Shown here piece by piece: positions 1 through 64,000 of a DNA stretch of 64,000 bases. Made by a program: the position numbers and the translations under genes. Below the pieces are notes generated by a model. It saw only the letters and a program-made list of their open reading frames with translations. It searched no databases and had not been told where the DNA came from. The stretch's first letter is position 1. Each line of letters starts with the position of its first letter. Origin of the DNA: Psychrobacter fozii (GTDB taxonomy: Bacteria > Pseudomonadota > Gammaproteobacteria > Pseudomonadales > Moraxellaceae); the NCBI RefSeq assembly GCF_003217155.1, contig NZ_QJSU01000005.1, forward strand, positions 62,001 through 126,000. The letters run 5' to 3'.

Positions 1-663
1 GGTGGTAACTTACTCAATAGTTATGTGACATGGCAGAGTCTTTTGGATGGTACGGGACAGCCTGGCCTGTCGGCTGGTGCCTCTGGTGGTATTATGGGTA
101 TTGGTGCAGCATTGTTAATCGCTGCCCTGTTTAAAATATCAGTAAATGGCATGGTACTTAACCTCAAAAGCTTGATATTTATCATGGGCATTAACTTGGT
201 TTATGGTTTTGCTGTACCGGGTATAGATAACGCGGGTCATATCGGTGGTGCTATTACCGGACTAATCATCGCACTGGCTTTCGCGATTGCTTACCGTCAG
301 CGTTTGGCTGTCGCGCTACAAAATGCAGCTGTCTATCAAAACCAAAATCTACACAGCTATCAAACGACCTACATCTATCAACCGCCTAGCGTTGATAGTT
401 ACTCAACTCATCAGGCTACTGATTTAGATATAACCGATTCACGTAGCGATGATGCTTATACTCAAAGTAATACTGGAACGGATGCAGGGTCAGATATCAA
501 CACTGTTCATGCCAACAGCATCCCACCAAAAACACCTATCAAACCCTCGTTTATCTGGCAGTTATTGCCATGGCTAGCGATGTTATTGATCAGTATTGGC
601 TTTGTCTGGTGGTGGCAAGATATTCACTATCAGATACTACAAGTATTAAAAGCTATTGAGTAA
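1..663 (+). CDS. Rhomboid-family intramembrane serine protease, C-terminal part (5' end outside window)
   Basis: The frame is open from base 1, so the gene begins upstream of the window. The fragment carries the rhomboid signature GASGG with the nucleophile serine near fragment residue 28, and the partner histidine in GHIGGA near residue 80, in consecutive membrane segments. These form the Ser-His dyad that cleaves transmembrane substrates within the inner membrane. A hydrophilic Ser/Thr/Asp-rich linker of about 70 residues follows and then one last hydrophobic segment rich in tryptophan near the C terminus. The GTG at 25 lies inside the domain and is not the start. Family assignment is firm; the substrate is unknown. 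Confidence 0.85.
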   Translation, partial: GGNLLNSYVTWQSLLDGTGQPGLSAGASGGIMGIGAALLIAALFKISVNGMVLNLKSLIFIMGINLVYGFAVPGIDNAGHIGGAITGLIIALAFAIAYRQRLAVALQNAAVYQNQNLHSYQTTYIYQPPSVDSYSTHQATDLDITDSRSDDAYTQSNTGTDAGSDINTVHANSIPPKTPIKPSFIWQLLPWLAMLLISIGFVWWWQDIHYQILQVLKAIE

Positions 664-747
664 ACGTCCATACTTATCTATCATGGCTCAACGGCTTCTT
701 AGTTTGGTTTTCCCTACTCGCTTATTGCTATCTAACTGTTTTACCTT

Positions 748-1590
748 ATGACGACCACTCCTTTACGAGATTCTCTTATGTTTACACTTGCAGCGCTACC
801 TCATATCTCTACGCGTACTATGTTCAATGCGTTAACTACTACTGCGCTACTCAGTGTGGCTAGCCTGTCTAACGCTGCGATTTTTAATGACAACTTACCG
901 ACTGACAAAGATGCCGTACTCAGCGTTGGCGTCAACGTCATGGCGGTCAAATCAGCTTATGATCTGGAAGATGATACCGAGGTAAATGTGTTACCAGGTG
1001 CATTTTATGACAATAACAGATTTTATATACGCGGCGCGCAAGCGGGTGTCTACGCGATCAATGATGGTGTCAATCAGTTGTCTGCCTATGCCAAACTCGC
1101 TGGTTCTGAATTTGATCCTGATGATGCCAATGGTGCGCTTCAAGGTCTTGACGAACGCAAATCATCAGCAGAAGCAGGTCTGAGCTATCAGCGTCGTACA
1201 TCTGTTGGCGGCATCCGTGCTCAGATAGGGACTGATGTGTTAGATCGTAGTGGCGGTAACACGGCTCGCTTAACGTATCTTGCTAGAATCACTAAAGGCA
1301 AGCTGACGGTCTATCCAAGCATTGGCTTTGAATATCATGATGCTGATTACAATGAATACTACTACGGCGTCAGTGATGAAGAATCAGCAGAAACAGGCGT
1401 TGACGCTTATAAATCTAATTCGAGTGTGAACCCATATATTAATATTAGTGCCAACTATGACTTCAATGATCGTTGGGCAGGATTTGCCAATCAAAGCGTG
1501 AGCTATGTCCCAAATGAGCAATACGATAGTCCAATGGTCGACTCACGTACTGAAGCAGCGACGACGCTTGGTTTGCTTTATAAGTTCTAA
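748..1590 (+). CDS. MipA/OmpV-family outer-membrane protein
   Basis: A 280-residue exported protein with an N-terminal hydrophobic signal ending near the Ala at residues 33-34, alternating beta-strand-like sequence, and a terminal phenylalanine typical of outer-membrane barrels. The EYYYGVSDEES segment is the MipA/OmpV hallmark. Members are scaffold or porin-like proteins of the outer membrane, and the exact role here is unknown. Start is uncertain: ATG at 748, 778 (residue 11) and 820 (residue 25) all lack a clear Shine-Dalgarno; 778 or 820 would give a more ordinary signal peptide. A hairpin terminator follows directly. Confidence 0.8.
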   Translation: MTTTPLRDSLMFTLAALPHISTRTMFNALTTTALLSVASLSNAAIFNDNLPTDKDAVLSVGVNVMAVKSAYDLEDDTEVNVLPGAFYDNNRFYIRGAQAGVYAINDGVNQLSAYAKLAGSEFDPDDANGALQGLDERKSSAEAGLSYQRRTSVGGIRAQIGTDVLDRSGGNTARLTYLARITKGKLTVYPSIGFEYHDADYNEYYYGVSDEESAETGVDAYKSNSSVNPYINISANYDFNDRWAGFANQSVSYVPNEQYDSPMVDSRTEAATTLGLLYKF

Positions 1591-1619
1591 GTGAGATTAG
1601 ATTTTTGATTTGATGTGAA

Positions 1620-1648
1620 AAAGCTGAGCATTTTGCTCGGCTTTTTTT
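1620..1648 (+). terminator. Intrinsic terminator after the MipA/OmpV gene
   Basis: The arms AGCTGAGCA and TGCTCGGCT form a GC-containing hairpin directly followed by a run of seven T. It lies 30 bases after the stop codon of the plus-strand gene. Confidence 0.8.
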
Positions 1649-1693
1649 GGTTTAAGTCGAGCTGTTATAAATTCAAACGCTCTGCTGGCTTTT

Positions 1694-2131
1694 TTATCGT
1701 ACTTTATTTAAGTTTCGCTCTAAATAGAAGCGCCAAACCGTACTTATGAATAATAATATGTATGAGCCAATCCAACACCCGAATCCCCAAACTTTCAGTT
1801 CGATTTCTGAATCATGAATTCCTTTATCGCCTGTTGCTACTATGGTTGTGATAAAAAAAGTAGATAACCCAAGCATAAAAGTAAAAGCGGCAAGGTTAAT
1901 CGGGTTTTTATGGCGAAACGTCAGGTATATAGCTAGCAAAAAAGTGAGGTTACTATAAGCTTGGAATACTAAACCGACCCAACCAAATAGAATACCCATT
2001 ACTAAAGTCTCATAACCAAAATAGGTTTCACCATCGTAATGTAGCGCAGGTAAACATAGAGATAGTAGCCACACGTACAGAGCTATTTTAGACAGTGTTG
2101 GAGGGTTGGGACAAGTATGATCAAGGCTCAT
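1694..2131 (-). CDS. Hypothetical membrane protein with four predicted helices
   Basis: A 145-residue protein with about four hydrophobic segments (around residues 16-30, 42-75, 78-98 and 112-135) and short charged loops, so an inner-membrane protein. No family was recognised. The start is well supported: AAGGAT lies seven bases before the ATG at 2131. It stands alone on the minus strand, converging with the MipA/OmpV gene. No catalytic motif is visible. Confidence 0.6.
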   Translation of the reverse strand: MSLDHTCPNPPTLSKIALYVWLLSLCLPALHYDGETYFGYETLVMGILFGWVGLVFQAYSNLTFLLAIYLTFRHKNPINLAAFTFMLGLSTFFITTIVATGDKGIHDSEIELKVWGFGCWIGSYILLFISTVWRFYLERNLNKVR

Positions 2132-2263
2132 GAGTTATCCTTACCTATTCTACTGGAGCAATGGTTGTTTGATCTAATAGCTCCTAATATACCTATCTAA
2201 CACTCCTTACTTTGCGTAAAAGCTATGTTTTTGTCGCATCCTCTTCATCAAAATTCATAAGCA

Positions 2264-2305
2264 TAAAAAAACCTTGTCGCGTAATGTGGCAAGGTCTTTT
2301 TTTTA
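2264..2305 (-). terminator. Intrinsic terminator of the 2335-2799 gene
   Basis: On the minus strand the stem GACCTTGcCAC...GaCAAGGT is followed by a run of T. The left half is almost identical to the hairpin at 2898-2952 but in the opposite orientation, so near-identical hairpins flank the gene at 2335-2799. Confidence 0.65.
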
Positions 2306-2334
2306 ATACTCTATTTTTAACAATCGTCATAGTA

Positions 2335-2799
2335 TCAGTCCTTGATGGTATTGGAGGGACTCATAGTGTTGCCAAAATTACCTAAATAATTGTAGATAAA
2401 AATCTTACGTCCTATTAATAAAGGAATCTCTATATATTCTATAGGATGGCACTTGTTCTTTTCAGTCTCTAAAAAACTGTCGAAAGCCTTGTAATCTTTA
2501 CCTTTCCAGTTTTTATTACGAGGAAAGCTACTCGCAAAAATATGAATATCTTTACCTTTATAGCCATCTATAGATACAGTCAAAATCTTCATATTTATTT
2601 TTTTATCAATAAATGTATTTTCATAATACATACATCCTTGTTTGAAATTACTTGAATCTTCGGCTAACTTATCAGTTATCATATTAAAGCCCCAAATTTT
2701 CATAAACAAACCCAGATAAATTAAAAAAAATATTATATAAATTCCAAATTGTTGAGTCTTGGTGAATTGCTTTATATAGTCACGCAGATTTACTATCAT
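2335..2799 (-). CDS. Hypothetical single-pass membrane protein
   Basis: A 154-residue lysine- and isoleucine-rich protein with one transmembrane helix (about residues 18-36) and a hydrophilic remainder that probably faces the periplasm. It contains two cysteines, in QGCMYY and NKCHPIEY, that could pair. No family was recognised. Its coding sequence is clearly more AT-rich than fumC or the peroxiredoxin next to it and it lies between two copies of similar terminator hairpins, which suggests later arrival. The ATG at 2799 has only a weak ribosome site. Confidence 0.55.
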   Translation of the reverse strand: MIVNLRDYIKQFTKTQQFGIYIIFFLIYLGLFMKIWGFNMITDKLAEDSSNFKQGCMYYENTFIDKKINMKILTVSIDGYKGKDIHIFASSFPRNKNWKGKDYKAFDSFLETEKNKCHPIEYIEIPLLIGRKIFIYNYLGNFGNTMSPSNTIKD

Positions 2800-2897
2800 T
2801 TTATATTCGCTTAAAAATAAAGGGGTCTAATATAGCTCTAACTGCTATAGCATCCTACTGGTTTGGATGAATAAAAAAACCTAGCCAAATCAGAAAG

Positions 2898-2952
2898 CAA
2901 AAAAAAGACCTTGCCACATTCTAATATAAGAAGTGACAAGGTCTTTTTTATT
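2898..2952. terminator. Bidirectional terminator downstream of the peroxiredoxin gene
   Basis: GACCTTGcCAC and GTGaCAAGGTC form an 11-bp stem with A-runs on the left and T-runs on the right. Its main client should be the minus-strand peroxiredoxin gene ending at 2972. Confidence 0.75.
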
Positions 2953-2971
2953 TCTAACTTCTCAACGGAAT

Positions 2972-3499
2972 CTAAGCATTACTTTTTAAATACGCTAACA
3001 TAGTGTCTGCATCTGATACTTCAAATGGGTCTATTGGACAGTTGTCGCCAAAATCGGCTTCCTTAAACACTTTCTTAACTTCTTTATTGTCGACAACCAT
3101 CGAATAACGCCATGAGCGCATACCAAAGCCAACATTACTCTTATCAACAAGCATGCCCATTTTACGAGTGAACTCACCATTACCATCAGGAAGTAAGAAA
3201 ACGTTTTCACGGTTTTGCTTTAGACCCCATTGGTACATGACGAACGCATCATTGACAGAAATGCAAACTACTTCATCTATGCCTAATGCCTTAAACTCAT
3301 TATAAAGTGCTTCGTAACGAGGGAGATGGCTGGTCGAACAAGTTGGCGTAAAGGCGCCTGGTAGAGAAAACACAACCACTTTTTTATTGGCAAATAACTC
3401 ATCTGTGGTTAGGTCATACCATGTGAACGGGTTGTCTCCTCCAATAGAGTCATCACGAACACGAGTTTTAAAAGTCATATCAGGTACATGGGTAATCAT
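2972..3499 (-). CDS. Peroxiredoxin, Prx5 type
   Basis: A 175-residue cytoplasmic thiol peroxidase that reduces hydrogen peroxide and organic hydroperoxides. The active-site motif PGAFTPTCS places the peroxidatic cysteine at residue 54; a second cysteine at 79 (VVCISV) and one in DNCPIDPF are possible resolving residues. The length covers the Prx5 domain only; the fused glutaredoxin domain found in some gammaproteobacterial homologues is absent. A CGGAGTAAACA ribosome site precedes the ATG at 3499. Single gene ending at a strong hairpin. Confidence 0.9.
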
Positions 3500-3572
3500 T
3501 GTTTACTCCGAGTTAGGTTATTGTCTTTTTTATTTATAAATTCTCAGTGTCACAAATATGACGCTGCTACCA

Positions 3573-3626
3573 GAAAGACAAGTGCAAATGGTACTTAGCG
3601 TACATTAAGCAAGTCTGACGCCGTAG
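3573..3626 (+). repeat. Possible degenerate copy of the dispersed intergenic repeat
   Basis: The block contains GACAAG, then GTACTTAG, then TAAGCAAGTCTGACGCCGT, in the same order and similar spacing as the copy at 62497-62602. The outer ends of the element are not recognisable, so this copy is partial or decayed. Confidence 0.4.
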
Positions 3627-3661
3627 CAGGTCACTACTTGATCTACTGCTTGGTCTACTGC

Positions 3662-5065
3662 TTACTTAGGATTGACCATATCAGCAGGAATAACCCACTC
3701 ATCAAACTGCGCTTCAGTTAGCAGCTCTAACTCAACCGCAACTTGCTTTAAGGTTTTGTTTTCTTTATAAGCAGTTTTAGCGATTTTCGCAGCATTTTCA
3801 TAACCAACATGACGGTTCAATGCAGTCACTAGCATCAATGAGTTGTGCAAGAAGTCATCAATTTTGTCTTTTACTGGCTCGATACCAACGGCACAGTTTT
3901 CGTTGAAGCTGTTGCAGCCATCACCCAATAGTTTGATAGATTGCAACAAGTTAAACGCGATCACTGGCTTATAGACGTTTAGCTCAAAGTTACCTGATGC
4001 ACCAGCCATGCTGATCGTCACATCGTTACCCATGACTTGAGCGACAACCATCGTCAATGCTTCTGACTGAGTTGGGTTCACTTTACCCGGCATGATAGAA
4101 GAGCCTGGCTCGTTCTCAGGAATCGTCAATTCGCCCAGACCACAACGAGGACCAGATGCCAACCAACGTACATCGTTAGCGATTTTGTTTAAGCTGGCTG
4201 CTAGCGTTTTCAATGCGCCTGATGCAAATACTTCAGCATCACGAGCTGCTAGTGCTTCAAATTTGTTAGGTGAGGTGACAAATGGCAAGCCAGTCAAAGT
4301 CGCTAACTGCTCAGCAGCGGTTACGGCATAATCAGGATGCGCGTTTAGACCAGTACCAACCGCAGTACCGCCTAGTGGTAATTCATATAGACCTTGTAGC
4401 GCGTTATCAATACGTACCAATGAGTGATCCAGTTGGCTAACATAGCCGCTGAACTCTTGGCCTAGCGTTAATGGAGTAGCGTCTTGTAAATGCGTACGAC
4501 CGATTTTTACGATGCTATCAAATTCTTTGGCTTTAGCAGCTAGCGTATCACGCAGTGCTTTTACCGCTGGAATCAATAAGCTATTGATTTGACGAGCAGC
4601 AGCCACACGAATCGCTGTTGGGAAGCTATCGTTGGTAGACTGTGCATGATTTACATGGTCATTTGGATGAATTGGCGTGTAGCTGCCGCGCTCAGAACCA
4701 GCGATTTCGTTGGCACGGTTGGCTAGTACTTCATTCATGTTCATGTTTGACTGTGTGCCAGAACCTGTCTGCCATACGACCAATGGGAACTGATCCGTTA
4801 GACCACCGTTGATGATTTCGTCAGCGGCTTGTACGATTAGGTCGCGCTTGTCAGCGTCGATACGCTCTAGGCTAGCGTTGGTGATTGCAGCGGCTTTTTT
4901 GACCAATGCCATTGCTTCAATCATCGGACGTGGCAAAGTCTCGCCACCGATTTTGAAGTTTTCGCGGCTACGCTGAGTTTGCGCACCCCAATAAGCGTCA
5001 GCTGGGACTTCCACGTTGCCCATGGTATCTTTTTCGGTACGAGTTGCCTGATTCTGTGTCGACAT
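3662..5065 (-). CDS. fumC: Class II fumarate hydratase
   Basis: A 467-residue iron-independent fumarase that interconverts fumarate and malate in the TCA cycle. The superfamily signature [11 protein letters not shown] is at about residues 321-331, and earlier conserved blocks include [14 protein letters not shown] and [10 protein letters not shown]. The start at 5065 is preferred over the upstream alternative at 5107 because AGAGGG lies six bases before it and the resulting length equals the usual FumC length. Monocistronic, divergent from the formyltetrahydrofolate ligase gene. Confidence 0.97.
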
Positions 5066-5263
5066 AACTACCCTCTTTGATGGTTTGTTGTTGTGTGGCT
5101 GAGCCATAAAAAATGCAACACCTGCTGCACTTAAAGGAAAATACGATATAAAGTGGCGTTATGATAGCATGACTACGACCCGTTGAATATTGACAAATAG
5201 CCATTGCTAACGTCTAAAAACAGCTGTCATCATCAAACTCATAAACTAGTGGATAGTATAGAT

Positions 5264-5914
5264 ATGCATCCTGAACCAAAAAACGTAGCGTCAAAGGAAT
5301 CAGCCGTTAGCAACCCACCCAGACGACACTTTACTCGCCATCGCCGTCAATTAACTGAAAGTGCGCGTAGAAATTTAGGGCAAGCAGCGAGTCTGCATCT
5401 GCCGAAGTTACAACAGCGATTGCCAACGAATGCGCGCATTGGCTTATATTACGATGGCTTTGGCGAGCTACCCACTCAGCCACTGCTAGACTGGTGTCAA
5501 CGCTTAGGCTATTTTCCTTACTTACCAGTCGTTGGCTCGCTTGGTCGTGCCAGCAATGGCAGCGATGATAAACATTTACGCTTCGTACCTGTTTATCATT
5601 CAAAGCTACTTAACATACCGACACGTATCCATCGGTTAGGTATGAAGCAAAACCATCATCGTCGGCTACTTTGGGCGCGAGAATTGGACGTCATTATCTG
5701 TCCATTAGTGGCAGTCGATTTACACGGCAACCGTATGGGCATGGGCGGCGGATTCTATGATACGACGCTTGGTAACAGCTATCGGTCGGGTGCTAAAAAG
5801 CCATTAAAAATTGGCTGGTGTTATGACTTTCAGGTAGTTGAACAATTACAGCGACAACCGTGGGATGTGCCATTAGATGGCTTAATTACGCCAAGCGGCA
5901 TAAGGTGGTTTTGA
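5264..5914 (+). CDS. fau: 5-formyltetrahydrofolate cyclo-ligase
   Basis: A 216-residue enzyme converting 5-formyl-THF to 5,10-methenyl-THF with ATP, which recycles folate. The motif RMGMGGGFYDTTL near residue 165 is the conserved nucleotide- and Mg-binding block of the 5-FTHF cyclo-ligase family, and the basic region before it (RRHFTRHRRQLT) fits the family N terminus. The ATG at 5264 is chosen over an upstream TTG at 5204. The stop codon overlaps the next start as TGATG, so the following small gene is translationally coupled. Confidence 0.9.
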   Translation: MHPEPKNVASKESAVSNPPRRHFTRHRRQLTESARRNLGQAASLHLPKLQQRLPTNARIGLYYDGFGELPTQPLLDWCQRLGYFPYLPVVGSLGRASNGSDDKHLRFVPVYHSKLLNIPTRIHRLGMKQNHHRRLLWARELDVIICPLVAVDLHGNRMGMGGGFYDTTLGNSYRSGAKKPLKIGWCYDFQVVEQLQRQPWDVPLDGLITPSGIRWF

Positions 5915-6156
5915 TGAAAGACGATAAGCAAACGATGGACGCTAACTCTAGCGCTGAACATGTAGATGAGTATTTGCAAACGTTAGGCAATGAGGACGCT
6001 AGAGAGCTACGTTACTACAGTCAAGAACAGCCTTTTAGCTCTGAGGAGATGACACGGCTAATAAATGAAGATCGTCTCAATAAACTGCTAGCCCAAAGCG
6101 ATGAGTTTTTGAGTAGCTTAAGCGGTGAGTTGAGAGATTTTGATGAAGATTTTTAA
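5914..6156 (+). CDS. Small hypothetical acidic protein coupled to the cyclo-ligase gene
   Basis: An 80-residue soluble, strongly acidic protein ending in FDEDF; no family was recognised. The start is fixed by AAGGTGG upstream and by overlap of its ATG with the cyclo-ligase stop codon. The second half (EEMTRLINEDRLNKLLAQSD and onward) has a decayed second version at 7159-7299 on the far side of the beta-lactamase gene. That second version keeps the segment from about PFSSEE to the terminal DFDED but carries a frameshift. No function can be proposed. Confidence 0.65.
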   Translation: MKDDKQTMDANSSAEHVDEYLQTLGNEDARELRYYSQEQPFSSEEMTRLINEDRLNKLLAQSDEFLSSLSGELRDFDEDF

Positions 6157-6187
6157 AAATTACATTGATTGAGTAATAAAGAAAAAC

Positions 6188-6242
6188 GAAAAAAAGGCGG
6201 GCATAGAAAATATTATAGATAGTAATTACATTCGCCTTTTGT
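6188..6242. terminator. Weak bidirectional terminator between convergent genes
   Basis: AAAAAGGCG and CGCCTTTT form a short stem across a long AT-rich loop. It lies between the small acidic gene and the convergent beta-lactamase gene. Confidence 0.45.
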
Positions 6243-6252
6243 TATTACTAGA

Positions 6253-7149
6253 TTATTTAAGAGGATGCTCTACTAACACTGTTTTTGCTATTTCTGTCCC
6301 GATTTTTGCAATCATAGCGTCTCTATCTTCAAACGAGGCATCAGTCTCTGTAATGTATAGAGCCGCGATAACAGGTTTGCGACCGGGAGGCCACATGACC
6401 GCCGTAATCGCACGTGATCCATAACCGCCAGCCCCTGTCCTGTCTGCTACGATCCAATCACTAGGAACGCCTTTACGAAAAAGCGCATCACCAACTTCAT
6501 TACCTTTGAGCCAAGATTGCAGTTGTTGACGAGACTCTGTAGACAATGTATCTCCAAGCATTAATTTCTCAAGTGTCGTGATCATTGCCATTGGTGTGGT
6601 GGTATCTCTTTTATCTTTCGGTATTGCCTCATTCAGTTCGGTTTCCCAGCGGTCAAGTCGTGTTGTATCATCCCCAATAGAACGCAAAAACTGAGTGAGA
6701 TATTTAGGTCCACCGATGGCTTGCAGAATAAAGTTAGCCGCTGAGTTATCACTGGTTGATAGTGTTGCCTGACACAACTCGCCAAGAGACATGCCTTTTT
6801 TGCCGACATGTTTTTCTGTCACAGGAGAATAGGTGACAAGGTTGCTTTTCGAGAACCTAACGACTCTATCGATTTTTTCTTGACCTACATCAACATTATG
6901 TAGCACGTTGGCACAAGCAAGGGTTTTAAAGGTACTACTTAAAGGAAAGCGTTCATCCGATCTGTATTCCCAGCGTTGTTCAGTCTCTAAATCATGCACA
7001 GCTAGACCGATTCGAGCACCCAATTCATTTTCAGCACTTTTGACAGCGTCAACCAATGAATCTTCGGCATTAGCATGTAATGGTAAAGTGAGACAAAAAA
7101 CAGTAATGAGTGTGCTAAAAATCTTAGTTTTGCGTTGTAGTAAATACAT
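6253..7149 (-). CDS. bla: Class A beta-lactamase, carbenicillinase (RTG) type
   Basis: A 298-residue periplasmic serine beta-lactamase with a signal peptide of about 28 residues. All class A boxes are present: STFK (nucleophile Ser at residue 72, Ambler 70), SDN (Ambler 130-132), ETELN (Glu166) in the omega loop, and RTG where most class A enzymes have KTG. The cysteines at Ambler 77 and 123, which form the usual disulfide, are present. Arg at Ambler 234 is known from the CARB/PSE and RTG carbenicillinases, so hydrolysis of penicillins including carbenicillin is expected. AAGGAA lies upstream of the ATG. No regulator or mobile element is next to it, but it sits between two versions of a small gene. 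Confidence 0.93.
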
Positions 7150-7158
7150 GATGAATAG

Positions 7159-7299
7159 AGTTCCTTTTGGGCTAATGATTTGGCAACTGTGATTAACGAG
7201 AAATACTTAAACGAGCTATTGGCACATTAGCGCAAAGCGATGAGTTTTTGAATGGTTTAAACAGTGAGATAAAAGATTTTGATGAAGATGGTCTCTGAT
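7159..7299 (+). pseudogene. Frameshifted second version of the small acidic gene at 5914-6156
   Basis: Translation gives [20 protein letters not shown], then after an extra eight-base stretch (CATTAGCG) the frame shifts and continues QSDEFLNGLNSEIKDFDEDG. This parallels PFSSEEMTRLINEDRLNKLL followed by QSDEFLSSLSGELRDFDEDF in the intact gene. No start codon or first half is visible. Its 5' side runs into the upstream region of the beta-lactamase gene. It is divergent enough to be an old paralogue and not a fresh copy. Confidence 0.65.
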
Positions 7300-7396
7300 T
7301 TGAGTAGGGTGCACCAATAACTATCATCAATTTATTTTTGGTTCACTATACTTTAATTACACTCAAAATGAGATACTGACATTGTCAATATTCATG

Positions 7397-7828
7397 TTAT
7401 ACCCCTACAAATTCAAGAGTTGTGTTGTCTCTAGTCATACATTCAAGTAAAAAAACATCTGCATTTTCGACAATGTCAAATAACTGGTTAACGACTTCCT
7501 TTTTATCTTTATCGGTTGGTTCATTAATATTACCTCTAAAGTCTAATTCAAGATGATAGTAGCCAACCCCTACACCTACGATAAATTTGTCATTTAAAAA
7601 CGCGAAACGATGATAAGGGTCAGGACGACCATAAGCAATCGCATAAAAGATGGCGTCATCGGTATGATATATGTAGCGTGATTTTTCAAAGGTTTCGGGT
7701 GGCGTAATGTTTTCTAAGTACTTCTCGAGGAAAATGAATAAATATCTTACTTTTTTCTCATTCAGATGCTTTCTGTCATTAATTATATTTTTCAGCTGAG
7801 TTGCACTCATGTGTTCTTTAACTTTCAT
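7397..7828 (-). CDS. Hypothetical soluble protein
   Basis: A 143-residue protein without signal peptide or membrane segment. The first 50 residues are lysine-rich and helical in appearance; the middle contains YHTDDAIFYAIAYGRPDPYH and a Gly/Val-rich strand region. No family was recognised. The ATG at 7828 is supported by AAGGATGG upstream. It stands alone and ends before the hairpin-flanked antiporter region. Confidence 0.55.
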   Translation of the reverse strand: MKVKEHMSATQLKNIINDRKHLNEKKVRYLFIFLEKYLENITPPETFEKSRYIYHTDDAIFYAIAYGRPDPYHRFAFLNDKFIVGVGVGYYHLELDFRGNINEPTDKDKKEVVNQLFDIVENADVFLLECMTRDNTTLEFVGV

Positions 7829-7869
7829 AAATCCATCCTTTTTTATGCACTATTTTCTATTCCCACCTT

Positions 7870-7903
7870 AAAACAAAAAAGCCATCTATACGATAGCTTT
7901 TTA
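7870..7903 (-). terminator. Terminator of the antiporter-family gene
   Basis: AAAAAGCcATC and GATaGCTTTTT form a short hairpin just downstream of the minus-strand permease gene ending at 7930; it can also act on the opposite strand. Confidence 0.6.
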
Positions 7904-7929
7904 TAGAATTGCGTTTTAGCTAAAGCAAC

Positions 7930-9291
7930 CTACAATACCATCGCCGCAATCCAACCAAACGCCAGTAGCGGAATGTTGTAATGCAAGAATGTCGGTATCA
8001 CGCTGTCTTTGATATGGTCATGCTGACCGTCGATATTTAGACCAGAGGTTGGCCCTAATGTCGAGTCTGACGCAGGCGAACCCGCATCACCCAGCGCGCC
8101 AGCCGTACCGATAATCGCTACAGTAGCCAATGGCGAAAACCCTAACGAGATACACAGCGGCACATAAATCGCGGCCAAAATAGGAATGGTCGAGAATGAC
8201 GAACCGATACCCATGGTCACAATGAGACCAACCAATAGCATAATAAATGCAGCAATCGCTTTATTACCCGCAAACAATGACGCCGCACCATCGACCAATG
8301 GCTGAATCTGCTCAGTTACTTTCATGACTTCCGCAAACCCTTGCGCAGTAATCATAATAAAGCCAATCATCGCCATCAGTTTGATACCGTCATTAAAGAC
8401 CGAATCGGCTTCACGCCACTTGACCACGCCGGTAGCCATAAAGACACCGAAACCAAACATCGAACCTAGTAATAGCGAATCGGTATAAAGTTGTACGACA
8501 AAGGCAGTCACAATCGCTACCAGTGCAACCAGCGTCTTTAGCTTGCTTTGGGACTGTGCATCAGCCGCCGTTTTGCTCAATGCATCACCCTCTACGACCG
8601 CATCATGTGCCTCTTTATCTATCGCAACTTGTTGATACGCGCGTGGCTTACGGTAACTGATAAAGACAGCAATCAGCAAACCAATAAACATGCCTAAGGC
8701 TGGTATCGCCATCGCTTTAGTGACAGAGATGCCACTAACATCAATGCCCGCCTCGCCCACGTTTTTGAGCATGATTTGATTGAGATAGATATCACCAAAG
8801 CCATATGGAATAAACATATAGGTAGTGACCAGACCAAAGGTAATCAAACAAGCAATCAGACGTCTATCAATGTGCATGCGATTGAATGCGAGTAACAGTG
8901 GCGGTACTAACAGAGGAATGAAGGCGATATGAATAGGAATTAGGTTTTGGCTAAAGCAGCTCATGGTAATCAAGCCTGCAAACAGCATGTATTTAATCAT
9001 GCCACTGGTGCCGCCCGCATCAATACGTTTGATGACGGATCCTGCCAGTGACTGTGGCAATCCTGAATGAGCAATTGCGACCGCAAACGCCCCAAGTAAC
9101 GCATACGACAGTGCAATCTCTGCACCATTGCGGATGCCTTCTTGAAACGCTTCTAAAGTCTCAGTGATACCAAGACCCGCTATCAGTCCGCCAGCCAGCG
9201 CACCAATTAATAAACTGAGCACCACGTGCACTCGCGCAAGTGACAGCCCTAACATGATGATGACTGCCAGCAGTACCGCATTGATTGCCAT
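7930..9291 (-). CDS. Na+/H+ antiporter-family permease (NhaC/YuiF-like)
   Basis: A 453-residue inner-membrane carrier with about 12 hydrophobic segments. The conserved blocks GSSFSTIPILAAIYVPL and GALGDAGSPASDSTLGPT are those of the Na+/H+ antiporter family that includes YuiF, some members of which are suspected amino-acid carriers. The loop between the two halves (about residues 220-255) is hydrophilic. The ATG at 9291 with GAGG seven bases upstream is preferred to the in-frame TTG at 9324. Ion and substrate specificity cannot be read from sequence. Confidence 0.8.
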   Translation of the reverse strand: MAINAVLLAVIIMLGLSLARVHVVLSLLIGALAGGLIAGLGITETLEAFQEGIRNGAEIALSYALLGAFAVAIAHSGLPQSLAGSVIKRIDAGGTSGMIKYMLFAGLITMSCFSQNLIPIHIAFIPLLVPPLLLAFNRMHIDRRLIACLITFGLVTTYMFIPYGFGDIYLNQIMLKNVGEAGIDVSGISVTKAMAIPALGMFIGLLIAVFISYRKPRAYQQVAIDKEAHDAVVEGDALSKTAADAQSQSKLKTLVALVAIVTAFVVQLYTDSLLLGSMFGFGVFMATGVVKWREADSVFNDGIKLMAMIGFIMITAQGFAEVMKVTEQIQPLVDGAASLFAGNKAIAAFIMLLVGLIVTMGIGSSFSTIPILAAIYVPLCISLGFSPLATVAIIGTAGALGDAGSPASDSTLGPTSGLNIDGQHDHIKDSVIPTFLHYNIPLLAFGWIAAMVL

Positions 9292-9759
9292 GTGTTGCCT
9301 CGTATTGTATTTGCTTTGGTTCAATTTAAACGTATAGATATCTCATGATTTATGGATATCACCATCGTCTCAAAAACGATTTTTTCTAATGGGTTTCTAG
9401 AGCATTCTATGCTAAAACACACCGTTTAAGACGCGCGATAGTTTACCTTATTTTGCCTATAAAACCTATGCGTAGAACCCAATAGATATTTGATGGATGC
9501 TATTTATAAGTACTCTATAAAAGTTCGTTATACCTGCTTTCTATGACTCCTGTATGGCTACTTCCGATATACTGATTATCACCAGTGACGCATTAAGCTC
9601 ATAACCACATGACCCTTTATGCTCAGCCAGATATGAGTGTTTTGCACCGTTAAGCAGGTGAGTTTGAGGATAAGCCTTGCAATTTTATCTGCGAGCACCA
9701 TTTATCTAAACATGAACCACGAACTTGACTTTACAAGTCTGGTGAACGAGGAAAAAAAT
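9292..9759. other. Divergent intergenic region between the antiporter gene and lon
   Basis: About 470 bases of AT-rich sequence with no credible gene. It must hold the promoters of both divergent genes, including that of lon. I looked for a sigma-32 heat-shock promoter and saw none convincing. Confidence 0.5.
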
Positions 9760-12405
9760 ATGAGTGAACATAAAATAGCCCAAGACAATATCGACATAGA
9801 TGTCGACGTTTCATCTACTGTTGCTGATGATAACCAGCCAGACACCTTGTCTAGTCATGCGTCAGAAAGCGAGTTAGAGACAGCGTCTGACAGTATCGAA
9901 GATATTACACAAGACGAAGATACTGCCAAAGACGACGATAGCGAAGACAGTACTAGTGAAGACGACAATGCTAAAGACAGCGTTGAAGACGATACATACT
10001 TACCTTTATTGGCATTGAGAGATGTGGTCGTCTATCCACATATGCAAATTGCCTTGTTCGTAGGCCGTGCGCCATCGGTCAAAGCCGTTGAGCTGGCACA
10101 GGCTGAGTACGGTAATAAAGTACTGGTCGTGGCGCAAAAAGACTCGCTGACCGAAGACATTGATCAAGACAACTTATATCAATACGGTACGGTATGCCGC
10201 ATCGTCAGCACCATGCCGCATGACAGCGATGAAAATTGCATCAAGGTATTAATCGAAGGTCAGTATCGTGCGCGCGTTGACAACATAGAAGACCACGACA
10301 CGTTATTGATGGCGAGATTTGAGCGTGCTGACCTCGATGTCAGTATGGATGAGAGTCAGCAAAAGAACACCATTCAAGCGCTGACTACATTGTTTGAAAG
10401 CTATGCTGATGCACGTCTGCGTAATGCCCGTGAGCTAACGCGCGTGGCCAAACGCATCGATGACCTACTTGAGTTGGTCTACTTCATCTCAACTCGTGTG
10501 TCGATGGATCTTGATATCAAACAGTCGTTCTTAGAAAAAGACGATATCAAAACGCATATAAATACCTTAACTGAATACTTGGTCAAACAAAGTGCTGAGC
10601 AAAATATCGAGCAAGATATCCAAGAAGCTGTCCGTCAGCAAATGGAAGAGAATCAGCGCGAGTACTTCTTAAACGAAAAAATGAAAGCCATCAAAAATGA
10701 GCTGTCAGATATGAATGACGGCGCATTCGATGGTGATGATGATGTCGCTGAGCTTGAGCAGCGCTTAGAAGATGCTGACTTGCCAGAAGATGTCCGCAAA
10801 AAAGCGGAGCAAGAGTTTAAGAAGCTCAAGATGATGCCACCTGCATCGAGTGAATCGTCAGTCGTACGCAACTATATTGAATGGATTTTGGACACGCCGT
10901 GGAATGCGACGACCAAAGTATCTATCAATTTAGACAAAGCCAAAACCGTATTAGACGAAGATCATTATGGCCTGCAAGATGTAAAAGACCGCATCTTAGA
11001 ATATCTCGCCGTGCAATCACGTGTGAAAAAACTTCGTGGCCCGATTCTATGTCTCGTCGGTCCTCCTGGTGTTGGTAAAACCTCATTGGGTGAGTCGATT
11101 GCACGTGCCACGGGTCGTAAGTTTGTGCGTATGGCGCTTGGCGGCGTGCGTGATGAAGCGGAAATTCGTGGTCATCGCCGTACCTATATCGGTGCGATGC
11201 CAGGTAAAATCGTTCAGTCACTGGCCAAAGTCGAAGTCAAAAACCCGCTATTCTTATTGGATGAAATCGATAAGATGGCGCAAGATTTCCGCGGTGATCC
11301 AGCATCAGCATTGCTTGAAGTGTTAGATCCCTCACAGAACGATACGTTTAACGACCATTATTTGGATATGGACTTAGACTTGTCGCAAGTGATGTTTATC
11401 TGTACGGCAAACAGCATGGATATTCCAGCGGCACTTCTTGATCGGATGGAAGTTATTCGTCTGCCAGGTTATACCGAAGAAGAAAAAGTAAATATCGCAC
11501 AGAAGTATCTGGTGCCAAAAGCGATTAAGAATAATGGTCTCAAAGAGGGTGAGATTGAGATTGTCGAAGCGGCGCTGCACAGCATCGTTCGCAGTTACAC
11601 GCGTGAAGCAGGTGTGCGTAACCTTGAGCGCGAAGTGAATAAAATCTGTCGCAAAGTCGTTCGCGGTTCAGTTGAGACACATGGCGCTCGTGCTCCTAAA
11701 AAAGCAGAACGTCAGCTAATCGTGGTCGATGACAAAAACATCGATGATTATCTTGGTGTCCATCAATATGACTATGGTCTGGCTGAAGAAGAGCCTGAGA
11801 TTGGTCGTATTACTGGTTTGGCATGGACGCAAGTCGGTGGTGAGCTACTCACTATCGAAGCAGTCGCCATGAAAGGTAAAGGCGAGCTTAGCTTTACGGG
11901 TTCGCTCGGCGATGTCATGAAAGAGTCGATTCGCGCGGCTATGAGTGTGGTTCGTGCTCGCGGTGAAAGCTTAGGCATTGACTATGAGACATTTAAAACA
12001 ACAGACGTCCATGTGCATATGCCTGAAGGCGCCACGCCGAAAGATGGCCCATCAGCTGGTGGTGCACTGACGACAGCACTAGTATCTGCCTTGACAGGCA
12101 TCGCCATTCGTCCAGATATTGCAATGACAGGTGAGATTACCTTACGTGGTAAAATCCTACGTATCGGCGGTCTGAAAGAAAAACTACTTGCAGCACATCG
12201 CGGTGGTATCAAGCACGTATTGATTCCAGCGACCAATGAGCGTGATTTGGCGGATATCCCTGATAACGTGAAAGAAGGCTTAACCATTCAGCCAGTCGCA
12301 ACGATTGAAGAAATCTTAAAGGTTGCTTTGGTGAGCATGCCAGTTCCAATCAAGCCTGCTAAAGTAACGGTCGATAAAACTAAAGGTAAAGCATTGCACA
12401 GTTAA
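9760..12405 (+). CDS. lon: ATP-dependent protease Lon with acidic N-terminal extension
   Basis: An 881-residue cytoplasmic AAA+ serine protease that degrades misfolded and regulatory proteins. An Asp/Glu/Ser-rich tail of about 80 residues precedes the usual Lon N domain, which begins near YLPLLALRDVVVYPHM. Walker A GPPGVGKT is at about 433-440, Walker B is FLLDEID, and the catalytic dyad is Ser765 (DGPSAGG) with Lys808 (KEKLLAAH). GAGGAA precedes the ATG at 9760; the longer frame from GTG 9637 lacks support. A strong terminator follows. Confidence 0.97.
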   Translation: MSEHKIAQDNIDIDVDVSSTVADDNQPDTLSSHASESELETASDSIEDITQDEDTAKDDDSEDSTSEDDNAKDSVEDDTYLPLLALRDVVVYPHMQIALFVGRAPSVKAVELAQAEYGNKVLVVAQKDSLTEDIDQDNLYQYGTVCRIVSTMPHDSDENCIKVLIEGQYRARVDNIEDHDTLLMARFERADLDVSMDESQQKNTIQALTTLFESYADARLRNARELTRVAKRIDDLLELVYFISTRVSMDLDIKQSFLEKDDIKTHINTLTEYLVKQSAEQNIEQDIQEAVRQQMEENQREYFLNEKMKAIKNELSDMNDGAFDGDDDVAELEQRLEDADLPEDVRKKAEQEFKKLKMMPPASSESSVVRNYIEWILDTPWNATTKVSINLDKAKTVLDEDHYGLQDVKDRILEYLAVQSRVKKLRGPILCLVGPPGVGKTSLGESIARATGRKFVRMALGGVRDEAEIRGHRRTYIGAMPGKIVQSLAKVEVKNPLFLLDEIDKMAQDFRGDPASALLEVLDPSQNDTFNDHYLDMDLDLSQVMFICTANSMDIPAALLDRMEVIRLPGYTEEEKVNIAQKYLVPKAIKNNGLKEGEIEIVEAALHSIVRSYTREAGVRNLEREVNKICRKVVRGSVETHGARAPKKAERQLIVVDDKNIDDYLGVHQYDYGLAEEEPEIGRITGLAWTQVGGELLTIEAVAMKGKGELSFTGSLGDVMKESIRAAMSVVRARGESLGIDYETFKTTDVHVHMPEGATPKDGPSAGGALTTALVSALTGIAIRPDIAMTGEITLRGKILRIGGLKEKLLAAHRGGIKHVLIPATNERDLADIPDNVKEGLTIQPVATIEEILKVALVSMPVPIKPAKVTVDKTKGKALHS

Positions 12406-12441
12406 TAAGTGTTCTGTTATTAGCTCAATCTGACAGATTCT

Positions 12442-12478
12442 AAAAAGCCGCTCATCATATGATGGGCGGCTTTTTTAT
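12442..12478 (+). terminator. lon terminator
   Basis: AAAAGCCGCtCATCA and TGATGgGCGGCTTTTTT make a long GC-rich stem with a T-run 40 bases after the lon stop. Confidence 0.88.
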
Positions 12479-12772
12479 GTATGTTCATTATTTATTCTTG
12501 GAACATTCAATTATTATTCAATAATGTACTGCTTATATATCTAAATTCGTTTAATCTCAAAAAATATTTAGCTAAGTCTGTTTTTCAAACCCATACGATA
12601 CTTACATTTATTAACTGATTGTTGCGCATTTGATGAATAACTATAGGGTTACCTTGGCTATACTAACTCCGATGTTAACGAATATTGATACGAGTCTTAA
12701 TAGAACAATAACCATAGATATTCGAAATTTAATGACGACTAAAAATAATGACTAAAACAATTGGAGAAAATA
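12479..12772. other. sodC upstream region
   Basis: Nearly 300 AT-rich bases between the lon terminator and sodC. No gene, operator or repeat was recognised beyond the ribosome site TTGGAG before sodC. Confidence 0.5.
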
Positions 12773-13330
12773 ATGAATAAAATGATGCTTGCAAGTACTC
12801 TATTATGTGGTTCAGCTTTAGCGATGACTGGTTGCCAAACAGTAGAGGGCCAAATGCAAACAGGTAACCCTTTGAGCCAACCTACTTTAAAATCAACCAT
12901 ACACACTGTAAGTGGTGATAAAAAAGAAGTTGGTCAAGTATTCTTACGCCCAGTTGATGACGGCGTACAAGTATACGGTAAGCTGATGAACCTAAAGCCA
13001 GGTCAGACAGTGGCGCTACATATCCATGAAACAGGCAGCTGTGCCGATATGGGTAAAGCGGCAGGTGGTCATTTCAATCCGGACAACAAGCCACACTCTA
13101 ACCCAGACGATATGAATGGTCATGCTGGCGACCTACCTAACCTAACCGCCAATGAAAATGGCGTTGCGACCATCAACTATATAAATAAGAAAATATCTGC
13201 TAATGAAGCGGGTAAATATAGTGTTAATCGTCTAGCCTTTATCGTTCATGGTGGCACCGATGACTATACCAGTCAGCCAGCGGGTAACGCAGGTGACCGC
13301 GTCGCTTGCGGTATCATCGAAAAGAATTAA
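12773..13330 (+). CDS. sodC: Cu/Zn superoxide dismutase-family lipoprotein
   Basis: A 185-residue envelope protein that dismutates superoxide. The signal ends at a lipobox (AMTGC), so it is probably membrane-anchored. All metal ligands are visible: HIHETGSC (two Cu His), GGHFNP, PHSNP, NGHAGDLPN (Zn His and Asp) and IVHGG (fourth Cu His). The disulfide cysteines are in GSC and VACG. The start is ATG 12773, with GGAG eight bases upstream. Single gene between terminators. Confidence 0.93.
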   Translation: MNKMMLASTLLCGSALAMTGCQTVEGQMQTGNPLSQPTLKSTIHTVSGDKKEVGQVFLRPVDDGVQVYGKLMNLKPGQTVALHIHETGSCADMGKAAGGHFNPDNKPHSNPDDMNGHAGDLPNLTANENGVATINYINKKISANEAGKYSVNRLAFIVHGGTDDYTSQPAGNAGDRVACGIIEKN

Positions 13331-13360
13331 TAGTGTCTGAGCTTGGCTATTATTGATATC

Positions 13361-13397
13361 AAAAAAACCCTCTTAGAATCTAAGAGGGTTTTTTTAT
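13361..13397. terminator. Strong bidirectional terminator between sodC and topA
   Basis: AAACCCTCTTAGA and TCTAAGAGGGTTT form a 13-bp perfect stem flanked by A-run and T-run, serving both convergent genes. Confidence 0.93.
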
Positions 13398-13414
13398 TAT
13401 CGATAGAAAAACAT

Positions 13415-16072
13415 TTATTCTTCTACCCACTCGCCTTTACGCCAGTACACACCCCAACGGGTGGCTTTGCCGTTTTTCTCAGAGCCGATATACTGCTCTT
13501 TTTTCTTACGTGACCAACGTAGAATCGTTGCGTTACCCTCAGGATCTTCGTCTGGGCCTTCGAATAGATACTGGAACTTATCTTCCATCTTATCTTTGAT
13601 TTCTCTTAGTTCAGCGAGCTTAGGTGCACGTGTCTCCCTTACTTTCGGGAACTTAGACGCTGCTAAGAACATTCCAGCCGCGCCTTCACGCAAGATGAAA
13701 TAGTCTTCATGCTTGACCGATTTCAGCTCTGGTAAGTGAATCGGATCCATACGCGGTGGTGCTGCTTCACCTGTTTTTAGTACTTTACGCGTATTGTCAC
13801 ATTTCTGACAAGCGAAGTAAGGACCAAAACGTCCCGTCTTCAGCTCCATCTGTCCATCACATTTATTACAATCGATGGTAGGGGCATCTGAACCCGGTAC
13901 TTCGAACTTGCCTTCTTCTAGAATATAGCCGTCGCAATCAGGGTTGTTACCGCAGATGTGCAGCTTGAGACCACCATCCACGATATAGCCGTTCATCGCT
14001 GTGCCACATTTCGGACAGCGTTTTTTCTCCATCAAATCTTTGACTTCGGCCGCTTCGTCTTCTTCACCTTCGGCATCATCGAGATTGGCGAAAGCTTCGA
14101 CTGGCATTAAGTTTTTAGTGCCTTTACAGCGCTCTTTCGGTGGTAAATTATAACCAGTACAGCCTAAAAATACACCTGTAGAGCCAGTACGCAGCTGCAT
14201 TGGACGGTCACAAATATCGCAATGGACGTCTGGTACGTCGGTCGGATCATTTGGACGCATGCCGTCTTTTTCTTTAGCACGATCCAGAGTCGTTTTGAAC
14301 TCGCCGTAGAAATTATCAAGTACGTCTTTCCAGTCTTGCTCACCTTCTGCCACGTGATCAAGCTTGTCTTCTAATGCGGCCGTAAACGTATAATCCATCA
14401 AATCTGGAAAACTTGCTGTCAGTCTGTCAGTAACGATATCGCCCATTTTTTCGGCGAATAAACGCTTATTCTCAAGCTTCACATAACCGCGATCTTGAAT
14501 GGTCGAGATGATAGAAGCATACGTCGATGGACGACCGATACCTTTTTTCTCAAGCTCTTTGACGAGACTGGCTTCGGTGAAACGAGGTGCAGGCTTGGTA
14601 AAGTGCTGACTCGGATCTAGCTTATCTAGCGTTAGCTTATCGCCTTTTTTGACATCAGGTAATAGCGTGTCATCGGTCTTGGCTGGTGGCAATACTTTGG
14701 TATAGCCGTCAAACACCATGGTACGACCACGGGCTTTTAGCTCAACATCATCAGCACCAACAAACAAGTTCACTGACAGGTATTTTGCTGGTAGCATCTG
14801 GCAAGCCACAAACTGACGCCAAATCAGCTCATATAGGCGTATTGCATCACGCTCAACCCCTTTAAGCTGAATAGACTTCATATTGACGTTAGAAGGTCGA
14901 ACGGCCTCATGCGCCTCTTGTGCGCCTTGTTTATTACCATAAAAGTTTGGCTTTTCTGGCACATACTTTGCGCCATAGCTGTCTTCGATATAACCACGTA
15001 CCGCCGCTAGTGCATCACCAGACAAAAAGGTCGAATCGGTACGCATATAGGTGATATGACCAGCTTCATATAAGCGCTGCGCCAAAATCATGGTTTTCTT
15101 AACTGAAAATCCTAATCGCGTACTGGCGGCTTGTTGCAATGTTGAGGTGATAAATGGTGCACTAGGACGTGACTGTGTTGGTTTTTCTTCACGTTCTTTA
15201 ACGATAAAGTCATTTGCATTAAGGATAGCTAATACTTTATCAGTCTGCTCTTTATTCACCAGCTTAAGCGTCTTGCCACCTTGCTTGGTCGCTTCTAGGC
15301 GTATACCAATTTGCTCAGCGTCTTTTTTACTATTGGCAATATGCGTGTCTGCATGAATCTGCCAGTACTCTTCTGGAATAAAAGCGCGAATCTCATGCTC
15401 ACGCTCAACCACCAAACGCATGGCGACTGACTGTACACGACCTGCTGACAGACCGCGCGCAATTTTTTGCCACAATAGTGGCGATACCATAAAACCAACC
15501 ACACGATCCAGAAAGCGCCGTGCCTGTTGAGCATTGACGCGGTCAATATCAAGCTTGGATGGTTGTTTGAAGGCATTTTGGATAGCAGATTTGGTAATCT
15601 CGTTAAAGACCACACGCTCATACTTACTATCAGCACCGCCAATGACTTCTTTTAGATGCCAAGCGATTGCTTCCCCTTCTCTATCCATATCCGTTGCGAG
15701 ATAGATTTTGTCAGCGTCTTTGGCTAGCGCTTTTAGCTCTTTGATGACTTTGGTTTTGTTTGGCAATACTTCATAGACTGCTGCCCAATCGTGCTCTGGG
15801 TCTACGCCCATGCGCCTTACTAGGGCTTGCTGGGTTTTTTCTTCTTTGCTTAGGCTCTCATCTTTTTTGGTCGTTGCTGCTTTTTTGGCGCTCTTGCTCG
15901 CACCAACTGGTAAATCACGAACGTGACCAATACTTGAGCGTACAATAAAGTCATCACCAAGGTATTTATTAATAGTTTTCGCCTTGGCTGGTGATTCTAC
16001 GATCACCAAAGACTTACCCTTTGGGCTGTCAGCAGTAGTTGCTGTACTTTTTTTGGCTGCGGTTTTTGCCAT
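13415..16072 (-). CDS. topA: DNA topoisomerase I (type IA)
   Basis: An 885-residue enzyme that relaxes negative supercoils. The TOPRIM domain ([14 protein letters not shown] to [14 protein letters not shown]) occupies roughly residues 20-140, and the active-site tyrosine is residue 342 in [10 protein letters not shown]. The C-terminal part has three tetracysteine zinc ribbons (starting CDIC, CPKC and CNKC) followed by a basic topoisomerase C-terminal repeat region ending in [14 protein letters not shown]. The N-terminal 18 residues are Lys/Ala/Thr-rich. Length and order fit gammaproteobacterial TopA. ATG 16072 has only a weak ribosome site. Confidence 0.97.
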
Positions 16073-16379
16073 ATTTTACGACACCATAATATAAGTAAAT
16101 TAAAAGTAAGAATAAATTCAGCGGCATGGCAATTTATAATAATTGGTTATAATAGCTCAGCGAATTATTGTATTGAGGCGCATTAAACATTCGACCATGG
16201 CGCTGATAGTTACTCATAAAAACAGTTATAAAACAAACAATAACCATAATATAAAGATATAGTTATAAAGACGTTACACTGCTAAGCGCTAAACTGTCAA
16301 CTGAAAATGACTGGGAGTCTATCAAAAGCGCTTGCATATTGGTTATTAATGGAGATTAAAAAATCATTTACTACCCTGC
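16073..16379. other. topA upstream region
   Basis: About 300 AT-rich bases carrying the topA promoter region and the end of the downstream minus-strand gene. No gene or RNA was recognised. Confidence 0.5.
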
Positions 16380-16973
16380 TTAAGTTTTCTGTACTTCTAT
16401 AGCCCATTTTTCCAAATTTTCTTTTAACGCTAGCAGGTCTTTTTCAATCAATGAGTGATGATAAGCAGGATTGCTTAATGGACGTACATAAGCGATATCT
16501 TCCCAATAAATAATAATGCTATTGGCTTTGGTCCATAAGCCTTTTATAAACGGCTCAATACTGACTGGCAAATCGAGTGGTACTTTATCCAAGCTAAAAT
16601 TGGTTTTTTTGACCGTGGTATCCGCATGACCATAATTGGAACGAATGGCACTTGGAATAGTGAGTTTGGTCGTATCTCTCGTCGTATCGACAAAACTACT
16701 ATCTGGACGCCACTGACCATCAATCACTTGATAACGTGTATGCGGCAATTGCGTGTCATCTAGCACCAAGCAATATTGACCCATCATGCCACGGCCATAC
16801 TCGTTGTCTTTGCCTTTAATCCAATCAGGACAAGCAACCAGTTTTGGATTGAGCTGTAACCGACGCGCCGTCATGCGCAGTCTATCCAAGCGCTGATCGA
16901 TACCGTTCGGTTTGAGCGCCATCATACTCCCTAATACAAATAGTACAATGAGAACGCCAATAAATATGCCCAT
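16380..16973 (-). CDS. Hypothetical membrane-anchored protein
   Basis: A 197-residue protein with one N-terminal transmembrane helix (about residues 2-20) and a soluble domain with two cysteines (LVACPDW and GQYCLVL). The basic stretch after the helix (RLDRLRMTARRLQL) suggests a cytoplasmic domain. No named family was recognised. The ATG at 16973 gives a clean membrane anchor and has AAAGGTC upstream; an in-frame extension to 17039 adds an unlikely leader. It is in the same orientation as topA but about 300 bases upstream of it. Confidence 0.6.
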   Translation of the reverse strand: MGIFIGVLIVLFVLGSMMALKPNGIDQRLDRLRMTARRLQLNPKLVACPDWIKGKDNEYGRGMMGQYCLVLDDTQLPHTRYQVIDGQWRPDSSFVDTTRDTTKLTIPSAIRSNYGHADTTVKKTNFSLDKVPLDLPVSIEPFIKGLWTKANSIIIYWEDIAYVRPLSNPAYHHSLIEKDLLALKENLEKWAIEVQKT

Positions 16974-17229
16974 GATGGTCTGACCTTTTGACTGAATTAA
17001 AGTAATACTATATAGATGCTTATAATGAGCACGAACCACGAAAAATCAAGCATGATGAGCTAGCAGCCATTCAACGGTGACTCATTTAAGCCACAGTATC
17101 ACCACTATATATATTGATATATCAACTACTTAGTAGCACTGAGAGCCAGCCTAATAATAAGATAGAAAAAGTGGTCAGCCGCAAAAAGTGCTATGATAAA
17201 CCATAATTTTAAATGCGCGCAGGTTTATT

Positions 17230-17763
17230 ATGAATTATCTTATTAAGCGAAACGCATCGACTACCGATATTTCTCACAATTTGATCAATAAAGTCATGAG
17301 TAAATCCGGTATCTCTATATCACTGGTCGGTGCTGCATTACTGACCTTATCAGGTTGTGCAACCACTCAAAGCCTCACACCGCAGCAATGCCAAGCCAGT
17401 AACTGGCAAGAAGTCGGCTATACAGATGGCAGCCGTGGCCGTTCAGGCGCTTATTTCGGCCACTATGCAGGTAGCTGTGCAAGTATAGGCGGTGCGACAC
17501 CCAATCGGATACAGTGGGAACAGGGGCGCCAGCAAGGGCTCAAAAATTACTGCACCGAGCTCACGGCTTACAAACTCGGCCGCGAAGGTTATGAGTGGCA
17601 AGCGGTCTGTCCACTTGAAGGTATCGAGAAGTTAGAAGAAGCCTACTCACAAGGACGCTACTACTATATCCGCCAGCAAGATTTGGACTATTTACGCTCA
17701 CCTTATCCTTTCGGATATGGTCACTTTGATCGCAGATATCGCCCACTGGGGCATCGCTGGTAA
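17230..17763 (+). CDS. DUF2799-type lipoprotein
   Basis: A 177-residue lipoprotein with the lipobox LSGC, placing the lipidated cysteine at residue 43. The mature part has the DUF2799 features NWQEVGYTDGSRG, several cysteines (CQAS, CASIG, YCTEL, VCPLEG) and a Tyr-rich C terminus. Function of the family is unknown; it is an envelope protein. Starting at the internal ATG 17296 would give a more usual 20-residue lipoprotein signal, but AGGT precedes the ATG at 17230, so the start is open. Confidence 0.7.
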   Translation: MNYLIKRNASTTDISHNLINKVMSKSGISISLVGAALLTLSGCATTQSLTPQQCQASNWQEVGYTDGSRGRSGAYFGHYAGSCASIGGATPNRIQWEQGRQQGLKNYCTELTAYKLGREGYEWQAVCPLEGIEKLEEAYSQGRYYYIRQQDLDYLRSPYPFGYGHFDRRYRPLGHRW

Positions 17764-17765
17764 AA

Positions 17766-17818
17766 AAGAAAACCTCACTGAGTACTTAATTTGAGGTTTA
17801 AGTACTCAGTGAGGTTGG
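17766..17818 (-). terminator. Terminator of the exbD-exbB side (long hairpin)
   Basis: AACCTCACTGAGTACTTAA and its inverse lie around a ten-base loop: a stem of nearly 19 bp. On the minus strand it is followed by a T-rich tract, so it probably ends the transcript reading through exbD; on the plus strand it lies directly after the lipoprotein gene. Confidence 0.7.
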
Positions 17819-17933
17819 AGAAAAGTTTATTATTTTTATTTTATTATTATACTAGCTACCTATCTTTCTACCTATCTAATGGTTGGCTATCTAACAATCG
17901 TCATATGACGATCCCACCATTTATACACTCACC

Positions 17934-18335
17934 TTATTCATTGACAAAGGCTATCTTGGTCAGCCCTGCTTCGCTGGCAGATGCCAGTACTTGTGCAACC
18001 GTATCATATTTGCTTTCTTTATCCGCACGCAGCTGAATAGAAGGGTTTTTGCCTTGCGCACTTTCTTGTTGCAAGCGCTTATCTAGCTCTTCTATCGTGA
18101 TAGGATCACTGTCCCAAAACACGCCTGCATCCTGATCGATACTGATCTGAATCGCTTCTGGTGGTGGTTCATTGACTTGTGCACTCGTCTCCGGCAGGTT
18201 AAGCGGAACAGTCGGATTAAGAACGGTCGCAGTCAACAAAAAGATAATCATCAAAACCAGCATGACATCGATAAGCGGAATGAGGTTCATCTCATTCATG
18301 CCTTGGACGTCATCATCACCTAACTGAAATGCCAT
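17934..18335 (-). CDS. exbD: Biopolymer transport protein ExbD
   Basis: A 133-residue inner-membrane protein with one helix (about residues 18-40) containing the proton-channel aspartate in NLIPLIDVMLVLMIIFLL, and a periplasmic domain. With ExbB it forms the proton-driven motor that energises TonB for siderophore uptake. The start is ATG 18335, with GAGAG upstream. It is 134 bases downstream of exbB on the same strand. Confidence 0.93.
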   Translation of the reverse strand: MAFQLGDDDVQGMNEMNLIPLIDVMLVLMIIFLLTATVLNPTVPLNLPETSAQVNEPPPEAIQISIDQDAGVFWDSDPITIEELDKRLQQESAQGKNPSIQLRADKESKYDTVAQVLASASEAGLTKIAFVNE

Positions 18336-18469
18336 AATTACTCTCAATATATGCTTACTATGTGTGCTTAGTCAGTAATTGTCTTCACTGTTTATCTCAT
18401 CGTTACTTATACGATGATAGGAAGCACTGTTACCCGCTAAAGGTAACCGTCGCTATCCCATGATACCGT

Positions 18470-19141
18470 CTATAACTGCGAAGTAGACACATTACGATAC
18501 TGTTTAGTGGTATTGCTCGTTTGGGTGTCAGCTGAGCTTTTCAATGAAGTTACTTGCTCGGTAGGCTGCGTGCTCGCTACTGCTTTTATATTCGCAGAAT
18601 CCGCCAGCAAGTCATGCGCTCTATCATTTGCATGATACATTACACGGCGATTGATACGCACAGCGAGGTTATAAAAGACCACTGCTGGAATAGCCACCGC
18701 AATACCCAAGCCTGTCATGATAAGAGCCTCACCGACTGGCCCTGCTACTTGACCCAATCCTGCTTGTCCGCTCGTACCGATATTATGCAGCGCATGAAAA
18801 ATACCCCATACGGTACCAAACAAACCAATAAACGGTGCAATCGCTGCCGTCGTACCAAGGATAGGCAGACCACGCTCACTAGAAAAGCGATAGCGCCCGA
18901 TATGTTTGAGCAACGCCTGCTCTATCACCAAGCGACGAGTGGGCGCATCTACTTCTCTCAACCCAGTCTGTTTGGCTTGGACTTGATGAGTTAAATCATC
19001 GGCAACCGTCGCCGCCAACTTACGGCTTTGTAGTACACGAATGATACCCGTCACCCAAGAGATAAGGGATAAAGCGAATAGTACAAAGAACAAGGTTTTG
19101 GTCACCATGTCACTATATTGCCAGTATTGCATAAAGTCCAT
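18470..19141 (-). CDS. exbB: Biopolymer transport protein ExbB (MotA/TolQ/ExbB family)
   Basis: A 223-residue inner-membrane protein with three helices (about 15-38, 102-125, 140-165) and the family block GLFGTVWGIFHALHNIG. It pairs with ExbD as the proton channel driving TonB. The C-terminal 40 residues are Ser/Thr/Gln-rich and not part of the usual core. AAGGAG precedes ATG 19141 at ideal spacing. Its neighbours tonB and exbD are on the same strand, which fits ExbB and not TolQ. Confidence 0.93.
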   Translation of the reverse strand: MDFMQYWQYSDMVTKTLFFVLFALSLISWVTGIIRVLQSRKLAATVADDLTHQVQAKQTGLREVDAPTRRLVIEQALLKHIGRYRFSSERGLPILGTTAAIAPFIGLFGTVWGIFHALHNIGTSGQAGLGQVAGPVGEALIMTGLGIAVAIPAVVFYNLAVRINRRVMYHANDRAHDLLADSANIKAVASTQPTEQVTSLKSSADTQTSNTTKQYRNVSTSQL

Positions 19142-19341
19142 GTCAGACTCCTTCGTCTTTTGTGTTATGGCTTAGTATTGATACGTTTTGTCGTGTTATA
19201 CATCTATTAATTAAAATCATGATAAGAGTTAAAACAGATAGTTATAGATTTTGAAGCTGCTTGTCAGAAAATTACTTTTACTGAGGTTACTTTTATAAAT
19301 AAATAATACTAACTATCAGGTAGTAGACTTCATATAAACCT

Positions 19342-20226
19342 TTATTGGACAACAACTGACATAGTAACGTTACCCACGACAGCTACCCCGCCTCTTATAA
19401 AAGGCTTTATTTTACTATTACCCATTCTCCTTTTAACTTCCCGAACTGCATCTCGATCCTTACCACTAACATTTATACTTTGAATCACACCTTGTTTTGT
19501 CACAGTAAACCGTATCGTCAAGGTTTGGGATTTACTAGAAATACCTGTAAAATCTGGCGCTACTATCCATGATGCGTCGCTACCACTAAAACTCTGTGGC
19601 GTATTGCTTGCAGCAGCTGCGGCTTCTGCATCAGCCTTTGCCCGTGCATCCGCTTTTGCCTGCGCATCGGCGGCAGCCTTAGCAGCAGCGGCATCTTTTA
19701 TTGCTTGTGCAGCAGCGGCATCTTTTATTGCTTGTGCATTGGCATTGGCTCGTTCTTTCTGTTGAGCTAATAACTCATCTCTTCTCGCTTGCGCTGCTTT
19801 CGCTGCCAATATTTCAAGCTGCTTATCAGCCGCTTGCGTATCAGGGCTCTTTTTGGGTGTAGTGTCTTGTTTAGCAGGTGGCGGCGTCAATTTGGCAGGT
19901 TTAGGCTTCTCTACTGGTTGCTTTTTCTCAACAACTTTAGGCTTGGGTGCAGCAACTGGCTTCGCTTTTGGCTTAGGTTTAACCTCTCTGACTGGCTCTG
20001 GATCTTCTTTCAGATTTATCTCTTCAACCTCCACAGGTGGCGGAGGTGGTGGAGGCGTAATCAGCTCTATCTCAATAGGTGGTGTTACCTTTTCTGGTTC
20101 TACTTTCATCTCAGGCGTTTTGACCGCCGCTAATGCTACTGCCGTCAGCACATGCAATCCCACAACTACCGCAATAGTCGCAAGCGTCAACTTAGGTGAT
20201 GGCGCGTCTAAATTCGTTGAACTCAT
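19342..20226 (-). CDS. tonB: Energy transducer TonB with a TolA-like helical segment
   Basis: A 294-residue protein: N-terminal anchor helix (about residues 12-34), a proline/lysine/glutamate-rich spacer including a run of seven prolines (about 38-130), an Ala/Lys/Asp-rich region of about 70 residues resembling TolA domain II, and a C-terminal TonB/TolA-fold domain from about 210. It couples ExbBD energy to outer-membrane receptors such as the one at 26735-29032. An exact 27-base tandem duplication (19682-19735) lies in the helical part. The upstream region has Fur-box-like sequences, so iron repression is likely. Confidence 0.9.
   Translation of the reverse strand: MSSTNLDAPSPKLTLATIAVVVGLHVLTAVALAAVKTPEMKVEPEKVTPPIEIELITPPPPPPPVEVEEINLKEDPEPVREVKPKPKAKPVAAPKPKVVEKKQPVEKPKPAKLTPPPAKQDTTPKKSPDTQAADKQLEILAAKAAQARRDELLAQQKERANANAQAIKDAAAAQAIKDAAAAKAAADAQAKADARAKADAEAAAAASNTPQSFSGSDASWIVAPDFTGISSKSQTLTIRFTVTKQGVIQSINVSGKDRDAVREVKRRMGNSKIKPFIRGGVAVVGNVTMSVVVQ
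19682..19735. repeat. Exact 27-base tandem duplication inside tonB
   Basis: Two identical in-frame 27-base units (19682-19708, 19709-19735) add nine residues of Ala/Lys/Asp-rich helix to the TolA-like part of TonB. Confidence 0.95.
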
Positions 20227-20279
20227 AACACCCTAATATTAATTAACTGAGATAGAATGGCGTAGATAATAATGCAAAC

Positions 20280-20298
20280 GATAATTATTATCAATAAT
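20280..20298. promoter_or_regulatory. Fur-box-like site upstream of tonB
   Basis: GATAATTATTATCAATAAT matches the 19-base Fur consensus (GATAATGATAATCATTATC) at 14 positions and lies 54 bases before the tonB start. The word ATAATGCAAAC just beside it recurs beside the Fur core in the receptor palindrome. Confidence 0.7.
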
Positions 20299-20364
20299 AA
20301 ATTGAGATAATTGCTCTTTTATTAATACAATTATAACAAACCGAGTCTACCTTGTTAATAAAAA

Positions 20365-20389
20365 TCATTATCATTTATATTGATAATGA
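20365..20389. promoter_or_regulatory. Palindromic Fur-like site in the divergent region
   Basis: TCATTATCA and TGATAATGA are perfect 9-base inverted arms around a seven-base AT spacer, built from the Fur half-site motif. It lies about 140 bases from tonB and 260 bases from the siderophore importer and could serve both. Confidence 0.65.
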
Positions 20390-20650
20390 ATCTCAATTGC
20401 CTTATCATTGCGGTTCTTGAGTTGTTTATCGAAGATTACTTATTGAATACTATCTCTTATTTTACACCGTAAGATAATTAAACAATTTAAGTTATAAGTG
20501 CACAACCACCTCATAAAAACTATAACAGTTAAATAAATACCGCCGAGCATTGTCTGGTATATACATCACATTGGACAAACTCATTTCATTTTTATATGGG
20601 TAATCATTTTTTTAACAATCTGCCCAAACTGCTAATATACCGAGTTATTT

Positions 20651-21676
20651 ATGTCTATCGCTTTATTGTCTAACCGCTCTCCTAGCACCTTTTTTAAACG
20701 CCCATTACTGACTGCTATGACGACCGTACTCGTTGCTAGTATCAGTGTGGCAGGCTGTAGCTCACCAGAATCAACGGACTCTGAGCCAACAGATACCACG
20801 ACTGAAAATCAAACTGCCGACAACAGCGCTGCTAGCACTATCACAGTGGATACCGTAAAAGGAGACGTCGAGTTAGCGGTAAACCCATCGCCAATCGTGG
20901 TGTATGACATGACATTGATGCAGGATTTGGCAGCGCTTGATGTGGCTATTGATGGCGCGCCAGCCACAACACCTCTAGATAACTTACAAGCCAAAAATCA
21001 ACCAGCACCTGCAGGCGTCGGTACGGTATTTGAGCCAGATCTTGAGGCATTGAATGCTATGCAGCCGAAAGCTATCTTAGTTGGCTCACGTATGGCTGAA
21101 AAATATGACGAGCTCTCTAGCATTGCCCCAACGCTAGACATGTCTATCGATACGGCCAATATTTATGAATCAAGCAAACACCGCTTGGCCGATTTAGGCG
21201 CATTGTTTGGCAAAAGTGAACAAGCCGTTAAATTACAACAAGACATTGACGGTTTGATTGAAGAAACCAAAGCCGTCACCAAAGATAGCGGTACTGGCCT
21301 AGTGGTCATGGTTAATGGCAATAAAATGTCTGTCTATGGTGCTGAATCACGCTACGGCTTTATTCATAATGTCGTAAACGTACCCATCGCTGATGATCAA
21401 ATCAAAGAAGGTCGTCATGGTCAGCCAATATCTTTTGAATATTTACAAAAGACAAATCCAGACTGGTTATTTGTGGTGGATCGTAGTGCGGCTATCGGCG
21501 AAGACAGTGTCGGTGCAAAAGCGGTATTAGACAATCCACTAGTGGCACAAACCACTGCATGGAAAAAAGACCAAGTGGTTTATCTAAGCCCAGATTCTTA
21601 CCTTGCATTTGGTGGCTATTATCAGTGGATGCAAGATTTGACGACCATCAAAGATGCCTTTACTAACGCTAAGTAA
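20651..21676 (+). CDS. Siderophore ABC transporter substrate-binding lipoprotein (FatB/CeuE-like)
   Basis: A 341-residue periplasmic binding lipoprotein with the lipobox VAGC (Cys at residue 36) followed by a Ser/Thr/Glu linker. Class III binding-protein features include VVYDMTLMQDLAALDV, GVGTVFEPDLEALNAMQPKAI and AESRYGFIHN, which resemble the CeuE/FatB/YclQ group that binds catecholate-type ferric siderophores. It is first in a four-gene importer with two permeases and an ATPase, divergent from tonB, with Fur-like sites upstream. The exact siderophore is inferred only at class level. Confidence 0.88.
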   Translation: MSIALLSNRSPSTFFKRPLLTAMTTVLVASISVAGCSSPESTDSEPTDTTTENQTADNSAASTITVDTVKGDVELAVNPSPIVVYDMTLMQDLAALDVAIDGAPATTPLDNLQAKNQPAPAGVGTVFEPDLEALNAMQPKAILVGSRMAEKYDELSSIAPTLDMSIDTANIYESSKHRLADLGALFGKSEQAVKLQQDIDGLIEETKAVTKDSGTGLVVMVNGNKMSVYGAESRYGFIHNVVNVPIADDQIKEGRHGQPISFEYLQKTNPDWLFVVDRSAAIGEDSVGAKAVLDNPLVAQTTAWKKDQVVYLSPDSYLAFGGYYQWMQDLTTIKDAFTNAK

Positions 21677-21744
21677 ACGCCATCATTGCTTAATTAACTG
21701 TTGTTGATGGCCGTTTTTAATGACCGTTTTTATACCTCATCTGT

Positions 21745-22860
21745 ATGCCAGTAGCCGTTATGTCGTTATTTTCACATCGTGCACAGCCCAGCGTTAAAAC
21801 CAGTACTTCTTCGCCAGCCGCATCAACGGGTTGGAAAAGAAGTACTAGTAACAGTCTAAATGCTAAACATCGCCGTGCCACCATGCCACCATGGTTAATC
21901 AACACGGGAAGCCTCATTATTATGGGGCTTTTGGTGTTATTGAGCTTATCTATTGGTGTCGCAGATTTTTCGTGGTCCGGTTTTCTACGCAGCCTTATCA
22001 ATCATAGCGCCAACTCTGATAGCTCGCTATTTTTAGTCAGCCGACTACCTCGCACTATTGCGATTATCTTGACCGGTATCTCGATGGCAGTTGCAGGGAT
22101 GATTATCCAAGTAGTGCTAAAAAACCGCTTTGTTGAACCCTCAATGGTTGGTGCCACTCAGAGTGCAGCGCTTGGATTATTGGTAGTCAGTCTACTGTTT
22201 CCAGCCAGCGCACTCATTATCAAAATGGGTGTGGCGACCGTCGCAGCAGTATTTGGCATGATGCTGTTTATGCTGCTTATTCATCGGATTCCACCGACAG
22301 ATTTTTTGATGATTCCACTGATTGGTATTGTCTTTGGTGGCATTCTCGAAGCAGTAACGACCTTTATCGCTTATCAGACTGAGTCATTGCAGATGCTCAG
22401 TGTTTGGCAGTTTGGTGATTTTTCTGGTGTACTAGCCGGACGCTATGAGTTGCTATGGCTGACCGGAGGTCTGTGTATATTGGCCTACATCATTGCTGAT
22501 AAGCTCACCATCGTAGGATTGGGCGATAATATCGCACTGAACTTGGGTATTAGTAAACGGCAGGTCACTTGGCTTGGCGTCGGCATGGTCGCGATGATGA
22601 GTGCTGTCGTCGTGGTCACGGTTGGGATGATTCCTTTTATCGGCTTAGTCGTGCCCAACATTGTCAGCCGATTGATGGGAGATAAGTTACGTCGTAGCCT
22701 GCCAGCAGTCGCATTACTCGGTGCATCCGCTGTCCTACTCTGCGATATCATTGGTCGCTCTATCCGCTATCCATTTGAAGTGCCCGTTGCGACGGTATTT
22801 GGCGTGGTTGGTACCGTGCTATTTTTGTGGCTACTATTGCGCGCTCCGGCTGATCGATAA
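21745..22860 (+). CDS. Ferric-siderophore ABC transporter permease 1 (FecCD family)
   Basis: A 371-residue inner-membrane protein of the FecCD/BtuC family with eight to ten helices. The conserved segments SRLPRTIAIILTGISMAVAG, EPSMVGATQSAALG and IPFIGLVVPNIVSRLMG (the coupling region) are visible. A hydrophilic N-terminal extension of about 45 residues precedes the first helix. It pairs with the next permease as a heterodimer, comparable to FatD/CeuB. The start is ATG 21745; internal ATGs are possible. Confidence 0.88.
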   Translation: MPVAVMSLFSHRAQPSVKTSTSSPAASTGWKRSTSNSLNAKHRRATMPPWLINTGSLIIMGLLVLLSLSIGVADFSWSGFLRSLINHSANSDSSLFLVSRLPRTIAIILTGISMAVAGMIIQVVLKNRFVEPSMVGATQSAALGLLVVSLLFPASALIIKMGVATVAAVFGMMLFMLLIHRIPPTDFLMIPLIGIVFGGILEAVTTFIAYQTESLQMLSVWQFGDFSGVLAGRYELLWLTGGLCILAYIIADKLTIVGLGDNIALNLGISKRQVTWLGVGMVAMMSAVVVVTVGMIPFIGLVVPNIVSRLMGDKLRRSLPAVALLGASAVLLCDIIGRSIRYPFEVPVATVFGVVGTVLFLWLLLRAPADR

Positions 22861-22896
22861 GCTTGATATTTATGCTTGATACTACAGGATTCGCGT

Positions 22897-24033
22897 ATGT
22901 TTTCACCGTCTACGCCTCGCTCTGAAAAAACGACCATGGCTAAAACTAATACGATAAGAGACAGCTCTATAGAAAGCAGTGCCTTGGAAGATAGCACTTT
23001 GAAAAACAGTGCTTTGGAAAACAGTACCTTAGAAAATACGGCTACTGCCACAGCTTGGCAGAGTCGTCTGGCACAACTTTGGGCATGGATCGTCAATCAT
23101 CCAAAGTCGATTGCCGCCGCTATCTTGGTCATCTCGATGCTGCTATTTTTGACACTCAACGTCAACGGACATTGGGACTTTGCCCTACCGCTACGTGGCA
23201 AAAAACTGCTGGCATTAATGGTGGTCGGCTATGCTATCGGGGTGTCGACACTACTGTTTCAAACCTTAACACACAACCCTATCCTAACGCCCTCCCTGTT
23301 AGGCTTTGATTCACTATATATCTTACTGCAAAGCCTACTGGTGTTCTTTTTGGGTGCGATTAGTTTTACCAGTATCGACCCCCTCGCCAAATTCACACTT
23401 GAAATTGTCTTGATGTTTGGTGCGTCATTATTGTTATTTAAGCTGCTATTTTCAAAAAGCAGTCAGGATTTGACGCGGCTAATATTAGTCGGTGTTATCT
23501 TTGGCGTGCTATTTCGCAGTTTATCAACCTTGATTGCTAGGCTAATTAATCCTGATGATTTTGTCATCGTACAATCTAGCAGTTATGCGCAGTTCAATAC
23601 GGTCAATCCACAATTGCTTGGTATCAGCCTAGTTATTTGCCTTATGAGTGCCGTGTTTATCTGGCGATGGCGCTATCAATGTGATGTATTGATGCTCGGT
23701 AAATCACAAGCCATCAATCTTGGTATCCATTATCAACGTCTCGCATTTGGCCTGTTGACCGTCATCGCCATATTGGTCGCCACTGCTACGGCTTTGGTCG
23801 GCCCTGTGACGTTCTTTGGCTTATTGGTATGTGCATTGACCAATCGTATCGCCCGTCACATGTACCACAGCGAGCGGCTGATATTGGTCAGTCTGGTTGC
23901 TATGATTTGCTTGGTACTCGGTCAGACCATCTTTGAACAAGTACTGGGTATGGCAGGTGTGTTATCAGTTGTGATTGAACTGGCGGGCGGCTTGGTATTC
24001 TTATTATTAATCTTTACGACACAACGTAGATAA
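22897..24033 (+). CDS. Ferric-siderophore ABC transporter permease 2 (FecCD family) with pentapeptide-like N terminus
   Basis: A 378-residue FecCD-family permease (FatC/CeuC-like), with conserved RLPRT-equivalent and GPVTFFGLLVCALTNRIAR coupling segments. The first 60 residues are cytosolic and contain about five units of a five-residue repeat (SSIES, SALED, STLKN, SALEN, STLEN at residues 23-47), which resembles pentapeptide-repeat sequence. The ATG at 22897 has AGGA upstream and is preferred to the TTG at 22876. Located 36 bases after permease 1. Confidence 0.87.
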   Translation: MFSPSTPRSEKTTMAKTNTIRDSSIESSALEDSTLKNSALENSTLENTATATAWQSRLAQLWAWIVNHPKSIAAAILVISMLLFLTLNVNGHWDFALPLRGKKLLALMVVGYAIGVSTLLFQTLTHNPILTPSLLGFDSLYILLQSLLVFFLGAISFTSIDPLAKFTLEIVLMFGASLLLFKLLFSKSSQDLTRLILVGVIFGVLFRSLSTLIARLINPDDFVIVQSSSYAQFNTVNPQLLGISLVICLMSAVFIWRWRYQCDVLMLGKSQAINLGIHYQRLAFGLLTVIAILVATATALVGPVTFFGLLVCALTNRIARHMYHSERLILVSLVAMICLVLGQTIFEQVLGMAGVLSVVIELAGGLVFLLLIFTTQRR

Positions 24034-24047
24034 AGACAAGAAGCACT

Positions 24048-24806
24048 ATGATTAAACTAAATAATATCTCATACCACATTGGCAAACAGCAAATCCTACA
24101 TGACATTACGCTGTCTCTGCCAAGCGAACAAGTCATTGCTTTGATAGGTCCTAATGGTGCTGGTAAATCCACCTTGTTTTCCGTTATGGCACGCCTGCAA
24201 CCGCTGCAGTCAGGGCAAGTGTGCTTTGGTGAGCATGATATTGTCAGTTGTCATGCTCGGACGTTGTCCAAAACGGTGGCGATGCTCGGCCAAGACAATC
24301 AAGTGCAAGGTCGATTGCGTGTACATGAGCTGCTGATGTTTGGGCGCTATCCTTATCATCAAGGGCAGCCAACCGCTGACGATCAGCAGAAGGTGCTAGA
24401 AATTATTGAGCGATTTGAGCTGGAGCTGTTGGCCGACCGCTTCTTATCGACATTGTCCGGTGGTCAACGCCAGCGCGTACTGATTGCCATGATTGTTTGC
24501 CAAGATACGCCGTATCTATTGCTAGATGAGCCGCTGAATAATTTGGACATGTATCACGCTGGTCGCCTAATGCGTGAACTACGAGAACTGAGCCACAGTC
24601 AGCAGAAAACCGTCGTGATTGTCTTACATGATATCAATCAAGCCGCACAATTCGCTGATACCGTGGTCACGATGAAAGAAGGCCAAGTGATGGCTGTTGG
24701 TCAGCCAGTCGATGTGATCACACAAGAAACGATGAAACAGTTATACAACGTCGATGTGACCGTGCTAAACCATCAGGGTCGTCCAGTGATTGTTGATTCG
24801 GTTTAA
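24048..24806 (+). CDS. Ferric-siderophore ABC transporter ATP-binding protein
   Basis: A 252-residue ATPase: Walker A GPNGAGKST (about residues 34-42), signature LSGGQRQRV, Walker B YLLLDEPLNNLD, and the switch His in VLHDIN. The family is the iron-chelate importers (FecE/FatE/CeuD). It starts 14 bases after the second permease and completes the importer of binding protein, two permeases and ATPase. Confidence 0.93.
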   Translation: MIKLNNISYHIGKQQILHDITLSLPSEQVIALIGPNGAGKSTLFSVMARLQPLQSGQVCFGEHDIVSCHARTLSKTVAMLGQDNQVQGRLRVHELLMFGRYPYHQGQPTADDQQKVLEIIERFELELLADRFLSTLSGGQRQRVLIAMIVCQDTPYLLLDEPLNNLDMYHAGRLMRELRELSHSQQKTVVIVLHDINQAAQFADTVVTMKEGQVMAVGQPVDVITQETMKQLYNVDVTVLNHQGRPVIVDSV

Positions 24807-24841
24807 GTACAGCACTTTGCAAACGAAAAAAGGAATTATCG

Positions 24842-25165
24842 ATGCATAAAGCTCTATTGAATAATCGATGGATAAACTATAAAAATCTATCTATATTAAT
24901 TTTAGTAATTAGCTTTTGCTTATTCATTTTTAATGCTTTAAATAAAGAGGTATCAAATACCTTTTTTTGGCTAGGAATCACTTTATATGCTCTAAGATTG
25001 GTGGTTATTCCTATGGATTTTACTCAAAACATCTCTTCAGTAGATTACACAAAGAACTACGATGAAAATAATACATGGCATAAATGGGTGATGCTAGGTG
25101 AGAGATTTTCTTCCTTTATTTTTACTGTCTTGATAGCATACACAATATTTTTGCAATTCAAGTGA
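24842..25165 (+). CDS. Hypothetical small membrane protein
   Basis: A 107-residue protein with three hydrophobic segments (about 17-33, 39-57, 86-104). AAGGAATTATCG precedes the ATG, so it is probably translated. It lies 35 bases after the siderophore ATPase gene and may be the last gene of that operon. No family was recognised, and a role in iron uptake is only suggested by position. Confidence 0.55.
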   Translation: MHKALLNNRWINYKNLSILILVISFCLFIFNALNKEVSNTFFWLGITLYALRLVVIPMDFTQNISSVDYTKNYDENNTWHKWVMLGERFSSFIFTVLIAYTIFLQFK

Positions 25166-25180
25166 TAACTAGGACATGCC

Positions 25181-25214
25181 TTTAATTCAGTACGTAGCTA
25201 TTTACTGAATTAAA
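25181..25214. repeat. Inverted repeat between convergent genes
   Basis: TTTAATTCAGTA and TACTGAATTAAA form perfect 12-base arms around ten bases. No T-run follows in either direction, so whether it terminates transcription is unclear. Confidence 0.6.
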
Positions 25215-25239
25215 AGCCTACCTTAGGAATCTGGCAATA

Positions 25240-26625
25240 TTACCTACCCTTTTGCAGCGCCTTTAAACGCTGTTGACGCCCTTTCCACCACAGATAAACA
25301 CCAGTAACTGACAACACTGTCACAGCCAAACCTATCAATGCTAAAAATATTTGATAAAGTATATGGCCAATACCCTGGCTAATATGCCCCATATGTAGCG
25401 TCGATAGCCATTGATCCGTTTTGCTACCGAATGACGAACTCTGATAGCCAAAGTTGACGCGCTCGATGCTACCTGTCTTTGCATCGACAGTAATAGACGA
25501 AGCGCCGCCTTTTTTACCGATATCTTTATCTGTTTTAAAACGCAGCTGCCATTGACCTTCATCCTCTACCCAGCGTATGCCCAATAGCTGCTGTACGCTC
25601 ATGTCCTGACTTTTAGCTGCGATATACGCCTGCTCGCTCAGATAATCAATACTATTGGCTTTATTGACCACATCAACCGTATTCAGAGCATTGATGTCAA
25701 CATCAATACTAGCACCCGTTCCTACACTAGAAGTCTGACCAACTTTCTCACGTGATTTTTTCGACTTTTCTTGTTTTTCACCTCTGCCTTCGAGTCCTAC
25801 GACTGCCTGCATGACAGGTCGATAGACTTGCTGTAAATTGAAGCCAACACTTGACCAAGCGATGACAAATAACATTCCCCAAAGCCACAATCCAAAGGCA
25901 TGGTGCAAGTCATAATTCAGTTTAAACAGGTTGCTCTTGGTACGAATTTTCCATGCTGGTAACCAACGCTTGAGAAAGGATGCACGTTTTTTAGAAGGTT
26001 TTTTCTGTGTGTTTTTCTTTTTAAGTGCTCTCGGAAACGTTAAATAAAAACCGATAAAACAATTAATGGTCCAAACGACAGACACGATACCTAATACCCA
26101 TTTGCCGATATCACCAAGCAATAAATCGCGGTGCAACCAAAAAACTTTCCACATGGTATTGTGCAATGCCCACTGGTCTTTATCACGGGTTCCGATGATA
26201 TTACCATCATAGGGGTTCACATACACTTCTTGAAACGGTGCTTTTGGTTGATTTTGGGCAGCCTTACCTCGGGCTCTATCTACCGAAAATACTGCCGACC
26301 TGTCTGCCGCTATCGACGTTGGCATGCTAGAAAAATTATGTTTTGGATAGGCACTAAGAACCCTATCATGCAGCACCGCAATAGGAAGATGCGGCGTGTC
26401 TTGGACATCTACCTGAGCCAGTTCATGATTGAACACATCGTCCAATTCCTCATGAAATGCCAACAATGTGCCAGTAATACCAGCGATAATTAAAAAAGCT
26501 GCCATGGCAAGCCCCGTATAACGGTGAATCCAAAGACAGCTGAAGCGAAGATTGAATGACATAAATAAATCTGCTGTTATATTGTGATGGTTATTGATTA
26601 AAGAGGCTTGTTTAAACAAGCTCAT
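25240..26625 (-). CDS. PepSY-associated membrane protein (PiuB-like, putative ferric-siderophore reductase)
   Basis: A 461-residue inner-membrane protein with four main helices. It shows the opening motif RFSCLWIHRYTGLAMAAFLI, a central WKVFWLHRDLLLGDIGKWVLG, PepSY-like periplasmic segments, and a last helix ending YLWWKGRQQR. Histidines in or near helices could bind haem. The PepSY-TM/PiuB family often sits beside TonB receptors and is thought to reduce ferric siderophores or take part in iron release. It lies between the importer and the FepA-like receptor. The alternative start at 26562 (MSFNLRFS) is equally plausible. Confidence 0.78.
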   Translation of the reverse strand: MSLFKQASLINNHHNITADLFMSFNLRFSCLWIHRYTGLAMAAFLIIAGITGTLLAFHEELDDVFNHELAQVDVQDTPHLPIAVLHDRVLSAYPKHNFSSMPTSIAADRSAVFSVDRARGKAAQNQPKAPFQEVYVNPYDGNIIGTRDKDQWALHNTMWKVFWLHRDLLLGDIGKWVLGIVSVVWTINCFIGFYLTFPRALKKKNTQKKPSKKRASFLKRWLPAWKIRTKSNLFKLNYDLHHAFGLWLWGMLFVIAWSSVGFNLQQVYRPVMQAVVGLEGRGEKQEKSKKSREKVGQTSSVGTGASIDVDINALNTVDVVNKANSIDYLSEQAYIAAKSQDMSVQQLLGIRWVEDEGQWQLRFKTDKDIGKKGGASSITVDAKTGSIERVNFGYQSSSFGSKTDQWLSTLHMGHISQGIGHILYQIFLALIGLAVTVLSVTGVYLWWKGRQQRLKALQKGR

Positions 26626-26676
26626 TTAAAGAGGCCTAATTCAAGAAAGGCATTTAAAAAAAGTTACTGACAGCAC

Positions 26677-26709
26677 AAAAGGCCTGAACCAATAGCTCAG
26701 ACCTTTTTA
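26677..26709 (-). terminator. Terminator of the receptor gene
   Basis: AAAAGGyCTGA and TCAGrCCTTTT form an 11-bp stem just after the receptor stop codon, with T-runs on both sides. Confidence 0.75.
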
Positions 26710-26734
26710 ATCGAACAAACCCTGTGCTTACCTG

Positions 26735-29032
26735 TTAAAAGTCAACGCTAACGTCGAACACATAAGTACGACCAGGTTCGTTAAAAGTACGTGCACCAGC
26801 ATTCGTAGCAGTACCCTCACGATAAACACCCGTATCAAATAAATTTTTGACACCAGCACCAACGGTTATATCCTTAGTCAAATCATAGCGAGTGCTCACA
26901 TTAGCAATAGCATACGGCTCGCGATCAAGCAACGGGTCATCACTATCATCTCCCGTTGTAGCTGAAATCGTAGGGGCTTCAATCGTGCCATAGTAGCTCA
27001 CATCAGCGTTAGCATTCCAACGCGGCGTAATGTCCCAATCGACACCCGTGTTCACAGTGAACTTAGGAATGAGTGATAGCGGCTCGCCATTGTCTTTTCG
27101 CTCTGAGCGCAAAATACCAGTTATGTTAGAAGACCATGACACCGTATCGGTAACAGGAACTTTTACAAACCCTTCTAAACCTTCGATAACAGCCTCGCCT
27201 TGGTTTTCCCATACGAAGATCGAGCGGCCTGTCGCCGTATCTAACGCTACACGGTCGACACCAGCGCCGATTCGGTTGTCATAAGCGTTATGATAGTAAG
27301 TCAAGCCAGCATTTAGCCCAGTACCATCATCATAAGTAAAGGTCAGCTCTTTATTCCAAGAGGTTTCATTTTCTAGGTCGGGATTACCCAATACATGACA
27401 ACCTTGTTCTTCCTCAGGCACCCAAGATGGACAGCCATTACCACCCGTGTAGTAGATGTAATTTGGATCAAGTTGATACAACGAGGGCGCTTTAAATGCA
27501 CGGCTGACACCGCCTTTCACTGACCAATCAGGACTAAAGTGCCAAGTGCTGTTGATACTAGGCGACCAGTTACTGCCAGCCTCGCTATGGTAGTCAAAGC
27601 GTAGACCTGGAGTGATATACCAGTCAGGTGTAATCTCATAATTGTCTTCTAAATAAGCACCGATGAGGTAGGCATCTGAGGTTGGGTCGCGCTTGTCAGG
27701 ATCAGTCTCTACATCACCAAAATCAAAACCATCTGCAAATGCCAAATCAGATACCACTGGGTTATCCAGCTTTTCACCGCGGAACTCTGCACCAGCAGTC
27801 AAGGTATGACGGTCAAAATAAATGTCCCACTCTGATTTAGCATTTAGCGTGTCATAGGTGGCTTCTGTCCACTCAAACTCCTCGCCGTCGTCAGGTATCT
27901 GAATTTGACCTTCACCACCGCCAGCACTGCCTTCACCTAGACGCTCATTGACTGTCCGAGTGTACTCTATGAAACTGTTACTACTAGCGTCATCATACTC
28001 ACCGCGATGTGTGATCGCCGCACCATAACGCTGCATTTTGCTTGTTGTTTCACCTTCTAACTCATCTAATAAATTTTGATTCACGCTTTGGAACAATGAA
28101 TCACCTGCCCAGCGGTTTTCTTGACGGCTATAGTTCACTTCGAAACCGACGGTATTCATCGCATCCATCGCGTATTCAAACACTTGGCGCGCATCGATAT
28201 TTTCAACACCCTCAGTACCTGCTGCTACTGAGTCATCTAGCGCTTCGGCTGCATTAATAGAGGGATCATCTGCTTCACTGTCATGATATCCAAGGGTCGT
28301 ACGCGAGGACAGCTTGTCAGTTAAAGCGCCTGCCATATTGACATTGGTACGCCAGCTACTGCCTTCTAGATCGCTTTCTGGTGCCTCATAATGTCCGCTG
28401 ACGGAAAACTCTGTTTCGGTTGGGCGCTTAGTAATGATGTTTACCACACCGCCCATACTGCCAGAGCCGTAACGAGCGGCTGCTGGGCCACGCAATACTT
28501 CGATGCTCTCGATAGCGCTTGGTGGCACCCATTGTGAGTCACCACGCGTGTCTTGCTCACCACCACGGCTAGGTCGTGAGGAATTACGAGAAGTGACAGG
28601 ACGACCATCGATTAAGATAAGCGTGTTGTTTGGACCCATGCCACGCAAATCAATTTGACGTTGGTTACCACGCTGACCTGACGTCGATGACCCTGACAAA
28701 TTCACACCTGGCATTTTACGTACAATCTCTGAGATATCATTAGAAAGTGAGGCTTTTTCGATGGCTTCTTCGCTAATGATAGACAGTCCTGCCGCCTGCT
28801 CCAACTCCTCTCTGGCCGCTCGTACCACAATCGTGTCTAGTGTGGCTGTAGGCACTGCTTCCTGCTCAGACGCTGCTTGCGTCACCATCTCATCGCTTTC
28901 TGCTGCAACAGCCGTGCTACTAAGAATAGAGGCCACAGCGATACTGAGCAGGACTTTGCCCGTCGCTAAGCGTTGAGAGTTCTTTGGAGAAGTGGGGTAT
29001 GAATGATCAGAGCGACCTGATTGGTTTAACAT
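26735..29032 (-). CDS. TonB-dependent catecholate siderophore receptor (FepA/PfeA-like)
   Basis: A 765-residue outer-membrane receptor. Signal peptide to about residue 43, a TonB box region (LDTIVVRA), a plug domain with RGMGPNNTLILIDGRPV and DTRGDSQWVPPSAIESIEV, RGPAAARYGSGSMGGVVNI before the 22-strand barrel, and a C-terminal phenylalanine. The plug segments closely resemble FepA/PfeA/BfeA receptors for enterobactin-like catecholates. AGGAAC precedes ATG 29032. It fits the neighbouring importer; a Fur-core palindrome lies about 390 bases upstream. Confidence 0.92.
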   Translation of the reverse strand: MLNQSGRSDHSYPTSPKNSQRLATGKVLLSIAVASILSSTAVAAESDEMVTQAASEQEAVPTATLDTIVVRAAREELEQAAGLSIISEEAIEKASLSNDISEIVRKMPGVNLSGSSTSGQRGNQRQIDLRGMGPNNTLILIDGRPVTSRNSSRPSRGGEQDTRGDSQWVPPSAIESIEVLRGPAAARYGSGSMGGVVNIITKRPTETEFSVSGHYEAPESDLEGSSWRTNVNMAGALTDKLSSRTTLGYHDSEADDPSINAAEALDDSVAAGTEGVENIDARQVFEYAMDAMNTVGFEVNYSRQENRWAGDSLFQSVNQNLLDELEGETTSKMQRYGAAITHRGEYDDASSNSFIEYTRTVNERLGEGSAGGGEGQIQIPDDGEEFEWTEATYDTLNAKSEWDIYFDRHTLTAGAEFRGEKLDNPVVSDLAFADGFDFGDVETDPDKRDPTSDAYLIGAYLEDNYEITPDWYITPGLRFDYHSEAGSNWSPSINSTWHFSPDWSVKGGVSRAFKAPSLYQLDPNYIYYTGGNGCPSWVPEEEQGCHVLGNPDLENETSWNKELTFTYDDGTGLNAGLTYYHNAYDNRIGAGVDRVALDTATGRSIFVWENQGEAVIEGLEGFVKVPVTDTVSWSSNITGILRSERKDNGEPLSLIPKFTVNTGVDWDITPRWNANADVSYYGTIEAPTISATTGDDSDDPLLDREPYAIANVSTRYDLTKDITVGAGVKNLFDTGVYREGTATNAGARTFNEPGRTYVFDVSVDF

Positions 29033-29417
29033 AAATAACGTTCCTTGAAGCACTTAGGCTCATTAGTACCTTTCAATTGCACTGACAGCGAACATTTTTA
29101 GCCACTTTGTACACAGTGCTTATGATGCATCCACATCGTCAGCATATATAACTAGACACATGACTGCGAAGCGATATAAAGATATAAACATGTCATGAAG
29201 TATGCGTATGCAAAGTGTGACTAAAGCATGGCCAAGTGGCTTAAATATCGGTGTAAGACAAATCAGTAAAGGTAGGTACTGAGTAGGGTTAAAAGTTTGG
29301 TGACGCGACAACTGGCATAGACCAACTGCTTAAAATATGAATTACGATAAGTTCTCTAGAATAGGTACAGCAAAGAATCTTTAACTATTCTGTAATGAGC
29401 GGAACACACTTTAGCAA

Positions 29418-29484
29418 TATAAATAAGATAATGCAAACATTAATGATAATTATTATCATTAATGTTTGCATTATCTTATTTATA
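29418..29484. promoter_or_regulatory. Perfect 67-bp palindrome with a Fur-box core
   Basis: Arms of 33 bases (29418-29450 and 29452-29484) are exact reverse complements around one central T. The core ATGATAATTATTATCAT is a Fur-type sequence and the outer arms include ATAATGCAAAC, which also flanks the Fur-like site before tonB. It is the likely iron-control element of the receptor gene about 390 bases away, though a closer promoter cannot be excluded. It has no T-run and is not a terminator. Confidence 0.75.
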
Positions 29485-29753
29485 AATGAAATTGAGCAAA
29501 ATTGTGATTATTAGTATGCTACTAAAAATGCTTCAATGCGCTATGCATATAAGGTCAGCGCTTTCAAAGTATAGTAGTACTATAAAACTGGACAACTAAG
29601 CAGATTACACTAGTGAAAAGTTATACCAGCCTAAAGAAAATAATATGAGCTCCAAATACAATCCATACACTCGCCCCCCATTTTAGTCATAGAGCACAAA
29701 CCATACGTATGAGATTTTGGTTGGTATTCACGTCATAGAATAAACTACGTATG

Positions 29754-29772
29754 AATAATGATAATCTTCTTG
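29754..29772. promoter_or_regulatory. Fur-box-like site without an obvious target gene
   Basis: The 19-base stretch contains ATAATGATAATC, a perfect match to the left two-thirds of the Fur consensus, with 14 matching positions overall. It lies 174 bases downstream of the exporter gene end and 270 bases from the palindrome. Confidence 0.4.
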
Positions 29773-29945
29773 CAGAGGTTTTGTTTAAAATCTGCAATTA
29801 TCGCAACAATATAGGTAATGGCGGAACTACCTCAATACATAAACTAAATCACGCTGCTCAATTAAATTTTATAAGTATTTATGGTGGGGATGATTACCGT
29901 TAGTTGACTAAGAGTATCACTACGATTTCTTGATCATAGTCCATA

Positions 29946-32069
29946 TTAGGCTAAACCTATCTTAGAGCTATTTTTTAGAGAGATTACTCTATCCGCTGAA
30001 TTAATAGTTTCTGGTCTATGTGCTATAAAAACTCTTGTGATATTTAAGCTTTTAATAGTGTTGTTAATTTTTCTTTCAGTCTCAACATCTAGATGACTGG
30101 TAGCTTCATCTAAAAATAGAATTTTAGGTCTTTGATAGAGAGCTCTTGCTATAAAAATTCTTTGCTTTTGCCCCCCTGAGAGTATACTTCCCATATCACC
30201 TATTAAGGTTTGATATTCCATTGGCATACTCATTATCTCATCGTGAATTGATGCTAACTTTGCACATTTAGTCGCCCAAAGCATATCTACACCTTCATCA
30301 AAAAAACTTATATTTTCTAGTAAAGAGCCTGCAAATAATACGTCGTCTTGTGCAACACACGCTATTAGCTTTCTTGAGTTTAATTCCGCTATATTTTTAA
30401 AATTTTTCCCTGCAATAAGGATTTCGCCAGAACTGGGTTTTAATTCACCTATCATTAAACTCATCAGAGTACTCTTACCGCAACCAGTCTCTCCAACTAT
30501 CGCTACAGATTCTTTATCTTTAACGTACAAAGATATATCCTTTAGAATATACTCTTCGTCTTCTGAGTATTTAAAACTAATATTTTTCACTTTGATATCT
30601 GAAATATTATCTTCAGATTCTATTGGGTTTAACTTCGGTAGGTATTGTGAACGCTCTTGATCCTGTAGGACGATATCAGCTAACCTTTCTCCATGAATAT
30701 TTAACATTTTTAATTCAACATATTTATCGATTAGAGAGCTAACACGACTACCAAACTGGGATTTATAGGCTAAAAAAGCAATCAACACACCGACAGTAAA
30801 CTCTCCTTCAATAACAAAGCTTGCTCCCAAATAAACAACAATTAAGTTTTCTAAGCCAAAAATTATTCCATTTGTGAATTGGAACATCAAATTCAGCTTT
30901 TGAGTTTTCAACCTAGCATTTACTTGATTGACAAATAATGCCAACCAACTTGATTGTCTATACTCTTGCTTATCATAACGCTTGATGGCTTTAATACCTC
31001 TCATGCTTTCCATGAAGTGTGTGGATTGCTGAGCAGCATGTACAATTTGTTCTTCTGTAGCTCTCCGTAGAGGTATATACCAAATCCACCTCAAAGCTGC
31101 ATAAATTATCAAAGATAAAATGACTACGATTGATAGCGATGGACTATACATGAACATTAGAGTAAGCGTAAAAATCGTCATTAAACCATCTAAGATAGCA
31201 GTCAAAAATGTTGTGGTTAATGTTGATTGAATAGCATCTATGGAACTAAATCGAGAAACAACATCTCCTAAATGACGTTTTTGAAAATATGTAGTCGGTA
31301 GGTGTAATAAATGATTGAATATATTTGATTTCCATTGCACTTTTAAAGTCGTAGATAAATACATTCCAATCCACGACTGGAGTAAGCTAATGCTATTATT
31401 GAGTAACATTAATAAACCAAAGCCGATAACTAAAGTTGTTAATAAATTAATATCAGCAGACAAAATCACATGATCTATAACCCACTGCATAAAAAGTGGT
31501 GTCACTAAAGAAAATAGTTCTAAGACCAATGCTAAAATAAAAACCTGACTTAGTGAACGCCATATTCCTTTGATTCCTCCGAAGAGCCGAAATATATCAA
31601 TAGTTGTTTTTTCTGTTTTCTGTTCAAAATTTGCATTCGTCCATAACTCTAAAGCGACGCCTGTAAAACTTTTTGAAGCATCTTGCATACTTATAGATCT
31701 TTCACCTAGCGCAGGATCTAGAATGGTTATCTTCCTCATTGAAACAGAAGTTAAAACAACAAAATGGTTCATATCCCAATGTAAAATACAAGGCAGTCTT
31801 AGCTTGTTCAACTCTTTTAAGTCAAGTCTTATAGGTCTAGTTTGTAAATCAATACTATTCGCAATAGCAATTATTCTCGCAAGTGTTGCACCTTTTTGGG
31901 AGATTGAATGTTTTTGTCTTAGAGTAAACAGGTCAGTATAGTAACCATGATAACTGGCTATCATAGCTAAACAGGCAAGACCACATTCCGAGGATTCAGT
32001 TTGTAGAATAATCTTAGTGCGTCTGGTAAGACCGAGAGAAAGCGATTTTAGATAACTATTATTTGTCAC
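29946..32069 (-). CDS. Microcin/bacteriocin ABC exporter with C39 leader peptidase
   Basis: A 707-residue membrane protein that removes a double-glycine leader and exports the peptide. The N-terminal C39 peptidase has oxyanion Gln23, Cys29 (SECGLAC), His102 (DMNHFVVL) and Asp118 (LDPALG). Six transmembrane helices follow (about 160-430), then the ATPase with GETGCGKST near residue 530, LSGGQKQR and LFLDEATSHLD. The start is GTG 32069, four bases after the stop of the HlyD-like gene. The closest known type is CvaB and Moraxella microcin exporters. An outer-membrane TolC partner is not encoded here. Confidence 0.93.
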   Translation of the reverse strand: MTNNSYLKSLSLGLTRRTKIILQTESSECGLACLAMIASYHGYYTDLFTLRQKHSISQKGATLARIIAIANSIDLQTRPIRLDLKELNKLRLPCILHWDMNHFVVLTSVSMRKITILDPALGERSISMQDASKSFTGVALELWTNANFEQKTEKTTIDIFRLFGGIKGIWRSLSQVFILALVLELFSLVTPLFMQWVIDHVILSADINLLTTLVIGFGLLMLLNNSISLLQSWIGMYLSTTLKVQWKSNIFNHLLHLPTTYFQKRHLGDVVSRFSSIDAIQSTLTTTFLTAILDGLMTIFTLTLMFMYSPSLSIVVILSLIIYAALRWIWYIPLRRATEEQIVHAAQQSTHFMESMRGIKAIKRYDKQEYRQSSWLALFVNQVNARLKTQKLNLMFQFTNGIIFGLENLIVVYLGASFVIEGEFTVGVLIAFLAYKSQFGSRVSSLIDKYVELKMLNIHGERLADIVLQDQERSQYLPKLNPIESEDNISDIKVKNISFKYSEDEEYILKDISLYVKDKESVAIVGETGCGKSTLMSLMIGELKPSSGEILIAGKNFKNIAELNSRKLIACVAQDDVLFAGSLLENISFFDEGVDMLWATKCAKLASIHDEIMSMPMEYQTLIGDMGSILSGGQKQRIFIARALYQRPKILFLDEATSHLDVETERKINNTIKSLNITRVFIAHRPETINSADRVISLKNSSKIGLA

Positions 32070-32073
32070 GATT

Positions 32074-33345
32074 CTATATTTTTCCAGTTATACTGTATAT
32101 TGGTTCTAATACCCACTCATATAGTTTACGACGTTCTTGCAATACATCTGCTTCTAAAGTCATACCTACTTGTAAAGGTAGTCTTTCACCATATGCTTGA
32201 ATATCTTGGCGATCTAGTACAGCTTTTACTAAATATACAGGTTTATTATTCATTTGCTCCTCTAGAGATACTGTGCCAATACTAGGAATATTTTGGGCAG
32301 CTATAGCTGTTTTGGCAATTGAACTAATCCTAGCTTTCGCATGCCCAAATTTTTGATAAGGGTATGCCTGATACCGTAACAGAACTATATCGCCAACATC
32401 CATAAACCCAATAGCAATATCTGGTACGTATAATTGTGCAACCAATACGTTGCTCTGAGGTAAAATTGTCATTAACGGTTTAGAAAGGTCTATGTATTGC
32501 CCCGTTTGAGCATATATACTACTTACTACACCAGGCTGTGAAGCTTGTATAACTGAGCTCTCACTTGCTTTTACTTCTACTGACTGCTGTTGATTATCGT
32601 ATAGAAGTCTATCAAGTTGAGATAATTGGTTTTTATGCTCATGCTGAAGTTTTTCTACTGTATATGACTGTTCATTGATTTGCTTTTTTAGTGAAGATTT
32701 ATTTGTTTCCAAACTATCTTTCTTCTCAAGTGCTAGAAGGTATTCCATATTTTTTGAATCAAAATCTTCCCTAGATACGGCACCAATATCTATAATCGAT
32801 CGGTAATTATCAAGAACCTTTTTTGTCGTTTCTATTTCTTCTTCTTGAAGTCTTATTGACGCTACTACTTGATTTAGATCATCCTCTAATCTCGATTTTT
32901 GCATAAGATAAATCTGGACCTGAAGTTCATGAGCTTTGTTAATTTGATATTTTTCTATATCAAGAGCAGCAGCCTTATTTTCTAACTCTTTATCTATTGC
33001 CGCTGAAGTACTTCCTTCATTGTTATATTTTGTTGTTGCAATACTATATAACACATCATCTTTTTTGACTGTTTGACCTTCAGCGACTAACTTTTTGCTG
33101 ATAAAACCTTGTACATTACTATAGACTTGTATTAAACCGTCCTTTGGAACTAGCTGACCTTGAACTGTGCTACGTTTAGTGTAACTACCAAAAAATAGAA
33201 AAAAAACAATCATCAAGCCTATAATTAATGAGCATATAGTCAGTAGAGTAAAACTAAAAGGACGAGTAAGAATAACATTACCTGCCCATCCCTGATTTTT
33301 AGCTTCTAAAACCTCTTTTCTAAAAATATTTTTTTTCTCGGACAT
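32074..33345 (-). CDS. HlyD-family periplasmic adaptor of the microcin exporter
   Basis: A 423-residue membrane fusion protein: one N-terminal helix (about residues 31-54), a lipoyl-type half near 70-100, a long coiled coil (about 115-260) and a C-terminal beta-barrel part. It connects the inner-membrane ABC exporter to a TolC-type outer-membrane channel, as CvaA does. Its stop codon lies four bases before the exporter start, so the two are coupled. AT-rich like the rest of the cluster. Confidence 0.9.
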   Translation of the reverse strand: MSEKKNIFRKEVLEAKNQGWAGNVILTRPFSFTLLTICSLIIGLMIVFFLFFGSYTKRSTVQGQLVPKDGLIQVYSNVQGFISKKLVAEGQTVKKDDVLYSIATTKYNNEGSTSAAIDKELENKAAALDIEKYQINKAHELQVQIYLMQKSRLEDDLNQVVASIRLQEEEIETTKKVLDNYRSIIDIGAVSREDFDSKNMEYLLALEKKDSLETNKSSLKKQINEQSYTVEKLQHEHKNQLSQLDRLLYDNQQQSVEVKASESSVIQASQPGVVSSIYAQTGQYIDLSKPLMTILPQSNVLVAQLYVPDIAIGFMDVGDIVLLRYQAYPYQKFGHAKARISSIAKTAIAAQNIPSIGTVSLEEQMNNKPVYLVKAVLDRQDIQAYGERLPLQVGMTLEADVLQERRKLYEWVLEPIYSITGKI

Positions 33346-33407
33346 AGCTTGTTCTTAAAATAATTTAAATTTTGTAGATGTAATAATTTAAATAATTGGC
33401 AAGCACA

Positions 33408-34556
33408 TTATTTCTCTACAGAAATAATGTCGTTTAGCGCTAAATTAAACAATAAAACATTCAACACTTCCTTGTCATAATTATTAAACTCGCACAGTAT
33501 ATCTTTGATAGATGCGACTGACTCATTAAACAAAAATCTTAACAATTTCCCACTAATATCATCTATAGTTATTTTATTACCATTTATTACTACGTAATTA
33601 TCTTCAAAAAAATGTAGTAAGTTAGCATTTACAACTAGTTTCGTATCTACAGTAAATATGTTTACGTTACCATTACCTAAGACATCTAAAGACAGTTGTG
33701 TTGGTAGTCTCTGATTACCAATATAATTAGTCAAAAAACTATCATAATAGGATTTATCGTTCAAAATTTTTGAATAGTCTTCAGAAATTTCTTGTAACGT
33801 GCTCTCATCATTTTCAAATGATTTAAGATTGCGACGACAACCTAATATATCTGGAGTCTGATTAAGCAGCCAACTCATGTACTCAAATCCAGTAGGAGCA
33901 AAAGTTCCGATTGCCAAATGGAAGGTTTCTTCTCCTATAGGTAAAGGGTTATGCCACCAACCACGAGGAACATAAAGTATATCTCCAGCCTCCAAGATGA
34001 CATCCATATAGACTTCTTCTGGTTCTTTGATATCCTGAAAATTTTTGGTTTGCTGCATATATAGTGGTAGTTCAAAATTTGGTGCTTTTAGTATCCAGCG
34101 CTTTCTTCCTATCAATTGTACCGCAAACACATCTCTTGTATCCCAATGAGATTTATAAGATGATTTACTACTAAAAGCAGCATAACCACTAGTTATAACA
34201 TTGGCTCTAGAAAAATTTGCGATTTTCTTGCTGATTTTATCAATTTTAGGTTCATTGGTAATACGGTTATAGACCAATGTCGCACCATTTCTTAGATATT
34301 CATATAATATAGGACGAATCATACGAAATTCAGTTTTGCCAAGATTATGATAGCTTTCAATATATTGATCTTTTGAAACCACATAACCATTCATTAACTT
34401 GAAGCTTTCGTCAGACACATCTGCACGACTATATACTTCATTCACATAATCCCAGCTGAAATCAGTATCTTTTGCTGCAGCTTTGAATAAAAAAGGTTTT
34501 TTGTAGAGGTATTCTGAATCAAAATCAGTTTGACTAATGTAGAAATCAATATTCAT
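33408..34556 (-). CDS. JmjC/cupin-4-type Fe(II)/2-oxoglutarate oxygenase in the microcin cluster
   Basis: A 382-residue soluble protein. The double-stranded beta-helix iron ligands are clear: HWD (His137, Asp139) in SHWDTRDVFAVQL, and His202 in GDILYVPRGWWHNP. The segments RKRWILKAP and FHLAIG fit the ribosomal-oxygenase-like (YcfD/MINA) cupin-4 group, which hydroxylates side chains in proteins. The C-terminal 100 residues resemble a winged-helix-like tail. Position between the precursor gene and export genes suggests it hydroxylates the microcin. That is inference: no substrate is shown by sequence. The ribosome site is weak. Confidence 0.82.
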   Translation of the reverse strand: MNIDFYISQTDFDSEYLYKKPFLFKAAAKDTDFSWDYVNEVYSRADVSDESFKLMNGYVVSKDQYIESYHNLGKTEFRMIRPILYEYLRNGATLVYNRITNEPKIDKISKKIANFSRANVITSGYAAFSSKSSYKSHWDTRDVFAVQLIGRKRWILKAPNFELPLYMQQTKNFQDIKEPEEVYMDVILEAGDILYVPRGWWHNPLPIGEETFHLAIGTFAPTGFEYMSWLLNQTPDILGCRRNLKSFENDESTLQEISEDYSKILNDKSYYDSFLTNYIGNQRLPTQLSLDVLGNGNVNIFTVDTKLVVNANLLHFFEDNYVVINGNKITIDDISGKLLRFLFNESVASIKDILCEFNNYDKEVLNVLLFNLALNDIISVEK

Positions 34557-34564
34557 TATATTAT

Positions 34565-34605
34565 CACTAAAAAAAATATAACCTTGAGCACCTGCTCAAG
34601 GTTAT
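34565..34605 (-). terminator. Hairpin terminator/attenuator between microcin precursor and oxygenase genes
   Basis: A perfect 13-bp stem (ATAACCTTGAGCA and its inverse, 34578-34605) with a two-base centre, followed on the minus strand by ATATTTTTTTTAG. It lies 50 bases after the precursor stop. It should end most transcripts after the precursor, with readthrough into the modification and export genes. Confidence 0.85.
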
Positions 34606-34655
34606 GAAGTATGAGATTTTACAGATTGGTTAAAATTTCCTAGTGCGAAGCACTA

Positions 34656-34958
34656 TTAGCAGTAAGCAGAACCATCTGAATAATCATCTCCAGCCATACT
34701 CGTTACTTTATCAATTCCTGTTGATATCCAACTCTGAATAGGAGTGTTCTCATTAAGCCATTCACCACCTGCATAACCTATTACCGCAGCTCCGCCGTAC
34801 CCTGTACCAAGTGCAGTCCCAACAACAATAGATCCTCCTGTCGCAGCAGCGGCAAAAGCTCCGGCTCCTGCACCGAATGCAGCTCCATCTTTAACATCCT
34901 GTCTAGTTACAGCCCCGCCTGAAACAATATTCATTTCGACTATAGTTAATTCTCTCAT
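34656..34958 (-). CDS. Class II microcin precursor with double-glycine leader
   Basis: A 100-residue precursor. The leader MRELTIVEMNIVSGG (15 residues) matches the class II microcin leader pattern known from microcins V, L and H47, and predicts cleavage after GG by the C39 peptidase encoded downstream. The 85-residue core is rich in Gly and Ala (about core residues 9-50, with membrane-active GxxxG-like spacing), followed by a polar part, an acidic DDYSDG stretch and one C-terminal cysteine. GGGATGG precedes ATG 34958; the in-frame TTG extension to 35042 overlaps the upstream gene and is rejected. No homologue by name was recognised. Confidence 0.88.
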   Translation of the reverse strand: MRELTIVEMNIVSGGAVTRQDVKDGAAFGAGAGAFAAAATGGSIVVGTALGTGYGGAAVIGYAGGEWLNENTPIQSWISTGIDKVTSMAGDDYSDGSAYC

Positions 34959-35002
34959 TTTTCCATCCCTATTATGAAATATAAAAAACTCTAATATCTT
35001 TG

Positions 35003-35182
35003 TTAATTCCTTATCTTTAAAGAAATAACAACTGCAAGACAAACAATAAAACCTATAAAACCTGCAATATAAAACGAATCAAGTAATATTCTTCCTGTTA
35101 ATTTATAGTTTAAGTAATGCATCCCCATAAAAAACAACCAAAGCAATACTAAAAGAAATATTGTCTTTATAAAAATTTTCAT
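35003..35182 (-). CDS. Small two-helix membrane protein, candidate microcin immunity protein
   Basis: A 59-residue protein with two hydrophobic helices (about residues 5-24 and 35-55) and basic ends, ending 44 bases before the microcin precursor. Size, topology and position fit microcin immunity proteins such as those of microcin V and the Moraxella system, which protect the producer's inner membrane. AAGG precedes ATG 35182; upstream in-frame starts are less supported. The immunity role is inferred from context only. Confidence 0.7.
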   Translation of the reverse strand: MKIFIKTIFLLVLLWLFFMGMHYLNYKLTGRILLDSFYIAGFIGFIVCLAVVISLKIRN

Positions 35183-35382
35183 ATGAACCTTGTATTTTAT
35201 AAAACACCCTTGATAACCATGTAACAACATAAATGTCTATAAGCAAAAAACCATTATGAATTTTTTATACAATATATCTTCCCTATAAATCATTACAATT
35301 TATTACATCCATGATCATATACGAAAAAAATTTAATTAGTAGGCGTAAATTGCTTAAGGAAACTAATACCCCACCCTTAAAC

Positions 35383-35396
35383 AGAACAATTGTTCT
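35383..35396. repeat. Perfect 14-base palindrome AGAACAATTGTTCT
   Basis: An operator-like sequence 187 bases upstream of the first gene of the microcin cluster and 20 bases on its near side from the Fur-like site. The cognate regulator is unknown. Confidence 0.5.
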
Positions 35397-35416
35397 AAAA
35401 AAATGCAGATAATAAT

Positions 35417-35435
35417 CTTAATGATATTCATTGTC
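35417..35435. promoter_or_regulatory. Fur-box-like site upstream of the microcin cluster
   Basis: CTTAATGATATTCATTGTC matches the 19-base Fur consensus at 15 positions and contains inverted AATGA/TCATT. It lies 235 bases before the start of the candidate immunity gene, the first gene of the minus-strand cluster. It suggests that the cluster is expressed under iron limitation. Confidence 0.6.
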
Positions 35436-35485
35436 AATAAATATGTCCTATTTATTTTAAATCAGTCTAAAACCTAAAACTTTCA

Positions 35486-35611
35486 TTATTTTTTCTTATT
35501 TTCAAGCGTATCTGTGGTTCTATCTTCTTCTTCTTTTTCTTCAAGTTTCAGTTCACAGTTAGGTTTAGCTCCCCAAAATCTAGCCTTATTACCTGCATAA
35601 AATTCTGAATA
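35486..35611 (-). pseudogene. Possible gene remnant (41-codon open frame without start)
   Basis: The minus-strand frame reads a plausible hydrophilic C-terminal end (AGNKARFWGAKPNCEL, then an acidic tail) ending at TAA, but is closed upstream by TAG with no start codon. A neighbouring frame stays open further upstream, so a frameshift is possible. The family is unknown; chance is not excluded. Confidence 0.25.
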
Positions 35612-35767
35612 CTACCACCGACTTTTTACAGTAGCTTGTTTGACTCGGCTATCTGTTGCTCATGATTCTCTGTATCCTGATAATAAATAACCGTTATTTT
35701 ATAAATAAACACACTAATGTTAAAAAAATGTTGCAATAACTAACCATTTCCCTATACCCTTGGATAG

Positions 35768-35783
35768 TTGACCAATTAGTCAG
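35768..35783. promoter_or_regulatory. RutR-like operator upstream of the NCS2 permease
   Basis: TTGACCAATTAGTCAG resembles the RutR consensus TTGACCANNTGGTCAA. An almost identical site with the same flanks lies in front of the regulator and uraD (38365-38380). It is 300 bases before the permease start. Confidence 0.6.
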
Positions 35784-35910
35784 GTTTGTAATAATGGCTA
35801 TTTGCTAGACTCATAAATAACTAATAGCTACCTACTTTTATGTATTCACATAAGAATAAGTGCGACTCTTTGTGAGATGGCTAAACAATACGACTGCTTC
35901 TCTAAACTAG

Positions 35911-36015
35911 AATCAATTCAGTTGGAAAGTATGACAGGGCAACCGAGTGTAGAGGTATATTGAATACTTCAAGTGAGGCTGACGCTGTGACGCATTTCTA
36001 GTGCATTGACACTAT
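35911..36015 (+). repeat. Dispersed intergenic repeat, copy A
   Basis: Contains CAACCGAGTG, ATACTTCAAG and GAGGCTGACGCTGTGACG in order, with outer ends AATCAATTCAG and ATTGACACTAT. The same layout is found reversed at 53431-53540. It lies directly upstream of the permease ribosome-site region. Confidence 0.75.
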
Positions 36016-36082
36016 GTATCATCGCATTGCTTAATAATCTCCATAGAGCTGGGACTGAAAGTCACCTTAGGAGGAAGCCAAG

Positions 36083-37489
36083 ATGAGTGAGCACACTCAA
36101 GGGAACCCCGATTTATTGTATGGACTGCATGACCGTCCTGCTCCTGCAAAAGCATTTTTAGGGGCAGTACAACACGTACTTGCCAGCTTCGTTGGTATTA
36201 TTACTCCATCATTAATCATAGGCGGTGTCTTGGGTTTAGGGGAACATATCCCCTATCTCATCAGCATGTCATTGATGGTTTCAGGTATTGCAACCTTTAT
36301 CCAAACACGTAAAGTTGGGCCAGTGGGTTCAGGTTTAATGGCGTTACAAGGCACCAGTTTTGGCTTCTTAGCCGCCGTACTAGCAGCAGGCTTTGTGGTA
36401 AAAAACAGGGGCGGTAGTCCAGAGGAAATTCTCTCTGTCATCTTTGGGGTGTCATTTCTTGGTGCCTTTGTCGAAATTTTCTTAAGTCAGTTCATCACCA
36501 AACTTAAATCATTGATGAGTCCAATCGTGACAGGTTGTGTGATCGTGACTATCGGTCTGTCGCTAACTAAAGTTGGATTGACAGATTTGGCAGGCGGTGT
36601 TGGTGCTGAAGACTTTGGTAGTATGCAAAACTTATTACTAGGCGGCGGTGTGTTGGTCAGTGTGGTGCTGATTAGTATCGTCAATAATAAAGTCATTCGC
36701 TCAAGTGCGATATTTATCGGATTGATGCTCGGTTTGATAGCTGCTGTCTTTATGGGGCGTATTGATTTTTCTCTAGTTTCTGAAGCCCCTCTATTTACGA
36801 TGCCCGTACCTTTCAAGTTCGGTTTTGGTTTTGACTGGCAGGCTTTTATCCCTATTGCCTTTATGTATGTCATTACCAGTATTGAGACATCAGGTGATTT
36901 GACGGCGACTTCGATGATCTCAGGCGAGCCAATCAAAGGCCCAGTATACGAAAAACGTATCAAAGGCGGTGTACTAGGTGATGGTGTCAACTCATTGATT
37001 GCAGCGGTATTCAACACGTTCCCAGTGACGACTTTTAGCCAGAACAATGGTGTTATTCAGATGACGGGTATTGCCAGCCGCTATATTGGCTTCTATGTTG
37101 GCGCTATCTTATTCACTATGGGTATGTTTCCTATCCTTGGTGCCATCTTTACCCAGTTACCAAAGCCAGTCATTGGCGGTGTAACATTGCTGATGTTTGC
37201 AACGGTAGCGACCGCTGGTATTCGCATACTATCAACCGTCAACTTTACCCATCGTAATATCTTAATCATTGCGACCTCTCTAGGTCTATCAATGGGTGTG
37301 GCTTTTGTTCCTGATGTCTTCGCACAAGCACCGCAGCTTTTCCGTAATATCTTTGGTTCAGCAGTGACCATGTCAGGTATCGTCGCCATTTTACTTGATA
37401 TGATTTTACCCAAAAACTATGGTGTCGAGTTCGATACAGCAGAGCAGCATTTGGATGATGGCCTAAAGCCGCTTAGACAAAAAATCTAA
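36083..37489 (+). CDS. NCS2-family nucleobase/urate permease
   Basis: A 468-residue inner-membrane symporter with about 12-14 hydrophobic segments. The NCS2 signature QNNGVIQMTGIASRYIG is near residue 320, with conserved MALQGTSFGF and a glutamate in MYVITSIETSGDLTATS. The family imports xanthine, urate or uracil with protons. Association with a urate-degradation cluster and a shared operator favours a purine, probably urate or xanthine. AGGAGG lies upstream of the ATG. Confidence 0.88.
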   Translation: MSEHTQGNPDLLYGLHDRPAPAKAFLGAVQHVLASFVGIITPSLIIGGVLGLGEHIPYLISMSLMVSGIATFIQTRKVGPVGSGLMALQGTSFGFLAAVLAAGFVVKNRGGSPEEILSVIFGVSFLGAFVEIFLSQFITKLKSLMSPIVTGCVIVTIGLSLTKVGLTDLAGGVGAEDFGSMQNLLLGGGVLVSVVLISIVNNKVIRSSAIFIGLMLGLIAAVFMGRIDFSLVSEAPLFTMPVPFKFGFGFDWQAFIPIAFMYVITSIETSGDLTATSMISGEPIKGPVYEKRIKGGVLGDGVNSLIAAVFNTFPVTTFSQNNGVIQMTGIASRYIGFYVGAILFTMGMFPILGAIFTQLPKPVIGGVTLLMFATVATAGIRILSTVNFTHRNILIIATSLGLSMGVAFVPDVFAQAPQLFRNIFGSAVTMSGIVAILLDMILPKNYGVEFDTAEQHLDDGLKPLRQKI

Positions 37490-37497
37490 CCTGCCAT

Positions 37498-37546
37498 AAT
37501 AAAAATAACGCTAGCGCATCATCAGTGCACTAGCGTTATTTTTTAT
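37498..37546. terminator. Bidirectional terminator between the permease and the TetR-family gene
   Basis: AAATAACGCTAGcGC and GCaCTAGCGTTATTT form a 14-15 bp stem with T-run and A-run, between convergent genes. Confidence 0.88.
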
Positions 37547-37579
37547 AATTCGTCCGTAAAAAATGGCAAGATATAATCG

Positions 37580-38245
37580 TTATTCAAGACCACAGCCACG
37601 TAAGATAAATGGCACTAAAAAGTCAGCGGCACGTGTTTCATCCTGCTGGTCATAATCGCTTTTTTCCATCAAGCCAACGATTTCTGTTTCAAATTCAGCA
37701 TAACGTTGCGTCGTTGCCCAAATCAAAATCAATAATTGCAATGGGTCAGCAATGCCAATTTTTCCTTGCTCATACCAAACTTTCATGACCTTCGCTTTAT
37801 CAATCGCCCACTCTTTCATCGTCGTCGACATAAAATTGTTCAAATGTGGTGCGCCGCCGATGACTTCAAGCGCAAATAGTTTATGTCGATTTGGATTGGC
37901 AAAGGCTTGATGCAGTTTGGTACGAACAAATTTTTCGATGACCACTTTAGGATCACTATCAACCGTCATGGTCACCAATCCATCATTCCACTCTTGAATA
38001 ATAGAGTGCAACACCATCTGATACAGATTTTTTTTATTCTTAAAATAATAATGAATATTGGCCTTTGGCAACTTTGCTCTATCAGCAATACTTTGCATCG
38101 TCGCACCACCAAAACCTTGCAACACAAACTCTTCTTCAGCTGCCGCCAGAATGACAGCCTGATTGTGCGCACGAATGCCTTGTTGATTTTGCGGTGTCGC
38201 TGCTTCAAACGTCTCTTGTATATTTATATCGGTCTCTTGGGCCAT
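37580..38245 (-). CDS. TetR-family regulator, RutR-like
   Basis: A 221-residue DNA-binding protein. The N-terminal TetR helix-turn-helix is ATMQSIADRAKLPKANIHYY (about residues 48-67), and the C-terminal half (IWATTQRYAEFETEI) resembles the RutR/YcdC ligand domain. In E. coli RutR senses uracil and controls pyrimidine and purine genes. Here it is divergent from the urate-degradation genes, and a RutR-like palindrome lies between them, so it probably controls them and itself. The ligand could be a purine or uracil. Confidence 0.85.
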   Translation of the reverse strand: MAQETDINIQETFEAATPQNQQGIRAHNQAVILAAAEEEFVLQGFGGATMQSIADRAKLPKANIHYYFKNKKNLYQMVLHSIIQEWNDGLVTMTVDSDPKVVIEKFVRTKLHQAFANPNRHKLFALEVIGGAPHLNNFMSTTMKEWAIDKAKVMKVWYEQGKIGIADPLQLLILIWATTQRYAEFETEIVGLMEKSDYDQQDETRAADFLVPFILRGCGLE

Positions 38246-38364
38246 GTGAGTTATACCTGTCGTTAATATGATAAATAGATGGCAGGATTCAAGTAAACAG
38301 CTCTATTTAATTTCTAATTTTTATGAAATATAAACCACTTGAATAAAATATCCTGATAAACTAG

Positions 38365-38380
38365 TTGACCAAATGGTCAG
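38365..38380. promoter_or_regulatory. RutR-like operator between the TetR-family gene and uraD
   Basis: TTGACCAAATGGTCAG fits the RutR consensus at 15 of 16 positions (palindrome TGACC/GGTCA). The site is 120 bases before the regulator start and 150 bases before uraD. Together with the site at 35768 it outlines a small regulon. Confidence 0.75.
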
Positions 38381-38530
38381 GTTTGAGCAGAATAGTAATA
38401 TTAAACCAATTATTATTCTATAAATACTATATTCAGTATGTGATTTTGTATCTAGCAGCATTAGCGTGTCACCATAACTCCAATGCCAGCCCATTCTAAT
38501 CCATCACTATTAAATGAAAAGGAGATTACT

Positions 38531-39052
38531 GTGAGATTATCTTTACAGCAATTTAATGAACTCTCGCCAGCTGATGCAACTTCACATCTATTGACCTGTT
38601 GTACCAGCACTCACTGGGCGCAGACTTTAGTAAATAAACGTCCTTTCATCGACATGCCTGCCATGCTCTCTCATAGTGATGATGCTTGGATGCAAGCGCA
38701 AAAAGATGAGCAGAACCTCCTAGAAGCGTTTGATGGACATCCACAAATCGGCAATGTCGATTCGCTAAAAGAAAAATATCGCAACACGCAAGACAGTGCA
38801 GCACATGAGCAATCAGGTGCCAATGACGCTGAAGACGATGTCATTGAAGCCTTGGCGCAAGGCAATCAGGATTATCTCGATAAATTTAGTTTTATCTTTA
38901 TTGTATTTGCCACAGGTAAAAGTGCTCAGCAAATGCTGGATCTACTGTTAGCACGACTACCAAATGATCGCGAGACTGAGCTGCTCAATGCCGCTACCGA
39001 GCAAAATAAAATCACGCGTTTACGGTTACAGAAACTGCTGAGCGACGCGTAA
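38531..39052 (+). CDS. uraD: OHCU decarboxylase
   Basis: A 173-residue enzyme that decarboxylates 2-oxo-4-hydroxy-4-carboxy-5-ureidoimidazoline to S-allantoin, the third step from urate. The catalytic His is in FDGHPQIG, and the FIFIVFATGKSA block is typical. The GTG start at 38531 is chosen because AAAAGGAG lies six bases upstream; an ATG at 38483 has none. First gene of the urate cluster, 35 bases before uraH. Confidence 0.92.
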   Translation: MRLSLQQFNELSPADATSHLLTCCTSTHWAQTLVNKRPFIDMPAMLSHSDDAWMQAQKDEQNLLEAFDGHPQIGNVDSLKEKYRNTQDSAAHEQSGANDAEDDVIEALAQGNQDYLDKFSFIFIVFATGKSAQQMLDLLLARLPNDRETELLNAATEQNKITRLRLQKLLSDA

Positions 39053-39087
39053 ACCTTATCTGCCCCACATATATAAACGGAGTTATT

Positions 39088-39456
39088 ATGTCAGCCACTC
39101 TCTCATCACATATCTTAGACACTCATCTTGGCAAACCAGCGGCTGATGTCGCGGTGACCTTACATCGTATTACCGATAGCGGCGAGGCTGTTCTATTGGC
39201 AAACGGTAGCACCAATGCGGATGGCCGCGTGTCTCCTGACAGCTGGCAGTTTGGCTCAACACTTAATAGTAGCGAATCTGATTTGAGTCATGGCCGTTAT
39301 ACGCTGACTTTTGATACGCAGTCTTACTTTGATACACAGCAGATCACCGCGTTTTATCCGCAAGTCATTATCGACTTTATGGTGCGTGATGCCCATCATT
39401 ACCACATACCGTTACTACTGAGCGCACATGGCTATAGCACCTATCGCGGCTCGTGA
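39088..39456 (+). CDS. uraH: 5-hydroxyisourate hydrolase (transthyretin-like)
   Basis: A 122-residue enzyme hydrolysing 5-hydroxyisourate, the second step from urate. It has the family opening LSSHILDTHLGKPA (catalytic His), HIPLLLSAHGYSTYRGS at the C terminus with the diagnostic YRGS end, and Arg in DGRV. GGAG precedes the ATG. Cytoplasmic, no signal peptide. Confidence 0.95.
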   Translation: MSATLSSHILDTHLGKPAADVAVTLHRITDSGEAVLLANGSTNADGRVSPDSWQFGSTLNSSESDLSHGRYTLTFDTQSYFDTQQITAFYPQVIIDFMVRDAHHYHIPLLLSAHGYSTYRGS

Positions 39457-39601
39457 CTGTATTTGATGGCATTTGATTTGATGTCATAACGACGACATGA
39501 CAGTGCAAGAGCACATCGCAGTACAACGGTATATTAAATAACAAAGCACATTGAACAAAAAACGCTGACGACAGAATATTGTAAAAAAGGACACTTGCCG
39601 C

Positions 39602-40933
39602 ATGGGCGCTTATTATCTCGACTGGTTAAATTTATTTTTCCGCTGGTTCCACGTCATCGCCGGCGTAGCATGGATTGGAGCTTCATTTTATTTCGTTTGG
39701 TTAGATCTCAGTCTACGTAAGCCTCCACAGTGGAAAACGGACAAAGGCATTTCAGGTGACCTATGGGCGGTACATGGTGGCGGTTTTTATGAAATCGCCA
39801 AATATAAGCTTGAGCCTGAACAGATGCCCAAGACGCTGCATTGGTTTAAATGGGAAGCCTATACCACTTGGCTGACAGGTATGGCGATGCTGTCTATCGT
39901 CTACTATGCCAATGCAACTGCGTATCTGATTGATCCAAGCAAGGTTGCTTTTGGTAGTAGCGTAGGTGCTATCTCGACCAGTTTATTGTTTTTATTCGGT
40001 AGCTACTTTATTTATGAAGTGATTGTCCGTAGCCATTTGGGCAAAAACTCACTCATCTTTAGTAGCATTATTTTTATCCTGTTGATTATCGCTTGTTGGG
40101 GTTCGTACCAGTTATTTAGTGACCGTGCCTCATTCATCCATATCGGTGCCATTTTAGGTACGATCATGGCAGGTAACGTCTTTTTTGGCATCATGCCTGC
40201 TCAACGCGCGCTAGTAGATTGCGTGAGGCGCGGAGAGAAACCGGGCAAGGAAGTAGCCGATTTGGCACTACAAGCCAAAAACCGCTCGTTGATGAATAAC
40301 TATTTCACGTTACCGCTGATTTTTATCATGATTAGCAATCACTATCCAATGATGTACGCTCATGCTCACGGTTGGTTGGTGTTAGTCTTTGTCTGTATCA
40401 TCACTGCGATTGTACGTCATTACTTTAATCAAAAGCATTTGGACAATCATAAGCCACGCTATTTGGTTATCCCTGCGGTATTAACGGTTTTGCTAATTAT
40501 TTGGATGCGCCCTGAGCCAATTGAACCACTGCCTGTCGCCACTGCTGCAGTCGCTGTGGAAACAATAGATAGCGTGCCACCCACTACTGAGAGCGCAGTT
40601 GCCAGTTCTGCTGTGAGCACTGATGCCGTTTCTGATGAAGCTGTCTCTAATGAAAGTGTTACTGCCGATATCGTACCAGTCGCTGCTTCTGCTGACGATG
40701 CCATGATGAATGTCGTGCACACGCGCTGTAGCACTTGCCATGCCGCACAACCAACCCAGCAAGGGTTTGCTGCACCGCCCGCAGGCATCATTTTACAAAC
40801 GCCAGCAGATATGAAAATGTATAAAGCCAAAATCATCACGGCAGTACAAACAGGCTATATGCCACTGGCGAACCTCACTCAGTTGACAGATGAAGAACGT
40901 CAGCAGATGGTTGCCTATGCGTCAGGGTTATAG
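39602..40933 (+). CDS. puuD: Membrane urate hydroxylase PuuD with C-terminal cytochrome c
   Basis: A 443-residue inner-membrane enzyme that oxidises urate to 5-hydroxyisourate, the first committed step, passing electrons to a c-type haem instead of oxygen. The N-terminal PuuD domain begins YYLDWLNLFFRWFHVIAGVAWIGASFYFVW and has eight or so helices. After an Ala/Val/Ser-rich linker (about residues 305-365) comes a cytochrome c domain with CSTCH near residue 376-380 and a likely Met ligand in GYMP. It links purine breakdown to the respiratory chain. Confidence 0.93.
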   Translation: MGAYYLDWLNLFFRWFHVIAGVAWIGASFYFVWLDLSLRKPPQWKTDKGISGDLWAVHGGGFYEIAKYKLEPEQMPKTLHWFKWEAYTTWLTGMAMLSIVYYANATAYLIDPSKVAFGSSVGAISTSLLFLFGSYFIYEVIVRSHLGKNSLIFSSIIFILLIIACWGSYQLFSDRASFIHIGAILGTIMAGNVFFGIMPAQRALVDCVRRGEKPGKEVADLALQAKNRSLMNNYFTLPLIFIMISNHYPMMYAHAHGWLVLVFVCIITAIVRHYFNQKHLDNHKPRYLVIPAVLTVLLIIWMRPEPIEPLPVATAAVAVETIDSVPPTTESAVASSAVSTDAVSDEAVSNESVTADIVPVAASADDAMMNVVHTRCSTCHAAQPTQQGFAAPPAGIILQTPADMKMYKAKIITAVQTGYMPLANLTQLTDEERQQMVAYASGL

Positions 40934-41054
40934 ATCACAGTCGATAGATAAAGATCGTATAAATCCAAAGTTACGCCTTATAAAGCTACGCCTTACTTTG
41001 CTGCAGTTGCTCTAGTTTATTTAAGGCATTTAAGATATTGAGGATACATTTACA

Positions 41055-42035
41055 ATGAGTAAAAAAATAACCAGTGATTTCAATCAAGATGCCTACCCTC
41101 GTGACCTAAAAGGCTATGGTGATAATCCACCAAAAGCCAATTGGCCAGGTGGTGCCAAAATCGCTGTTCAATTCGTACTTAATATCGAAGAAGGCGCAGA
41201 AAACAGTGTCATTCATGGTGATGGTCAGTCAGAGCGATTTTTATCGGATGTTTTGGGCACGCCAGAGTTTAACAATCGCCACCAATCGATTGAATCAGCA
41301 TTTGAGTATGGTAGCCGTGTTGGTGTGTGGCGAGTATTGGATACGTTTAAAGAGTATGGTTTACCTATTACCACTTTTACTTGTGCTGCCGCTGCCGAAA
41401 AAACACCGCATATCATCGAACGCGTATTAGAAGATGGACACGAAATTGCCAGTCATGGTCTACGTTGGATTACTTATCAAAATATGTACCGCGAAACCGA
41501 GCGTGAGCACGTGCGCCGCGCGACTGAGATATTTGAGAGCATGATTGGTGGTCAGCCGCTTGGTTGGTACACTGGTCGTGATAGCCCCAACACTCGTGAG
41601 CTGGTCGCCGAACAAGGTGGCTATATCTATGACTCTGACTCTTATGCGGACGAGCTTCCTTACTGGCTCAATGTCAAAGTAGAAGACGGTAACAAAATCG
41701 CGCGCAAACCGCATTTGGTCATTCCTTATACGCTAGAAACCAACGACATGCGTTTCGCTTCTAGTCCCGGGTTTACCAATGCTGAACCTTTTTATCAGTA
41801 TCTAAAAGACAGTTTCGACACCTTATACGAGGAAGGCGAACATACACCTAAAATGCTGACTATCGGTTTGCATTGTCGCATCATTGGCCGTGCAGGTCGC
41901 ATCACCGCCCTCAAAAAGTTTTTGCAATACATCACTAGCAAACCTGACGTGTGGGTATGTCGCCGCGATGACATTGCCAAACATTGGTATAAAAACCATC
42001 CAGCCACTGCGGACAACACGGCAAACTGGCTGTAA
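41055..42035 (+). CDS. puuE: Allantoinase PuuE (polysaccharide-deacetylase fold)
   Basis: A 326-residue cytoplasmic enzyme that opens allantoin to allantoate. It begins YPRDLKGYGDNPPKANWPGG, with metal-site features HGDG, EIASHGLRW and a late GLHCRIIGRAGR. PuuE is the cofactor-independent allantoinase of the polysaccharide-deacetylase superfamily, unrelated to AllB. It lies in series after puuD, in the expected pathway order. Confidence 0.94.
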   Translation: MSKKITSDFNQDAYPRDLKGYGDNPPKANWPGGAKIAVQFVLNIEEGAENSVIHGDGQSERFLSDVLGTPEFNNRHQSIESAFEYGSRVGVWRVLDTFKEYGLPITTFTCAAAAEKTPHIIERVLEDGHEIASHGLRWITYQNMYRETEREHVRRATEIFESMIGGQPLGWYTGRDSPNTRELVAEQGGYIYDSDSYADELPYWLNVKVEDGNKIARKPHLVIPYTLETNDMRFASSPGFTNAEPFYQYLKDSFDTLYEEGEHTPKMLTIGLHCRIIGRAGRITALKKFLQYITSKPDVWVCRRDDIAKHWYKNHPATADNTANWL

Positions 42036-42109
42036 CCCTACGTTTAGATACCCATTTATCGCAGCACACCATTATTATCGCGGCACAACACCATTAAGGA
42101 ATATTAATA

Positions 42110-42946
42110 ATGTCAAAAAAAAGCACCTATTACGCACCAACTGGCGGATTACCTCCACAAACACAACTACTATCCGATCGCGCTATCTTCACCGAAGCCT
42201 ATGCAATTATTCCCAAACGTGTCTTAACCGACATTGTTATTAGCTACCTACCATTTTGGGAAGGCATGCGGATGTGGGTAATTGCACGTCCTTTAACTGG
42301 CTTTTCAGAGACCTTCTCACAATACATCGTTGAAGTAGCGCCAAACGGAGGCTCTCAGAAGCCTGAGCTAGACATGAAAGCCGAAGCCGTATTGTTTGTC
42401 GTTGAAGGTGAAATGGATATTACCATTGAAGGCGAAGCGCATCATATGGAAGCAGGTGGCTATGCTTTCTTACCGCCGGAATGTAAGTGGACGGTGAAAA
42501 ACAACAGTGACAAGCACGTTAAATTTCATTGGATCCGCAAAGCCTATCAGTTTGTAGACGGTATTGAGGCGCCCGAGCCTTTTGTCACAAGCGATCACGA
42601 AGTTGACGCTATTGAGATGCCGGGCACAGATGGCGTATGGGCAACCACTCGATTTACAGAGCAGTCTGATATGCGTCATGACATGCATGTGAATATCGTT
42701 ACTTTCCAGCCGGGTGGCGTGATTCCATTTGATGAAACGCATGTGATGGAACATGGGTTGTATGTATTAGAAGGTAAAGCCGTCTATCACTTAAACGGTG
42801 AATGGGTCGAAGTGGAGGCAGGTGATTTTATGTGGCTGCGCGCATTTTGCCCGCAGTCTTGTTATGCCGGTGGACCTGGTCCATTTAGATACTTACTCTA
42901 TAAAGATGTGAATAGACATATGCCATTTATTCGTCCAGAACGATAA
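42110..42946 (+). CDS. allE: (S)-ureidoglycine aminohydrolase
   Basis: A 278-residue bicupin that converts S-ureidoglycine to S-ureidoglycolate plus ammonia with a Mn ion. Both cupin halves are visible (KAEAVLFVVEGEMDITIEG and EHGLYVLEGKAVYHLNGEW), with the metal-binding segment DETHVMEHGLYVLEG. AAGGAA precedes the ATG. The substrate-making enzyme AllC (allantoate amidohydrolase) is not in the window. Confidence 0.93.
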   Translation: MSKKSTYYAPTGGLPPQTQLLSDRAIFTEAYAIIPKRVLTDIVISYLPFWEGMRMWVIARPLTGFSETFSQYIVEVAPNGGSQKPELDMKAEAVLFVVEGEMDITIEGEAHHMEAGGYAFLPPECKWTVKNNSDKHVKFHWIRKAYQFVDGIEAPEPFVTSDHEVDAIEMPGTDGVWATTRFTEQSDMRHDMHVNIVTFQPGGVIPFDETHVMEHGLYVLEGKAVYHLNGEWVEVEAGDFMWLRAFCPQSCYAGGPGPFRYLLYKDVNRHMPFIRPER

Positions 42947-43126
42947 GTCTTCTCTTTTTTGTATTAACCTGACTATAAATAAACAATATAGACGCATCAT
43001 CGTTTATTTGAGTATGTCATTTATTCTCAAGTGGTGATTTAGGTCGCGTACTGGTTTATGATAAATTAGCTCATAATAATTATAAACAGTGATTATAAAT
43101 AGCAATCACCAAAAGTAAGGCAAATC

Positions 43127-43663
43127 ATGAGTACTCTTATGAAGAATACGATCGTTGCAAAACCTTTAACCAAAGCTGATTTTGCACCCTACGGCACCGT
43201 TATCGAACCCTATGATAAGGATGAGCAAACGCCTGAAAACAGCTACCATATCAATAAAGGCTACGCATGTCGCCATCATGCCATCGCCGAAGCTAAGCTC
43301 GATGGTGGTAATGTAGGCATGAGCATCTTCCGTGCCAAAAAACGTGATTTTCCTATCCGCCTATCGGTGATGGAATACCATCCGTTTGGCACGCAGGCGT
43401 TTTTTTCAATGAATGCTCAGGACTATGTCGTTGTTGTTGCTCCTGCAGGCACACCACCTCAATCTGCTGATGATTTGACCGTGTTTTATGCCAAATCTCA
43501 TCAAGGGGTGCAGTATGATGCCAATGTTTGGCATCACCCCCTACTCGCACTGGGTCATGACTCTGACTTTTTAGTGATTGACCGTATTAATAGTGAAGGC
43601 AAAAACTGCTATGAGCTTGATATAGACGGTTGGCAGGTACAAATTGAGCTTGCCCCAGAGTAG
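43127..43663 (+). CDS. allA: Ureidoglycolate lyase
   Basis: A 178-residue cupin-fold enzyme that splits ureidoglycolate to glyoxylate and urea, the last step. Family blocks are [15 protein letters not shown] near the N terminus, [24 protein letters not shown] and [22 protein letters not shown] precedes the ATG. It is 180 bases after allE and followed by a clear terminator. The urea produced would need a urease or export outside this window. Confidence 0.94.
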
Positions 43664-43697
43664 GTTTAAGCGGTATTAATAAGAAATGGTAAACAGG

Positions 43698-43726
43698 CCA
43701 GTTAATCGCTATTAACTGGTTTTTTA
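43698..43726 (+). terminator. Terminator of the urate-degradation operon
   Basis: CCAGTTAAT and ATTAACTGG around CGCT, followed by six T, 35 bases after allA. Confidence 0.92.
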
Positions 43727-43801
43727 CTTTGGACAAGTTCAGTTTTATGGAAAGGTTTAGTGAAAAGAAGGAAGCGTTTTATGACTTTACTTGTCTTTTA
43801 C

Positions 43802-43819
43802 GTACTACTGTACTAGAAT
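43802..43819. promoter_or_regulatory. TrpR-operator-like site upstream of trpR
   Basis: GTACTACTGTACTAGAAT matches the palindromic trp operator core GTACTAGTTAACTAGTAC at 13 of 18 positions and lies 65 bases before trpR. This indicates autoregulation, probably extending to trpE and trpG. Confidence 0.6.
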
Positions 43820-43883
43820 ACTGAAACAAGGCTAAAACACGTAAACAAGATAGCTATCTATTCTTTTATTAAGATTGAACATT

Positions 43884-44159
43884 ATGAGTACCGACCCTTA
43901 TCGCAGTTTATTAAAGCATCTAGCGGATTGTCATGACAGCGCTGACATCGAAGTGCTGTTTAGTGCGCTATTGACCGACAAAGAACAACGCGAAATTGCC
44001 AACCGTATCCGTATTTTTGACTTGTTAGAACACAATATCACCCAACGTGAAATATCTGAAAAGCTAGGCGTCGGTATCGCTACTGTCTCGCGCGGTGCCA
44101 AAGTCATGCAAAGTCATGATGTCAGCGCCCTATTAGCGACACACAGACAAGACGCTTGA
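43884..44159 (+). CDS. trpR: Trp operon repressor
   Basis: A 91-residue tryptophan-dependent repressor. The helix-turn-helix is QREISEKLGVGIATVSRGAK (about residues 66-85), and LLTDKEQREIANRIRIFDLL is the typical core. The ATG at 43884 is preferred to a TTG at 43875. It lies just before trpE and trpG on the same strand, so this regulator and its probable targets form one unit. Confidence 0.92.
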   Translation: MSTDPYRSLLKHLADCHDSADIEVLFSALLTDKEQREIANRIRIFDLLEHNITQREISEKLGVGIATVSRGAKVMQSHDVSALLATHRQDA

Positions 44160-44247
44160 TATAGTCAACCCACTATACCTAACACCATATTATTTGAATT
44201 CCTTCTATTTTTAACTGACACATATTTGAACTATTTCGGACTTTGTT

Positions 44248-45660
44248 ATGACCTCTCCTACACTACAGCATAGCCAACCTGCAGCGATTGATATTCCTAG
44301 CAAACCGCAGCGCATCAAGCTCACGCAAGATATTGATTTTTTTGCGCTATTTAAACGCATCGAAAGCACTTTTGATACCTGCTATTTACTCGAATCCTTG
44401 GGCGAAGATAGCCATATCTCACGTCATCATGCCATTGGTTTTGATCCAGTTATGACCATTGCAGCATTAGACCGTACTACCCTTGCGATTACCGATAATA
44501 AAACCGCTGAAACCAGCCATTACCAAACCGAAAACCCGTATCAGCTACTACGTGAGATTACCCCTCAGCATGTCATCGCTCGTGATCAAAGCGGTGGTCT
44601 GGTCGGCTATCTAGGCTATGACAGTGTGAATTTCTTTGAGCCTAGCCTAAATGCCAAGTCTAGCGACGACTTTGAACCATTTAAGTTTGGTGTGTATTTG
44701 GATGGCTTGACGCTCGATAAGATGACGGGTGAAATTTTTTACTTCTACTACCCAACCGCGCAGCAAGAAAATCGTATCGAACAGATCAAAGCCTTATTTA
44801 ATATAGATATTCCAAGCTATGAAAATCCTACGGTTGAGTTTTTGGGCGATGGTATGAGCCAAGAAGAGCATGCCAAAGTAGTGATGCAAGTCAAAGAAGA
44901 CATCATCTCTGGGCGTATCTTTCAGTGTGAAGTAGGGTTTAAGTCTAAGTATCGTATCGCTGGTGATAAGATGCCAATTTATGAAAAACTGCGCGCTGTT
45001 AATCCTTCGCCGCACATGTATTTTATGAAATTTGCTCAGCAGTGCATCATCGGTGCCTCACCTGAGTTGCTATTTCGCTTACGTCAAGGTGAGATGGAAA
45101 CTTATCCACTGGCAGGGACAGCCAAGCGCGGCGTCGATGTGATCGAAGACCGTAAGCTGGCCCGTGCATTGCTCAACGATGACAAAGAGATTGCCGAACA
45201 CAATATGTTGGTCGACTTACATCGTAACGATATTGGCCGTGTGGCACGATTTGGTACCGTAAAAGTCCGTAGCTTGATGGATATCAAACGCTTCTCACAC
45301 GTGCAGCATATCTCCTCTGAAATCGTCGGCATCTTACATCCCAATGAAGACATGTTTAGCGCGCTTGCCAGCAACTTCCCCGCCGGCACATTGTCTGGGG
45401 CACCAAAAGTTGAAGCCATCAAAGTCATCAATGAGCTAGAGCTTGATGGTCGCGGTGCCTATGGTGGTGCGCTTGGGTCATTCAATTTCAATGGCGACTG
45501 TATCTTTGCTATTCCTATTCGCAGTCTCTTTATCAGTGGCGAATCTGCCTATGCACAGACCTGTGGCGGCAACGTTTACGACTCCAATCCTGCCGATGAA
45601 TACTTGGAAATTCAGCGCAAACTGTCTGCGATGAAAGTGGTACTAGATAGCTTTATGTAG
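44248..45660 (+). CDS. trpE: Anthranilate synthase component I
   Basis: A 470-residue enzyme that makes anthranilate from chorismate with ammonia from TrpG. The tryptophan-feedback motif LLES is near residue 48-51; NPSPHMYFMKF, GASPELLFRLR, ETYPLAGTAKRG and GTLSGAPKVEA are the catalytic blocks. It could be mistaken for PabB or PhnA, but the LLES element, adjacent trpG and trpR favour a feedback-regulated TrpE. It is shorter than many bacterial TrpE proteins, similar to the compact type. Confidence 0.88.
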   Translation: MTSPTLQHSQPAAIDIPSKPQRIKLTQDIDFFALFKRIESTFDTCYLLESLGEDSHISRHHAIGFDPVMTIAALDRTTLAITDNKTAETSHYQTENPYQLLREITPQHVIARDQSGGLVGYLGYDSVNFFEPSLNAKSSDDFEPFKFGVYLDGLTLDKMTGEIFYFYYPTAQQENRIEQIKALFNIDIPSYENPTVEFLGDGMSQEEHAKVVMQVKEDIISGRIFQCEVGFKSKYRIAGDKMPIYEKLRAVNPSPHMYFMKFAQQCIIGASPELLFRLRQGEMETYPLAGTAKRGVDVIEDRKLARALLNDDKEIAEHNMLVDLHRNDIGRVARFGTVKVRSLMDIKRFSHVQHISSEIVGILHPNEDMFSALASNFPAGTLSGAPKVEAIKVINELELDGRGAYGGALGSFNFNGDCIFAIPIRSLFISGESAYAQTCGGNVYDSNPADEYLEIQRKLSAMKVVLDSFM

Positions 45661-45738
45661 CGGTCATCTGTACCAGCCGTCATTCGTACACTGACCACAT
45701 TTTACCTAGCTATATTTTTACAAAAGAGTTTATGACCC

Positions 45739-46386
45739 ATGAATGTTTTAATTATCGACAACTACGACTCGTTTACTTTCAATCTTTACCAATATATTGG
45801 TGAGATTTTACAAACCATGGATGGTGATGAAGAAGCAAACGTCATCGTTAAACGCAACAATGAAATTACGCTGGCTGATGTGCAAGCGATGAATCTTGAT
45901 CGAATCATTATCTCACCAGGCCCTGGTGCACCTGATGACCCTGCCTACTTCGGTATTTGTGCTGAGGTCATCGAAGTGATGGGAAAAACGACGCCGTTAC
46001 TGGGTGTTTGCTTAGGTATGCAAGGCATTGCTCATGTGTTTGGTGGTGATGTGATACGTGCCAATGTACCGATGCATGGCAAGGTGTCATCAATTAGCCA
46101 TGATGGTTCAGGTGTCTATCAAGGCCTGCCGCAAGAGATCGAAATCATGCGCTATCACTCATTAATGGTGAAAGCAGATACGTTACCAGATTGCTTGACT
46201 GTCACCGCCGTCGTGACTAACGATGCCCATGTTGAGCATAGCTTAGCGGAATCGGCGTTAGCAGGTGATGAGATTATGGGACTGGCGCACAAAGTCTATC
46301 CCATTCAAGGCGTACAATTTCATCCGGAATCTTTTGCTACCGAAGGTGCCAAGCGCTTGCTCAGTAACTTTTTGATGCAGGTATAA
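45739..46386 (+). CDS. trpG: Anthranilate synthase component II (glutamine amidotransferase)
   Basis: A 215-residue class I amidotransferase: IISPGPGAPDDPA, the nucleophile Cys in LLGVCLGMQGI (about residue 93), and the His-Glu pair in QFHPESFATEG. It supplies ammonia to TrpE. Together with trpE, 78 bases upstream, it is the only amidotransferase of this type in the window; it could also serve PabB, as is common. Confidence 0.92.
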   Translation: MNVLIIDNYDSFTFNLYQYIGEILQTMDGDEEANVIVKRNNEITLADVQAMNLDRIIISPGPGAPDDPAYFGICAEVIEVMGKTTPLLGVCLGMQGIAHVFGGDVIRANVPMHGKVSSISHDGSGVYQGLPQEIEIMRYHSLMVKADTLPDCLTVTAVVTNDAHVEHSLAESALAGDEIMGLAHKVYPIQGVQFHPESFATEGAKRLLSNFLMQV

Positions 46387-46804
46387 ACCGGTCATATTAG
46401 GGTGATTATATTTATATCGATAACATTTCTAAGCGACCCCATAATATTTTCGTGATAGACTAAAATAACGAACAAACAAAAGACAGCCCTCAATCGGGTT
46501 GTCTTTTCTTATTTCAGTATTGTATTGCGTCAGACCATTCACAAAATTTGAGCAGTGAAGAAAGCGAGTTCAAACGCTACTTTTGGTAGGCTAAACGAAT
46601 TGGCACAGCTGACTGTATTTTTTGAGTTTGGTATATCGTCAGCACGCAATATCGATATAAGAAAACCTTATTAGCCATACGTTGGTATGGTTAACGAAGT
46701 TGCTACCCTAGCAGTTTTATAGTGATTAGATTGTAGTTACCCAAGAGGCTTGGACAGCCTATAACTTGTAAATCTTGCGACACTCAAATAAAAAAGAGAA
46801 CGAT
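46387..46804. other. Intergenic region after trpG
   Basis: About 420 bases. A terminator lies at 46479-46508. The remainder has no supported gene and presumably carries the promoter of the DMT transporter. Confidence 0.5.
46479..46508 (+). terminator. Terminator of the trpR-trpE-trpG unit
   Basis: AAAAGACAgCCC and GGGtTGTCTTTT form a 12-bp stem with a T-rich tail, about 90 bases after trpG. Confidence 0.8.
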
Positions 46805-47758
46805 ATGGCGAACATGGATACAGCAGTGCCATCACCAAAATCATGGATAGGCATCATTCAAATTATCACGGCAGCTATTTGCTGGGGAACACTGGGTATA
46901 TTTTCTACCTACCTTAATCAAATCGGCTTTAGTGGCTGGCAAGTGACCATACTACGGATTGTCACGGCCGCTTTTATTATATTGGCCATGCTCCCAAAAT
47001 TATGGCCTGATCTGATTAAGCTGCGCCCAAAACACTGGTTAGGACTGGCACTTCAGTCACTAATAGGTGTGCTTAGCATGTCCATCTGCTATTTTTTTGC
47101 CGTCAGCTATGTTGGCGCAGGTCCTGCTGTCGCGCTGCTGTACACTGCGCCCGTGTTTAGTTTACTGTTTTCAGCCTTTTTGCTCAATGAGTCTATTACG
47201 CGAAAATCAGCACTGCTGTCACTAATGGCTGTGTTTGGTGTGGGCTTAACCATGCTAGGCGAGCAGGCGCAAGTCAACTGGGGTATCGTGCTGGGATTAT
47301 TAGCAGGCATGTCCTACTCCCTATACGGTGTGCTTGGTAAACGCGCGATGCATTATGCTCACCCTGCTCCGTTGGTATTTTTCACGTCTATCATCATCAG
47401 TGCAGGTGTGCTGCTGCTATTGCCAGAGACTTACAATACTTATGAGCAACTATTTAGCCTGCCTCTGCTGACTTGGGGTTATGTCTTAGGGCTGTCTTTA
47501 CTCGGAACCGTGGTGCCTTTTGGGTTGTACATGAAAGCGTTAGAGAAGCTCCCTGCCAGTCGCGCTTCAGTGTTTACGATTTTTGAGCCTCTGACAGCCA
47601 TTGCCCTTGCCATACTCTTACTACATCAATCACTGTCTTTGATTCAGTATGTAGGTGTGGTGCTTATTTTACTGGCAGCTTTGTTTAATGCTGTGCTAAA
47701 TGGTACTGCCACTCGCGTACCACGTTGGTTAAGGTTAAAGAAACGACAAAAAGTTTAA
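46805..47758 (+). CDS. DMT-superfamily (EamA) transporter
   Basis: A 317-residue inner-membrane protein with ten hydrophobic helices in two homologous halves; the first EamA domain opens AAICWGTLGIFSTYLNQIGF and the second GLLAGMSYSLYGVLGKRAM. The second half contains the typical PASRASVFTIFEPLTAIALA. Such carriers export amino acids or other metabolites; the substrate is unknown. The ATG at 46805 has AGAG upstream; the TTG at 46775 is rejected. Position after the trp genes does not prove a link because a terminator intervenes. Confidence 0.85.
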   Translation: MANMDTAVPSPKSWIGIIQIITAAICWGTLGIFSTYLNQIGFSGWQVTILRIVTAAFIILAMLPKLWPDLIKLRPKHWLGLALQSLIGVLSMSICYFFAVSYVGAGPAVALLYTAPVFSLLFSAFLLNESITRKSALLSLMAVFGVGLTMLGEQAQVNWGIVLGLLAGMSYSLYGVLGKRAMHYAHPAPLVFFTSIIISAGVLLLLPETYNTYEQLFSLPLLTWGYVLGLSLLGTVVPFGLYMKALEKLPASRASVFTIFEPLTAIALAILLLHQSLSLIQYVGVVLILLAALFNAVLNGTATRVPRWLRLKKRQKV

Positions 47759-47802
47759 GTGCTCTGTCTCATTATTTAACATCGCCTGCTATCTGCTGTT
47801 AT

Positions 47803-47843
47803 AAAAAAAGCCCCAACCATGACATCATGATTGGGGCTTTTTT
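47803..47843. terminator. Bidirectional terminator between the DMT transporter and ABC importer genes
   Basis: AAGCCCCAACCATGA and TCATGATTGGGGCTT form a long stem with A-run and T-run ends, between convergent genes. Confidence 0.92.
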
Positions 47844-47873
47844 CGCTTAGAACGTCAGTTGATTGTCATAACG

Positions 47874-48620
47874 CTATGACTTCTCGATACGCTGTAAAAA
47901 CGCCTGCGTACGAGGATGCACTGACAACTCAAACATCTGCTCAGGGCTGCCTTCTTCGACCACGTGACCATCTTCGATTAGTACCACATGATCTGCGACA
48001 TCACGAGCAAAATTAATTTCGTGGGTCACAACAACCATCGTCCAACCTTCAGAGGCCAGTTGCTTCATAGTGCCTAAGACATCTTGAACCAGTTCTGGAT
48101 CAAGCGCAGAGGTCGGCTCATCGAACAATAGCAACGATGGTTCGATAGCGAGCGCACGAGCAATACCAATACGCTGCTGCTGACCACCAGATAGCTGAAA
48201 CGGATACAGATCCGCTTTATCTGACAGACCAACCTTCTCCAGCAGTGCCAATGCCTGCGTACGAGCTTGTGCTTTGGTCTGACCCTGTACTACTGTAGGC
48301 CCAAGCATTAGGTTCTCAATAGCTGTCTTATGTGGAAACAAGTTATAAGACTGAAACACCATGCCAGACTTACGCTGTAGTGCTAGCAATGTTTTCTTTT
48401 TAGGCTTAGTAGCAAAGTCTACTGTCAAGCTACCATCATCAAAAGCAATGACACCTTGATCGGGAATTTCTAGCGCATTGAGACAACGCAAAAACGTCGT
48501 CTTACCTGACCCTGATGGCCCTAATATCACCACCACTTTGCCTTTATTGATGGTCAAGTCGATGCCTTTGAGCACCTGATTGCCGCCAAAGGCTTTATGA
48601 ATATTAGTGACTTTGATCAT
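47874..48620 (-). CDS. Polar amino-acid ABC transporter ATP-binding protein
   Basis: A 248-residue ATPase of the GlnQ/TcyC type: Walker A GPSGSGKTT (about residues 34-42), signature LSGGQQQRI, Walker B LLLFDEPTSALDPE. AGGAA precedes the ATG at 48620. It is third in a minus-strand importer operon. The sub-family handles cystine, glutamine, histidine and related substrates; exact specificity cannot be read. Confidence 0.92.
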   Translation of the reverse strand: MIKVTNIHKAFGGNQVLKGIDLTINKGKVVVILGPSGSGKTTFLRCLNALEIPDQGVIAFDDGSLTVDFATKPKKKTLLALQRKSGMVFQSYNLFPHKTAIENLMLGPTVVQGQTKAQARTQALALLEKVGLSDKADLYPFQLSGGQQQRIGIARALAIEPSLLLFDEPTSALDPELVQDVLGTMKQLASEGWTMVVVTHEINFARDVADHVVLIEDGHVVEEGSPEQMFELSVHPRTQAFLQRIEKS

Positions 48621-48745
48621 AAAAATTCCTGTTGTACTGGTCTCTATTTGCGACTGTTTATTCTTAAGTACTTGTTCTAAAGCGCTTGTATGACTAATGG
48701 CTATCTAGCGAATAGCTGTGTAGCTAAGAATTATTCAACCATCAC

Positions 48746-49504
48746 TTATTTTGCCACGTAACGATCTAGCCTCGTTTCAAGCTTGCCTTGAATAAAGGTC
48801 AAGAACAGACAAATACCCCAATAAATAATCGCGGCTTCAGTATAAACCAGCATAAACTCATAGTTACGTGCTGTGATAATCTGAGCTTGTTTGAATAGCT
48901 CAGTCACCAATACAAGTGAGGCCAAAGAGGTGTCTTTTACCAAACTAATAAAAGTATTGGATAACGGTGGTACTGACACCCGAAGCGCTTGCGGCAAAAT
49001 GACATGGCGGAAGGTCTGTAGATACGTCAAGCCTACCGTCGAGCCTGCTTCCCACTGCCCTTTTGGAATCGACAAAATAGAAGCACGCACCGTCTCCGAT
49101 GCATAAGCGCCAATATTGAGCGAAAACGCAATAATCGCTGAAGGAAAAGGATCAAGCTTTATACCAATACTTGGCAAACCATAGAAAATAATAAATAGCT
49201 GCACCAGCATCGGCGTACCACGAATCGCCGACACATACACGCGCGCAAGCCGATAGATTACCTCATGGAACCAACTGGCACGCGGTACGATACGAATCAA
49301 TGCTACTGTCAACGCAATGGCCATACCAATCGCAAATGAGATCAATGCTAGCGGTATCGAATAATAGATACCGCCTTTGAGCATCGGCCAAAATGATGAG
49401 ATGACAATCTGCGCTCGATCAGGACTCATGAATGGCAATACTGCCAATAAGTCTGCGAACCATGATGCTGACATTACAGAAGCTGGCATGATAAAACCTG
49501 ACAT
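48746..49504 (-). CDS. Polar amino-acid ABC transporter permease
   Basis: A 252-residue inner-membrane permease of the HisMQ/TcyB family with about five helices. The family motif [22 protein letters not shown] and the coupling [24 protein letters not shown] are clear. Its ATG overlaps the stop of the binding-protein gene (TAATG), so they are translationally coupled. It probably works as a homodimer, as only one permease gene is present. Confidence 0.93.
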
Positions 49505-50340
49505 TATTTTTGTTGACTTATATCAGCACCAAAGAACTCTTCGCTAAGCTTGGTGAGCGTGCCATCTGCGGTCAATTCTGCCATCGCGTCATTTAGTTTT
49601 GCTACGACTGCATCATCACCTTTAATCAATACTAAACCTGAACCACGCATCTCGCTAGCAGGAGCCGTCAGTTTGATCTCAAGATCTGCATCTGGGAATT
49701 TTTTGAGATAGTCCAATACGGCCAAGTTGTCATTCATCGTAAAGTCAGCACGGTCTTGCTTAACCAATTGAATTGCTTGCGCCATACCATCGACAGGAAC
49801 GATTTCTGCCTCATAACGTTCTGCTAGCTCACCATAGTTACTGCTGAGTGATTGTGCGGTACGCAAACCCTTTAAGTTATCCCATGAGCTATAACGAGTT
49901 TCGTTAGTCGGTGCCAATACTACTGCACCTGACCAGCTATAAGGACTGGCTTTGTCATACTTAGCAAGACGTTCAGGCGTGGTCAAACTGACTTGGTTGG
50001 CCACCATATCGAAACGTCCTGAATCCAAACCTGCCAACATCGCGTCCCATTGGGTTTCTTTGAATTCAACGTCTACGCCTAGTTTATCCGCAACGGCACG
50101 TGTCACTTCGACATCATAACCTGTCAGTTTGCCACTCTCATCATGATACGTGAACGGAGGATAAGTGCCCTCTGTACCGACGTTGATGGTGCCGCCATTA
50201 TTGATACGCTGTAGCAAATCAGATCCACCAGTCGCAGCGCTGTCAGTCGCAGTAGTATCGGCATCATTAGTAGTAGACTGACCACAAGCGGCAAGGAACA
50301 TAGTGCTGGCGGCAAGGGCTAAAAGAGTACGACGTTTCAT
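49504..50340 (-). CDS. Polar amino-acid ABC transporter substrate-binding lipoprotein
   Basis: A 278-residue periplasmic binding protein with lipobox LAAC (Cys at residue 19). Features of the family are [40 protein letters not shown] and [16 protein letters not shown]-like sequence. It resembles TcyA/FliY-type cystine binders. First gene of the operon; downstream of hutC on the same strand but separated by about 310 bases, so histidine or urocanate uptake is only a suggestion. Confidence 0.9.
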
Positions 50341-50649
50341 AAGACGTCCTTATAAGAGTGAATGAATAAAGTGAAAACACATACAACCAATAAATAGGGA
50401 AAAGCCGATATAAGAGACCAGTACAATGACTGCCCTGCAATATTCGGCTTTGGCTGCTCGATTTGAGGTTATTTCGCCTATTTTTCAATACTGTTTCTGG
50501 TTTATTTTTGAATTTTTAACGACTGTTCAATTATTATAGCGCATTCAGTCAATGAAAATTGCTGCTCATTAAATAGCAGCTTACAAACATAGTATCTCAA
50601 TTTAGACATAAAAAACGTACAAAATCCGTGAGCATGCGAAAGGTAACAC
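50341..50649. other. Region between hutC and the amino-acid importer
   Basis: About 310 bases. It holds a stem-loop (50404-50455) and otherwise AT-rich sequence that should carry the importer promoter. No gene was recognised. Confidence 0.5.
50404..50455 (-). terminator. Possible hutC terminator or importer leader hairpin
   Basis: AAAGCCGAtAT and ATaTTCGGCTTT pair across a loop of about 30 bases. On the minus strand TTTTCCCTATTTA follows, a weak T-rich tail. It lies about 60 bases before the binding-protein start, so a leader role is also possible. Confidence 0.4.
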
Positions 50650-51396
50650 CTACAAATCACCCGAAAACTGGTAGCGATCGCCAGCATGCCACATTTTAAC
50701 AAAGGTGACGACTTGACCAGCCGAATAGGTTTGGCGACACAATACAAGCGTTGGTGACTGCGGTAAGACTTGTAGAAAGTTAGCAATCTCATCAGGTGCG
50801 GCCAGCGCTCGGATGGTATAACTACCACGCTCCAGTGGGCTTTTAGCGATTAAATAATCACTGGTGTTGACCACACTAAAATCTTGCTCAATGAACGCTG
50901 GTACTTTGTTCGCATCCACCCAACGCTCTTCAAACTGAATAGGCTGACCATCCGCAAAGTGAATGATTTTTACTTCATATAGAACGGATGCTTCGCTACT
51001 ACCATCCTTGCCAAGACCGCCATCAACCTTATCAATACCAAAATCACGCCGTAGTTCATCATCGAGCATGTCGGCCGTAATAGCACGCTTACTCACAACC
51101 TCTGCTCGGTAGTCACGATTGGCCGACTTCAAGTCCTGTGCGATATTGCGCACTTCAACAAACGTATGGTTGAACTGCTGCTGCGCGACAAACGTTCCCG
51201 ACCCTTGTCGACGCTCTAATACCCGCTCCTCGCTCAACTCTTTTAGGGCGCGATTCACCGTCATTCGTGACACACCGAACTCTTCAGCAAGTGCCATTTC
51301 TGTCGAAATCGCGTTACCTGCTTGCCATTTACCAGAGTGAATATTGTCCAATATGGCATTTTTTATTCGTTGATACGCCGGAACTGTCTTTGTCAT
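50650..51396 (-). CDS. hutC: Histidine-utilisation repressor HutC (GntR family)
   Basis: A 248-residue regulator. The N-terminal GntR winged helix contains ISTEMALAEEFGVSRMTVNRAL (about residues 30-51), with the recognition part VSRMTVNRALKEL; the C-terminal UTRA domain carries QPIQFEERWVDANKVPAF and a final HAGDRYQFSGDL. HutC represses hut genes and is relieved by urocanate. It is divergent from hutU with a perfect HutC-type palindrome between. Confidence 0.95.
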   Translation of the reverse strand: MTKTVPAYQRIKNAILDNIHSGKWQAGNAISTEMALAEEFGVSRMTVNRALKELSEERVLERRQGSGTFVAQQQFNHTFVEVRNIAQDLKSANRDYRAEVVSKRAITADMLDDELRRDFGIDKVDGGLGKDGSSEASVLYEVKIIHFADGQPIQFEERWVDANKVPAFIEQDFSVVNTSDYLIAKSPLERGSYTIRALAAPDEIANFLQVLPQSPTLVLCRQTYSAGQVVTFVKMWHAGDRYQFSGDL

Positions 51397-51699
51397 ATCC
51401 GTTTTTAACCGTCAGCTTTACTAAAAATAATAGCCTCATAATATCACGAGACCGCCATGCAGGCCTTAGTCAATATGTCTAAGCGTTTAGTCTTGATCGA
51501 GTTAATAACAAAAATAATGCGGCTATCCATAAAAAATCCTTGCATGAAAAAAATATCTTTGATAATTTGTATATACAACTTTACGGCAGTATCGATAATC
51601 TAGCCAATTTAGCAAGCAGTTAAGTGCACTCTTAGACTGATCGTAAACCACTCACTTTAATTGCCCAATCGACTTAAAAGATCTCATAAGGATTTGACC
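51397..51699. other. hutC-hutU divergent promoter region
   Basis: About 300 bases containing the HutC operator at 51567-51578, with a GATAAT element at 51561-51566 that resembles a -10 box and abuts the operator. Confidence 0.6.
51567..51578. promoter_or_regulatory. HutC operator TTGTATATACAA
   Basis: A perfect 12-base palindrome equal to the known HutC core (TGTATATACA with flanks). It lies 122 bases before hutU and 171 bases before hutC, overlapping a -10-like GATAAT, so HutC binding should block transcription. Confidence 0.9.
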
Positions 51700-53409
51700 A
51701 TGACTACTGATAGCAATAGCAATAAACCTACTCGACGCGATGAGAGCCGTAATATTGCTGCGCCTACTGGCTCCACGCTACATTGCAAAAGCTGGCTAAC
51801 CGAAGCCCCTTATCGCATGCTGCAAAACAACCTGCATCCTGATGTGGCGGAAAATCCAAAAAGCCTAGTCGTCTATGGTGGTATCGGACGCGCAGCCCGT
51901 AACTGGGAAAGCTATGACCAAATTTTAGAGTCGCTAAAAGAATTAGAAGATGATGAGACGTTATTGGTGCAATCTGGTAAACCAGTAGGCGTGTTTCAAA
52001 CGCATGAAAATGCCCCGCGTGTTTTGATTGCCAATTCCAACCTTGTGCCGCGCTGGGCAACGTGGGAGCACTTCAACGAGCTCGATCGCAAAGACTTAAT
52101 GATGTATGGCCAAATGACTGCTGGTAGCTGGATTTATATCGGCACGCAAGGCATCGTCCAAGGGACCTATGAGACTTTCGTTGAAGCGGGTCGTCAGCAC
52201 TATGATGGCAGCTGGGCGGGTCGTTGGATTTTGACCGCTGGTCTTGGCGGTATGGGCGGTGCGCAGCCATTAGCTGCGACCTTTGCTGGTGCAACTTCAT
52301 TAAACATCGAGTGTCAACAGTCTAGTATTGATTTCCGTTTGCGCACTGGTTATGTCGACAAGCAAGCAGATGATCTTGACCACGCTTACGAGTTAATCAA
52401 ACAACATACCGATGCGGGTGAAGCCGTCTCTATCGCCCTACTTGGCAATGCCGCAGATATCCTGCCTGAGATGGTCAAGCGTGCTAATGCTGGTGGCATG
52501 AAGCCTGATTTGGTCACCGATCAAACCTCGGCACATGACTTGATTAATGGCTATCTACCAAGCGGCTGGACCGTAGAGGAATGGAAAGCCGCACAAGAAG
52601 ATTCAGAGCAGCATGCAGCACTGACCAAAGCGGCCGCTGAATCTTGCGCCGTACACGTACAGGCGATGCTAGATCTACAAGCGATGGACATTCCAACGAC
52701 CGATTACGGTAATAACATCCGTCAGGTCGCTTTTGATGAAGGCGTTAAAAATGCCTTTAATTTCCCAGGTTTTGTCCCTGCTTATATTCGCCCGCTATTT
52801 TGCCAGGGTAAAGGCCCATTCCGCTGGGTAGCACTATCAGGCGATCCAGAAGATATCTATAAAACTGATCAAAAAATTAAAGAGCTATTCCCTGAAAACC
52901 AACATATCCATCGCTGGCTAGATATGGCAAAAGAGCGTATTCAGTTCCAAGGCTTGCCTGCCCGTATCTGCTGGTTAGGGCTTGGTGAGCGTGATAAAGC
53001 AGGCTTAGCATTCAATGAGATGGTCAAGAGCGGTGAGCTAAAAGGCCCTATCGTCATTGGTCGTGACCACTTAGACACAGGTTCTGTTGCAAGTCCAAAC
53101 CGCGAAACAGAAAGCATGAAAGATGGCTCAGATGCGGTATCTGATTGGGCATTATTGAATGGCATGCTCAATGTCGCAGGCGGCGCGACTTGGGTATCAC
53201 TACATCATGGCGGCGGCGTTGGCATGGGCTACTCGCAGCACTCCGGCATGGTCATCGTCGCAGACGGTACTGATGCAGCAGCCAAACGCTTGTCACGAGT
53301 ACTTGTCAATGACTGCGGCTCAGGGGTTATGCGTCACGCCGATGCAGGTTATGAGTTAGCAATCAAAACAGCGAAAGACTATGGTTTGAATTTGCCAATG
53401 GTCAAATAG
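51700..53409 (+). CDS. hutU: Urocanate hydratase
   Basis: A 569-residue NAD-dependent enzyme converting urocanate to imidazolonepropionate, the second step of histidine breakdown. Typical segments are [20 protein letters not shown], the NAD-associated [15 protein letters not shown], a catalytic-region [17 protein letters not shown], and [14 protein letters not shown] at the C terminus. AAGGA precedes the ATG at 51700; the TTG at 51661 is rejected. Confidence 0.97.
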
Positions 53410-53430
53410 TTTGTCCCTTGTCCTTATAAG

Positions 53431-53540
53431 CTATAGTCAATCCTCTATAAAAGAGTGACAGCGTTAACCTCGTTTGAAGTATCACACATACATCTGCACT
53501 CGGTTGCCTTGTCTCTCTTTTAAACTGAATCAACTATATA
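53431..53540 (-). repeat. Dispersed intergenic repeat, copy B, inside the hut operon
   Basis: On the minus strand it reads ATAGTTGATTCAG, GACAAGGCAACCGAGTG, ATACTTCAAACGAGG, AACGCTGTCACTC and ATAGAGGATTGACTATAG, in the same order as copy A. Outer ends TATAGT-GATTC and GGATT-ACTATA are imperfect inverted repeats. It fills the gap between hutU and the YjiH-family gene. Confidence 0.75.
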
Positions 53541-53584
53541 ACTAGGTATAAGGACATAATCGGCGTTTTATCAAGGAGGATAAT

Positions 53585-54949
53585 ATGATTGAGCAAAATA
53601 CAACATCTGATCTGCACGATGAAAATCCAACGACATCATCAAAAAAACTGCTATCAACCCCTATTGCTTTAATACAGCTTCTCATATTCAGTGCCATCGG
53701 TTTGGTGATGTTCTTCGTACCATTTACCATTGGTGAAAAAAGCACGATTTTGTTCGATCATGGCGCGACCTATCTGGTGACTCAGCAGCATACCTTGTCC
53801 GTGACATTACTGTTTCTACTCATGCTCTATGGAGTGAGTAAACCATTTATCGATGGCTCATGGCGTAAAAATATCACCCATATGATTATGACTGCTTTTA
53901 AAATCATGGGTCTTATATTGGCAGTGATGTATGTGGCTGACGTAGCGCCTGCCTTTATGATGGAAAAGGACATGCTGCCGTTTTTGTTTGAAAAATTGGC
54001 CTTACCAGTCGGTATGATTGTACCTATTGGGGCGTTAATATTGGCATTCTTGGTTGGTTTTGGCTTACTAGAAATGGTTGGTGTGCTCATGCAGCCGATT
54101 ATGAAACCTATTTGGAAAACCCCAGGTTCATCAGCGATTGATGCTGTGGCTTCCTTTGTCGGTAGCTACTCCATTGGCTTGCTCATCACCAATCGTGTGT
54201 ATTTACAAAAGCAATATTCAGCGCGTGAAGCCATTATCATTGCGACTGGGTTTTCAACCGTATCAGCGGCATTCATGGTGATTGTTGCCAAAACACTTGG
54301 TCTGATGGAGTTTTGGAATGTGTTCTTTTGGTCTACGCTAGTGATTACCTTTATTGTCACTGCGATTACCGCTCGTATTCCACCTATCAGTCTCTTTGAT
54401 GATAGCGTTGAACGTCCCACTTTAGATCAGAAAGGTGGTACACGGCTAGCAGCTGCGTTTGATTTAGGCTTGTCCACTTCACGCCGTGCGACTGACCTCA
54501 AACAAATATTATGGTCTAACTTTCGTGATGGTCTGACGATGGCAGCCGCTATCGTGCCATCTATCATCGCTGTCGGCTTAACAGGATTACTATTAGCAAA
54601 ATATACGCCCGTATTCGATGCCTTGGGTTTGCTTCTTTATCCCTTTACATGGCTTGGCGGCTTACCAGAACCGCTCGCCGCTGCCAAAGGCATGTCAGCG
54701 GGATTGGCTGAGATGTTCTTGCCAGCATTACTGCTAAGTGAGGCAGATATTCTGACACGCTATGTCGCAGGGGTCATTTCCATTAGCAGTGTGCTGTTCT
54801 TTTCAGCCATGATTCCGTGTGTGCTTGCGACCGAGATTCCTGTCTCCGTTGGCAAAATGGTCATCATTTGGTTCGAGCGCGTGGTACTCAGTATTTTATT
54901 GGCTGCGGCATTCGGACATCTGGCGATGTACTTCAATTGGATTGGCTAA
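53585..54949 (+). CDS. YjiH-family membrane protein
   Basis: A 454-residue inner-membrane protein with about ten helices. It has the YjiH/nucleoside-recognition-gate style: LIFSAIGLVMFFVPFTIG, GASAIDA-like segment SSAIDAVASFVGSYSIGLL and ATEIPVSVGKMVIIWFERVVLS. The AAGGAGG ribosome site is strong. It lies between hutU and hutH, so it may import histidine or urocanate, or move a pathway product. The family has no firmly known transport activity. Confidence 0.78.
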   Translation: MIEQNTTSDLHDENPTTSSKKLLSTPIALIQLLIFSAIGLVMFFVPFTIGEKSTILFDHGATYLVTQQHTLSVTLLFLLMLYGVSKPFIDGSWRKNITHMIMTAFKIMGLILAVMYVADVAPAFMMEKDMLPFLFEKLALPVGMIVPIGALILAFLVGFGLLEMVGVLMQPIMKPIWKTPGSSAIDAVASFVGSYSIGLLITNRVYLQKQYSAREAIIIATGFSTVSAAFMVIVAKTLGLMEFWNVFFWSTLVITFIVTAITARIPPISLFDDSVERPTLDQKGGTRLAAAFDLGLSTSRRATDLKQILWSNFRDGLTMAAAIVPSIIAVGLTGLLLAKYTPVFDALGLLLYPFTWLGGLPEPLAAAKGMSAGLAEMFLPALLLSEADILTRYVAGVISISSVLFFSAMIPCVLATEIPVSVGKMVIIWFERVVLSILLAAAFGHLAMYFNWIG

Positions 54950-55070
54950 AAAATTCAAACCCAATAATAGATATGTCGTTGATTAAAAACCTTTCAAAAA
55001 CCCCATTTTAGTAAAGATACGCATTAAAAATAATATAACTCATATAGCTTACAACACTAGGATTACCCCT

Positions 55071-56633
55071 ATGAACGACATCAAAAAACTAACACTACAC
55101 CCTCGCCAACTTAGCTTTAAAATGCTACGTGATATCTATGAGCAGCCTGTCATACTGACATTGCCTGAAAGTGCCTACGAGGCAATAGACGCCTCGCACG
55201 AAGATGTACGAACCATCATCGCACGAGACAAAAGCGCTTATGGTATCAATACTGGTTTTGGCTTACTTGCCAAGACGCGTATCAGTGACGACCAACTTGA
55301 GCTACTTCAGCGTAACCTAATTGTTTCTCACTCAGTGGGCACTGGTGAAGCGTTACCAGACAGCGTAGTGCGACTGATTATGGTGATGAAAGTCGCCAGT
55401 TTGGCGCAAGGTGTTTCTGGCGTACGTCGCGAGGTGGTAGACAGTCTACTGGCCTTAATCAACAATCAAATCACGCCAAATATTCCAGCCAAAGGGTCAG
55501 TTGGCGCTTCTGGTGACTTAGCCCCTTTGTCACACATGACACTTGCGATGATGGGCGAAGGTGATGTCTTTGTTGCTGGTAAAAAAGTGCCAGCTGCTGA
55601 TGCCCTAGCCCAGCATGGGCTTGAGCCTATTACCCTTGCAGCCAAAGAAGGCCTTGCGCTTATCAACGGTACGCAAGTCTCAACTGCGCTAGCATTACGT
55701 GGTTATTTCTTAGCGCGTGACTTACTTGAGACTGCCACCATTGTCGGCTCTATGTCCATTGATGCTGCCAAAGGATCAGATTCACCTTTTGATGCGCGTA
55801 TTCACGAAGTACGTGGCCATCATGGTCAAATCGAAATCGCCAAAGCACACCGTCAGCTAATCAAAGGCAGTGCTATTCGTGCCTCACATGATGGCGAGCA
55901 AGACGATAGAGTTCAAGATCCTTACTGCTTACGCTGTCAGCCGCAGGTCATGGGTGCCTGTCTTGATATCATCAACCAAGCAGGTAAAACCTTATTAATC
56001 GAATCTAATGCGGTGACCGATAACCCCCTTATCTTTAATAACGAAGATGGCCCTGTCGCCATATCAGGTGGTAACTTCCATGCTGAGCCAGTCGCTTTTG
56101 CCGCTGATATTTTAGCCTTGGCAATCGCTGAGATTGGCTCTATGTCTGAGCGCCGTGTCGCTTTGCTAATTGATGCGACTTTGTCAGGTGGCTTACCGCC
56201 ATTCCTAGTGGATAATGCTGGGGTAAACTCAGGCTTTATGATTGCGCATGTGACCGCCGCAGCACTGGCATCAGAGAACAAATCTATCGCCCATCCTGGT
56301 AGCGTCGATAGCATCCCGACTTCTGCTAACCAAGAAGACCATGTGTCTATGGCCACCTATTGCGCACGCCGCCTATATGAGATGGCGCAAAACACTGCGA
56401 CTATCATAGGTATTGAGCTATTGGCTGCTGGTCAAGGTATTGATTTTCATCGCGGATTAGAGACTTCAAATCCGTTGACTGTGGCACATCAGAAACTGCG
56501 TGCGAAAGTGACTTTCTATGATAAAGATCGCTACCTCGCCCCTGATATTGAAGCAGCTAAGCAGTTGGTATTAAACGGTACGCTTGCTGAACACTGGCAG
56601 TCACTACGCAGCAACTGGTATGAGTCTAAATAA
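55071..56633 (+). CDS. hutH: Histidine ammonia-lyase
   Basis: A 520-residue enzyme that removes ammonia from histidine to give urocanate. The Ala-Ser-Gly that forms the MIO cofactor is in [15 protein letters not shown] (about residues 141-155); [14 protein letters not shown] and QEDHVSM are other conserved parts. AGGA precedes the ATG. It is the first step of the pathway, though third in gene order. Confidence 0.97.
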
Positions 56634-56656
56634 ATATTGATTTGCGGAGAACGGCG

Positions 56657-57700
56657 ATGACAATAGCGAGAACAGCAACGACTACCACTCACATTAACCA
56701 CGACCCTGCTGATATGACCCAGTGGACAGGACGTGCAGAGCCATTTGAGACTGCACGTGCCCGCTATTGGTATCAACTTGCTCAGCCTTATGAGGATCAA
56801 AATATTGGGCTAATTGGCTTTGCCTGTGATCAAGGCGTCAGACGCAATCAAGGCCGCGTAGGTGCTAGAGCTGCTCCGCCATTGATTCGTCGAGCTTTTG
56901 CTACGCTGCCAGTCATCGCTGATTTACAACAACGTTTTGATGGTCAATTATCAACCTTATTGGGTGATGCTGGTGACATTCATTGTGATGATAATGATTG
57001 CCTTGCCGAGAGCACCCTTGAGCAAGCTCAGATTAAATATGCTGATGCAGTGAGCACTATCGTCAAGCAAGGTGGATTACCCATCGGGCTTGGCGGTGGT
57101 CATGCTATCGCTTATGGTAGCTTTTTAGGATTATGGCAGGCCTTAGAAAATATAAGCGAAGCAAATGCCATGCCTACTATCGGGATTATTAATTTTGATG
57201 CTCATCTTGATATTCGTCAGTCGGATGTAGCGACCTCTGGAACACCATTTCGCCAAATTGCCGAGCATCTTGACGCACACGATCAGCCTTTTTACTATTG
57301 CTGTATTGGCGTCAGTCGGTTCTCTAACACGGCGGCGCTCTTTGATCGCGCTAAACAATTGAGCGTACAGGTCATCAGCGATGAAGACTGTCATTATGAG
57401 CCTTGGGCTACACTTGCTGAGCGGGTCAAAAGCTTTGTAGATCAGGTCGATATAATATATCTGACCATCGATATGGACTGCTTACCTGCCAGTGTCGTTC
57501 CAGGTGTGAGCGCACCTGCCGCTTACGGTATTGAGCTAGGTTTCGTTGAGCGTATGGTAAAAACCATCATGGCATCAGGCAAAGTAAAAATGGTAGACAT
57601 TGCTGAGATTAATCCTACCTTTGACGTTGATAGTCGTAGCTGCAAAGTCGCTGCTCGACTGCTGGCAACGATTGTAGAGCAGCACTTACTTAGCGCTTAG
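56657..57700 (+). CDS. hutG: Formimidoylglutamase
   Basis: A 347-residue Mn-dependent ureohydrolase-fold enzyme that hydrolyses N-formimidoyl-glutamate to glutamate and formamide. Metal-binding motifs are GGGHAIAYG, NFDAHLDIR and DMDCLPASVVPGVSAPAAYG. GGAG precedes ATG 56657. Its presence means the shorter four-enzyme hut route, not the HutF/N-formylglutamate route. It begins 23 bases after hutH. Confidence 0.95.
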   Translation: MTIARTATTTTHINHDPADMTQWTGRAEPFETARARYWYQLAQPYEDQNIGLIGFACDQGVRRNQGRVGARAAPPLIRRAFATLPVIADLQQRFDGQLSTLLGDAGDIHCDDNDCLAESTLEQAQIKYADAVSTIVKQGGLPIGLGGGHAIAYGSFLGLWQALENISEANAMPTIGIINFDAHLDIRQSDVATSGTPFRQIAEHLDAHDQPFYYCCIGVSRFSNTAALFDRAKQLSVQVISDEDCHYEPWATLAERVKSFVDQVDIIYLTIDMDCLPASVVPGVSAPAAYGIELGFVERMVKTIMASGKVKMVDIAEINPTFDVDSRSCKVAARLLATIVEQHLLSA

Positions 57701-57747
57701 ATCTTGCCAACAAAGATCACTGACTTCACAAAAATCAGGAGCATATT

Positions 57748-59088
57748 ATGAATGAATCAAAGAACTCCGTATCGAAAAGTCCTATAGAAAAGATGCTCGA
57801 CGAGTCTGCTATGACATCATTTGACCATGTCATTATTAACGCCAATATCGCCACCTTTTCAGCGCAGCATGGTTTTGGTATTGAGATAAGTGATGATGAA
57901 AATAAACACGCTGATAGCATCCCATACGGTCAGTTAGAAAAGGCGGCTATCGGTATTAAAGACGGTAAAATCGCTTGGGTTGGTAAACAGAATCAAATCA
58001 CTGCTCATCTGCCTAAATATCAAGCTAGCCAAATCACAGATGTAGATGGTAAATGGATAACCCCAGGGCTTATCGATTGTCACACGCATATCGTCTATGG
58101 GGGCAACCGTAGTAATGAGTTCGAAGCACGTTTGCAAGGCGCCAGCTATCAAGACATTGCAGCACAAGGCGGTGGTATTGTCGCGACGGTCACTGCCACT
58201 CGCGCCGCTAGTATTGAATCGCTATTTGCACAAAGTGAAAAACGTCTACTCGCGCTCATGAAAGAAGGCGTCACCAGTATTGAAATCAAATCTGGCTACG
58301 GCTTAGACTTGGACACTGAGCGCAAAATGCTCACGGTCGCGCGCCAACTGGGCGAAAAATACGACATTCATGTGAGCACCACTTACCTAGCAGCGCATGC
58401 CCTACCCACTGAGTACAAAGACCATGCGGACGACTATATTGAGCAAGTTTGCGAATGGCTACCAATCTTGCATGCAGAAGGCTTAGTCGATGCGGTCGAC
58501 GGTTTCTGTGAAAACATCGCCTTTAGCACAGAGCAAATCAGACGAGTGTTTGAAGTAGCTCGCTCATTAAATCTACCAGTCAAACTGCACTCTGAGCAGC
58601 TGTCTGATATAGGTGGTAGTGCCTTAGTTGCTGAATATAAAGGCCTATCGAGCGATCATCTAGAGCACTTGTCAGAAGAAGACATCAAAAAAATGGCGGC
58701 TAGCAATACCGTTGCCGTGATATTGCCAGGGGCGTTTTATACGTTACGTGATATCAAGCTGCCACCCATTGAGGCATTACGTAAACATCAAGTTCCCATG
58801 GCGATTTCAACCGATTGTAACCCTGGCACCTCACCGTTAACGTCGCTTTTATTGATGATGAATATGGGCTGTACGTTATTTTACCTGACACCTGAAGAAG
58901 TATTAGCAGGCTCGACCGTCTATGCAGCACAGGCGTTAGGGCTACCGAATAAAGGTAAAGTAGAAGTGGGCTGCGATGCTGATTTAGCACTGTGGGATAT
59001 CGCCCGTCCTGCTGATTTGGCCTATCAGATGGGGCTAAACCCTATCCAAGGCATCATGATTCAAGGTAAATGGCGCGAGACAATGTAA
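57748..59088 (+). CDS. hutI: Imidazolonepropionase
   Basis: A 446-residue metal-dependent amidohydrolase that opens imidazolonepropionate to formimidoylglutamate. Zinc ligands are in [19 protein letters not shown] and STDCNPGT, and the [20 protein letters not shown] block is family-typical. AGGAG precedes ATG 57748. The N terminus is about 30 residues longer than usual. The stop codon lies in a 16-base tandem duplication. Confidence 0.96.
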
Positions 59089-59116
59089 TCAACCTACCTT
59101 GTAATCAACCTACCTT
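59085..59116. repeat. 16-base tandem duplication over the hutI stop codon
   Basis: GTAATCAACCTACCTT occurs twice in tandem (59085-59100 and 59101-59116), the first containing the hutI TAA. The duplication does not alter the protein. Confidence 0.9.
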
Positions 59117-59129
59117 TATTTGTCGCCAT

Positions 59130-59172
59130 TAAAAAAGCCACCAGCTGATATGTTCAGCTAATGGCTTTGGTT
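59130..59172 (+). terminator. hut operon terminator
   Basis: AAAAAGCCAccAGCTGA and TCAGCTaaTGGCTTT form an interrupted stem followed by a T-rich stretch, 40 bases after hutI. Confidence 0.7.
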
Positions 59173-59229
59173 TGGTCTGTTTGAACGTTGCTATTACAGT
59201 TACTATTAACGTTGTTATTAACATTGCTA

Positions 59230-59811
59230 CTAGCGCTTATATTTGTTGGCAAACGTCTCACCTGTATTGGCATCGATGTTGATACTGACGACCTCATCAC
59301 CTTTTAGTAAATCCACTTTGTAATATAACGGATGATCACTGTAATCACGGTCTGCTTCAAACTCGACTTCTAATGTCATACCGCCTATTTTTTTCTCAGC
59401 GATACCTATCGCACTCATGACATTTACTTTCACACGGCGCTGTACGTTGTAATCGTTAATATCATCACGATCTAACCGTTCAGTATCAGTGCTGACAACT
59501 TCCCCCGTAATAGCATCAACGATCACTTCATAGCTATCGCTAGCCGTGCTAAATTCTATTTCGTATACACCGTTTTCTGTATCATCGTCGTCCTCATCAT
59601 AATCAGCGCTGATAAGCATACCTGATGCATGCTTGGTGGCGATAGTAATCGCTTGTTTTAAGCCAACCTTGTTACCTTTTGCTGCTTTCACTTCGGTAGA
59701 TAGATTTGTTTGAGCGGCTATGACAGTCGTGCTCATGACACCTGCGGTTAGTGCGACTGCTAGGCCTGCACCTAAAGTGGTCAACTGCATCTTTTTAGAC
59801 AGCTTTCCCAT
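59230..59811 (-). CDS. Exported protein with two PepSY domains
   Basis: A 193-residue protein with a signal peptide of about 32 residues (cleavage near VIAAQ). Two PepSY repeats follow (about residues 44-105 and 122-190), each with the pattern G-x-V-V-x-x-D-A-x-T-G-E (VDAITGEVVSTD and IDANTGETF). The family is thought to act as protease inhibitors or calcium-binding periplasmic proteins. AAGGAG precedes the ATG. It stands alone on the minus strand. Confidence 0.82.
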   Translation of the reverse strand: MGKLSKKMQLTTLGAGLAVALTAGVMSTTVIAAQTNLSTEVKAAKGNKVGLKQAITIATKHASGMLISADYDEDDDDTENGVYEIEFSTASDSYEVIVDAITGEVVSTDTERLDRDDINDYNVQRRVKVNVMSAIGIAEKKIGGMTLEVEFEADRDYSDHPLYYKVDLLKGDEVVSINIDANTGETFANKYKR

Positions 59812-60121
59812 GATATTATCTCCTTCACTGATGACTTACTTTTTTAGCCAAGTGCTTACTTTTCATTATCAATAGACGTTGGCTTCGTTATTCGTAGATA
59901 CATGTTAGCGAGGTTTTCTACTCGCTGTAGGATGAAAAAGTATCAAAGTGTAATTACTTTGTTTAGACAATCAATCTAAATACATCACCTATAGAAACGT
60001 TTGCTCTCGATTAATACTTGCTATTATTTCGACAAAAAAATACTGCATTTGTCTCAAGAGGACAAACGCAGTATTGGTTATTGCAATGATCAGATGAGGC
60101 TATGAGTTATATAGTAGATCC
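59812..60121. other. Region between the PepSY gene and gdhA
   Basis: About 310 bases of AT-rich sequence with the gdhA terminator at its right end. No gene or repeat was recognised. Confidence 0.5.
60033..60076 (-). terminator. gdhA terminator
   Basis: AATACTGCrTTTGTC and GACAAAyGCAGTATT form a 15-bp stem, followed on the minus strand by seven T, about 50 bases after the gdhA stop. Confidence 0.9.
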
Positions 60122-61468
60122 TTAGTTTAAAATACCAAAAGCGACCAACGCATCAGCCACACGTTTGAAACCAACCATATTGGCACCAGCCATATAGTCG
60201 ACATAACCATTATCAGTTTGACCATATTGTTCTGAAGCATTCGCAGCACTGTCGTGGATATCTTTCATAATACCTTTTAGACGCTCATCGACTTGCTCAA
60301 AGGTTTGATATTGACGTACAGAGTTTTGCGACATTTCAAGCGCAGACACTGCAACCCCGCCAGCGTTAGCGGCTTTACCAGGTGCATAATGGACACGGTG
60401 CAAACGGATATGATCAATCGCTTCAGCAGTGAGCGGCATATTAGCGCCTTCAACCACGTACTTCACACCATTTTCGACGAATAGTTTGGCATCAGCTTCA
60501 TTGACTTCGTTTTGAGTGGCACATGGAATCGCAATATCAGCCTTAAACTGCCATGGTTTTTGTTTAGCAAGCCACTCTCCACCATAGACTTCAACATACT
60601 CTGCTAACGGCTTGTTCTGCTGTTTTTGTTTTTTGAGCCAATCGATTTTTTCTTGATTAAGACCCTTTTCATCATGCAAAGTCCCTTGCGAGTCAGAGAC
60701 AGTTATGGCAATACCACCAAGTGCATTCACTTTTTCGGCAGCGTGCAATGAAACATTACCTGCCCCTGATATCAGCACCTTTTTGCCTTTGAGCGTGTCA
60801 TTTTGGGCGAGAAGCATATTTTCTAAGAAATATACCGCACCATAGCCAGTCGCTTCGGTACGCATCAAGCTACCACCGAAGCCCACGCCTTTTCCAGTAA
60901 TAACCCCTGTTGATTCACGCGTTAAATTCTTATACATCGCAAACATATAACTGACTTCTCGACCACCGACGCCGATGTCGCCAGCAGGCACATCCATGTC
61001 TTTGCTCACATAATGATGTAACTCACGCATAAAGGCGTAGCAAAAACGGCGAATCTCACTATCTGTTTTGCCTTTAGGGTCAAAATCTGACCCGCCTTTA
61101 CCGCCACCAATCGGCAAGCCCGTTAGCGCATTTTTAAAAATCTGTTCAAAGCCTAAGAACTTTAATACGGATTGATTGACGGTAGGATGGAATCTGAGAC
61201 CGCCTTTATAAGGGCCCAAAGCATTACAGAACTGCACACGCCAGCCACGATTGACTTGCACATCGCCTTTATCATCTTCCCAATTGACACGAAAACCAAA
61301 TACCCGATCAGGCTCCACCAAACGCTCAAATACTTTCAATGCACTATATTCAGGATGAGCATCATATAAAGGTTTAATCGTAATCGCTACCTCTTTTACT
61401 GCTTGAATAAACTCTGGCTGATGCGCATAACGTGCTTCGATTTTTTCGATGGCCTGACTGATACTCAT
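60122..61468 (-). CDS. gdhA: NADP-specific glutamate dehydrogenase
   Basis: A 448-residue enzyme making glutamate from 2-oxoglutarate and ammonia. The catalytic block LPIGGGKGGSDFDPKGKTD with the active lysine is near residues 118-136, and the nucleotide fold starts VLISGAGNVSLHAAEK. Length and sequence match the hexameric NADP type of gammaproteobacteria. AAGGAA precedes the ATG. It would recover ammonia released by the urate and histidine routes nearby. Confidence 0.96.
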   Translation of the reverse strand: MSISQAIEKIEARYAHQPEFIQAVKEVAITIKPLYDAHPEYSALKVFERLVEPDRVFGFRVNWEDDKGDVQVNRGWRVQFCNALGPYKGGLRFHPTVNQSVLKFLGFEQIFKNALTGLPIGGGKGGSDFDPKGKTDSEIRRFCYAFMRELHHYVSKDMDVPAGDIGVGGREVSYMFAMYKNLTRESTGVITGKGVGFGGSLMRTEATGYGAVYFLENMLLAQNDTLKGKKVLISGAGNVSLHAAEKVNALGGIAITVSDSQGTLHDEKGLNQEKIDWLKKQKQQNKPLAEYVEVYGGEWLAKQKPWQFKADIAIPCATQNEVNEADAKLFVENGVKYVVEGANMPLTAEAIDHIRLHRVHYAPGKAANAGGVAVSALEMSQNSVRQYQTFEQVDERLKGIMKDIHDSAANASEQYGQTDNGYVDYMAGANMVGFKRVADALVAFGILN

Positions 61469-62087
61469 ATTTTTTCCTTAAGGTAAAACTGGGGAACATA
61501 TTTACTTACGTCAATGTCGCTTGATATCACAACGGATAATGAGATTGCGAACGTTGATGTAAAACTGAAATCGTCCCTACAACACGTTAACGTTTGTAGA
61601 GACAGATGGGATTAAAAAAGCTGACTGAATTTATGTATCTATAGAGAATAGATAAGTGTCAACATTTTTCGCCTTATAACTATATATCATCTTTAAGACT
61701 TATAAGTCTAGTAAATATCTCTATCACAGAAACATATAAGCGATTTTTGTTAGCTAAATCCAAGCTGCACTGTTTAGCAGAATTTTTAGACATCGATTAA
61801 TAGCTATACAGATAGTATTTCTGATCAAAAAATATAAATAATTAGGCCAACTCTTTCATAATCTTCTTACTAAAGGTAATGGGTTACTGCCAAATTCCTT
61901 TAGAAACCGAGGATAAAAGGCAAATATTCGATGATAAACGGCAAAAAACTCCAAAAATATCGTTTTTTATTGAGCAAATGTATATCAATATCATTAGTAA
62001 GGAGTTAGAATACCTTTCTTAAAGCAAGGATATAGTTAACCAGTTTTTTTACTTAAACAATCCACCACTGATCATAGAGAAAGCGAT
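61469..62087. other. Region between gdhA and the roadblock gene
   Basis: About 620 bases, strongly AT-rich, holding the divergent promoters. No gene, RNA or repeat was recognised. Confidence 0.5.
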
Positions 62088-62450
62088 ATGCGTACAGACT
62101 CATTTCAACAGATATTGGAAGACTTAAACAGCTCATCAGCAGATGTTGAAGCATCTGCCCTAATCTCTAACGATGGTCTGATGATTGCTTCAGCTCTACC
62201 AACTGGCGTCGATGAAGATCGTGTGGGTGCTATGTCAGCAGCATTATTATCGTTGGGTGATCGTGCAGGTCGTGAGTTGGCGCGTGGTAGTATCGATCGT
62301 ATTATGATTCAGGGTGAAAAAGGCTACGTTATTATGACGTCATCAGGAGATGAGGCGGTGCTCACTATTATGGCAAAACCAAATGCCAAGCTTGGTTTGA
62401 TATTCTTAGATATCAAACGTGCCTCAGAAGCCCTTGCAAAGCTCATTTGA
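62088..62450 (+). CDS. Roadblock/LC7-domain protein
   Basis: A 120-residue soluble protein made of one roadblock/LC7 (MglB-like) domain: ASALISNDGLMIASALP, VGAMSAALLSLGDRAGRELARG and KGYVIMTSSGDEAVLTIM. Such domains bind or regulate small GTPases or act as dimerisation modules. No GTPase gene is seen in the window. GAGAAAG precedes the ATG. It is followed by a dispersed repeat and then a PAS and a PhnD-like gene. Confidence 0.85.
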   Translation: MRTDSFQQILEDLNSSSADVEASALISNDGLMIASALPTGVDEDRVGAMSAALLSLGDRAGRELARGSIDRIMIQGEKGYVIMTSSGDEAVLTIMAKPNAKLGLIFLDIKRASEALAKLI

Positions 62451-62496
62451 TTGGCGACTGCTTATCGAATTTATTAGCTTTTTAATTACTATAAAC

Positions 62497-62602
62497 ATAG
62501 TCGATTCAATATAATTTGGATACAAGGAAGCCGGGTGAAAGTACTACAAGTAGTAGACTAAGCAAGGCTGACACCGTATCCAATTTATAGAGAATCAACT
62601 AC
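62497..62602 (+). repeat. Dispersed intergenic repeat, copy C
   Basis: Outer ends ATAGTCGATTCAATATA and TATAGAGAATCAACTA are imperfect inverted repeats. The interior has GATACAAGGAAGCCGGGTG, TACTACAAG, TAAGCAAGGCTGACACCGTATC in the same order as copies A and B. Confidence 0.7.
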
Positions 62603-62627
62603 ATAATGACCAATGAAGGAGATGACC

Positions 62628-63122
62628 ATGGGTTCTCCAATCCCTGATGCACACAAGCCTGATATGCCTGCCGAACAGATTACCCTGACTTACCATGATG
62701 GCACGTCGCGTACTGTCTATGACACTGGTATCGAACGCCCTTATCCAGACGGTAAATTGATTGTATCGCGTACCGATTTGGATGGCGTACTGACACACGT
62801 CAACGATGCCTTTGTTGAGATTAGCGGTTACCATGTCGATGAATTGATTGGCCAGCAGCATTATATTTTGCGCCATCCTGACATGCCAAAAGCGGCTTAT
62901 AAAGACCTGTGGGACACTGCCACAGCAGGACAAAAATGGCATGGCTATGTCAAAAACTTATGCAAAGATGGTAGTCATTATTGGGTCTATGCAACCGTCG
63001 TACCTAACGTTCGTCACGGCGAAACCGTCGGCTATACATCCGTACGACGTAAGCCATCACGCAGCAAAATCAAAGCGGCAATGGCGCAATATGCCCAAAT
63101 GAAACAAAACGAGGAAGGCTAA
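62628..63122 (+). CDS. Single PAS-domain protein (Aer-like PAS)
   Basis: A 164-residue soluble protein. The PAS fold starts with DGKLIVSRTDLDGVLTHVND and has AFVEISGYHVDELIGQQH, RHPDMPKAAYKDLW and a final YTSVRRKPSR, closely resembling the FAD-binding PAS of the aerotaxis receptor Aer. There is no output domain, only a helical basic tail. AAGGAG precedes ATG 62628. Its stop is three bases before the next gene, so both are probably co-translated. The ligand (flavin or haem) is inferred. Confidence 0.85.
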   Translation: MGSPIPDAHKPDMPAEQITLTYHDGTSRTVYDTGIERPYPDGKLIVSRTDLDGVLTHVNDAFVEISGYHVDELIGQQHYILRHPDMPKAAYKDLWDTATAGQKWHGYVKNLCKDGSHYWVYATVVPNVRHGETVGYTSVRRKPSRSKIKAAMAQYAQMKQNEEG

Positions 63123-63125
63123 ATC

Positions 63126-63875
63126 ATGACGACACACAATATGTTAATCGCCCCAGATTTTTCGCCTGATCGTTTTGCAGGCTGGCACATGTTCAATACG
63201 TTGATTCAAAAACGTGCCAATTTAAATATGCACTTGAACATCCCCGCATCACATGCTGAGCAAGAGCAAGTCATTAATGCGGGTGACATTCAGGTCATTT
63301 ACGCCAATCCTTTTGATGCCGCAACCCTAATCCGTGAGCAAGGCTACCGTGCCGTCGCCCGCCCTATCGGAAAGTCTGATGAAATGGTCATTGCCGCTGC
63401 GGCAAATAGCGACATTAACCACTTAGAAGACATTAAAGCTGGTGCTACAGTCGCTATGGCAGACAACCGAGATGTCAAACTGATTGGCTTACGATTACTA
63501 GAAGCGGTTGATATCGAAGAATCTGATCTGACATGGGATGTCACTGAAACCTATCAGGCAGCTGCCCGTAAAGTTATTAAAGGGGATGCCCAAGCCGCGT
63601 TCTTTTTGGCAGAGATTTTTCATAGCTTTTCACGGTTGACCAAGACCCAGCTCTCCGTACTTATCGAAAGTGACTTGGCTGACATCAGCCACGTGCTACT
63701 TATTAAAGACGGCTTCCCTGATGCACAAATATTTATAGAAGCCATTCTCAATCTGCACAATGATGATGATGGTAAAGAAGCCTTGGCTGAGCTTGGTATG
63801 CCTCAAGGGTTTGAAGCGATGAACGAAGAAGATGCCGAATTTATGATAGATTTGATGCAGACACTGCTAGACTAA
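63126..63875 (+). CDS. PhnD-like substrate-binding-fold protein without signal peptide
   Basis: A 249-residue protein of the periplasmic-binding type II fold related to PhnD phosphonate binders (segments VIYANPFDAATLIREQGYRAVARPI, EDIKAGATVAMAD and TETYQAAARKVIKGDAQAAFF). It has no signal peptide or lipobox, so it should stay in the cytoplasm and act as a sensor domain, not part of an importer. It starts three bases after the PAS gene. Ligand unknown. Confidence 0.75.
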   Translation: MTTHNMLIAPDFSPDRFAGWHMFNTLIQKRANLNMHLNIPASHAEQEQVINAGDIQVIYANPFDAATLIREQGYRAVARPIGKSDEMVIAAAANSDINHLEDIKAGATVAMADNRDVKLIGLRLLEAVDIEESDLTWDVTETYQAAARKVIKGDAQAAFFLAEIFHSFSRLTKTQLSVLIESDLADISHVLLIKDGFPDAQIFIEAILNLHNDDDGKEALAELGMPQGFEAMNEEDAEFMIDLMQTLLD

Positions 63876-63902
63876 CGGATGGACTAATTACTGGGCTACA
63901 TA

Positions 63903-64000
63903 CGCAATAGAAGACAGGTAAGAGCACTATAAACAGTAGACTGAACGGCTGAACAGGCCTGACAATCTATCTGGTTTATATGGAATTGACTGTAGTGAAT
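63903..64000 (+). repeat. Dispersed intergenic repeat, possible copy D at the window edge
   Basis: Contains AGTAGACTGAACGGCTGA, GGCCTGAC and the outer end GGAATTGACTGTAGTG, similar to the right halves of copies A-C. It reaches the window end, so its full extent is unknown. Confidence 0.45.

Follow-up and report, generated by a model that had tools for sequence, protein, structure and literature searches.

The combination of a microcin gene with a cupin-like gene was published in 2023 for A. baumannii ATCC 17978, in which the mcaABCD genes code for a microcin, a cupin-like protein, an HlyD protein and a SunT protein (PMC10333792). According to the parts of that paper that were available, the cupin-like McaB is interpreted as an immunity protein, the microcin (Mcc17978) uses the receptors Fiu and PiuA, and the question is raised of whether modifications affect its production, export or entry. 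Therefore, the microcin/oxygenase combination of the locus described here is not undescribed, as the earlier note on this DNA had supposed. Among the matches listed, PMC10333792 alone dealt with a microcin accompanied by a cupin gene, in a search with most subscription journals outside its scope. Related to this, the accessible part of PMC12707348 describes a JmjC protein, BipG, that hydroxylates ornithine in a ribosomal peptide. The gene order has thus already been published, and what appears to be new here is a tyrosine-centred tag and the putative role of the oxygenase in decorating it.

The window (the whole 64-kb stretch of DNA that was analysed) contains the five-gene minus-strand cluster that the earlier note had read from it: all the open reading frames are present, and the last three belong to known Pfam families. 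The first gene of the operon (35003-35182) encodes a two-helix protein of 59 aa and is followed by that of a microcin precursor of 100 aa (34656-34958; the Pfam scan query began at 34961, with one extra leading residue). The precursor consists of the double-glycine leader MRELTIVEMNIVSGG (34914-34958), which from established knowledge of C39 peptidases would be cut after GG, and a Gly/Ala-rich core of 85 aa, whose C-terminal tail AGDDYSDGSAYC (34659-34694) contains the family tag AGDDYS (34677-34694), the proposed target of the oxygenase on the basis of tag statistics. A terminator-like hairpin (34578-34605; 12 pairs and a T tail), likely an attenuator, lies between the precursor and the gene of a 382-aa JmjC 2-oxoglutarate/iron oxygenase (33408-34556). 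This is followed by an HlyD-type periplasmic adaptor of 423 aa (32074-33345; Pfam HlyD_3 and HlyD_D23, the latter at 5.6e-14, above cut-off) and a C39-peptidase ABC exporter of 707 aa with a GTG start (29946-32069; Peptidase_C39 1.2e-36, ABC_membrane 9.1e-39 and ABC_tran 1.4e-30, above cut-off). Both hallmarks of class II microcins, the double-glycine leader and a dedicated C39-ABC exporter with HlyD adaptor, are therefore found in the sequence and the Pfam matches; the precursor itself gives only a faint match to Pfam MccV (16.2 bits at E 0.015, where the cut-off is 27). Siderophore-attachment genes of the MceC/I/J type are absent from the five operon genes, which were the extent of that search, and the tail is not the serine-rich one of class IIb. 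A copy in P. glacincola has precursor, JmjC, HlyD and ABC genes in the same order with a different core (77%, 83% and 92% identity for JmjC, HlyD and ABC, respectively), so that the arrangement in the window is not due to chance.

Upstream of the operon, the best sigma-70-like promoter of the region (35409-35437, minus strand; 11 of 12) is overlapped by a Fur-box-like site (35417-35435) that scores 15 of 19 against the Fur consensus. It is among the six best-scoring positions of the window, and 15 of 2000 resamples of the upstream region under a first-order Markov model scored at least as high. The 38 promoter-like sites found overall do not exceed the chance level of shuffled sequence (mean 32.4, sd 5.6). 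The best Fur-box scores before six other clusters are just 11-14 of 19, and none of the loci searched contains the 19-base Fur site published for ATCC 17978.

The oxygenase is, according to its structure model, a full-length JmjC protein of the ribosomal-oxygenase (YcfD/NO66) type, through to the C-terminal winged helix. It matches JmjC_2 (PF08007) at 3.4e-29 (101.4 bits, cut-off 22), and the model (residues 1-382, mean pLDDT 86.5) aligns with the YcfD-type chain 4csw over 346 residues (VIA-align; Z 23.6, rmsd 4.5); identity in the structure alignments to YcfD-type chains is only 16-18%. The HxD...H iron triad is intact, as the earlier note had stated: H137, D139 and H202 are invariant in 19 aligned sequences, window's included. 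The same is true of K152, which we take to be the 2-oxoglutarate lysine from the role of this lysine in NO66, aligned with the window enzyme. Judged by the titles of their structure entries, the substrates of known ribosomal oxygenases are Arg or His residues, not Tyr.

Linkage of the oxygenase to a precursor in related genomes had been set beforehand as a test. A JmjC match was found in 19 genomes of the family sample, and in 16 of them a precursor with a GG or GA leader is linked to the gene, so the unlinking named as a refutation was not observed; the other three matches, 22-27% identical, are in other contexts. The idea that a hydroxylase of JmjC type forms part of a microcin operon with C39 export is thus borne out. 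The gene was found in two of 105 genomes of the own genus, and, for two further genera, in 11 of 22 and four of 175; among 369 genomes of the class, only the own genome had a match. Relatives in Acinetobacter are 60% and 59% identical to the window enzyme, and several relatives carry damaged genes.

The precursors of the JmjC clusters share a short tag, [SATD]Gx[DNGY]Y[GQSCNT]. It is found in 21 of 24 precursors by a pattern shaped on the same data (with the form fixed once most rows were known, 18 of 24 match, and L099 and L079, two precursors encountered later, fit that form only at its core Gx[DNG]Y), against a mean of 0.70 and a maximum of 4 in 2000 sets of shuffled precursors. The tag is represented in nine of 11 core groups and, the precursors being related, these counts are not independent. 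It occurs in none of the nine precursors of JmjC-less C39 clusters, which make up only about four families; precursor status of the rows was judged by eye in controls and JmjC clusters alike. Among the 13 JmjC-less control loci (L081-L093), seven contain precursor-like rows (L085-L088, L090-L092) and the other six none; L094 is a locus of a JmjC-bearing genome. Left out of the count were two frame-broken precursors, L028 (tail piece with SGNDYG) and the first N. gonorrhoeae precursor in L079 (SGNGYT), and also L045, of which one copy loses the tail and the other, with SGNYYG, near-duplicates L030a; identical Acinetobacter plasmid copies were entered once, as L077. The tag is absent from three JmjC-linked precursors (L033c, L033d, L079x) and from all four precursors of a deep Acinetobacter clade (JmjC 33%).

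The tag lies near the C-terminus in 13 precursors (window, L027, L077, L099, L029a, L029b, L030a, L031, L033a, L033b, L036a, L036b, L041) and after or near the leader in eight (L032, L034, L035, L037, four of L038). The only invariant residues in the 21 tagged precursors are the tyrosine and the glycine three before it, both demanded by the pattern, which makes tyrosine the simplest side chain to modify; ahead of this tyrosine, L027 and L033a have Gly and L030a has another Tyr, and the tag of L029b ends right after Gln. The core end NENTPIQ.W...GID is common to the window, L099 and L031, and L033 has NNNTPIQ. The cores of L038d and L086b are homologous (alignment score 171, best of 1000 shuffles 73) and the tag occurs only in the copy that adjoins a JmjC; in the genome of the tagless member a JmjC match was not found at E 1e-20. 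A tag of this kind could also serve a receptor rather than an enzyme.

The locus is thus probably an iron-regulated class II-like microcin operon, the peptide of which is oxidised before export. At low iron, the operon would be transcribed from the promoter with the Fur box and, because the terminator-like hairpin comes after the precursor gene, the 100-aa precursor would be made in excess over the enzyme. The JmjC, a predicted peptidyl hydroxylase of the YcfD/NO66 kind, would bind the precursor in the cytoplasm and most likely hydroxylate the tag before C39 export, with tyrosine as the simplest site. The shared tag offers a concrete target for this reaction, which in the window would be AGDDYS near the C-terminus and perhaps also the second tyrosine, that of DGSAYC. 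The C39 domain would cut the leader, export of the 85-aa peptide would proceed through HlyD and a TolC-type channel whose gene lies elsewhere, and the producer would be protected by the two-helix protein. The oxidised tag would probably aid entry into target cells by way of TonB-dependent siderophore receptors. A more specific version, decidedly speculative, is that the enzyme turns the tag tyrosine (perhaps neighbouring Asp/Asn) into iron-binding groups, either a catechol (DOPA-like) or a beta-hydroxy residue, so that the tail would be a genetically encoded siderophore mimic entering via catecholate receptors. It is proposed because Mcc17978 uses Fiu and PiuA and, if true, one oxygenase would replace the enterobactin derivative attached to class IIb microcins; no literature joining 'dopa' and 'microcin' was among the matches listed.

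On the other hand, the JmjC could be an immunity factor, for instance by oxidising a receptor or target in the producer cell, with the microcin left unmodified. Immunity proteins are usually specific, and closely similar JmjC proteins accompany different cores; in G086, a single JmjC lies next to four precursors with the tag, all of which have a two-helix ORF no more than 700 bp away, in some cases a shared one. Of the 26 precursor places in JmjC clusters (L033c, L033d and L045 left out), 23 have an open reading frame with two or more hydrophobic stretches at most 700 bp away, whereas the figure for random anchors in these loci is 13.8%. This agrees with the JmjC being a modifying enzyme and immunity being left to other proteins. 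The 59-aa protein of the window, with no Pfam match at E 1, is likely a membrane protein of this type and the cognate immunity protein. The presence of a JmjC also tracks the tag in the precursor. In the available part of PMC10333792, the delta-mcc strain of ATCC 17978 became protected when it received a plasmid carrying only mcaB, which speaks for immunity, and the published locus extends to ACX60_RS04770, one gene beyond the four described, which speaks against it. All this considered, an immunity role is unlikely.

It is quite unlikely that the tag is a receptor-binding element co-evolved with the clusters, the JmjC acting elsewhere on the peptide or only stabilising it, and the co-occurrence reflecting descent of a mobile cluster. 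Class IIb uptake modules are short and near a terminus, like this tag, and the parts of the system are found jointly on related clusters and plasmids. Tags also persist beside damaged JmjC genes: among the five genomes with N-terminal tags the gene is undamaged only in G100 (interrupted, split or short in G045, G063, G086 and G089), so that a tag working at either end rests partly on possibly dead enzymes. However, the JmjC-less controls (L085-L088, L090-L092 and McbB), with homologous exporters 43-66% identical, have no tag, and for the most part tag subtype follows enzyme subtype, even inside one tandem cluster. One enzyme type is nearest to the five precursors with a YQ/YN tag, another to the YG-tagged precursors of a Moraxella-like genus, and the tandem-enzyme clusters L029 and L033 hold both; exceptions are L027 (YG), in the window's branch with YS and YC, and L079 (YT), in the YG branch. 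Finally, that the JmjC is a stray YcfD-like enzyme, carried as cargo and acting on a ribosomal protein, is very improbable in spite of the fold and family shared with YcfD and NO66, given the low identity to YcfD-type chains, the patchy presence and the precursor linkage described above.

Several neighbouring or similar genes were rejected as parts of the system. The FepA/PirA-like receptor gene next door (26735-29053) is one of these: in the three closest of five receptor-bearing related genomes the DNA similarity to the window ends at a palindrome near 29461-29481, the receptor-region stretches of all five have no JmjC or xanthine-permease match (two have only a generic ABC ATPase match, 27%), and the 23 loci with JmjC clusters or relatives gave one weak receptor match only (L099, 29% over 183 residues). 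Small E. coli plasmids with a cupin gene (26% identity; in the one inspected, it adjoins an ABC ATPase and a hypothetical protein) and a Salmonella record (28%) were not considered the same system either.

If the oxidation of the tag is true, microcins with many different cores could be modified, perhaps at either terminus, with just one oxygenase and a six-residue tag, which would be a portable uptake tag. The cupin-like gene would be reassigned from immunity to maturation, a bacterial branch would be added to the JmjC peptide hydroxylases, and the modification question left in the Mcc17978 paper (PMC10333792, as far as available) would receive a testable answer.

Compared with known systems, the operon shares with mcaABCD the order microcin, cupin-like, HlyD and SunT-type exporter (a likeness in gene order) and, as predicted here, iron regulation with an upstream Fur box, but McaB is described as cupin-like immunity and not as a JmjC hydroxylase, and the description mentions neither tag nor two-helix gene in the available part of PMC10333792. 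The mcbABCI cluster of M. catarrhalis pLQ510 resembles it in the HlyD and C39-ABC proteins (46.7% and 66% identical to the window's) and in having a double-glycine precursor and a small immunity protein (PMC2761928, in part), whereas McbC has no tag; pLQ510, cited by the earlier note as a known example, itself has a damaged JmjC gene (89% to the L028 type, over 194 aa), and the word 'cupin' is absent from the main text of PMC2761928. YcfD, NO66 and MINA53 share PF08007, the HxD...H motif and the full-length fold to the C-terminal winged-helix part, but their substrates are ribosomal proteins according to entry titles, whereas the window enzyme belongs to microcin operons. BipG and PbsQ (biphenomycin-type; PMC12707348 and PMC12257519, both in part) are JmjC/cupin enzymes hydroxylating a ribosomal precursor as well, although they act on ornithine, and the product is a small cross-linked peptide from another kind of cluster. 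With class IIb microcins (MccE492) the likeness lies in iron regulation and a variable core with a short conserved terminal module modified after translation, both the regulation and the modification being putative here; Fiu, the receptor of several of them, is also used by Mcc17978, the published microcin with a similar gene order (PMC10333792, in part). In class IIb the tail is rich in serine and bears an enterobactin derivative (PMC11634061, in part), and MccE492 is described as needing MceC, MceI and MceJ, whereas the window tail is tyrosine-centred and the JmjC is the only candidate modifying enzyme in the operon.

The five-gene microcin cluster with a JmjC gene, described in an earlier note on this DNA, was confirmed in the window, which belongs to a Psychrobacter genome. 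All five genes were found on the minus strand and, in the order of transcription, they encode a 59-aa two-helix protein, a 100-aa precursor, a 382-aa JmjC protein, a 423-aa HlyD protein and a 707-aa C39-ABC exporter. The G+C content is 33.5% in the cluster, compared with 42.7% in the window. The cluster is adjoined by a gene coding for a FepA/PirA-like ferric enterobactin receptor (26735-29053), which has a long Fur-like palindrome upstream (29428-29474). In the three closest relatives of the receptor locus, similarity to the window stops at the receptor's own Fur-like palindrome (29461-29481) and is followed by other DNA without microcin genes, so that the cluster looks like an insertion beside the receptor gene. 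Among the sigma-70-like promoters of the region, the best one (35437-35409) is overlapped by a Fur-box-like site (35417-35435), which is within the six top-scoring positions of the window; of 2000 Markov resamples made from the upstream sequence, 15 score at least as high. A terminator-like hairpin (34605-34578) is located after the precursor gene.

The JmjC protein matches PF08007 with 101.4 bits (cut-off 22), and its nearest solved structures by sequence are NO66, YcfD and MINA53. An AlphaFold2 model built from 17 sequences (mean pLDDT 86.5, pTM 0.83) could be aligned over its full length with L16 arginyl hydroxylases of the YcfD type, with Z 23.6 and an rmsd of 4.5 across 346 residues at 18% identity, and also with NO66 (Z 20.4, rmsd 7.4, 359 residues). 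Residues H137, D139, H202 and K152, the last of which we take to correspond to the 2OG-binding Lys of NO66, are invariant in 19/19 aligned sequences. Therefore, the enzyme of the window is apparently an intact ribosomal-oxygenase-type JmjC protein.

Within the named collection, the sole relative found is the JmjC protein of P. glacincola BNF20 (77% identity). Using the JmjC protein of the window as query (E 1e-8), matches were obtained in 19 of the 299 genomes sampled from the family; 16 of them contain a precursor with GG/GA leader in the cluster (14 with a JmjC protein of at least 39% identity, two at 33-34%), and the remaining three matches (22-27% identity) are in other contexts. At E 1e-20 the gene is present in 2/105 genomes of the own genus, 11/22 of a Moraxella-like genus and, with the JmjC protein of an Acinetobacter plasmid as query, 4/175 of an Acinetobacter-like genus. 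Among 369 genomes drawn from the class, none matched at E 1e-15 apart from the own genome. The cluster is also carried by plasmids of A. baumannii, among which one is typed as conjugative, and by two N. gonorrhoeae records.

In some of the A. baumannii plasmids an IS is inside or adjoining the JmjC gene: ISAba10 interrupts it in L102 and it appears truncated beside ISAba13 in L114, the HlyD and exporter genes being kept in both. The N. gonorrhoeae record examined (L079) has JmjC (42-45% identical), precursor, HlyD and C39-ABC genes in a row, with the first precursor split over two frames. JmjC genes are interrupted, split or shortened in loci L030, L034, L035, L037, L038, L041 and L078, and precursors are frame-broken in L028, L045 and L079; this may reflect frequent decay, phase variation or assembly error. 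At positions 3-1120 of the M. catarrhalis mcb plasmid pLQ510 (L078), the match of a JmjC gene ends at about residue 268 and the next ORF has a precursor-like end (DIENSPIIKEAMQMYQK...ILP, similar to L035); it looks as though remains of enzyme and precursor had been fused by a deletion. The E. coli plasmid p4_1_1.3 has a distant cupin gene (26%) adjoining an ABC ATPase gene and an unknown gene, possibly another modified-peptide cluster; at least 15 small plasmids from E. coli, near 7.9 kb in size, carry such a cupin gene.

The precursor cores of the JmjC clusters are varied, yet one short element is common to them. This tag, [SATD]Gx[DNGY]Y[GQSCNT], was found in 21 of 24 precursors (18 of 24 with the form of the pattern written earlier), whereas shuffled cores gave 0.70 on average and a maximum of 4 in 2000 trials. 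Its core, Gx[DNG]Y, is present in 21/24 precursors against a shuffle mean of 4.4, and 9 of 11 precursor groups, defined by shared core words, hold the tag. It is absent from all nine precursors of C39 clusters without JmjC; the Fisher value of the association (6e-6) is not to be taken as a probability, given the kinship among the precursors and the fact that the pattern was fitted to the same rows. The tag regions of the window (AGDDYSDGSAYC), P. glacincola (DGSGYGDGCDY), two Acinetobacter clusters (AGNDYCEDGGNY and DGNDYCRDGGNY) and N. gonorrhoeae (SGNGYTDGTDYC) suggest a form GxxYx(x)DGxxY, to which all of them would fit. None of the four precursors of the deep Acinetobacter JmjC clade contains the tag; they have NNxxSSEDGD-like tails in common instead, which may take the place of the tag in this enzyme branch. 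Each of the two clusters concerned (L039 and L040, JmjC 33-34%) holds two different precursors sharing such a tail.

Three things tie the tag to the enzyme: its varying position, a natural pair of precursors and its subtypes. The tag is close behind the leader in L034, L035 and L038 and still in the early part of L032 and L037, whereas the remaining 13 tagged precursors have it near the C-terminus. The enzymes of L037 and L028 are 97-99% identical, yet their tags are at opposite ends of the precursors, with the caution that the L037 enzyme consists of two ORFs and the L028 precursor is frame-broken; among the five genomes with N-terminal tags, only G100 has an undamaged JmjC gene. As for the pair, precursors L038d and L086b share the core CSWxNFGK...HLxTCWW (alignment score 171, with 73 as the highest value in 1000 shuffles). 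In L038d, from a JmjC cluster, the leader is followed by SGNNYGD, whereas L086b has an unrelated stretch there and its genome gave no JmjC match at E 1e-20. Finally, in a tree of 23 JmjC rows, with some long branches and a poor outgroup, the enzymes adjoining YQ/YN tags are grouped together (support 86/99), the enzymes adjoining YG tags form a second group, joined by the N. gonorrhoeae row (100/99), and a third group consists of the window, P. glacincola and two rows from Acinetobacter (100/99). Two rows are exceptions: L027 (YG) falls into the third group and L079 (YT) into the second. The tandem-enzyme clusters L029 and L033 contain precursors of both tag types. The JmjC gene of L045 (G063, 7103-8290) looks chimeric, YQ-type-like in its early part and YG-type-like later, perhaps through recombination between tandem copies.

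An alternative to a maturation enzyme is an immunity protein, as the cupin-like McaB of the A. baumannii ATCC 17978 microcin system (Mcc17978) was read. In that study, mcaB alone protected a delta-mcc strain, which counts against the maturation reading (PMC10333792). The study gives the locus as ACX60_RS04750 to RS04770 but names four genes, so a fifth may exist (PMC10333792). In the loci studied here, 23 of 26 precursor places have a same-strand ORF of 40-130 aa with at least two hydrophobic stretches within 700 bp (24 if at least one stretch suffices), compared with only 13.8% when anchors were placed at random in these loci. G086 contains four tagged precursors, each at most 700 bp from an ORF of the two-helix type, and a single JmjC gene, which is itself shortened at the N-terminus; the 14 kb covered at this locus contain neither an HlyD nor an ABC match. 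This is the pattern expected of a shared maturation enzyme with separate immunity proteins.

There are precedents for ribosomal precursors being hydroxylated by JmjC or cupin-like enzymes: BipG hydroxylates Orn in biphenomycin precursors (PMC12707348), PbsQ likewise hydroxylates a ribosomal precursor (PMC12257519) and bacterial JmjC homologues in RiPP-like contexts are mentioned (PMC12710340). Since the Tyr of the tag can be preceded by Gly or Tyr and the tag may end directly after Gln, only this Tyr and the Gly at the third position ahead of it are fixed, both being required by the pattern. The Tyr would thus be the simplest common modification site. The self-hydroxylation of a Tyr to DOPA in the 2OG enzyme TauD is a chemical precedent. 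An iron-binding or catechol-like microcin tail is an attractive hypothesis given that Mcc17978 uses the iron-catecholate transporter Fiu and its homologue PiuA and is iron-regulated (PMC10333792).

The earlier note knew of no description of a microcin combined with such an oxygenase. The arrangement was already known, however, and it is found here in a new genus. As far as the literature was searched, the tag, its pairing with the enzyme and the proposed role in maturation appear to be new.
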